From positions 1 to 30,740 of the IMG/VR virus record IMGVR_UViG_3300006108_000041: a DNA stretch of 30,740 nt; one strand, 5' to 3'. The stretch comes from a virus. The translations under genes were made by a program, and so were the position numbers. This document shows, piece after piece, positions 1 to 30,740 of the stretch (the stretch's first letter is position 1; the number at the start of each line of letters is the position of its first letter). The notes below the pieces were generated by a model that ran no database searches, had not been told where the DNA came from, and saw nothing but the letters and a program-made list of their open reading frames with translations.

Positions 1-1322
1 GGAATCAGATTTGCAGTTACACCATTCGTTAGTCTGACAACAGAGTTTGCAGGAATTGTTGAACCTGTTGAGTTGAAAGCACGGAAGAATAATACTTTAG
101 AAACGGCAACTCTATCACCAGCAACATCAGTATCTAATACTAAGGTCTGTGTATTTGAAGAATACCATAACTGTCCTGATGTTTGTGTAGGACTGACTGT
201 CTGTGCAAACCATTGTACCACATTTGCTTGTGTTGTCACTGTAGTGACATTTGAAAAGAATACATTACCCAATACAGTATTTGCAGTGATTGAACCGTAC
301 ACTGCCATATTCTTATTGAAGGTTGCATTGTTTGATGTAAAATTATCAATAGATACAGATTGACCTAATGAGTTGGCAATCAAATTACCAGTCAATGTCA
401 ATGAGTTCAGTACGATGACATTAGTATTTTGAACTGATGTGTTAGCAAGATTCCATGCAGTTTGAATATGTGAGTTTTGTGTGACATCAACACCAGATTG
501 ATATGTAATCTGATTTTGTAGAAATGTATTTGCATTATCAGTATATGTCTTGGCAGCAGTCAATGTGATTACATCGTTAGCCTGCAAGAATGTGTTTGCA
601 GTATTGATTGCTGTATTTTGTGCAATATCAACACCAGAATTATAGATAGTATTTGCACTTGCTGAGTTGGCTGCCGCAAATGCTGCCTGAGCATATGCGT
701 TTGATGCTGCTGCGGTAGTCTGTCTAGATCCATCACCAAATACAATAGCATTTGAAGTTGTAACATTACCTGTGACTCTCAAATCTCTTTGCAAATCAAA
801 GACTGATTTAGAAAATCTACCAATAATATTTGATGAATTGGTACCACCTACCATCCAAACAACATTACCACCAGCTGAACCGGTTCCTAGAACTAGATTA
901 CCATCCGATGAAACATCAGTTGAACCGTGGGCATACAGATATCCATCCAATGGACCCATGGCAGAGAAGGCAGGATCACTAAATCCAGAGTTGTTGATAC
1001 CTAAGTCTATGTAATTATTAGAATTTGTTCCGATATCTGCTGTGGCAATATAATCACTTGAACCTGAACCACTAAAGTTTTGATTGTTGATTTGAAGATA
1101 TGTGATACTGTTTCCAGAGAACTGAGCAATCGTGTTTGGGAACAATACAGGATTACCACCGACATTCAAAGTATTGTTGGCAAACAATGTATCAGCAATA
1201 CCTGTTGCCGTTATTTTTCCAGTTATATCATTTGTAACATCAACAATTACAAACAAAGAATTGGATGTGTTAGCATTTAGTTGAGATAATGGTGGTAGTT
1301 CAGAGATTTTAATTGTTGACAT
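1..1322 (-). CDS. Fibre-like virion structural protein, C-terminus off the left edge
   Basis: The frame is open from an ATG at 1322 to the window edge, giving 440 codons with no stop; the C-terminus lies outside. The protein starts MSTIKISELPPLSQL and is rich in Asn, Thr, Ser, Ala and Gly, as in phage fibre shafts. A stalk-like middle section carries repeated units: IYNSGVDIAQNTAI and ITYQSGVDVTQNSHI, plus two copies of ANTFLQ. It also contains FGDGSRQTTAA, a phrase common in phage fibre and appendage proteins. It starts 3 bases after the stop of the ~1000-aa baseplate protein and ends the leftward baseplate operon, where T4 places its short-fibre and wedge-periphery genes. A role as a fibre or baseplate-peripheral structural protein is inferred from composition and position; no T4 gene number can be assigned. 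Confidence 0.75.
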   Translation of the reverse strand, partial: MSTIKISELPPLSQLNANTSNSLFVIVDVTNDITGKITATGIADTLFANNTLNVGGNPVLFPNTIAQFSGNSITYLQINNQNFSGSGSSDYIATADIGTNSNNYIDLGINNSGFSDPAFSAMGPLDGYLYAHGSTDVSSDGNLVLGTGSAGGNVVWMVGGTNSSNIIGRFSKSVFDLQRDLRVTGNVTTSNAIVFGDGSRQTTAAASNAYAQAAFAAANSASANTIYNSGVDIAQNTAINTANTFLQANDVITLTAAKTYTDNANTFLQNQITYQSGVDVTQNSHIQTAWNLANTSVQNTNVIVLNSLTLTGNLIANSLGQSVSIDNFTSNNATFNKNMAVYGSITANTVLGNVFFSNVTTVTTQANVVQWFAQTVSPTQTSGQLWYSSNTQTLVLDTDVAGDRVAVSKVLFFRAFNSTGSTIPANSVVRLTNGVTANLI

Positions 1323-1325
1323 AGT

Positions 1326-4310
1326 TTAACCCAATAGTAATATTTTTCCATCTTCTGTTGTTATTGAATATCCATCTTCTGTTGTAATCTCTGGGAAGTA
1401 TTGTATTCCAACAGGACCAAATATCTGAATGTTTGATGATATGAAAGTTCTACCAACAGTCATCAATGAATTATTAACTGTATTTGCTAAGTTTGTTTCT
1501 AAGTAAGCCTTGTTTGTTGTATAATCTACACTTAAAACGATATTCGATATATTATTTGCTACTAGAATACTATCGCCTGGCTTCAGAACATCTTTTAATG
1601 GATAATTTGAATCTGTATATTTTCCACCATTAAAATAATCATATGCACCAGTTAGTGATAGTATATTTATCACATTACTATTGGCGGATCCATAAACAGT
1701 TGCAACATTTCCATAAGTTAACCAAACATGGTCTTTCAATATGATATAATTGTCTGCACTATTTACTAGATACACTTCAGAATAGATAACATCTCCAACA
1801 GTTGTCGTCATTCTAATGATACTATTCGATGATATAATATCAGACAACTTTGCGTTGGCCATATTGACAAAATGCACAATGTTTGTAGCTCTGCTTGAGA
1901 AATCAGTTACTGCGAACTGTATAACATTGGTTTGATAGTCCAGTGTTGCTATGACAGATTCGGTATCAAATCCAAAATCTAAACTTTGAGTAACCGGCTG
2001 ATCAACATAACCAGAATCGGTTAAGTACTGCGTTGACGGTGCAATCATTAAACCATATGATGCTTCAGATCCTGTATAGTAGGCTAGACTGTGGCCATTT
2101 TGTTCCGAATCGGCTATACTATAATTATAATTTGAGTTTGCGGTCAGAATATATTTACCTAAAACTCTCATACCTGAGGGATGAAGAAGGTTTAATAATA
2201 TGTCTCTATACTTTGAGATTTCTTTGTTGACACTAATCTCGTAAGTGTAGTCATTGTAAATCTCATTCTGAAGAACATCATATGAACTCAATTGACCGGA
2301 TGTATCTACATATCTACCCTTACCAACAAAAACACCGTTAGCAAATGATGCGGATGCTTTTGCTGTTCCTGAACCATAAGACAATATACCATTTGCTGAA
2401 TCATATCTAGAATCAGATAACACTATCTGATTGGTTAGATTCATCGTTATATTTTTTGAGTTTATTTTCAGTGTTTGATGATAATTTGGATTGACATTAT
2501 ACTCAAATACTCTCAATGTGTAAATGGTATCTTGTGGTAGTAAAGCAGATTGCAGCGGAGTAATTGAATCTACGGTGGCCAAATAAGTTGAGTTCTCTAC
2601 ACTGGTACCCTGGTAGATTATATCACCTTTTATTGGTAGATTGAATGATGTTATACCATTAACAATCAAATCTTGAACACGCAGTGATACACTAGGTTTT
2701 GAGATGTAATCTTCACCTGGATCAACAATTCCAATTTCTGTGATTTGACCAATTTGATTTGTGATAGGTGTTAACTTTGCACCATCACCTAATACTCCGG
2801 TAACATAAAGTTGTGCATTTGCACCATTCGCTGAGTGTACGCTCAATGTTGGTAAAGCAGATGGTCTGTATGCCATTCCACCAAGTGGATACAATGATGA
2901 ATTGCTATTGGGATACACATATTGTACCGAAACAATTGCACCATTGGCATTCACCGATGTTACATTGGCGGCAGCACCGTATCCATTTCCACCCGTGAAT
3001 GTAATAGTATCATTTACTGCGTAACCATGTCCAGCATTTCTAATTTGAATAGGTGCGAGTATGCCAAAGTTTTTGAGATTGCCTTTACTTAAATCATTTT
3101 CAGTATTGTATAGTGTTTGTGGTACAATACTAGGTTGCTGTGTGATTGTGCCGCCAGAACTTTGAACAACAACTGAAGATATTGGATAAGTTTCAAATGA
3201 AGTAAATGTAAAAGCATCAATGAGTTTGGTGTTTACATTTGCAAAATCATTTCGTTGAAAGTGATATTGCTGAGCATCAATACGAAGATTTACACCTGGA
3301 CCTGCTTTTAGTCCAATATAATCAATAGGTAATAGAGTAACATTCTGTGAAGTATTGGCATCAGGAACAAGACCACCCACATATGCAATAGGAATTTGTA
3401 TATTAGATCCTAAGTTCGAAAACTCAACGAAAGTATTGGCATAACCTTGAACATTATTTGAGGTTGAATATGTGTAACCAAAACCACCTGCATCAACAGT
3501 AATACTTTGGATAGATCCTGTTGTTGTGTTTGCAACTGATGCTACTGCGCCATGACCATTTGATGAACTTAATCCACCATAAACAATTACTGGATCATTT
3601 TTCTTATAGAAAATACCTCTGCTGTTTGGATCTACAGATATCTGTGAAATCTGACCAACAATCTTGGCCCGCAGTGGACTACCATCAAATAAAAGTGGTT
3701 GATTATTATCATATACGATATGAACAAACTCACCCGATTGAAATGATCTTTGAATACCTGATATGAAGACTTCAATCTTGTTACCATTAAACACAACATT
3801 TTCAATTACGGCTAAAGATTTTGTTGTTTCACCAAATATTTTATAACCAGATAGACCAAGAAATCTAGAATCTTTTGATAATAACTTAAGACTTCCTGGA
3901 ACATACCATTTACCTGCTGACGCTCTTAGTACTGCATCTTTATTGTAAACAAAATCGACATCGGAATTATACAGAACACGAAACAAAAACTTATAAGATG
4001 CCGGCGTACCTTTAGTCTGATACAGTTGCTTGGCAATCTTAGTGACTTCTTTCTTGTTTGCTAGAATGTCTTTAGGAAAGTAAGCCAGAAACTCGTTATA
4101 GAAATAATCCAGAAACTCATCGGATGTTTTATCTATATCGGTATAATTTAATATATTTTTTGTACGGTTGGTAACATTATGATTTTCTTCCAACCACTCA
4201 TAATATGCCTGCAGAAACAGTACAAATTTTGAGTAATCAGGATCATCCCGAATAAATTCAGGAAGTTGTGAATGAATCAGTAAAGATGTTTTGTTGCTAT
4301 TCGGAATCAT
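1326..4310 (-). CDS. Large baseplate structural protein (position of T4 gp7)
   Basis: This 994-aa protein begins with a helical N-terminal domain (about residues 10-130, with LPEFIRDD, FLQAYYEWLEEN and KGTPASYKFLFRVLY). A long beta-rich body follows with recurring Gly-Tyr motifs such as GHGYAVNDTITFTGG, GGFGYTY and PGEDYISKPSVSL. A conserved late segment reads YRDILLNLLHPSGMRVLGKY. The C-terminus has a tandem ITTEDGYSITTEDG duplication. The ATG overlaps the stop of gp6 by 4 bases (ATGA), so the two are probably translationally coupled. T4 gp7 (1032 aa) also follows gp6, so size and order suggest a wedge protein of similar role. I cannot claim sequence homology to gp7. Proteins with this N-terminus occur as virion structural proteins in marine T4-like phages (family knowledge). 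Confidence 0.75.
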   Translation of the reverse strand: MIPNSNKTSLLIHSQLPEFIRDDPDYSKFVLFLQAYYEWLEENHNVTNRTKNILNYTDIDKTSDEFLDYFYNEFLAYFPKDILANKKEVTKIAKQLYQTKGTPASYKFLFRVLYNSDVDFVYNKDAVLRASAGKWYVPGSLKLLSKDSRFLGLSGYKIFGETTKSLAVIENVVFNGNKIEVFISGIQRSFQSGEFVHIVYDNNQPLLFDGSPLRAKIVGQISQISVDPNSRGIFYKKNDPVIVYGGLSSSNGHGAVASVANTTTGSIQSITVDAGGFGYTYSTSNNVQGYANTFVEFSNLGSNIQIPIAYVGGLVPDANTSQNVTLLPIDYIGLKAGPGVNLRIDAQQYHFQRNDFANVNTKLIDAFTFTSFETYPISSVVVQSSGGTITQQPSIVPQTLYNTENDLSKGNLKNFGILAPIQIRNAGHGYAVNDTITFTGGNGYGAAANVTSVNANGAIVSVQYVYPNSNSSLYPLGGMAYRPSALPTLSVHSANGANAQLYVTGVLGDGAKLTPITNQIGQITEIGIVDPGEDYISKPSVSLRVQDLIVNGITSFNLPIKGDIIYQGTSVENSTYLATVDSITPLQSALLPQDTIYTLRVFEYNVNPNYHQTLKINSKNITMNLTNQIVLSDSRYDSANGILSYGSGTAKASASFANGVFVGKGRYVDTSGQLSSYDVLQNEIYNDYTYEISVNKEISKYRDILLNLLHPSGMRVLGKYILTANSNYNYSIADSEQNGHSLAYYTGSEASYGLMIAPSTQYLTDSGYVDQPVTQSLDFGFDTESVIATLDYQTNVIQFAVTDFSSRATNIVHFVNMANAKLSDIISSNSIIRMTTTVGDVIYSEVYLVNSADNYIILKDHVWLTYGNVATVYGSANSNVINILSLTGAYDYFNGGKYTDSNYPLKDVLKPGDSILVANNISNIVLSVDYTTNKAYLETNLANTVNNSLMTVGRTFISSNIQIFGPVGIQYFPEITTEDGYSITTEDGKILLLG

Positions 4311-6385
4311 CTACTTGTCTTTGCAATAACATTAACTATAATCGCATTAGGATCATATGGATCAACAGTGATAATTCTGTTGTAAGTTGATGAAATGATT
4401 GAGGTTGTTGGTTTAACCGATACCGCCAACTGACCCAAATCATTATCTACACCTGATGGATTAAAGTTATTTAGAGTGATAATTCCATTAGAGTAATCGA
4501 TTGTTCCAATATTGGAATTAAGAATAGTTTTGACACTACTTGAATTATTATAATATGTTCTCAGAGTACCATATCGTCCCTGCAAAGTCACACTAGCGGA
4601 ACCTAAAGTTCCTGTTGTATCATTTGAAGCATTGGTGATAGTTACAATAGCAGATGTATATCCTGATCCTGACGTATCCACAACAATACTACTGATTCTT
4701 CCGTTGACAACGACTGCATGAGCCGTAGCACCTGTTCCATCACCCAATATGGTAACCGTTGGTGTTGCGGTATAATTGAATCCAGGATTAGTTACAGAAA
4801 TAGATTCGACACCGTTTGTATTTGATGGCACTTCTTCAATATAAACACCATCAATAATATTTGAAAGATTTGTTGGATCTCTAAACTGCATTGCAGGAGA
4901 ACTGTTGACACCACTGAGTAATATACCTTTCTCTAGAGGTGTGTTATAATATAAATTATAAGTTGCTGAGTTTGTTAGATTTGGAAAGAACTTCTTCTGA
5001 ATCTGCATAGTGTATTCACTAGTAAGAATAGATTTATCATAACTTTGAATGGAGTTCAATAAATCATATGCATTAAAAGTAGAATTAAAAGTATTCAATG
5101 TTGATGCTGCAAAATTACCTATGGCAGATTTAACGCCACTTTGAATCTGTGCTGATGTTTGATTGGTCAATGCTGGATCATAATATACGTTCACATTTAA
5201 CTGAATATAAGTATAATCCGGATCAACAATAGTAGGAGTTACAGTCATCACCGAAACAGGTTGAAGTACCTCAGTGATGATTCTTTGTTTTTGTGGTTGT
5301 GTAAGTGAATAATATCCGGCAGGTTTCAAACATACGAATACTTGACCGTAGACTGGTGGAGTATTTTCTTCACCTCCCCAAACATTCACTGCATCAAACT
5401 TGATACCTAAATTATTCTGTTGAATCAATGTGATGTAATCATTTTTAGATACGGCACGATTCTGTGCAGAGAATGATTTTGGTGCTTGATACTTGATTGA
5501 ATCGATAGATTCTTTATCACCACCTTGAGTTGCTGCAGTAACTGAAGTGATAATTGTATTTGAATATCCCGAAATAGAATCCATCAATACGAAACTGTTT
5601 GCCCCTGCGGCCGCATTTCCATTCGTAATAATGTATGACACTTTAACAACATTACCATCTATCAGTTTATTACCTAGAACACCATCACCAAAATAGATTT
5701 CATAATAACCAGTTAGACCTTCTTGTAGAAAGTATACATTATCTGTTGGACCTAATGTTAGATAATTAGATGCCGCATTATAAACAGTATATGCAGTATT
5801 AGATAGAGATTGTTGAACTGTTACATGCAGTGTAGTGGTATCTATATTTGCATTAGGTATTTGAAAAGTCGTTGTTGGGTTTGTAGATGTATCTACTGTA
5901 AATGTGGAGGTTGCATATGTACCTTCTTTGATCGACACATCAGTAAATGTAGCCGTATTTGCAACAACATTGACAGTCGTATTATCAACGGTCAAAAAGT
6001 TATAGTTGACACCATCAACAGATTCGGATAGAAAATTTGTATATCTAGGTAATGTTAATGATGTATCCGAAACTTGATTTACGGTAACATTAACTGTAGC
6101 ATTGGGTGCAATTGCAGACTTTGGTACATAATTCAATAACTTAGCATGGGATATGACAGATGCTCTTTGAAGTGCTGAATCCAAAAACATCTCATTACCA
6201 ACTTGATTCAAATAGAATGCTTGATACTGTGTATTATATGCCAGAATATCTAATAGAACAGATAATGCAGAACCTTCATAGTTGTAATCTTTAAGAGTGT
6301 CCTGTGATTGGAGAAATGTCTTAAGATTAGTCTTGATATTATCAAAATCTAATTCGGTAAACTGAACGGATGAATTGGCTGCCAT
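4307..6385 (-). CDS. gp6: Baseplate wedge protein gp6 (baseplate J-like)
   Basis: This 692-aa protein matches T4 gp6 (660 aa), the wedge subunit that forms the inner baseplate ring. The N-terminus has the typical sequence of the family: DFDNIKTNLKTFLQSQ, LLDILAYNTQYQAFYLNQVGNEMFLDSA and RASVISHAKLLNYVP. A baseplate-J core follows (YFGDGVLGNKL, then AQNRAVSKNDYITLI). A C-terminal insertion near residues 500-565 has two Gly-Tyr beta repeats (PGFNYTATPTVTILGDGTGA and TSGSGYTSAIVTI) like those in the downstream protein. The start ATG lies 1 base after the gp25 stop, and the stop overlaps the next start. The gene belongs to a gp25-gp6-large wedge operon. Confidence 0.93.
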   Translation of the reverse strand: MAANSSVQFTELDFDNIKTNLKTFLQSQDTLKDYNYEGSALSVLLDILAYNTQYQAFYLNQVGNEMFLDSALQRASVISHAKLLNYVPKSAIAPNATVNVTVNQVSDTSLTLPRYTNFLSESVDGVNYNFLTVDNTTVNVVANTATFTDVSIKEGTYATSTFTVDTSTNPTTTFQIPNANIDTTTLHVTVQQSLSNTAYTVYNAASNYLTLGPTDNVYFLQEGLTGYYEIYFGDGVLGNKLIDGNVVKVSYIITNGNAAAGANSFVLMDSISGYSNTIITSVTAATQGGDKESIDSIKYQAPKSFSAQNRAVSKNDYITLIQQNNLGIKFDAVNVWGGEENTPPVYGQVFVCLKPAGYYSLTQPQKQRIITEVLQPVSVMTVTPTIVDPDYTYIQLNVNVYYDPALTNQTSAQIQSGVKSAIGNFAASTLNTFNSTFNAYDLLNSIQSYDKSILTSEYTMQIQKKFFPNLTNSATYNLYYNTPLEKGILLSGVNSSPAMQFRDPTNLSNIIDGVYIEEVPSNTNGVESISVTNPGFNYTATPTVTILGDGTGATAHAVVVNGRISSIVVDTSGSGYTSAIVTITNASNDTTGTLGSASVTLQGRYGTLRTYYNNSSSVKTILNSNIGTIDYSNGIITLNNFNPSGVDNDLGQLAVSVKPTTSIISSTYNRIITVDPYDPNAIIVNVIAKTSR

Positions 6386-6386
6386 A

Positions 6387-6779
6387 TTATCTGTTTCTCT
6401 GTAAAATTACTGTAATCGTTGTTGGCGATGTTAAATTCTGTATAAAAAATGTGATGGTCACATTATATGCATTGTGATCATAATCTGGTGTTGCAACAAT
6501 ACTACTCACTTTTGCTCTAGGTTCATAGTTGTCGATCACATTTTGTATTTCTCTTTCTAATGTTGCCGCAGTCAATGGTGAAATGTTTTCAAACAATAAA
6601 GCACCAACTGAGGAACCCAAATTTGGATTGAACAATCTTTCATAGTGATTGGTTTGAATTAAATTGCGAACGGAACGAATCACTGCTTGACTATCATAAC
6701 TCAAAGCAATATCACCTCCAGCAGGTTTTTTGGTGAAGGTTAAGTCTATATCGGAGAATACTTTAGTTAAGTTTGCCAT
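6387..6779 (-). CDS. gp25: Baseplate wedge protein gp25 (gpW/gp25 family)
   Basis: This 130-aa protein has the size and sequence pattern of T4 gp25 (132 aa), which links the baseplate inner ring to sheath initiation. Family features are the N-terminal DIDLTFTKKPAGGDI, the central AVIRSVRNLIQTNHYERLFNPNLGSSV (shown here in parts: RNLIQTNHYER, FNPNLGSSV), then LFENISPLTAATLEREI and NVIDNYEPRAKV. A perfect late-promoter box TATAAATA sits 5 to 12 bases upstream of the ATG. No Shine-Dalgarno sequence is visible, so transcription from that box would give a nearly leaderless mRNA. Read-through from gp5 could also supply message. Confidence 0.95.
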   Translation of the reverse strand: MANLTKVFSDIDLTFTKKPAGGDIALSYDSQAVIRSVRNLIQTNHYERLFNPNLGSSVGALLFENISPLTAATLEREIQNVIDNYEPRAKVSSIVATPDYDHNAYNVTITFFIQNLTSPTTITVILQRNR

Positions 6780-6783
6780 ATCT

Positions 6784-6791
6784 TATTTATA
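6784..6791 (-). promoter_or_regulatory. T4-type late promoter TATAAATA before gp25
   Basis: The minus strand reads CACTATAAATAAGATATG, where the final ATG is the gp25 start. TATAAATA is the consensus sigma-gp55 late element. The usual start point 5-6 bases downstream would fall at or beside the start codon. Confidence 0.75.
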
Positions 6792-6805
6792 GTGCTTTGC
6801 GGAGT

Positions 6806-6876
6806 GAAATTGAATTTTTCAAAACTTGGATATCGTCCGGAAAATTCTTGGGCCGGAATGAAAAATTTGAAATTTC
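6806..6876. repeat. Nested inverted repeat between gp5 and gp25
   Basis: The outer arms are 6806-6821 (GAAATTGAATTTTTCA) and 6859-6876 (TGAAAAATTTGAAATTTC), complementary apart from a small bulge. The inner arms are TCCGG at 6836-6840 and CCGGA at 6853-6857. It lies just after the gp5 stop and just before the gp25 late promoter. It could end or process the upstream transcript. No T-run follows, so an ordinary intrinsic terminator is not supported. Confidence 0.5.
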
Positions 6877-6878
6877 CA

Positions 6879-7784
6879 TTATTGTGGTGGTCCTGTATTT
6901 CCGCCTTGTGGATCTGGATGTGTATGATGATCTAGACTGATACCACCACCGATCACATCACCTGTTGCAGTAATTCCACCATTCACATTAATATTGCCAT
7001 TCCATTGTAGTGGTCCATTAAATGTCCACGAGTTTGCTATCCCGGTAACATTACCGCCCACATTCAAGTTTGCATTACCATCAATCGTAATATTACAAGT
7101 ACCTTTTATGTGAACATTATTATCTGATAATAGTATCTCATAGTTTTTACCGGATACTTTAGTCACTTTAGATCCATCGGGTGCAATCTCAAAGAATGTG
7201 TTTGCACGATGGCTTAAATGTATTCTTTCGGCACCTGGTGTATCATCCATTTCAAATACATGACCAGATAGTGTTTCAGTTACTCTATTATATGGCGGAA
7301 CTGTAGCATATTTAGATGCAGGTTCACTCCATGTTGAACCATCGGCAACAGGAACATTTGTATCTAAGTTATTGTTATGTTTACCAATTACAGTAGTTTC
7401 TATTTTTTCATTGCGGTATAATCTACTTGTTGTGGGTTCACCAACTGGATAGTGTGTACCTTCCGAGAAACCTTTGGATGTATTTGATCCGTTTACCGGT
7501 ATACCAGGAAACACACCAATAATGACTGGTGCTTGACCAGACATATTATCAGTAAAGAATCCAAACGCATAATCACCAACAACAGGTACTGCACTTGTCA
7601 TGGAAACATTTGTTGAGAATGATGGTAATGCCCATGGTAAGTCTGATTTGGGTAACTGTTGAAGATTATCTGTGTGCCATCCAAAGATTCTTACTTGAAC
7701 TCGTGCAAGATTGAGTGGATCATCGACTGATTCGACCACTCCCATCCACCAAATGAACCCATCTTTACCAATAAAGTTTTCCAT
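6879..7784 (-). CDS. gp5: Baseplate hub spike gp5-like, lacking the lysozyme domain
   Basis: This 301-aa spike protein has an N-terminal OB-fold (about residues 1-110: GVVESVDDPLNLARVQVRIFGW in parts, then PVVGDYAFGFFTDN and PVIIGVFPG). A linker and the HVFEMDDTPGAERIHLSHRA segment follow. After that comes a beta-helix of Asn/Gly-rich strands (about 205-280) and a tip, DHHTHPDPQGG, whose HxH resembles the metal-binding tip of P2 gpV-type spikes. T4 gp5 (575 aa) has a lysozyme domain between OB-fold and beta-helix; it is absent here. A T4-type lysozyme is instead in the gene at 13275. The start overlaps the gp27 stop by one base. Confidence 0.88.
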   Translation of the reverse strand: MENFIGKDGFIWWMGVVESVDDPLNLARVQVRIFGWHTDNLQQLPKSDLPWALPSFSTNVSMTSAVPVVGDYAFGFFTDNMSGQAPVIIGVFPGIPVNGSNTSKGFSEGTHYPVGEPTTSRLYRNEKIETTVIGKHNNNLDTNVPVADGSTWSEPASKYATVPPYNRVTETLSGHVFEMDDTPGAERIHLSHRANTFFEIAPDGSKVTKVSGKNYEILLSDNNVHIKGTCNITIDGNANLNVGGNVTGIANSWTFNGPLQWNGNINVNGGITATGDVIGGGISLDHHTHPDPQGGNTGPPQ

Positions 7785-9151
7785 TATGAATGTACCGCCT
7801 GTTGTATTGCTTGATGATTATTATCAATAGGTGAATATTGAGTTGTGGTGCTTTCTTTACATATTTCAAGAGTTGTTTGGAACACACCACCCACTTGAAT
7901 CATATGTCTGACAGCAGTTACTAGATATTTTCCAGAATAAAATCTATCAGACTCTTTTGTTGGTTCGCCCGAATCTAAAGTATTCAAACTGAATTCAATA
8001 GGTGTACCAACATATATTCCAGAATCACCAGGTATATTTAATTTAATAGTTGTGTAATTTGCTAAAGATATCTGTGCAGTTCTGTATGGTACATATGTTT
8101 CAATAAAGATATCTTTGGCGATACCTGCACCGCCTTTGTTTTTTATATATGGAACATTAATTTCGTTACTATTAGATGTTGCAACTTTTACAACACTCTC
8201 ATAACTTTCATTTTGAGTTTTATTTAATCTATTAACGAGGTAATTTGTAGGTGCATACTTGTTCAATTTATCTGATTTACTAATATAATTAGCAAAATCA
8301 AAATCTGTCGTATAATGTGATAGAATCATAGGATCTATAGAAATCAATCGATTGGCAAAAGTTCCAGCGGAAACCTCATGAAGAGCATCATATGTTTTTA
8401 TAATTTCATAGTCCAATACTGTCGTCACTTTTTCTTGAGTTTGTGTGAAATCTTTACTCAAATTTTTAGGTTGAAATTTATAGATTTGATAAATGTCATC
8501 AGTATACATTGACTGAAGTGATCTAAATGTGAATCCATATCTCGATTCAAAGAAAAGCATATCAGAACCACTGTATCCTGCGGGTCTAGCATATGTGGAT
8601 AACCAACTGATGGCTTCAAGTGGCTTCATTCTAGGAATAATGAAGTCATATAATCCTGTTGTGTCATCAATGATATCAATCTTGTCAGAAACTTTCAACT
8701 TATTGGTTAATATATCAGTAACGATATCGGATATTCTTTGACCTTTATAGGATTGTGACACCTTAATCTGTTCTGATAGTAGGAATTCTTCAGAACAGAA
8801 ATACAGTTTATATGTCTCTGCCGACATGTTTCCAGAAGGTTTTCGATCATCTATTTTATATACTCGAAATATTTGATCATTATCGTTTGGTGCATCTTTT
8901 ACTTTACCAAAGTTCACTTCAATAAATTCATTACCAGTTAATTGAAGTTTTTCAATAAAACCTTGTGCATCATTGACCGTTACATATCCATTAATACAAA
9001 AACTATAGATATCCTCATTATATGAAAAATCTGTCAATAGTTTTTTCATATCCATTTTACTACCATCTGATGTGATCAGATTAAGTTTTTGTATTTCCGA
9101 ATCTGAAGGAAATCTAATTCCTTTCGGATCTATGTACTGATCGTCTGTCAT
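7784..9151 (-). CDS. gp27: Baseplate hub protein gp27-like
   Basis: The 455-aa protein sits directly before the gp5 spike, where the T4-family hub trimer protein gp27 (391 aa) is expected. It has the layout of hub proteins of the gp27/gpD type: an N-terminal beta domain (FCINGYVTVNDAQGFIEKL, EFIEVNFG), a central segment with GQRISDIVTDIL and PRMKPLEAISWLSTYA, and a C-terminal beta domain ending SGKYLVTAVRHMIQ and YQTTLEI-like strands (FQTTLEICKES). The hub carries the spike and joins the tail tube to the baseplate. It starts 1 base after the gp53 stop and overlaps the gp5 start by one base. The assignment rests on motifs plus order. Confidence 0.82.
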   Translation of the reverse strand: MTDDQYIDPKGIRFPSDSEIQKLNLITSDGSKMDMKKLLTDFSYNEDIYSFCINGYVTVNDAQGFIEKLQLTGNEFIEVNFGKVKDAPNDNDQIFRVYKIDDRKPSGNMSAETYKLYFCSEEFLLSEQIKVSQSYKGQRISDIVTDILTNKLKVSDKIDIIDDTTGLYDFIIPRMKPLEAISWLSTYARPAGYSGSDMLFFESRYGFTFRSLQSMYTDDIYQIYKFQPKNLSKDFTQTQEKVTTVLDYEIIKTYDALHEVSAGTFANRLISIDPMILSHYTTDFDFANYISKSDKLNKYAPTNYLVNRLNKTQNESYESVVKVATSNSNEINVPYIKNKGGAGIAKDIFIETYVPYRTAQISLANYTTIKLNIPGDSGIYVGTPIEFSLNTLDSGEPTKESDRFYSGKYLVTAVRHMIQVGGVFQTTLEICKESTTTQYSPIDNNHQAIQQAVHS

Positions 9152-9152
9152 A

Positions 9153-9752
9153 TTATTGTTTCATCAAAGATTTGAATTCTAATTCAATTTGATTTGCGTA
9201 TATTTTATTGATTATCTTAATATTTCTCTTTTTTTCATTTATTTGTAATTCATAATCATAGACACTTTGTGCATTTTTTGTTACTTGAATACCTACTGGT
9301 CCTGTACTGGTATTCACAGTAGTTGAGTATGGAACTAAAATATTGTAATCAAATTCATCAATAACAATAATATCTACTGTTGTTGTTTGAGAATATGCAT
9401 CATACTTAGTGATGATTTTTTGATATTCATAAATGGTACTGTATACATTAGTGGTAGAATACTTATTATTCATATAAGCAGCAAATTGTGCATAACTTAA
9501 TGGCCAAGACCATTGTGGATCGATCATTTGATTTGCATATAACACCAACCAATATCTATAACTGTCACCATAATACTTATCGGCAACAATTTCTGGTGTG
9601 TCACCCTCTTGAACATCATAATTATAGTATAGAAGAGGATTAGTCAGTAATGATTGAATAATACTAGTTCTTGGTAATAAATCGATAACAACCGATTGTA
9701 TACCATTTGAATCTGTATGTACTATTTTGGGTAATTGTTGAAAGTATCTCAT
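9153..9752 (-). CDS. gp53: Baseplate wedge protein gp53
   Basis: This 199-aa protein matches T4 gp53 (196 aa) in length and in its diagnostic LysM-like segment: VQEGDTPEIVADKYYGDSYRYW followed by LVLYANQMIDPQWSWPLS and FAAYMNNKY (given in pieces). The N-terminus MRYFQQLPKIVH is typical of gp53 in marine T4-like phages. In T4, gp53 is the last protein added to the wedge and binds wedges to each other and to the hub. Its ATG overlaps the gp48 stop by one base (TGATG), consistent with translational coupling. Confidence 0.92.
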   Translation of the reverse strand: MRYFQQLPKIVHTDSNGIQSVVIDLLPRTSIIQSLLTNPLLYYNYDVQEGDTPEIVADKYYGDSYRYWLVLYANQMIDPQWSWPLSYAQFAAYMNNKYSTTNVYSTIYEYQKIITKYDAYSQTTTVDIIVIDEFDYNILVPYSTTVNTSTGPVGIQVTKNAQSVYDYELQINEKKRNIKIINKIYANQIELEFKSLMKQ

Positions 9753-10732
9753 CAGAATCCTTTCTCAATAAATGTGCGATCAATAAGTTCAATTTCTTTG
9801 AATGATAATGATAGTGTAACTTGAGTTGGTGCACCAGTTTGATCAAAAGCTGACCAGATACCGTTTGGAGCATAGTTCACATCAATACTCTCTAATACAC
9901 TTTCAGCAATTCTGTTTATATATGTATTTGTTGTTGATTTATATAGAAATTCAATAGTAAATGATGATGGCGGAATAAACAAAAATGAACTTGGACCTGA
10001 TTGTATCCTTGGAGCAGCATGATATTTGAAAGTTTGAATTATAGTATTGACAATATCTGATTCTTGTTGCGATGTTGGACTAAATGTAAATGCAAATTGA
10101 AAACTTCTAAAATCAATACCGTCAAACAGTAATTGTTTTCTTGGATTAATAGCCTTGCCAGCAGCTGATGCTGCTAATTTTACAGCAGGATTGTCGGCAG
10201 CTCCTGCTGCTGATTGTACCGCAGAAGATATTCCTGCCGCCATTTTTCCTAATCTACTAGAACTTTTTCCAGCAATCGATCCAATAACACCAGCAATTGA
10301 TCCAATTGCATCAAGTTCACTAACATCTGTATAAGATGCATTATAATTGCTTGCTAATGTGTCTGGAATATATAAAGATATTGTTTGTGATATTCTTGTT
10401 CTTTCTGGTTGAAAATATAAGTCACTCTTTGCTGTTTTTACTTGACCATCAGAAACAGATGATTTTGGATTATCTTCTTTGTATGTACTAGGTTGAGTAT
10501 CATTAATTGAAAATTGAATGATGTGTCCACGAGTATCACTATCTAAATCTGATGGATATTTTAGATTTGTAGGAATATACTTGTTTGTATATAGAGAAGA
10601 CAGTGGTCCAGTGGTTTGAATGGACTCGGTAACACTTTCCTGATTCGTAACTGGTGTAGGTCCTCTACCACCGACATGACCAGTGGTTACTCCTCTAGTT
10701 GCATTTGTTGTATTATTATTTCCACCAGCCAT
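9752..10732 (-). CDS. gp48: Tail tube cap / baseplate protein gp48-like
   Basis: The 326-aa protein is first in the leftward baseplate operon. A low-complexity Asn/Thr/Gly N-terminus leads to a beta segment (TRISQTISLYIPDTLA), then an Ala/Gly/Ser-rich stretch (about 125-195, IGSIAGVIGSIAGKSSS). The conserved C-terminal core has KQLLFDGIDFRSFQFAFTFSP, FKYHAAPR, FLFIPPSSFTIEFLY and PTQVTLSLSFKEIELIDR (given in parts). This core is the tube-like domain of T4 gp48 (364 aa), which caps the baseplate and starts tube assembly. gp54 (320 aa) shares the fold, so a gp54 identity is possible. The start has a weak SD (GGAA) and lies 32 bases from the divergent gp4 gene. Confidence 0.82.
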   Translation of the reverse strand: MAGGNNNTTNATRGVTTGHVGGRGPTPVTNQESVTESIQTTGPLSSLYTNKYIPTNLKYPSDLDSDTRGHIIQFSINDTQPSTYKEDNPKSSVSDGQVKTAKSDLYFQPERTRISQTISLYIPDTLASNYNASYTDVSELDAIGSIAGVIGSIAGKSSSRLGKMAAGISSAVQSAAGAADNPAVKLAASAAGKAINPRKQLLFDGIDFRSFQFAFTFSPTSQQESDIVNTIIQTFKYHAAPRIQSGPSSFLFIPPSSFTIEFLYKSTTNTYINRIAESVLESIDVNYAPNGIWSAFDQTGAPTQVTLSLSFKEIELIDRTFIEKGF

Positions 10733-10759
10733 TTTATTTCCAATATGTTGAATATATAC

Positions 10760-10767
10760 TATTTATG
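10760..10767 (-). promoter_or_regulatory. Late-promoter-like CATAAATA before gp48
   Basis: The minus strand reads CATAAATAGTATATATTC, one base from the TATAAATA consensus, 28 bases upstream of the gp48 ATG. It overlaps the start codon of the divergent gp4 gene. It would drive the whole leftward baseplate operon. Confidence 0.5.
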
Positions 10768-11214
10768 AGTTATTCTGGCAAATTTACACCTAAGAACCCA
10801 AACAAATATGTGGGTGATCCAAATAATATAATTTTTAGATCGTCCTGGGAAGCAAAATGCATGTCCTATTTTGATAGGAAAGATGAGATTATCTCGTGGG
10901 CATCGGAAGAAATATCAATACCTTATAGATCACCAGTAGATTCTAGAATACACCGGTACTATCCGGATTTCATTATTCGTGTAAAAAACGGCGATAAAAC
11001 TAAAACTATTATGATTGAAGTGAAACCATACAAACAAACTCAACCACCCAAACAAAGAAGTCGAGTGACCAAACAGTATATTACTGAAGTAACCACATGG
11101 GGAGTTAATCAGGCCAAGTGGGTTGCTGCTAACGAATACTGTAAAGATCGTGGTTGGGGGTTTCAAATAATTACGGAAAAAGAACTTGGCCTTGAATTAG
11201 GTAAGAATAAATAA
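10765..11214 (+). CDS. gp4: Head completion protein gp4 (TnsA-like nuclease fold)
   Basis: The 149-aa product from MSYSGKFTPKNPNKY has the same opening and length as T4 gp4 (150 aa), needed to finish DNA-filled heads before tail joining. Conserved segments are GDPNNIIFRSSWEAKCM, IHRYYPDFIIRV and TIMIEVKPYKQTQPP. The series E in SWE, D in YPDF and ExK in IEVK forms a PD-(D/E)XK-type nuclease signature. An upstream in-frame ATG at 10699 would add 22 residues that run into gp48 and have no family counterpart, so I chose 10765. No clear SD precedes this start. It is the first gene of the rightward operon. Confidence 0.92.
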   Translation: MSYSGKFTPKNPNKYVGDPNNIIFRSSWEAKCMSYFDRKDEIISWASEEISIPYRSPVDSRIHRYYPDFIIRVKNGDKTKTIMIEVKPYKQTQPPKQRSRVTKQYITEVTTWGVNQAKWVAANEYCKDRGWGFQIITEKELGLELGKNK

Positions 11215-11217
11215 CAC

Positions 11218-11817
11218 ATGACATCAAAACTAACACAACTTGCCGAAGAGAAATCATCACTGAAACTGCAAACTATGTCCAGAAAGGCATTAGTTTGGTT
11301 ACAGGATAAAGTAGATGAACTTAGAAATGTACATCGCATTGCACCTAGAATTGGTGCAGAGATTGATCGGTACACCAAAAAAGTTACATTGGGTAAGATG
11401 TATTTCTTTTATTATGATCCAAAGACTAAAGGTAGTTTGCCGTATTATGATACCTTTCCTTTGGTGATTATGTTGGAGAAATACAATGACGGTTTTCTAG
11501 GATTGAACTTACATTATCTACCAATACCTTATAGAATCAAGTTTTTACAAAAACTTATGCCGTTAGCATTACTAGATGATAATGATGATATCAAAAGAAT
11601 GCGTGTGACATATGAATTGTTAAGTGAAGCACGAAAATTTAAGGCATTTGAACCGTGTTTGAAACGATATCTATACTCACATTTGCGTTCTAAGATATTG
11701 ATTGTAAAACCAAATGAGTGGGATGTAGCATCAATGTTACCAGTGCATCAGTTCAAGAAAGCAAAAGCAAAAACTGTTTGGAAAGATTCAGTCGACCAAA
11801 TTAAACAGACACCATAG
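11218..11817 (+). CDS. Conserved T4-like phage protein, function unknown
   Basis: I recognise this 199-aa protein only as a conserved neighbour of gp4 and tail genes in marine or environmental T4-like phages; no function is established here. A charged helical N-terminus is followed by a distinctive core: GKMYFFYYDPKTKGSLPYYD, FPLVIMLEKYNDGFLGLNLHYLP (in parts) and PYRIKFLQKLMPLALLDD. A basic C-terminal region ends KAKAKTVWKDSVDQIKQTP. No signal peptide or membrane segment is seen. It starts 3 bases after gp4 and ends 8 bases before the tube gene, so it is probably a virion or head-tail joining protein. The SD is weak. Confidence 0.7.
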   Translation: MTSKLTQLAEEKSSLKLQTMSRKALVWLQDKVDELRNVHRIAPRIGAEIDRYTKKVTLGKMYFFYYDPKTKGSLPYYDTFPLVIMLEKYNDGFLGLNLHYLPIPYRIKFLQKLMPLALLDDNDDIKRMRVTYELLSEARKFKAFEPCLKRYLYSHLRSKILIVKPNEWDVASMLPVHQFKKAKAKTVWKDSVDQIKQTP

Positions 11818-11825
11818 GATAGAAT

Positions 11826-12344
11826 ATGGCAGGAAGTATATCAGAATTTTTATCAAGTTTTAATAGAGATCCAGCAAGATCAAATAGATTTGAATTGAGA
11901 TTTGGAACAACTCCTGTTGGTGTTGTTGCTGGACCTTTTGATTTAATTAATCGATGTGAGATTGCACAGTTACCTGGTAGAAATTTCTCTACTATGGAAC
12001 AAAAAACTTATGGACCTGTTGAAAAGTTTCCATATTGGTCAAACTATAATGATATAGATTTGACATTTATTGTTGATGATTCTATGTTGATTAAAAATAC
12101 ATTTGATCAATGGATGGAAGTGATCAATCCATCAACTAACTTTAACTTTAGTTATAAAGATGATTATGCTGTTGATATTGATGTTTTACAATATGATGTT
12201 ATGGGAGAACTATCTTATCAAGCCACAATGCACCGTGCTTTTCCTATCAACATGAATCAACTCGATTTAGATTGGAGTTCAGATTCAGTTCACAAATTAA
12301 CCGTTACATTTGCTTATACTTATTGGGAATCAGTACCCATATAA
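11826..12344 (+). CDS. Tail tube protein, gp19-like
   Basis: The 172-aa protein has the size of T4 gp19 (163 aa) and the tube-fold pattern: NRFELRFGTTPVGVV, then RCEIAQLPGRNFSTME, a long strand series (DIDLTFIVDDSMLIKNTFDQW), and the C-terminal HKLTVTFAYTYWESVPI. Tube proteins polymerise as hexameric rings around the tape measure. Its neighbours are the gp26-like chaperone and tape-measure genes, the usual tube-chaperone-tape order. Because the sheath gene is not in the window, it could be either the main tube protein or a tube-initiator paralogue. An AGGA motif lies 6 bases before the ATG. Confidence 0.8.
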   Translation: MAGSISEFLSSFNRDPARSNRFELRFGTTPVGVVAGPFDLINRCEIAQLPGRNFSTMEQKTYGPVEKFPYWSNYNDIDLTFIVDDSMLIKNTFDQWMEVINPSTNFNFSYKDDYAVDIDVLQYDVMGELSYQATMHRAFPINMNQLDLDWSSDSVHKLTVTFAYTYWESVPI

Positions 12345-12366
12345 TTTAATTGATTGAGGAGTTATT

Positions 12367-13089
12367 ATGTTACCAAAACTTGATGCACCAACTTATAGAT
12401 TGGAATTGCCGTTATCAAAAACAACAATAGAATTTAGACCTTTTGTTGTGAAAGAACAAAGAAATCTTTTGATGGCAGTAGAATCACAAGAGTCTGAAAC
12501 GATTCAAAAGAGTGTTCGTGACATTTTGAATAATTGCACTATAACATCAAATGTTGACATTGAAAGTTTACCTATTGTTGATGTTGAATATTACTTCATG
12601 AATCTTCGTGCGAGATCAGTGGGTGAGGTAGTAGAAACAAGATATAGGTGTAACAATGTGGTTGAAGGTAAAAAATGTAATAACATTATGGAAAAGGATA
12701 TTAATCTTTTAGAAATACAAGTTGAAAATAAAGATTTGGTTGATCCAATTATCCAGTTGACTGATACGATTAGTGTGAAGTTAAAGTATCCTGACTTCTC
12801 CTACATTAAAGATTCATTGAAGTTCGATGATGTGAATGAATTAACTTTCAACATGATTGCTAAGTCTATTGATTATATCTATGATGGTGAACAATATTAT
12901 TATACTAAAGAAGTACCAATACAAGAAACAGTTGAGTTTGTGGAGCAGTTAAGTCAGTCTCAATTTGAAAAGATTGAGGCATTCTTTTCAGCATTACCTA
13001 AACTAAGAAAAGTAATTGATATAGATTGTAGAAAATGTGGATTTCACCATGAGATTGATGTGGAGGGACTCGAAAGTTTTTTTATCTAA
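12367..13089 (+). CDS. gp26: gp26-like baseplate hub / tail assembly chaperone
   Basis: This 240-aa protein belongs to the T4 gp26 family (T4 base plate protein; T4 gp26 is 208 aa). Visible features are an N-terminal RLELPLSKTTIEFRPFVVKEQ, a first cysteine pair YRCNNVVEGKKCNN and a C-terminal pair DCRKCGFHHEID. Together these could bind a metal. It lies between the tube and tape-measure genes, where long-tailed phages encode tail assembly chaperones. The gene ends AGT TTT TTT ATC TAA, a slippery T run directly before the stop, and the next ORF is in the -1 frame. A strong SD (GAGGAG) precedes the ATG. Confidence 0.85.
   Translation: MLPKLDAPTYRLELPLSKTTIEFRPFVVKEQRNLLMAVESQESETIQKSVRDILNNCTITSNVDIESLPIVDVEYYFMNLRARSVGEVVETRYRCNNVVEGKKCNNIMEKDINLLEIQVENKDLVDPIIQLTDTISVKLKYPDFSYIKDSLKFDDVNELTFNMIAKSIDYIYDGEQYYYTKEVPIQETVEFVEQLSQSQFEKIEAFFSALPKLRKVIDIDCRKCGFHHEIDVEGLESFFI
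13077..13083 (+). promoter_or_regulatory. Candidate -1 ribosomal frameshift site (T TTT TTT)
   Basis: In the gp26 reading frame the bases group as AGT TTT TTT ATC TAA, an exact X XXY YYZ slippery heptamer ending 3 bases before the stop codon. Slipping by -1 continues TAT CTA ATG and enters the 61-aa ORF in frame. The TAATG stop/start overlap also allows re-initiation, so both modes could operate. Confidence 0.6.
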
Positions 13090-13274
13090 TGCTTCGTCAC
13101 GACACACTTGAGAATTATTATAAAACCAACTTCTCAATGATGCAACATCACAAATATAGTCTGACGGAGTTAGAAAATATGATACCATGGGAACGAGATA
13201 TCTATGTTTCTATGTTGATTGCTTATATCGAGGCCGAGAATCAGAAGATTGCAGAGAGACAGAGAAAACGATAG
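13089..13274 (+). CDS. Short ORF after gp26; probable chaperone extension
   Basis: The 61-aa ORF begins at an ATG overlapping the gp26 stop by one base and is in the -1 frame relative to gp26. It reads MLRHDTLENYYKTNFSMMQH, then YSLTELENMIPWERDIYVSM, and ends in a basic tail, QKIAERQRKR. ENMIPWERDIYVSMLI resembles the C-terminal extension of tail chaperones (the T part of gpG-T systems), where a short helical segment binds the tape measure. It sits directly before the tape-measure genes. T4 gene 51 holds this place but is much longer, so I do not give that symbol. It may be made alone, as a gp26 fusion, or both. Confidence 0.75.
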   Translation: MLRHDTLENYYKTNFSMMQHHKYSLTELENMIPWERDIYVSMLIAYIEAENQKIAERQRKR

Positions 13275-14582
13275 ATGGACAAAAATAAATTATCAAAAAA
13301 AGATACAGAAAAGATCATAGAGCAACAGACTGGGATCATTTCGTCTTTAATTGATAAATTAAAAGAACAGAATTCTAAAGAATCAAAAAATAAATATAAA
13401 AAATCTGAAGGTCCATCTCTTCCTAAGTTTTTGAAATCTAAGCAATTCAAACCAGAACCACTGGAACCAGAAAAGAAAGCAGATCAAATTAGTGACACTG
13501 CTATGAAAGTTCCAGATAAGGAATCCGCATCTGAGATTCTTGGTTGTATCTACAAACTGATGGAAAAGAATAGAGAAGAACAGGTTCTGGATAGAGAAGA
13601 AGATAAAACAAAAAGAAAAGAAGAATCAAGAACTTCTGATAAAATGCATGATGAGTTGATTGAAGCATTTGAAGAAGTAGGTAAACCTGAACCTAGTGAA
13701 TTTGCAAAAAAGGTTAGTGCCGCAAAGAAACCTAAAATGCCTAAGACAAGAGGTGATAAAGGTAGAAAACCAGCGGCGAAACGACCAAAGGCAAAAAAAC
13801 CAGCACGAAAAGGTAAAGCAGAAAGAGCACCAAAAGGTAAAGAACCTGAAGGAAAAGCAGAAGCAATACCAAGAGGTGCGGGACCAAAAGGAGAAATGCC
13901 ATCAGTAAAACTTCCACCTATTACTGGAATGAAAGATGTGAAACAAATGGTGAAAAGTCATGAGGGTGTTAGAAATAAACCATATAAAGATTCACTTGGA
14001 CTTTGGACAGTTGGTGTTGGACACTTAATTGGTGATGGTAAAAGTTTACCACCAGAATGGAATAGAACATTATCTGATGATGAAGTTAATCAATTATTTG
14101 AACAAGATTTTGTAAAACACGTAAAAATTGCTGAACAAACACCAGGATATGAAAAAGCAAATGAAGCAGGTAAAGGTGCTTTTATTGATCTGGCATTTAA
14201 TATGGGAAAATGGTGGCCAAATTTTAAACAAACTGCTAAAAGTTTAGAAGAAGGAGACTTTCATTCTGCTGCTAAAGGATTACAAGAAAGTAGATGGTAT
14301 CAACAAGTTGGGAATAGAGCAAAACAAATTGTCGCATTAGTTGATCAAGCAGGTGAGGGTAAATCAACCGCATCGCCAGCAGAATCATCACCCAAATCCG
14401 CTGGAGTTGCTCCTGTATCAGATACAAATAAAAACTTAAAAGATGACATGTCTGCACAAAAACAATCAAATGTTGTTGTAAATAACACAACAAATCAGTC
14501 AGTATCAAATAGAAATACATCTCCTAATCCTTCACCGAAAAAGGAAGATGCATCTCCTTATATGAGAAAATCATATGCTTAA
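13275..14582 (+). CDS. Tape-measure-like tail protein with embedded T4-type lysozyme
   Basis: The 435-aa protein has three parts. Residues 1-215 are Lys/Glu-rich, with coiled-coil character and a basic Pro/Ala/Lys tract (about 145-205). Residues 219-357 form a T4-lysozyme (GH24) domain: HEG with E230, YKDS with D239 and WTVG with T245, spaced exactly as T4 lysozyme E11, D20 and T26, then VGVGHLIG, FNMGKWW and SRWYQQVGNRAKQ. Residues 358-435 are Ser/Thr/Asn-rich and include VVVNNTTNQS. The N-terminal part shares IY-LM-K and HDELIEA patterns with the next protein. Its start lies next to the stop of the 61-aa ORF. It likely cleaves peptidoglycan during tail penetration, replacing the lysozyme domain missing from gp5. 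Confidence 0.85.
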   Translation: MDKNKLSKKDTEKIIEQQTGIISSLIDKLKEQNSKESKNKYKKSEGPSLPKFLKSKQFKPEPLEPEKKADQISDTAMKVPDKESASEILGCIYKLMEKNREEQVLDREEDKTKRKEESRTSDKMHDELIEAFEEVGKPEPSEFAKKVSAAKKPKMPKTRGDKGRKPAAKRPKAKKPARKGKAERAPKGKEPEGKAEAIPRGAGPKGEMPSVKLPPITGMKDVKQMVKSHEGVRNKPYKDSLGLWTVGVGHLIGDGKSLPPEWNRTLSDDEVNQLFEQDFVKHVKIAEQTPGYEKANEAGKGAFIDLAFNMGKWWPNFKQTAKSLEEGDFHSAAKGLQESRWYQQVGNRAKQIVALVDQAGEGKSTASPAESSPKSAGVAPVSDTNKNLKDDMSAQKQSNVVVNNTTNQSVSNRNTSPNPSPKKEDASPYMRKSYA

Positions 14583-16515
14583 TAATACCGAGAATGAATC
14601 TAAAGTGATTCCGATGGAATCTATATCTACAGTTGAATCGTTATCATCAGTAACCGCATTACCTAAAGATATACCTTCTGTTCCCACACCCGAGTCTGAA
14701 CCTACTGCTGAAAGATTGCCTAGTAAAAAATCAAGATTTTCTTCTAAAAAAGAACTTGAGAATCTTAGAAAAGAATTTGAAGAATATAAGCAAAGAGTTG
14801 AGCGAGACTTTCAAGATATAGATCAAAATCTTGAAGAAAACTTCACTAAGTTATATGAACAACTAGAGAATGTACAGAAGGGTATACCATCTCAGAATCA
14901 AATACCACAGATTGAATCTGCTCTTGAAAGATTGACAAAAATCGTCAATAAAAAAGATAATCATAATTTCAAGAGTGTTTTATCTACTGCTAAAAGAGTT
15001 ATACCTAAAAAATTACATGGTACATTAAAACCTGATCAAATTGCAGTTGCAAAATATGTTTCTTCTAAATTTGACGATGAAAAGAAGAATGAAAAAGATG
15101 CAGCAAATAAAGGTAATGATGGTAAGTCTCCTTTTGAAAAATCACCAGCATTATTAAAAAGAATCTCTGATAAGTTAAAAGAAACTGATGGTAAGATGTC
15201 TGCTAAAGATATTCTATCAACTGCTGGTAAAGAAACAAAGAGTTATGCAAAAGACGTATTTGATCCATTAAACATTGCCAGATTCTTAACTTTTGATTCC
15301 GATATTGCACCTACAGTTTTAGGTAAACTAACAGGTAGATCAAAAGAAGATATTGATAAGTTTACATCAGGATTATCATCTAATAAAAAAGATACGGCTT
15401 CGAAAGTATCGGGTGGCATGGATAAAGAATATGAAGCAATGACGAATGTGTTGACCGACATTTATGATCTCATGAAAAAGTCTAGAGATGATGATATCAA
15501 ACAAAAAGAATTAGATAAAGATTTTGAAAAATCAAGAAGAGATGATGAACAAAAGAAACATAAAGAATTAATTGAAGCTATTCGTTCTATAGGTACGGGT
15601 GCTGTCGGTGCAGAAAAAGAAAAAGAAGAAGGTGGTGGTATATTAGGTACACTGGCTGATGCTGCTGGTTTAATGGGTGGTAGTAAAAAACTAAAATCAC
15701 TCCGAAGCAAAGTTACAAAATCTGCATCAAAGATGGGTGGTAAATTATTAAAAGCAGGTAAGAGTGTGTTAGGATTCTTAGAAAGAATACCAGGAATACA
15801 GTTTATTGCTGCGGGTGTTCAATTGATAATGGATGTTAAAGATGCGATTGATGAACATGAGAGTGGTGTAATCGATGAACGAGAGATGAAGAAGAGAATC
15901 ACTGAAGCAGTAGGTGGTGCGTTGGGTGGTGCTGGAGGTGCAACTATTGGTGCTGCTGTTGGTTCTGTTGTTCCTGTTGTTGGAACTCTGTTAGGTGGCC
16001 TAGCAGGTTTTATGGGTGGTGAGTATATTGGTAAGAAGGCTGCCGGTGCTTTATTTGACTTCTTTGAAGGTGGTGCAGATCCTGATCAAGCAGCAAGGAA
16101 AGTAGAAACTGCTTCACCAAAATCTACCAAAGAATCCATGAGTACAAATATATCAGGTGCTGGTGGACAGGAAATGAGTATACAGATGAGTAATAGTATT
16201 TCATCGCAACCTACTCCTGGAGGTGCTCCTGGAGGTGCCTCAAGTGGTGGTGGTTCATCAACACCATCTCCATCTGCATCACCTTCTGCGGCACCTGCGC
16301 CATCACCTAATAAAGGTGCTGAGTTGAATTCTAAAGTATCTGAAAATCAAAACATGAAGTTGGCTGAAAATGCACCATCAGAACCCTCTGTTATTAATAA
16401 TACAAGTTCATCATCTACTTCTACAGGTGGATCAGAAAGACAACCTATTCCTCCAGTGAGGTCTACTGAAGATACATTTGGAAGATTGTCGATGTATTCT
16501 ACCAGAACGGTATAG
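14575..16515 (+). CDS. Tail tape measure protein (gp29 position)
   Basis: The 646-aa protein overlaps the lysozyme-tail gene by 8 bases. It has a coiled coil near residues 55-115 (KKELENLRKEFEEYKQRVER), charged helices, and a second helical block (DIYDLMKKSRDDDIKQKELD). A hydrophobic Gly/Ala-rich region follows at about 445-500 (GGALGGAGGATIGAAVGSVV, then GTLLGGLAGFMGGEYIG), able to insert in a membrane. The Ser/Pro/Thr-rich C-terminus holds VINNTSSSS and ends ERQPIPPVRSTEDTFGRL-. These are tape-measure hallmarks; T4 gp29 has 590 aa. It is the last gene before the terminator at 16530. Confidence 0.85.
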   Translation: MLNNTENESKVIPMESISTVESLSSVTALPKDIPSVPTPESEPTAERLPSKKSRFSSKKELENLRKEFEEYKQRVERDFQDIDQNLEENFTKLYEQLENVQKGIPSQNQIPQIESALERLTKIVNKKDNHNFKSVLSTAKRVIPKKLHGTLKPDQIAVAKYVSSKFDDEKKNEKDAANKGNDGKSPFEKSPALLKRISDKLKETDGKMSAKDILSTAGKETKSYAKDVFDPLNIARFLTFDSDIAPTVLGKLTGRSKEDIDKFTSGLSSNKKDTASKVSGGMDKEYEAMTNVLTDIYDLMKKSRDDDIKQKELDKDFEKSRRDDEQKKHKELIEAIRSIGTGAVGAEKEKEEGGGILGTLADAAGLMGGSKKLKSLRSKVTKSASKMGGKLLKAGKSVLGFLERIPGIQFIAAGVQLIMDVKDAIDEHESGVIDEREMKKRITEAVGGALGGAGGATIGAAVGSVVPVVGTLLGGLAGFMGGEYIGKKAAGALFDFFEGGADPDQAARKVETASPKSTKESMSTNISGAGGQEMSIQMSNSISSQPTPGGAPGGASSGGGSSTPSPSASPSAAPAPSPNKGAELNSKVSENQNMKLAENAPSEPSVINNTSSSSTSTGGSERQPIPPVRSTEDTFGRLSMYSTRTV

Positions 16516-16529
16516 AAACACACAAAAGA

Positions 16530-16549
16530 AACCCCACCGAAGTGGGGTT
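16530..16549. terminator. Bidirectional terminator between tape measure and gp32
   Basis: AACCCCAC, loop CGAA, GTGGGGTT form a perfect 8-bp stem. On the minus strand the loop is TTCG and the hairpin is followed by TCTTTTG, 8 bases after the gp32 stop. On the plus strand it lies 15 bases after the tape-measure stop. It serves the convergent ends of both units. Confidence 0.85.
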
Positions 16550-16556
16550 GTATTAC

Positions 16557-17444
16557 TTAATCGGAATTGGCTAAAGATTCAAAATATTTGAAGTCGTCCT
16601 CTTCATCAATTTCAGGCATTCTAGATTCTTCTACCACTGGTTTCTTAGGTGCAGACTTCATTTGTTCCACTGTAGTCTTGGCAGGTACTGTTTCACCATT
16701 GAGACCTAATACTTTATCCAAACGAGATTTCAATTGATCATATGATTTGAATTCGGAATCACCAACCAAATCTTTCAAGCAATACTCTTGCTTCCAGATT
16801 TTCTCTAGTTCATCATCGTCATCCAATAATGGACTTGGTGATTCAAACTCAGACTTATCATAATTTTGATAGTTTTCGACCCTCCTAATCTTCAACTTGA
16901 AGTTAGCACCTTTCCATAGATCAAATGGATTGATTGGTGTTTCATCCTCAAACTGTGGAGACATTGCTTCAGTAATCTTATCAAAGATTTTCTTACCAAA
17001 TTTGAATAGAAATACTTTGCGTTCATTCTCTGGATTCTTAGGATCAGATACCACATAGATGTTAGAGATATAAGATAGTTTGCGTTTCTGCTTCCGTACT
17101 ACTTCTTTGTTGGCTTCAATGCCGGATGACCAAAGTTCACTATTAAATTTACAAACAACACATTCTTGATTCTTAGTTGTAAGGCAATTTTCTATATACC
17201 ATTGACCACCTGGTCCTTGGAATCCATGTGAGAAGATTTTGACCCATGGAAGGGAATCATCACCATCTGCTTCGGATGCTGGAAGGAATCGGATAGTTGC
17301 CATGCCATTTCCGCTTTTGTCGGGAACCGGACGCCACCAGTTATCTTTATTATCGGATGACTCAGGTGAAGCATTGAGAGACTTGATTGCTTCTGCTAGT
17401 TTATCTAAGTTACCGCTTTGACGCTTAAGATTTGCAAAACTCAT
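16557..17444 (-). CDS. gp32: Single-stranded DNA-binding protein gp32
   Basis: The 295-aa protein is T4 gp32-like (301 aa). The basic N-terminus SFANLKRQSGNLDKL is the LAST-type cooperativity region. The core has WWRPVPDKSGNGMATIRFLP and a zinc site H73, C87, C95, C98 (FSHGFQ, IENC, ECVVC), comparable to T4 H64, C77, C87 and C90. The C-terminus is acidic (EIDEEDDFKYFESLANSD), the usual docking tail for replication proteins. The start has a good SD (GAGG) and an AT-rich leader with few stable pairs. A TATAAATA late box lies 82 bases upstream. The helicase loader gp59 and gp33 are in the same cluster, as in T4. Confidence 0.97.
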   Translation of the reverse strand: MSFANLKRQSGNLDKLAEAIKSLNASPESSDNKDNWWRPVPDKSGNGMATIRFLPASEADGDDSLPWVKIFSHGFQGPGGQWYIENCLTTKNQECVVCKFNSELWSSGIEANKEVVRKQKRKLSYISNIYVVSDPKNPENERKVFLFKFGKKIFDKITEAMSPQFEDETPINPFDLWKGANFKLKIRRVENYQNYDKSEFESPSPLLDDDDELEKIWKQEYCLKDLVGDSEFKSYDQLKSRLDKVLGLNGETVPAKTTVEQMKSAPKKPVVEESRMPEIDEEDDFKYFESLANSD

Positions 17445-17525
17445 AGTAATTTACCTCGTATTTAAATGTATTAAAAATATAAACGGAATATAACGACTTG
17501 TCCACTTTGTTCATAACCAACTGCT

Positions 17526-17533
17526 TATTTATA
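17526..17533 (-). promoter_or_regulatory. T4-type late promoter TATAAATA before gp32
   Basis: The minus strand reads CATGTATGTATAAATAAGCAG-like sequence with an exact TATAAATA, overlapping the stop of the HAD gene. It would give a gp32 leader of about 75 bases that is AT-rich near the ribosome site (TTATATTTTTAATACATTTA). Confidence 0.7.
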
Positions 17534-18014
17534 CATACATTTTCAGTATGCATATTGTGGAGAGTTCATTGCGGTGAAGCACTCCAAGACCACCTGCTGC
17601 ATTCCAATCTTTGATATTCTGCTCATCATCATCGATTAGAATAGATGTGGGTGTTGCGTATTGTGCCTTTAAGTGTTTACCTGGCACAAATATAGGATGA
17701 AAAGTAACCTGATGCGTATCCAACCAGATTTTCTTTTGTCTACTAATCTCATCATGGTATTCTGGTGATGCCGATGAAGATAACATCTCAACAGGAATAG
17801 GTAAGTCTCTAAGATATTTCAATAATGTCAATGCACCTGGAAATAAATCTAGTGTGGCAAAGTTTTGACCTGCAATAAACTCACGAAATTGCTGTTCATC
17901 TTTAACAGCCTTCTGTGATGATTTTGGACCATACAGTTCTTCAAATCTCTTATCAAAATCTGCTATAACACCATCCATATCTACCCATATCTTATCATAC
18001 TTATGCTTCTGCAT
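17529..18014 (-). CDS. HAD-family 5'(3')-deoxyribonucleotidase-like hydrolase
   Basis: The 161-aa protein has HAD motif I WVDMDGVIADF (D12 nucleophile, D14 acid/base), motif II in EMLSSSAS, a basic residue in the region DEISRQKKIWL, and motif IV ILIDDDEQNIKDW. This matches phage and bacterial 5'(3')-deoxyribonucleotidases, which dephosphorylate dNMPs. In a T4-like phage it could balance nucleotide pools. It overlaps the gp59 3' end by 14 bases and lies between gp59 and gp32, a slot not used for such an enzyme in T4. The exact substrate is not shown by the sequence. Confidence 0.85.
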   Translation of the reverse strand: MQKHKYDKIWVDMDGVIADFDKRFEELYGPKSSQKAVKDEQQFREFIAGQNFATLDLFPGALTLLKYLRDLPIPVEMLSSSASPEYHDEISRQKKIWLDTHQVTFHPIFVPGKHLKAQYATPTSILIDDDEQNIKDWNAAGGLGVLHRNELSTICILKMYV

Positions 18015-18600
18015 GTATTAATTCCTTCAAGTAGTTCTTAAATGTATTTTTATCATATGAAAGAAAGCACTTGTACTTTAATGCTTTAATTCTAATATTA
18101 GGCCAGATCACATCATCACTAATCTTCTTGGACCACATCTCAAAGAATCCTAGTATATCATCTAGGATCACCAGAGTTTCAAATGCAATATTCTCTTGCA
18201 TAGTCTCAGTCAGCAACTTAGGATATTCACCATTCTTTACTGTAATCAATTCAGTAGGAGATGCAACTTGATCCATCAGATATACTATATCATTCTTCCA
18301 TACATATGTCAATGACTGATTGATTTTCTGCCATTTCATGTAACTATCTTCGGTCATTTCACCAATCCATCCTGCTTTACCATAAATCATATTTCCTAGT
18401 ATATAATTTCTCAATTCATCCAATGAGTATTTCCGTGATAACTTATGAAACGTGTACTTATCTTTGCGTTTCATAAAAGTATCTTTGGTGACATTAGTCT
18501 TACCATGATACTTCATGAAGTTATAGGACTCAGAGGTGAAATGCAATTTCAATGCCTGGTATAAACAGAATGATTCATATCCAGAATTATCAGTAATCAT
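18001..18600 (-). CDS. gp59: Replicative helicase loader gp59
   Basis: The 199-aa protein matches T4 gp59 (217 aa), the all-helical loader that places gp41 helicase on gp32-covered forks. Shared patterns are KRKDKYTFHKLSRKYSLDEL, then NMIYGKAGWIGEM and the C-terminal AFETLVILDDILGFFE and WPNIRIKALKYKCFL. Its ATG overlaps the stop of gp33 by one base, matching the T4 order 33-59-32. Basic residues are spread along the chain, as expected for a fork-DNA binder. Confidence 0.92.
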   Translation of the reverse strand: MITDNSGYESFCLYQALKLHFTSESYNFMKYHGKTNVTKDTFMKRKDKYTFHKLSRKYSLDELRNYILGNMIYGKAGWIGEMTEDSYMKWQKINQSLTYVWKNDIVYLMDQVASPTELITVKNGEYPKLLTETMQENIAFETLVILDDILGFFEMWSKKISDDVIWPNIRIKALKYKCFLSYDKNTFKNYLKELIHAEA

Positions 18601-18821
18601 TATATTGGAAGTCTACCCTCTTTCTTCAGCAAATTCAAATTGGTTGCTTCTTCTTGTATCTTAGATTTGATGGCCTGTGATAGTAATGTGGCAGCAACTT
18701 CAATCTCTAGTCCAGTTTGCTCACAATACAAACATACTGCTTCCATCATTTCAATTCGTTTCTCTGTTGCTAATTTCATAATCATCTCAGAGAATGACTG
18801 TATTTCATCTTTAGTCGCCAT
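18600..18821 (-). CDS. gp33: Late transcription co-activator gp33-like
   Basis: The 73-aa protein lies directly before gp59, the T4 position of gp33. It resembles the short gp33 of marine T4-like phages: RIEMMEAVCLYCEQTGLEIE, AATLLSQAIKSKIQEEA, then LNLLKKEGRLPI. gp33 bridges RNA polymerase and the gp45 clamp and activates late promoters such as the TATAAATA boxes in this window. It is shorter than T4 gp33 (112 aa), which limits confidence. Its stop overlaps the gp59 start (TAATG), and it begins 8 bases after the SleB stop. Confidence 0.8.
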   Translation of the reverse strand: MATKDEIQSFSEMIMKLATEKRIEMMEAVCLYCEQTGLEIEVAATLLSQAIKSKIQEEATNLNLLKKEGRLPI

Positions 18822-18829
18822 GATATTCC

Positions 18830-19384
18830 TTATCTATAAAATATGTGATTCCCAATTTGCATTACTTTGTGATAGTTCTTCCAATCTGGTCTTACATGAA
18901 TTTCATGAAAGTATAATGCATTTAATTTAGCAAGTTTATCATGTAACACATTATTTGTCAATGCTTTTTGTGCTAATTGTACACATTGATTCCACACATA
19001 TCGATTAGTAATCTTAGGTATACTATTCGTCCATGAGAACTGGTACACCGTTTCTTTATCATTATTCTTGGTTCTTTGATATACTACACCGCAGATGGAC
19101 TTAGGATATCTATAATTGTGTACTCTATTCATAACGACCTGCCCAACTGCACGGCGACCATCATAGGACTCACCGGATGCTTCAAAGTACATGGCTTTGG
19201 CTAGACAGTCAATCTGTTTAGCATTCTCTTTGTTTGAAATTAACTCATGTATATATTGTGCTTGAAGTACATTAAGTTCTTGCTGAGTAAATTCTGCACC
19301 TGCGGACAAATGCATAGGCAAGATGGATAAAAATACAAATATAGGCGTAAAAACGATAGCAAATATTTTATTAGAAATAAGCAT
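18830..19384 (-). CDS. Exported SleB-type cell wall hydrolase
   Basis: The 184-aa protein has a hydrophobic N-terminal signal (residues about 4-30, IFAIVFTPIFVFLSILPMHL). The catalytic domain is Hydrolase_2/SleB type: DCLAKAMYFEASGESYDGRR with E68 and E72, then GQVVMNRVHNYRYPKSICGVV (in parts), YQFSW and FHEIHVRPDW. SleB-type enzymes cleave peptidoglycan. This is probably the phage endolysin or a periplasmic wall enzyme, reaching the periplasm through its own signal. The signal may be retained as an anchor, since no clear AxA site follows closely. The SD AAGGAG is strong. No holin is evident beside it. Confidence 0.88.
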   Translation of the reverse strand: MLISNKIFAIVFTPIFVFLSILPMHLSAGAEFTQQELNVLQAQYIHELISNKENAKQIDCLAKAMYFEASGESYDGRRAVGQVVMNRVHNYRYPKSICGVVYQRTKNNDKETVYQFSWTNSIPKITNRYVWNQCVQLAQKALTNNVLHDKLAKLNALYFHEIHVRPDWKNYHKVMQIGNHIFYR

Positions 19385-19421
19385 GTTATTTCTCCTTATT
19401 GTTATTTGACGGATTGTTCCG

Positions 19422-19598
19422 TTATTGCTGGGTTGTATCTCGGAAGTCTATGAGAGTTTGAATTAGATCCGATAGTTCGGATTTACTCATAGTGAGACAT
19501 TGAGAATATGAGGATTGTAAACCGATTATAAGTTTATCATATTCTTTGGTATATATCACTGATATGCAATCAGGATACTCTTTGATTCGAAAAGACAA
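19422..19598 (-). CDS. Small protein with TTG start between tmRNA and SleB
   Basis: A 58-codon frame opens at TTG (19598) with GGAG 7 bases upstream and closes at 19422. It reads MSFRIKEYPDCISVIYTKEY, then DKLIIGLQSSYSQCLTMSKS and ELSDLIQTLIDFRDTTQQ. An internal ATG would give only 22 residues and lacks an SD. The pattern of beta strands followed by SELSDLIQTLIDFRD resembles small phage proteins with an opening sheet and closing helix, but I know no function. It starts about 25 bases after the tmRNA pseudoknot and ends 37 bases before SleB, so it may share the tmRNA transcript. It is easy to miss because of its size and start codon. Confidence 0.65.
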   Translation of the reverse strand: MSFRIKEYPDCISVIYTKEYDKLIIGLQSSYSQCLTMSKSELSDLIQTLIDFRDTTQQ

Positions 19599-19611
19599 TA
19601 GTTATCTCCGT

Positions 19612-19880
19612 TGTTGTAAAAGTCAGGTTGTTTGGGTAATAAGGAACAACCTGAAAATCCCCAGAGTGATTACGCTGCTAGAGCGAATTCCTCGTAAAAT
19701 GCGTCATTTGCATTTATGGTTTTGCTTGATTTACGGTCATCGCCTACCGGATTGCCACTTTCAGTATCTTGCCCTGTCGAAACCAGGTCACCCCCATAGA
19801 ATAAAACTTATAAGATGGTGGAGATGGGCGGAATCGAACCGCCGTCCAGAACACATTCCCTACAGTAGATATACAATCAT
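19612..19880 (-). ncRNA. ssrA: Circularly permuted (two-piece) tmRNA
   Basis: Read on the minus strand, the acceptor piece comes first. It has a T arm (stem GGCGG/CCGCC at 19827-19843, loop TTCGATT), acceptor strand CATCTCC at 19826-19820 and an encoded ACCA ending at 19816. A 20-base spacer (19796-19815) follows. The coding piece starts at 19795 with GGGGGTGACCTGGTTTCGAC. GGGGGTG pairs with CATCTCC over 7 positions including G-U pairs, closing the tRNA-like end. The tag frame at 19711-19670 encodes ANDAFYEEFALAA and TAA. A hairpin (19624-19632 with 19645-19653) plus TGGG/CCCA pairing forms an H-type pseudoknot. The piece order is that of permuted ssrA genes. The exact outer ends are estimates. 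It rescues stalled ribosomes and tags proteins for proteolysis. Confidence 0.93.
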
Positions 19881-19886
19881 AATAAC

Positions 19887-19915
19887 ATTATATCATAGAA
19901 ATAATACAATGTCAA
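19887..19915 (-). promoter_or_regulatory. Perfect sigma70 promoter of the tmRNA
   Basis: TTGACA (19910-19915), exactly 17 bases, then TATAAT (19887-19892), a full consensus match on both hexamers. Transcription would begin near 19880, directly upstream of the acceptor piece. Confidence 0.92.
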
Positions 19916-19932
19916 GTAGTATTTAGTCTACT

Positions 19933-20598
19933 TTAGAAGTTCATACCAACATTGAATGCTGTAACATTGGTCAAACTATTGTTAACACGGTCTTGAATCC
20001 ATGTATTACTAACACTACCGAACACATTACTGGTGAAATTGTACTGAAGTGCTGCAATGTTTTTAACATAATGAATTGGACCACCTTCTTCAATCAAAAG
20101 TTTATCCGAAATAGAAGATTTATCGGTAAACTTATAACTTGCCCAAATACTTTCACGAAAGATCGTCTGATTCAACTGCACTGCTTCTGCTTTAGCAACA
20201 CTGGTTTCAAAACTAACTTTGGTTGTGTCACTATTAATCAATCGAAATCCATGACCTACACCGATTACTTCCATGTCTTTGTATTTACCGAACGCATTGT
20301 ACTGATATCGTGCCGCAGTCTGTAGATAGTTGCGTGAATCTAGATTATAATTAACTTTACCATATACATCATATAGATTTGTTGTGTTCTTATCGTTGAT
20401 TGACTTGTAGATAGAGTCCAAATCAACATATTCACTAAATGAACTATTCAATGGATCTTTGTGTGAATAGGATAGATTACTGTTGATTACTGTAGTAGTC
20501 CTATCAGTTGTACCACCTAGATTGATGGTCAAGTCGTCTGCGGCCAATACTGGAGTTGAAATTGCTGCTGCGATAAGTGTAAGTGCTAATTTATTCAT
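19933..20598 (-). CDS. Exported outer-membrane beta-barrel protein, DUF481-like
   Basis: The 221-aa protein begins with a signal peptide (MNKLALTLIAAAISTPVLAA, cleavage near residue 19-20). Alternating strand patterns fill the mature part (NLSYSHKDPLN, NLYDVYGKVNYNLDSRNY, ESIWASYKFTDKSSISDKLL). The chain ends in phenylalanine (AFNVGMNF), the C-terminal signal recognised by the BAM complex. The pattern fits DUF481/YdiY-type outer-membrane barrels. In a phage it may alter the surface of the infected cell, for example by blocking a receptor, but that is inference. Its start overlaps the stop of the 79-aa gene (ATGA). It ends just upstream of the tmRNA promoter. Confidence 0.75.
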   Translation of the reverse strand: MNKLALTLIAAAISTPVLAADDLTINLGGTTDRTTTVINSNLSYSHKDPLNSSFSEYVDLDSIYKSINDKNTTNLYDVYGKVNYNLDSRNYLQTAARYQYNAFGKYKDMEVIGVGHGFRLINSDTTKVSFETSVAKAEAVQLNQTIFRESIWASYKFTDKSSISDKLLIEEGGPIHYVKNIAALQYNFTSNVFGSVSNTWIQDRVNNSLTNVTAFNVGMNF

Positions 20599-20834
20599 TG
20601 TTCAAGTTCCCTATATTTTAATAATCTCATATTGAGTATAAAGTTTTCTACTGCTAATTTAGTCAGAGTGCCAAGTAGAACAGTATTATCAATTTCATTG
20701 TTTTCATACCGTTCTAATATACTAGATGCAATCAAAGTATATGCAGCACTCTCACTAATGGATAGTCCTTCCCAATCAATTGGGTCGGCCATCTCCACTT
20801 CTTTTGCTAATTCAATTAGTTGGTCTAGTTTCAT
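20595..20834 (-). CDS. Conserved small phage protein, unknown function
   Basis: The 79-aa acidic, helical protein reads MKLDQLIELAKEVEMADPID, then WEGLSISESAAYTLIASSIL and ends TKLAVENFILNMRLLKYREL-. DPIDW and VENFILNMRL are typical of a small family I know only from T4-like phages of aquatic bacteria. It has no signal peptide, membrane segment or metal site. It overlaps both neighbours by 4 bases: the methyltransferase-like gene upstream and the exported barrel downstream. All three are thus translationally linked. Function unknown. Confidence 0.75.
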   Translation of the reverse strand: MKLDQLIELAKEVEMADPIDWEGLSISESAAYTLIASSILERYENNEIDNTVLLGTLTKLAVENFILNMRLLKYRELEQ

Positions 20835-21397
20835 TTAGGAGTAAAAATCATGACACCATCATGTTCTTGCATTAGATAATGATTATGTGTATCTGAGAGT
20901 AAATTGATAAACCCATGCCAATCTACTTCAAGTTCAAACTGCGGATCCAATTCACCTTCATGGTATCTTGGATTATCAGATGACTTGAAGTTTCGCATAT
21001 CATCACACACAATTACATCATGAATATAAGAAGGTTTAAGTTGTTTAATGAGTTTAATCTCATCAATCAATGGCAATCGTTTTTCCTCTGTGGTATCATC
21101 AGTACCGTATAATGATGGAAAGTGTGCGTCCAACCAGAATAGAGTTCTAGACTCTAATGTAGGTAAAAGATTGGTCAGAAATGTGAGACTATCTGCGTGT
21201 TCAATCTTCGCATACGGATACATCTCTGTACATTTAGTTACAAAATGTTCACCAATATCGCATGACCGAATATCGGTGTATCCAGAGAATCGTGCAAAGT
21301 TAATACCGTCACCTTGATAGCATCCAGTTTCTACGAATGTATCCAGGTTATAAAGTTTTCTGCATCCTTCAATATCAATATGTGATAACCAAGTCAT
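20831..21397 (-). CDS. Methyltransferase-fold protein (SAM-binding motif)
   Basis: The 188-aa protein has a class I methyltransferase pattern. Motif I-like FVETGCYQGDG is followed by an acidic strand end SCDIGEHF, then EHADSLTFL, LFWLDAHFP as motif IV, and DVIVCDDMRNF. Similar proteins occur with phage and bacterial surface-sugar or FkbM-like methyltransferases. The substrate cannot be told; given the exported neighbours, a cell-surface or small-molecule target is possible. A GGAGATAT SD precedes the ATG. The gene starts 15 bases after the HNH stop and overlaps the 79-aa gene by 4 bases. Confidence 0.7.
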   Translation of the reverse strand: MTWLSHIDIEGCRKLYNLDTFVETGCYQGDGINFARFSGYTDIRSCDIGEHFVTKCTEMYPYAKIEHADSLTFLTNLLPTLESRTLFWLDAHFPSLYGTDDTTEEKRLPLIDEIKLIKQLKPSYIHDVIVCDDMRNFKSSDNPRYHEGELDPQFELEVDWHGFINLLSDTHNHYLMQEHDGVMIFTPK

Positions 21398-21412
21398 AAT
21401 ATATCTCCTGTT

Positions 21413-21874
21413 TTACTTCATGTATTTCTGGTAAGCAACACGCCAATCTGTAGCGATTTCTTTTTGTGCTTGTGCTAGTGGGATTTGTCCGGAACACACT
21501 AGTGAATGCAACTTAACTTCCAATTTGTCCTTAAGATGCGCATTCCAGGTACCATCATATGGTTGCGGCCATAAGTTATTGATATCATTAGCACCTCCGG
21601 CGGTGAGTGGGATAATATGATCAATTTCACAAGACTGTGGACCAGAACAATAGCCTTGATGTGGTTGTACACCATAACGTGCATAGACTTGTTTCTTTAA
21701 AGATTCAGGTACATCACGAACAGTTGTAGTTGACCATCCTTTGGCGCAGATAACTTGAGTTGTCAACGCAGGGTCTACAACGCCAGGTGATAGTTTCGGA
21801 TCAGGCACCTCTGCGGCCACTGCGGCACCAATAGAAAGTAGTAATAGTAATGCAAATTTATTTTTACGGTTCAT
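21413..21874 (-). CDS. Exported HNH nuclease
   Basis: The 153-aa protein has a signal peptide (MNRKNKFALLLLLSIGAAVA, cleavage near residue 20). The HNH core is CEIDHIIPLTAGGANDINNL followed by WPQPYDGTWNAHLKDKLE, with D85, H86, N100 and H113 as likely catalytic or metal residues. Mature cysteines (C43, C76, C82, C127) could form disulphides in the periplasm. Similar exported HNH proteins occur in Gram-negative bacteria and some phages. A secreted nuclease could degrade DNA arriving in the periplasm, or salvage nucleotides; neither is proven. It starts 1 base after the GIY-YIG gene's stop. Confidence 0.87.
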   Translation of the reverse strand: MNRKNKFALLLLLSIGAAVAAEVPDPKLSPGVVDPALTTQVICAKGWSTTTVRDVPESLKKQVYARYGVQPHQGYCSGPQSCEIDHIIPLTAGGANDINNLWPQPYDGTWNAHLKDKLEVKLHSLVCSGQIPLAQAQKEIATDWRVAYQKYMK

Positions 21875-21875
21875 A

Positions 21876-22934
21876 TTAAGTCTCCTTTTGTACTAATTTA
21901 CCAGTTGTTCCAATCAACTCTGGATTGTTATCGAACTCTTCTTTTGTTACTACACACATAATCCCTGTATATTTGTTTTTACAAGTTACCATTCCTCTAC
22001 TGGAATGTATCAAATCTGGATTGTTATCAAACTCTTCTCGTGTTACCTTAAAGAATTCGCCTGTGTGTTTGTTCTTACAAATTATCTTTCCTTTTGCTTT
22101 TGCTGATATTTTGGCTGCGGTTTCTTTATTACCTTTATTTACACCAACTAAGTTCGGGTTAGAATGAAACTCTTCTATTGAAACATCACCAACTTCATTT
22201 GTCAATATATTTCTAGCCATTATCATACCTTTTCTTCTCTCAGAAAGTTTTGGATTCTTTCTTCCTTTAAGAATAAGTGATAACTTCTCATTCTTTCTTC
22301 CTGCGAGAATATGTACCAAATCATCTCTGGCCGCATACTCTTCTTTTGATACAGATAATTTATTGCCATCTTTATCTATACATGCCACATGTCCAGGAGT
22401 TGACAACTTAAACTTTCTATCCTTACTTAGTGCTGTCAATTTATCATTACTTTCAAACTCTTCTCGTGTTACCTTTAATCGGTTGCCATGTTCATCTTTG
22501 ACAAAAACATATCCGGCATTTACTCCTACCAAATCTGGATTACTTTCAAACTCTTCTTTGGTAACACTCAAAGTCTCATTCGTTTTGATATTCCTACATG
22601 CTACTTTATTTTTATTAATATCTTTCTGCATACCAAACTTTTCATGTGATATAGTCATATTAATATACATCTCACTCTTATGTGCATTAAGATGAAGCAA
22701 TATCTTTTTCTCTTTTGCTAATGCTTCTTCTTTTGATTCATGAGTTCTTAGTATCTTTGTAATAAAAAGATGTGGATTCTTTCTTAATTCACTATTCCAT
22801 ATTTTCTTATATTTCTTTGAGGAAACAGAACCATGATAATTTTCGTTTACAACTTTATTTACTGTGCTGTAACCGATATAGAACATCGGTAACTTGTTTC
22901 CTTTATATATTGTTAGATATGTGCAGTATTCCAT
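21876..22934 (-). CDS. GIY-YIG homing endonuclease with six tandem repeats
   Basis: The 352-aa protein has an N-terminal GIY-YIG domain (about 1-100): YLTIYKG and MFYIGYST as the two motifs, NYHGS, then WNSELRKNPHLFITKIL and KEEALAKEKKILLHLN (shown in parts). From about residue 108 it carries six units of 30-40 residues, each with a hydrophobic strand, a turn such as NKHTGE, and V(T/S)KEEFxxNPDLVG. Examples are RNIKTNETLSVTKEEFESNP, KNKHTGEFFKVTREEFDNNP and KNKYTGIMCVVTKEEFDNNP. Repeats of this type act as DNA-binding modules in homing endonucleases. The gene is inserted within an exported-protein run. A GATAAATA box lies 33 bases upstream. Confidence 0.85.
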   Translation of the reverse strand: MEYCTYLTIYKGNKLPMFYIGYSTVNKVVNENYHGSVSSKKYKKIWNSELRKNPHLFITKILRTHESKEEALAKEKKILLHLNAHKSEMYINMTISHEKFGMQKDINKNKVACRNIKTNETLSVTKEEFESNPDLVGVNAGYVFVKDEHGNRLKVTREEFESNDKLTALSKDRKFKLSTPGHVACIDKDGNKLSVSKEEYAARDDLVHILAGRKNEKLSLILKGRKNPKLSERRKGMIMARNILTNEVGDVSIEEFHSNPNLVGVNKGNKETAAKISAKAKGKIICKNKHTGEFFKVTREEFDNNPDLIHSSRGMVTCKNKYTGIMCVVTKEEFDNNPELIGTTGKLVQKET

Positions 22935-22966
22935 TTGAGGTTTTTATTATTAGTGGATGATACTAT

Positions 22967-22974
22967 TATTTATC
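22967..22974 (-). promoter_or_regulatory. Late-promoter-like GATAAATA before the GIY-YIG gene
   Basis: One base from the TATAAATA consensus, 33 bases upstream of the ATG at 22934. A full TATAAATA also lies at 23012-23019, overlapping the stop of the preceding gene. Either could drive the endonuclease late. Confidence 0.45.
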
Positions 22975-23011
22975 TTCCACCTACCTCAAAAGAGACTAAA
23001 TGATCAAAAAA

Positions 23012-23019
23012 TATTTATA
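23012..23019 (-). promoter_or_regulatory. TATAAATA box at the end of the exported small protein
   Basis: An exact late-promoter match on the minus strand within AAAATATAAATATTTTT, covering the TAA stop of the gene ending at 23015. AT-rich context makes chance occurrence possible. Confidence 0.4.
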
Positions 23020-23335
23020 TTTTACTCTTGGGTGAATTATTTCCGTATCCCAATATACAGGCCTTCTCATCATTATATTGAATCATAGTCCATGTTTTGG
23101 TTTTCTTGTTATAAGTTATGGTGTATTTTGAATCACCCTCGGTATCATCTCCTTGCCATACCGGTTCTTCACCATACTTATTTGCAACCTCATCTGCAAG
23201 TGCTTTGGTATCTTTGCACGGCACTGGTTTCATACTCATTGTGATACCGTCTGAATCTGGACCACTTGGAGCATCTGCAAACGATACAGAAGATACTAGT
23301 AGTAGTGTGGATAATAGGTACTTAAGTACTCGCAT
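23015..23335 (-). CDS. Exported small protein, unknown function
   Basis: The 106-aa protein has a clear signal peptide (MRVLKYLLSTLLLVSSVSFA, cleavage near residue 20-22). The mature chain includes CKDTKALADEVANKYGEEPV, the strand pair YTITYNKKTKTWTMIQYN, and KACILGYGNNS. Two cysteines could form a disulphide. I have seen the general pattern, an exported chain with TWT followed by ACILGxG, in small secreted proteins of aquatic bacteria and their phages, without known function. It has its own late promoter at 23362-23369 and a strong SD (AAGGAG). It is the first of four exported proteins in this region. Confidence 0.78.
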   Translation of the reverse strand: MRVLKYLLSTLLLVSSVSFADAPSGPDSDGITMSMKPVPCKDTKALADEVANKYGEEPVWQGDDTEGDSKYTITYNKKTKTWTMIQYNDEKACILGYGNNSPKSKI

Positions 23336-23360
23336 AGTATCTCCTTTTTTAGTGTGTTTT

Positions 23361-24008
23361 CTATTTATATGCTTTTACCACCTTCACCAATTCACCAATA
23401 TAATTCTCAGTTTTCTCTAGAAATACAAGTGGTTCATGATCGTCTACTGCCATGATGATTGCAATTTGATTCACTGGAGTACCGATCATCTCTTCCAGGG
23501 ACACTGCGTAAAATGCCGTTTGTAAAAAATAAGATGTGATATCTTCTTTCTTTTTAACTCTGGATGAAGTCTTGAAGTCAATCACGGATAATACACCGTT
23601 GTATTCTCCGATACAATCAACTCTACCAGCAACTTTTAAAGTATCCGAATACAATGCACATTCTTGATACCAGATATTGTCGATGTTATCTAGAAGTGGT
23701 CGGATAGACAGAAAGGTTTCTTTGTGATTCGGCATCACATCTTTGAGATAATCTGGATCATTATTCAGATAGGATTCGGCAATAGAGTGTATGCGTGTTC
23801 CTCTGTTGGATGCTGTGCGTGATATCCGATTGGCTTCTTCCTCACCGACTTTCTTGCGCCATGCAGCAATAGAATCTCTGGAGAGTGATGAGAGAACCGT
23901 AGTGATAGACGGATACTTCTCACCAGATGGTGTAGTATAGTATCGTTTATCGTTGATGGTTTCGGAAGTTAGTTCTGGAAGTGCTTGTGGAGGACAATAA
24001 GTGAACAT
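23361..24008 (-). CDS. RecB-like PD-(D/E)XK exonuclease
   Basis: The 215-aa protein has a YPSITTVLS start region, an RGTRIHSIAESYL helix with H74, as in RecB/Cas4-type nucleases, and the catalytic motifs GRVDCIGEYNGVL (D131) and VIDFKTSSR (D144, K146). A QTAFYAVSLEE motif V helix follows. Such proteins act in recombination or DNA degradation in T4-like phages of aquatic bacteria. A short imperfect hairpin lies upstream at 24039-24074. The start has a GAGAG sequence about 17 bases upstream but no ideal SD. Confidence 0.88.
   Translation of the reverse strand: MFTYCPPQALPELTSETINDKRYYTTPSGEKYPSITTVLSSLSRDSIAAWRKKVGEEEANRISRTASNRGTRIHSIAESYLNNDPDYLKDVMPNHKETFLSIRPLLDNIDNIWYQECALYSDTLKVAGRVDCIGEYNGVLSVIDFKTSSRVKKKEDITSYFLQTAFYAVSLEEMIGTPVNQIAIIMAVDDHEPLVFLEKTENYIGELVKVVKAYK
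23362..23369 (-). promoter_or_regulatory. T4-type late promoter TATAAATA before the exported protein
   Basis: The minus strand reads GCATATAAATAGAAAAC with an exact TATAAATA. The start codon is 26 bases downstream and an AAGGAG ribosome site lies between. The box overlaps the 3' end of the nuclease gene. Confidence 0.8.
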
Positions 24009-24038
24009 AATATAGTGAATTAAACTCTCTTGAGTAAT

Positions 24039-24074
24039 GCGGAAAGTAACCGATTGGGTTTCGGCACTCTCCGC
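24039..24074 (-). terminator. Imperfect hairpin after the 63-aa gene
   Basis: On the minus strand, GCGGA/TCCGC, AGT/ACT and CCGA/TCGG pair around an AACCCAA loop, with small mismatches. It begins 5 bases after the stop at 24079. No long T run follows, so it may be a weak terminator or a processing site. Confidence 0.45.
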
Positions 24075-24078
24075 TTTC

Positions 24079-24270
24079 TTAGTTTCCCGATGGTGCTTCG
24101 GTTTCTGCGGGTGCTGGGAATTGTCCTGCTGCTTCTTTCTCTACACCTTCAATCAATTGGCGTACCTGAACAAATGGTTGGTTACCAAGATATCCAAGAA
24201 TACCATTGACTAACTGTACAGAGAGAGTGACGGTTTGGGGTGCTGCGGTTGCTGTGGTTGCGTCTGTCAT
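24079..24270 (-). CDS. Small phage protein, unknown function
   Basis: The 63-aa protein has a Thr/Ala-rich start (MTDATTATAAPQTVTLSVQL), then VNGILGYLGNQPFVQVRQLI, and a Glu/Ala/Pro tail (AAGQFPAPAETEAPSGN). The TLSVQLVNGILGYLGNQPF pattern is common in short phage proteins near structural genes; the helix begins in the VNGILGYLG portion. Function is unknown. It is preceded by a sigma70-type promoter at 24338-24366 and an AGGAGTCAG-type ribosome site. Confidence 0.75.
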   Translation of the reverse strand: MTDATTATAAPQTVTLSVQLVNGILGYLGNQPFVQVRQLIEGVEKEAAGQFPAPAETEAPSGN

Positions 24271-24337
24271 GTCAACTGACTCCTATAAAATAAAATTAAA
24301 AAAAATAAAAAGATACTACCGAAACTACTAGAAGAAC

Positions 24338-24366
24338 ATTGTACTACACTATAACTATATAGTCAA
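24338..24366 (-). promoter_or_regulatory. Sigma70-type promoter before the 63-aa gene
   Basis: TTGACT (24361-24366), exactly 17 bases, then TACAAT (24338-24343); each hexamer is one base from consensus. An AT-rich leader of about 60 bases follows. It separates the fibre cassette from the downstream accessory genes. Confidence 0.8.
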
Positions 24367-24377
24367 GTGTTTTTGTG

Positions 24378-24791
24378 TTACTTCCCACCTTCCAACCAAC
24401 CGGAAGATTGGTCAGTATTCGGATTTAGTGTGCCTGCGGCCGCAGATGCATCAGATAATGCACGAATGGAAATTGTGAATCTACCATTCAGTTTCCATCC
24501 AAGAAGTGCTTGAATGTATGCGGTATCTGTTGTAGATCCACTCCAACGGAATTGAATACCGATATAGAATGGAAGCATAAACCGAATACAGAATATCCCA
24601 TTACGGAACATCTGTGGCTTTTGCTGTGTGAAGTCAATCCACACCCACTTGCCTGTCTCCGCTGAAATATATCCCGATGTGAACATCAATACCGGCAGGA
24701 TAAATTCCATAGGTAGCAAGAAAGGAGGCCAATTCAGGATGGTGTTTAGCCATCCCGGTAGGCGTGGATCTTGTTCAGTAGCCCAGTTCAT
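24378..24791 (-). CDS. Unknown protein at the end of the fibre cassette
   Basis: This 137-aa protein is rich in Trp and Phe. It has a hydrophobic segment near residues 20-40 (WPPFLLPMEFILPVLMFTSG), then TGKWVWIDFTQQ, FCIRFMLPFYIGIQFRWSG and YIQALLGWKLNGRFTISIRA (each given in parts). I do not recognise a function. Alternating strands with aromatic residues suggest a beta-rich structure. It is the last gene of the fibre cassette, and its start codon overlaps the stop of the 166-aa protein, so it may be a fibre accessory or assembly protein. Confidence 0.6.
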   Translation of the reverse strand: MNWATEQDPRLPGWLNTILNWPPFLLPMEFILPVLMFTSGYISAETGKWVWIDFTQQKPQMFRNGIFCIRFMLPFYIGIQFRWSGSTTDTAYIQALLGWKLNGRFTISIRALSDASAAAGTLNPNTDQSSGWLEGGK

Positions 24792-25291
24792 TATTCGTAT
24801 AAGATGTTGATTGAGCCAGCATCAAATGTATCTGTGCCGTTTACAGTAGTGATACGAACACGGTCTAGTGTTCCAGAAAGAGTTACAGAACCACTACCCA
24901 AACTAATAGCACTCACTGCTTGGTACGCAACATTGGAAGAGAAAACCCAAGCATTTGAACCGAAGGAAGATATAATCGCCATTCCACTCCATGTGTTTAC
25001 GGACCCATTTGAACCAATCATTATAAAGCCGGCGGTGCTATTTGAATTGTTTGTGTTTGTTGTCCACGCAGAGGATGAATACCCTGATGAAGTTATGCTG
25101 CCAGCACCAATTTGAAGCAGAAAATTACTTGTACCGCTTCCACTAACACCATTAAACATCACAGTAATCCGTTTCACGCCGGCAGGGATGCCTGTAAAGT
25201 CAATGCTTGTTCCGCTGGTCGATGCTTGTGCCGTTCCCAAATTGGGAATACCGACTGTAGTTAGGTTGTTGCCATCTAAAATGATAGACAT
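24791..25291 (-). CDS. Fibre / receptor-binding-type beta protein
   Basis: The 166-aa protein opens MSIILDGNNLTTVG, a start common in small phage fibre proteins. The rest is Ser/Thr/Gly-rich beta sequence: IDFTGIPAGVKRITVMFNGV, then GSGTSNFLLQIGAGSI and a C-terminal TLDRVRITTVNGTDTFDAGS. IPAGVKRITVMFNGVSGSG resembles a known beta-sandwich fibre module (given in parts). It is probably a fibre tip or decoration. Start: SD GGAG in CGGTTATG context is weak but upstream AAGGAGCGG fits. It lies 13 bases after the 141-aa gene's stop. Confidence 0.7.
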   Translation of the reverse strand: MSIILDGNNLTTVGIPNLGTAQASTSGTSIDFTGIPAGVKRITVMFNGVSGSGTSNFLLQIGAGSITSSGYSSSAWTTNTNNSNSTAGFIMIGSNGSVNTWSGMAIISSFGSNAWVFSSNVAYQAVSAISLGSGSVTLSGTLDRVRITTVNGTDTFDAGSINILYE

Positions 25292-25304
25292 AACCGCTCC
25301 TTAA

Positions 25305-25730
25305 TTAAGCATTAGCCGCAATAGCATCTTGTACAGGGGCTACGGCAGTTCTCAGATCCGCAGTGGTTTTAGCAGCAGCAATTGCTGTACGTGCAGTGGT
25401 CAACAATGCCAACCAGTCATCATCAGCCATCTTGTTAGCAACACCGATTCCAGCGTTTGTGCTGCGGTGGGCCACTTCTGCTTTAGCCATAACATTCAAA
25501 GCGTCTTGCTGATACGCAATAGCTTTAGTCATGTTGACTGTGACTGTATCGCCGGTCAATTCCCATGCGTTGAAGAAATCATTGTCTGCTTGGGGCAGAG
25601 TGGAGTCATCTACGATGATGGAATGTGAAGGTGTATCTTTAGCTTTAGTAGCATGAATGTCCAGTTCGCCTGTGGGAACGCAGACAGAGACGCCGCCGTT
25701 GTCGTTTGTGAAGATGATTACTTGTGTCAT
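25305..25730 (-). CDS. Fibre-cassette accessory protein
   Basis: This 141-aa protein starts MTQVIIFTNDNGGVSVCVPT, then LDIHATKAKDTPSHSIIVDD, a segment with FFNAWELTGDTVTVNMTKAI, and an Ala-rich helical C-terminus (TTADLRTAVAPVQDAIAANA). The pattern is known to me from fibre-cassette proteins of environmental phages and could be a fibre-assembly chaperone, but this is not established. SD AAGGAT precedes the ATG. A truncated copy of its first codons lies just upstream (25742-25774), which marks a past recombination in this cassette. Confidence 0.7.
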   Translation of the reverse strand: MTQVIIFTNDNGGVSVCVPTGELDIHATKAKDTPSHSIIVDDSTLPQADNDFFNAWELTGDTVTVNMTKAIAYQQDALNVMAKAEVAHRSTNAGIGVANKMADDDWLALLTTARTAIAAAKTTADLRTAVAPVQDAIAANA

Positions 25731-25785
25731 GATTTATCCTTTTATTGATCGTTTGTGAAAATGATTACTTGCATGATTTATCCTT
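25702..25785. repeat. Imperfect direct repeat at the start of the 141-aa gene
   Basis: 25702-25741 and 25749-25785 are near-identical copies: both hold TCGTTTGTGAAxATGATTACTTG, then (with three bases missing in the second copy) CATGATTTATCCTT, shown in parts. They differ by a substitution and a 3-base gap. Each carries a ribosome site, ATG and the first codons of the gene family. Confidence 0.85.
25742..25774 (-). pseudogene. Duplicated 5' remnant of the fibre accessory gene
   Basis: The remnant reads MQVIIFTNDQ and stop, matching MTQVIIFTND of the intact gene 12 bases downstream. It keeps its own AAGGAT ribosome site, which overlaps the stop of the preceding fibre gene. It probably marks replacement of an older homologue. 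It could still be translated as a 10-aa peptide. Confidence 0.75.
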
Positions 25786-26173
25786 ATCTAAAAACAACGA
25801 TATTTGCGTAACTTGCGTCAACCGTTGCGTTTCCTGTGTCATTACAGATTACATTGAATGATGTTGTGGTCACACTGGTATAAGTTGATAGAGCCGCTGA
25901 TCTTCCACTGTTTGCCGGATTTGCTGACGTTACTACACAATAATTTGCATCGGGCATAGCATTAGTAAAGTTAATTGTGTACGAACCTGTTGCAGTTCGA
26001 GTTATGCTGCTGACATTGTAAGAGGCCCGAACCGTGACCGATGATACGCCATTCCAGTTTGCCCACGCCTGAGCATTAGTATTTACGCCATTGCTTTGAA
26101 TGTTTAATACACCAGAACCATCCGCTGTTTGGGTTAATCCTGTTCCTGATACTGCATTTAGAATTGTGGTCAT
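25784..26173 (-). CDS. Fibre module protein, paralogue A
   Basis: The 129-aa beta protein has AWANWNGVSSVTVRASYNVS, then SITRTATGSYTINFTNAMPD and ANYCVVTSA, ending SYANIVVFR. The next gene encodes a clear paralogue with the same AW-x-x-(F/W)NGV, NVSS(V/I)TRT-TG-YT-NFTNAM and NY blocks. This module (a small beta-sandwich) occurs in phage fibre tips. The N-terminal part (SGTGLTQTADGSGVLNIQSN) resembles the C1q-like protein's GLTMTGDASGVLQLNS. SD AGGAGTC precedes the ATG. Confidence 0.78.
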   Translation of the reverse strand: MTTILNAVSGTGLTQTADGSGVLNIQSNGVNTNAQAWANWNGVSSVTVRASYNVSSITRTATGSYTINFTNAMPDANYCVVTSANPANSGRSAALSTYTSVTTTSFNVICNDTGNATVDASYANIVVFR

Positions 26174-26185
26174 GATGACTCCTTT

Positions 26186-26554
26186 TTAGCGGAAGATGGA
26201 TAATGCTATATAAGATTGATCTGCAAATGCACCACCGTTCTGTGTGTCACAACCACAGCTAGTTGTTGCGCGAGTATCAATTCCCATGACTCTATTAGCA
26301 GTGGTTGTCCCTACCGCGGCATAGTTAGTGTCTGACATAGCATTTGTAAAGTTGACAGTATATTGTCCGGTTCCTGTTCTTGTTACGGAACTAACATTAA
26401 ATGAACCCAATATTGATGCTGTAGTTACACCATTAAAACTTACCCAAGCACGGCAAAGCGTCCCAATTTGCGTGCTATTACCATCATTAAACTGTGGCGG
26501 GGTTCCTGCTGTAGACGATTGGATTACGTCTGAAGCTAATGTTCCATAAGTCAT
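26186..26554 (-). CDS. Fibre module protein, paralogue B
   Basis: The 122-aa protein shares AWVSFNGVTTASILGSFNVS, SVTRTGTGQYTVNFTNAMSD and TNYAAV with the adjacent 129-aa protein, and ends SYIALSIFR versus SYANIVVFR. The N-terminal third differs (TYGTLASDVIQSSTAGTPPQ), which suggests swapping of anchors on a common tip module. A CGCDT cysteine pair is present near the C-terminus. Its start overlaps the stop of the 75-aa gene by 4 bases. Confidence 0.78.
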   Translation of the reverse strand: MTYGTLASDVIQSSTAGTPPQFNDGNSTQIGTLCRAWVSFNGVTTASILGSFNVSSVTRTGTGQYTVNFTNAMSDTNYAAVGTTTANRVMGIDTRATTSCGCDTQNGGAFADQSYIALSIFR

Positions 26555-26778
26555 AATAGCACCACTCTTGATCCGTTAGGGATAGTTAAAATAGCACCCG
26601 ATGCCAAAGTAACAGGGCCAACCATTACTGCACTGCGACCCGATGTTACTGTGTAAGAAGCACTAATCGTTTGAGCATTTTCATACAATGCCGTACCTGC
26701 GCCGGGGAAAGCCGGAAGTGCCTGCACCCCAGTGTTTGGATATGTGACACCATTTGTGCCGTCAATGATCATTGTCAT
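26551..26778 (-). CDS. Short fibre-type protein
   Basis: The 75-aa protein starts MTMIIDGTNGVTYPNTG, the frequent opening of small phage fibre-associated proteins, and continues with a beta pattern: TISASYTVTSGRSAVMVGPV then TLASGAILTIPNGSRVVLL. ASGAILTIPNGSRVVLL resembles the last turn of fibre modules that display an external loop. Its ATG overlaps the stop of the upstream XkdW-like gene (TAATG). Function beyond a fibre role is unknown. Confidence 0.7.
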   Translation of the reverse strand: MTMIIDGTNGVTYPNTGVQALPAFPGAGTALYENAQTISASYTVTSGRSAVMVGPVTLASGAILTIPNGSRVVLL

Positions 26779-26957
26779 TATTTAGCTCCTTGTAATTGAG
26801 CTTCAGTTGGTTTGGCTAATGTTGGATGTTCCCACTTAGAAATGTAATCGCCTTTGCCGTCTGAATCGTTTTGCAGATGAATTGTGCCTGTAATTGGCGA
26901 AAAATCTGCTGAAGTAAGAGTGGGATAAATTGCGAGAATTTGGTCGTATAAAGCCAT
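26778..26957 (-). CDS. XkdW-like small protein
   Basis: A 59-aa frame begins with ATG at 26957 and stops at 26778. It reads MALYDQILAIYPTLTSADFS, then PITGTIHLQNDSDGKGDYIS and KWEHPTLAKPTEAQLQGAK. The opening (LYDQILAIYP), the (N)DSDGKG-YI-KWEHP segment and the PTEAQL end match the XkdW family of phage fibre-region proteins. Both ends overlap neighbours by one base (TAATG on each side), which strongly supports that it is real. Its role is unknown; XkdW-like proteins accompany tail-fibre genes. Confidence 0.85.
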   Translation of the reverse strand: MALYDQILAIYPTLTSADFSPITGTIHLQNDSDGKGDYISKWEHPTLAKPTEAQLQGAK

Positions 26958-27544
26958 TATGCACCCCGTACCATTGTTGCAGAAAAGAAAGTATTTGGAC
27001 TTCCACCTGAAAATTGAACCCCTGTTCCACCATAAATATATGCGTATAACTCAATATAATCAGTAGAACCATTAAAATAAACCACATCAGAAACACTTAA
27101 ACCGCCTGATTGTGTTGAAGCACTATTATTGTTTAATCCGCTAGAAGCATATTGACTTCCATTTTTATATATAGCAACTTGTCCACCTGTTCCAAAAACT
27201 GTGCTTGCAATAATAGTTACAGTTCCATTTACTTGATAATAACCAGCAACTTGTGGAGTAAAACGATAATTTGTAACATTATCAAAAGCAGTTGCAGTAT
27301 CAAATGTTTTGGTATTAATTGTTGCTTTTGTCCAAGTTGCACTTGACACATTTTGTGTAGATGCTAAATAAGCACGAAACGCTGGCATATTACCGCTAAC
27401 CATGACCGTACCTGTGGCCTGTGGAACGGTGGCAACGTACTGACCATTGGATGTGCCTGAGTTAAGCTGCAACACACCAGACGCATCCCCTGTCATCGTT
27501 AATCCCGGCTGCGTGGGATTTCCTGCTGTGATAATGCTTGCCAT
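26957..27544 (-). CDS. C1q-like receptor-binding fibre protein
   Basis: The 195-aa protein has a short anchor (about 1-50, GLTMTGDASGVLQLNSGTSN) and a C1q/TNF-like domain. Family marks are MPAFRAYLASTQNVSSATWT, then NYRFTPQVAGYYQVNGTVTI, QVAIYKNGSQYASSG, SVSDVVYFNGSTDYIELYAY and the closing TFFSATMVRGA. C1q-like trimers often bind receptors at fibre tips. It is the first gene of the fibre cassette, with SD GGAG and two tandem TATAAATA boxes upstream at 27595-27612. The anchor resembles that of the 129-aa protein. Confidence 0.85.
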   Translation of the reverse strand: MASIITAGNPTQPGLTMTGDASGVLQLNSGTSNGQYVATVPQATGTVMVSGNMPAFRAYLASTQNVSSATWTKATINTKTFDTATAFDNVTNYRFTPQVAGYYQVNGTVTIIASTVFGTGGQVAIYKNGSQYASSGLNNNSASTQSGGLSVSDVVYFNGSTDYIELYAYIYGGTGVQFSGGSPNTFFSATMVRGA

Positions 27545-27594
27545 ATCTATTGCTCCATTTTTAATTGTTTTTAGTAAAAAAACTACTACTGAAC

Positions 27595-27612
27595 TATTTA
27601 TACTTATTTATA
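27595..27612 (-). promoter_or_regulatory. Two tandem late promoters before the fibre cassette
   Basis: TATAAATA occurs at 27605-27612 and again at 27595-27602 on the minus strand, exactly 10 bases apart (TATAAATAAGTATAAATAG). The first fibre gene starts 50-60 bases downstream. A further TATAAATA lies at 27733-27740. Confidence 0.8.
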
Positions 27613-27665
27613 TTTCAACTTTATTCAAAATAGCATTTTGTAAATACAAAAATTACTAAATAAGT

Positions 27666-27695
27666 GTGTATCGCCGAGTTCCAGCTCGCATACAC
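27666..27695. other. Hairpin upstream of the endonuclease remnant
   Basis: GTGTAT pairs with ATACAC and, inside, CGAG pairs with CTCG around a TTCCAG loop. It precedes the AGGAG of the small plus-strand frame and also lies downstream of phoH on the other strand. It may be a leader structure or weak terminator; there is no long T run. Confidence 0.45.
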
Positions 27696-27721
27696 TCTAA
27701 CATTACAGGAGAATGTCAGCC

Positions 27722-27817
27722 ATGTCAATAGATATTTATAATTTACTTATAACTAAAAATCACAACAAACACTACTTAGATAGATATTGGAAATTTATAC
27801 AATCATGTATACAATAA
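27722..27817 (+). pseudogene. Probable N-terminal remnant of an HNH homing endonuclease
   Basis: A 31-codon plus-strand frame with AGGAG 10 bases upstream encodes MSIDIYNLLITKNHNKHYLD then RYWKFIQSCIQ. The pattern N-H-N-x-H-Y-L-x-R-Y-x-K-F-I resembles the N-terminus of phage HNH homing endonucleases, just before their HHI-P-K motif. No HNH motif follows; the frame stops and phoH ends 14 bases later in the other direction. It is the only plus-strand frame in the right half with an SD and recognisable sequence. Most likely it is a decayed endonuclease, or a very short intact gene of unknown role. Confidence 0.5.
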
Positions 27818-27831
27818 GAGAATGAATACAT

Positions 27832-28620
27832 CTAAGCCATCTTAGAATCTTCATACTTCATTGTAGCAATAATATAGTTCTTAACCAGATCGGATCTTAG
27901 AATATCATTGACATCAAACTCAATCTTGACCACATCTGGCATGTACTTTAATATCTCAAAGAACTCAGGTAGACCTGATACGTCATTCTTTTTTCTATAC
28001 AAATCATTCTGCCTGTAATCGCCGGTCAGGATGATTTTGGATCTGCTTCCAACACGAGTAACAATTGTTGATAATTCTTGTAGATTACAATTTTCAAGTT
28101 CGTCCACAAGAATAATTGAATCATCAAATGTACAACCTCTAAGGAAACTAGTAGATAGGAACTGAATCTGTCCTTGTTCTTTTAGTCTAACATAAGCCTC
28201 TTTCTTACCAAATAGAGTCTCACAGATTTGTATGTATGGCATCTCAAATGCTTCCATTTTCTCTGCGAGTGATCCAGGTAGATATCCAATTTCTCTGGAC
28301 TGCACTGATGACCGAACAATCACCAGTCTTTTATATGGTGTACCCTTGTCTAGAACTTGTTCTAAGGCAAGATAAATTCCTATGATTGTTTTACCACATC
28401 CAGCGACACCATGTAATACGATAAACTCTTTGCCTTTTCTATAAGCATCAAAGAATAACTTCTGATTATCTGTGAGCGGTTCGAATGTTTTTAAATCATC
28501 TATCTTAATTTTTAATGCATGAGATTGCTTAGAATCTTCATAGTGTGTTTCTGATTTTGTATTCTTTACAAAGGATTGGGATGGGTCTTCTGTCGTTTTT
28601 CTTACTCGCTGTGTGGCCAT
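27832..28620 (-). CDS. phoH: PhoH-like ATPase
   Basis: The 262-aa protein has Walker A GVAGCGKT (residues 71-78) in IVLHGVAGCGKTIIGIYLAL (parts), SSVQSREIGYLPG, a Walker B ILVDELENCNLQE, and LTGDYRQNDLY as the sensor region. These are PhoH-family hallmarks, an RNA-helicase-like P-loop fold common in T4-like phages of aquatic bacteria. Its phage function is not settled; the link to phosphate stress is from the bacterial homologue. AAGGAA precedes the ATG. The phage-type basic N-terminus (MATQRVRKTTEDPSQSFVKN) is longer than the core. Confidence 0.95.
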   Translation of the reverse strand: MATQRVRKTTEDPSQSFVKNTKSETHYEDSKQSHALKIKIDDLKTFEPLTDNQKLFFDAYRKGKEFIVLHGVAGCGKTIIGIYLALEQVLDKGTPYKRLVIVRSSVQSREIGYLPGSLAEKMEAFEMPYIQICETLFGKKEAYVRLKEQGQIQFLSTSFLRGCTFDDSIILVDELENCNLQELSTIVTRVGSRSKIILTGDYRQNDLYRKKNDVSGLPEFFEILKYMPDVVKIEFDVNDILRSDLVKNYIIATMKYEDSKMA

Positions 28621-28695
28621 TCACTGATTCCTTTTTATTATTAATATTCTTGGATCCCAATAAGTATGGAATTTCTGCGGACTTATGGTACATTG

Positions 28696-28980
28696 CTACC
28701 ACTCTCTATTGCCGGAAGATGTTTTGTGATGATCCTTTACTGTGTTACCGGGTACTGTAGTTTTTATGCGATCAATCACATACTTTTCAAAGGTGGAATC
28801 TGCCTTCTTAGTTCCTGGAACACTCATCCGCATAGCATCACCAAAAGATGGCAATGTTTCTGCTGAGTGATATCGTTCTAGTGTGGGATTGTCAATCTGA
28901 AATTGATTCAAATCTTTATAGGACATTTTGTGTTCTACAATCTCATCGGTTTCAATATTGCGAAAGGTATAAATGGACAT
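28696..28980 (-). CDS. Conserved phage protein, FmdB-like start
   Basis: The 94-aa protein starts MSIYTFRNIETDEIVEHKMS, then KDLNQFQIDNPTLERYHSA, resembling the opening of FmdB-type zinc-ribbon proteins, but it has no cysteines, so it cannot bind zinc that way. The basic C-terminus (FEKYVIDRIKTTVPGN, then DHHKTSSGNREW) is likely flexible. Similar cysteine-free proteins occur near phoH-like or replication genes in T4-like phages; function unknown. Its ATG overlaps the stop of the 212-aa gene by one base. Confidence 0.75.
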   Translation of the reverse strand: MSIYTFRNIETDEIVEHKMSYKDLNQFQIDNPTLERYHSAETLPSFGDAMRMSVPGTKKADSTFEKYVIDRIKTTVPGNTVKDHHKTSSGNREW

Positions 28981-29618
28981 TATGTATTTCCTTTTCTATT
29001 CTTTTTAATTTCTTCAAGAACTGCAACTATATCTATCGCATCAGGATCTTCAACTAACCTGAATACGTATGCAGATTTTTCTTCATTCCATTCAAGTTGA
29101 CTAAAACTTTTAAGAAGTTTTCTACTTTCAATGGTATGCGTCAGCCCAAGTTCACCTGAACCATCCGACCTTTCTGTGTGTCCTATATCTTTTACTACCT
29201 TATCGGTACCTTTAACCAATTTATGGGCAAGTCTACCATATGTTGCATGTTTATCACTTGATGGTGCTTGTATCTTAATTTTTCTACCGTGTTGCAGTTG
29301 AAGTTCTGCATCATTTTTTATGATATTGAATGAGTGTAACATAGATTTAGTATCTATATCTTCTTTTTCTTTATCTTGACCTGGTTTTAGATGGTAGTTA
29401 TGGATATGATATTCTATTTCTCTGTGGCGATTCATCAATCTAACCACTGCGTGACCATGATGCTTCATATGGTCAGAATATAACACATTAGTATGACCTG
29501 GATATATTTTGCCTCGTGCTTGATGATTGATGCGTTTCTCTAAATCCAAGTCTCTATGTGCATCAAGTTTAGTATCCAATATCTCTAAAAGTAATTCTTC
29601 AGTGATATAATCTGTCAT
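28980..29618 (-). CDS. Unknown phage protein
   Basis: I chose the ATG at 29618 (MTDYITEELLLEILDTKLD), which overlaps the upstream stop by 4 bases (ATGA), over an ATG 7 codons earlier. The 212-aa protein is basic and His-rich in the first half (NVLYSDHMKHHGHAVVRLMN, HREIEYHIHNYHLKPG), with a charged helical second half ending VAVLEEIKKNRKGNT. No signal peptide, membrane segment or known catalytic motif is visible. It is co-transcribed with its neighbours. Function unknown. Confidence 0.72.
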   Translation of the reverse strand: MTDYITEELLLEILDTKLDAHRDLDLEKRINHQARGKIYPGHTNVLYSDHMKHHGHAVVRLMNRHREIEYHIHNYHLKPGQDKEKEDIDTKSMLHSFNIIKNDAELQLQHGRKIKIQAPSSDKHATYGRLAHKLVKGTDKVVKDIGHTERSDGSGELGLTHTIESRKLLKSFSQLEWNEEKSAYVFRLVEDPDAIDIVAVLEEIKKNRKGNT

Positions 29619-30172
29619 GTAGTCTCCATAGTGAACCATGATGGTACAGGTCGTGAATTGATTTTACCAGACCAGTTGGCCAAATGCTGTTTCTTTTCAT
29701 TGTAATAGTTTCTATAACTATTTAGACTATCACCAGATACTTTGCATTCATCGGGCATTGCAGGAACCGGCATAAAGAACTTACCATCCGGTATATTTTT
29801 AGGACAATCTTTAAGATAGTCAACTAATTTTGTACATGCATGAACTTTACCGTACCGATACTGATATTCATCTAGCATAGCCAAAAATAAACTGAAGTGC
29901 CATTGATAGTTTTCTTTGTTTGTTCTGGTCCACACGGTAGAAGGATGATGGATATGTGATACACCATACAATATATCTTCACGATCATCAGGTAAAACAT
30001 ATCGTTTCACATTGCGGCCAGTCTTAGACTTGACAATAGTTTCAGTACCATCCAGATACCGATGAGCAGATGACAACATCATCGCACTTTCTAGTGGCAT
30101 TTTTACGCAATGCTTGTCCATCTGCCACATTGCAATTTCTTTAACATTTTCAGATAAGGCAAATATGTTCAT
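29615..30172 (-). CDS. Conserved phage protein, unknown function
   Basis: The product from MNIFALSENVKEIAMWQMDK has 185 aa. The ATG at 30172 has GGAGG 6 bases upstream, whereas an upstream in-frame ATG at 30205 would sit in the promoter. Conserved features are HCVKMPLESAMMLSSAHRYL, the HHPSTVWTRTNKENYQWHFS segment, KNIPDGKFFMPVPAMPDECK and YRNYYNEKKQHLANW (shown in parts). I know this pattern as a widespread protein of T4-like phages of aquatic bacteria, without a proven role. Conserved His, Lys and Glu residues suggest an enzyme, but that is only inference. Confidence 0.82.
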   Translation of the reverse strand: MNIFALSENVKEIAMWQMDKHCVKMPLESAMMLSSAHRYLDGTETIVKSKTGRNVKRYVLPDDREDILYGVSHIHHPSTVWTRTNKENYQWHFSLFLAMLDEYQYRYGKVHACTKLVDYLKDCPKNIPDGKFFMPVPAMPDECKVSGDSLNSYRNYYNEKKQHLANWSGKINSRPVPSWFTMETT

Positions 30173-30196
30173 AACAAACCTCCATAATATACAACC

Positions 30197-30225
30197 AGTA
30201 TACACTATTTTTTTAGTTTTGTCAA
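30197..30225 (-). promoter_or_regulatory. Sigma70-type promoter before the gene at 30172
   Basis: TTGACA (30220-30225), exactly 17 bases, then TATACT (30197-30202). Its elements overlap the stop and 3' end of the ATP-grasp gene. The start codon is about 18 bases after the predicted start point, with GGAGG between. Confidence 0.85.
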
Positions 30226-30740
30226 TCTATCTTCAATGTAATCTACAATAATTGCAGCAACATTAAAGTTGCAATAGGTATCAAATCCATTAAATCCTGG
30301 ATTGGAATTGGCTTCACATACACGGAATCCACGCTTATCAAATAGTAAATCAATGCCAGCAATATCTAATCCTAATGTTAATGCTGTCTTTCTTGATATG
30401 TCTCTAATCTCATCAGTCAATTCAAATTTAGATCCTGTACCACCATTGGTAATATTGGCTCTAAAGTCACCTTCAGGTGCTGATCTTTTCATCGCACCAA
30501 TGACTTCACCACCAACTACTAACACTCTTAAATCTTCACCTGGATGATCACCAAGATATTCTTGTACAATCATGGTCTTTTTATTTCCAAGAGAATCTAT
30601 AAACTCCATAAGTTTCCGATAATCTCTTTTCTTTTCACAGAGATACACACCTTCACCATATGAACCAGTGACCACTTTAACAACACAAGGGAATCCAATA
30701 TGTTTCTCTACAAGACCATCATCAATAGGAAATCTTACCA
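30205..30740 (-). CDS. RimK-like ATP-grasp ligase, N-terminus off the right edge
   Basis: The frame is open to the window edge, so the N-terminus is missing; an internal ATG at 30675 is not the start. Visible ATP-grasp parts are GFPCVVKVVTGSYGEGVYL (lysine and glycine-rich loop), IVQEYLGDHPGEDLRVLVV, GEVIGAMKRSA, DFRANITNGGTGSKFEL, LDIAGIDLLF and VCEANSNPGFNGFD with the metal-binding E and N. This is the RimK subgroup, which joins glutamate or other amino acids to a carboxyl group on a protein or small molecule. The phage target is unknown. A sigma70 promoter for the next gene is embedded at its end. Confidence 0.9.
   Translation of the reverse strand, partial: VRFPIDDGLVEKHIGFPCVVKVVTGSYGEGVYLCEKKRDYRKLMEFIDSLGNKKTMIVQEYLGDHPGEDLRVLVVGGEVIGAMKRSAPEGDFRANITNGGTGSKFELTDEIRDISRKTALTLGLDIAGIDLLFDKRGFRVCEANSNPGFNGFDTYCNFNVAAIIVDYIEDRLTKLKK

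Follow-up and report, generated by a model that had tools for sequence, protein, structure and literature searches.

The virus record analysed here (the window, 30,740 bp) carries on its minus strand, at 19929–19617, a gene for a circularly permuted tmRNA in which the acceptor piece comes first. RNAs of this class release ribosomes that have stalled and attach a tag to the unfinished proteins. Judging from the sequence, we consider it very likely that this gene of a T4-like phage is intact and encodes a probably functional tmRNA made of two pieces, of the betaproteobacterial type. When the whole window was searched with cmscan, the beta_tmRNA model (RF01850, cut-off 84 bits) matched positions 19617–19929 of the minus strand with 150.5 bits (E = 1.4e-46), and the tmRNA_permuted model (RF04321, cut-off 47 bits) matched positions 19670–19878 of the same strand over its full length (1–213) with 158.9 bits. 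The alpha_tmRNA model (RF01849) scored 68.1 bits, above its cut-off of 50 but far below the beta model, and RF01850 was the best of its clan for this gene. ARAGORN reported a permuted tmRNA (tmRNA*) at 19579–19908 with the tag ANDAFYEEFALAA and found no tRNA in the window. An earlier note had proposed a permuted tmRNA on the minus strand at 19612–19880, to be checked with covariance models; the range is essentially right, and the permuted models exceed their cut-offs by a wide margin and indicate the betaproteobacterial type.

A chance match is ruled out by an E-value in the 1e-46 range together with covariation. In 73 phage sequences, extracted with a choice of 5′ end that partly favoured pairing and G3-U70, the G3-U70 pair was present in all 73 and paired changes occurred at stem pairs 4, 5 and 6. 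When the offset was held fixed, without sliding, pairing across 20 distinct stem pairs exceeded that in every one of 2000 shuffles. The free folding energy of the window gene was no better than that of shuffled sequences (z = 0.20 and 0.33), which makes folding uninformative as evidence, and the case for a tmRNA thus rests on the covariance models and covariation. An assembly error is unlikely, since another contig, L014, matches the window with 99.97% identity along all of its 7,342 bp and has an identical tmRNA gene. A blastn search of the tmRNA gene against 50,697 phage records gave no match, which excludes a copy of any phage gene already known.

The acceptor piece (19816–19880, minus strand, with its 5′ end at about 19880) comprises, according to the RF01850 and RF04321 alignments and ARAGORN, the P2 5′ strand, the T-arm, CATCTCC, a discriminator A and an encoded CCA. 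The T-stem strands GGCGG (19843–19839) and CCGCC (19831–19827) enclose the loop TTCGATT and are followed by the acceptor 3′ strand CATCTCC (19826–19820), A73 at 19819 and CCA at 19818–19816. An intervening segment of exactly 20 nt (TCTTATAAGTTTTATTCTAT, 19796–19815, minus strand) leads to the coding, mRNA-like piece (19612–19795, minus strand; ARAGORN and Rfam models), which contains GGGGGTG, the TTCGAC core, the P2 3′ strand, a hairpin, the tag frame and a 3′ hairpin, and whose 3′ end lies approximately, by RF01850, near 19617. GGGGGTG (19795–19789) pairs with CATCTCC at 7 of 7 positions, including G3-U70 and another G-U at pair 5. The order of the pieces, the 20-base segment and the seven-position pairing agree with the earlier description. 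The G3-U70 pair is the mark of an alanine acceptor, and the window tmRNA has this identity pair as well as CCA and the T-arm. Processing of the tRNA type would be expected to remove the spacer, whose length in relatives ranges from 5 to 247 nt.

The 3′ hairpin (19623–19654, minus strand) was delimited from the RF01850 alignment, the fold and a comparison with bacterial 3′ ends. It has a 10-bp stem and the loop TCCTTATTACCC (also given as CCTTATTACCCAA), which matches CCUUGUUACCAA, an element conserved among the beta tmRNAs of bacteria. The G+C-rich terminator hairpin usual in bacteria is absent from the window gene, as judged from the compared 3′ ends. On the opposite strand, a 126-aa open reading frame (19546–19926, plus strand) runs antisense to the tmRNA and contains WWRWAESNRRPEH, which is typical of spurious translation opposite a T-arm; most likely it is no gene.

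The window is a fragment of a T4-like phage, and T4 core genes surround the tmRNA locus. The six neighbours listed next all lie on the minus strand: gp32, the single-stranded DNA binding protein (16557–17444; tblastn, 53–60% identity to cyanophage gp32), the gp59 helicase loader (18001–18600; Pfam T4_Gp59_N and T4_Gp59_C, phrog_269), a gp33-like late transcription coactivator (18600–18821; tblastn to annotated gp33 homologues in Mosig and cyanophages), a SleB-type cell wall hydrolase or endolysin (18830–19384; Pfam Hydrolase_2, 8.7e-24, phrog_938), a PD-(D/E)XK nuclease (23361–24008; Pfam PDDEXK_1) and a PhoH-like protein (27832–28620; Pfam PhoH, 3.2e-40). The window also encodes a tail tube, a tube cap and a baseplate wedge, and with these genes the T4-like assignment made in the earlier note is right. 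Close nucleotide similarity to known phages, in the 6.4-kb stretch searched, was confined to part of gp32. An HNH protein (21413–21874) adjoins a 352-aa protein (21876–22934, minus strand) that looks like the homing-endonuclease type, with its GIY-YIG-like start and its repeats of a VTREEFExNPDL-type motif.

The tmRNA gene occupies a slot that holds a gene of this kind in dozens of related phages from aquatic sources. The common order is PhoH, PD-(D/E)XK nuclease, tmRNA, SleB, gp33, gp59, NT5C and gp32, with the nuclease homologue of the relatives on the upstream side of the tmRNA. This order was found in the window and nine other contigs (L040, L042, L044, L045, L046, L048, L049, L050 and L051), some of them without parts of it, and the order with a permuted tmRNA in the slot also occurs in the isolates Mosig, HTVC008M and Melnitz. 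A pattern search for permuted tmRNAs, biased by its requirement for an encoded CCA, had matched 29 further viral contigs, and 28 of the 30 records tested, including the window, exceeded the beta cut-off. For a count independent of the tmRNA, relatives were fetched by their nuclease and by gp32 rather than by the tmRNA. Among 71 distinct contigs spanning the nuclease and gp33/gp59, 42 had a permuted tmRNA in the slot, a proportion that is not an unbiased frequency because the relatives are the best 80 by protein similarity and not a random sample. ARAGORN found 38 of these, all 38 on the same strand between the nuclease and gp33, and the other 4 were detected by covariance model only. No credible one-piece tmRNA was found in the slot in any of the 71 contigs. 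No tmRNA was seen in the slot in 29 of the 71, and the gene is therefore dispensable for some phages.

Upstream of the window gene lies a promoter of the sigma-70 type (19887–19915, minus strand) with TTGACA (19915–19910), a 17-nt spacing, TATAAT (19892–19887) and an extended -10 TG. It matches the consensus at 12 of 12 positions and is the sole such match within the 1.9 kb scanned; shuffles of the upstream stretch averaged 8.0 matches and none of 50 reached 12. Transcription from it would be expected to begin near 19880, where the acceptor piece has its 5′ end. A 12/12 promoter was found in two more slot phages and at least 10 of 12 matches in 11 of 55, so few that the promoter was rejected as a general feature of the slot. 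Directly upstream of the promoter, positions 19933–20598 (minus strand) encode a DUF481 family protein with a signal-peptide-like start, probably an outer membrane beta-barrel, which is unusual in a phage.

The tag frame (19670–19711, minus strand; ARAGORN) reads GCA AAT GAC GCA TTT TAC GAG GAA TTC GCT CTA GCA GCG TAA, that is ANDAFYEEFALAA followed by a stop, and is complete with resume codon, hydrophobic end and stop. In related phages the tag AND(D)AFYGExRLAA is kept through mostly silent codon changes: L012 and L006, which share ANDAFYGExRLAA, differ by 6 silent changes and 1 replacement, and in L236 the tag is longer by one residue. Selection thus acts on the tag frame at the protein level. 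The tags of this group, ANDAFYGEDRLAA, ANDAFYGEMRLAA and ANDDAFYGEVRLAA, occur in L012, L019, L025, L006 and L236 on tmRNA bodies of differing type and genome position and in no bacterial tag sampled; perhaps they represent a phage-specific tag spread by recombination. A Caulobacter tag considered as a model for the window tag was dropped when no literature support for it was found.

The most likely role of the window tmRNA, as far as its sequence can suggest one, would be to add capacity for ribosome rescue during infection and to mark proteins by its tag for proteolysis. The host sigma-70 polymerase would transcribe the gene. For the steps after transcription we draw on known tmRNA biology. 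Host RNase P and 3′ tRNase, the tRNA-processing enzymes, would excise the 20-nt spacer, and the acceptor and coding pieces would stay together through pairing in the acceptor stem and P2. The tmRNA would be charged through G3-U70 by host AlaRS, and host SmpB and EF-Tu would deliver it to ribosomes that had stalled on broken mRNAs. SmpB (PF01668) was absent from all 15 phage records searched, so that the host would presumably have to supply this partner. Since the tag ends in LAA, the released protein would be expected to go to ClpXP-type proteolysis. During the degradation of host mRNA, the phage would benefit by having more ribosomes at its disposal and fewer chains held up on them.

The earlier suggestions that such an RNA might free ribosomes or redirect tagging are both plausible functions. 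Redirection in its strict form, in which the phage tmRNA competes with that of the host and stalled proteins receive a phage-type tag that alters their degradation, strikes us as rather unlikely for the window. In its favour are the AND(D)AFYGExRLAA tags of several relatives, a kind absent from the sampled bacterial tags, and the R at position -4 in 11 of 54 distinct phage tags. Against it, 5 of 24 alphaproteobacterial tags likewise have R at -4, 45 of the 54 phage tags end in LAA, and the window tag ends in FALAA in the style of ordinary degrons. We give even less credence, indeed next to none, to an inhibitory decoy that jams host trans-translation. The tmRNA of phage DS6A, which lacks a coding sequence, is reported to inhibit the endogenous tmRNA in E. 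coli (PMC11915505), but unlike that RNA the window gene has an intact tag frame, resume codon and stop.

The earlier note had also taken the occurrence in a T4-like phage to imply that the gene was captured from a host with a permuted tmRNA or adapted to one. This is not supported, as the slot is common to many diverged T4-like phages whose tmRNAs score on a continuous scale between alpha-like and beta-like, and permuted tmRNAs occur in Stenotrophomonas and Acinetobacter phages too. Either the gene has long resided in this slot, then, or it is a cassette that has been exchanged repeatedly. The gene also moves, since phages with and without the slot share close tmRNAs (L017 and L021, respectively). 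Monophyly of the slot tmRNAs alone was rejected, those of L005 and L021, which lack the slot neighbours, interleaving with the slot ones. Given a slot shared by many phages and this movement of the gene, capture from the present host is not implied, and a recent event of that kind is not the best reading. That the window gene is a recently captured host ssrA without phage function, or a relic, is very improbable: close copies in phages without the slot show a gene on the move, but the slot is conserved in diverged phages, the stem covaries, the tag is intact, the promoter is strong, and the nearest sequences are those of other phages, with 80% identity to L107.

In the trees, the window groups with 10 other phages and 13 bacteria (24 rows) with support of 97/97. 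When alphaproteobacterial sequences were added, the phage and betaproteobacterial permuted tmRNAs fell on one side of a 100/100 branch, and when one-piece tmRNAs were added, the bacterial beta sequences again nested among phages in the best tree. AU tests allowed monophyly of all phage tmRNAs (p-AU 0.43 and 0.40), monophyly of the bacterial beta sequences (0.49 and 0.64) and union of the latter with one-piece tmRNAs (0.49). With all these alternatives allowed on about 150 columns, the direction of transfer is not decidable. It is conceivable, if doubtful, that T4-like phages of aquatic proteobacteria form a long-standing reservoir of permuted tmRNAs, from alpha to beta forms, and that the betaproteobacterial lineage acquired its gene from them instead of being permuted in situ.

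Strong permuted hits were present in 17 of 399 sampled Burkholderiales genomes, most of which have a one-piece tmRNA; 1 of the 17 is of alpha type and looks like a foreign contig. Two Burkholderiales genomes, the MAG G030 (L057, 6613–6925; L059, 7–371) and G279 (L075), have permuted tmRNAs with a 5-nt spacer, TCGAC, and the unusual tags ANFDIYDVQHVA and GNQPSNLQVMQQFDVPTPANGDQYLNVA. Both also contain a second, weaker hit, which in G030 is a one-piece tmRNA. Spacers of 5 nt recur in the phage contigs L010 (CCTAC) and L013 (TCTAC), and tmRNAs of this kind are possibly those of mobile elements.

A permuted tmRNA in T4-like phages is thus not an oddity of a single isolate. It sits in a fixed slot in a large share of the relatives, invariably permuted and with tags that differ, from which it seems likely that ribosome rescue is a standard part of these infections. 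The origin of the betaproteobacterial two-piece tmRNA becomes testable with more sequences.

Permuted tmRNAs of phages have been published before. In a phage database 53 two-piece tmRNAs were reported, 50 of them from marine or aquatic phages, and Methylophilales phage Melnitz was described with an alpha-type two-piece ssrA upstream of its gp33-like coactivator, for which its authors proposed roles much like those in the earlier note (PMC9004378); a 2025 tmRNA database holds 79 phage tmRNA sequences (PMC11915505). New here is the conserved slot beside gp33-gp59-gp32, and our limited literature search found no description of a multi-phage slot with mixed tmRNA types. Melnitz (MZ577097) resembles the window in being T4-like and in having a permuted tmRNA within the slot of PhoH, PDDEXK, tmRNA, gp33, gp59 and gp32. 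It differs in the type of tmRNA (106.7 bits with the alpha model and 25 with the beta model), in a spacer of 142 nt against 20 nt, and in a reported glutamine riboswitch; the window has its own consensus promoter. The Pelagibacter phages Mosig EXVC030M and HTVC008M likewise carry a permuted tmRNA in the same slot, but theirs are alpha-like (67.6 and 83.8 bits with the alpha model).

Stenotrophomonas phages DLP_6 and Marzo and Acinetobacter phage BUCT628, whose hosts we take to have a one-piece tmRNA, share the permuted form with the window, and for DLP_6 and BUCT628 the beta model fits best, as it does here; their genes, however, lie outside the T4 slot, those of the Stenotrophomonas phages among tRNA genes. 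The permuted tmRNAs of HTVC008M (L036, 5108–5449), BUCT628 (L032, 2979–3312) and DLP_6 (L033, 3940–4283) carry no annotation in the records deposited for these phages. The permuted tmRNAs of Burkholderiales agree with the window gene in the RF01850 model, the P2 layout and the 3′ loop element, but they differ from it in that most have 10-aa tags such as ANDERFALAA, the CCA is often not encoded, and a terminator hairpin is present.
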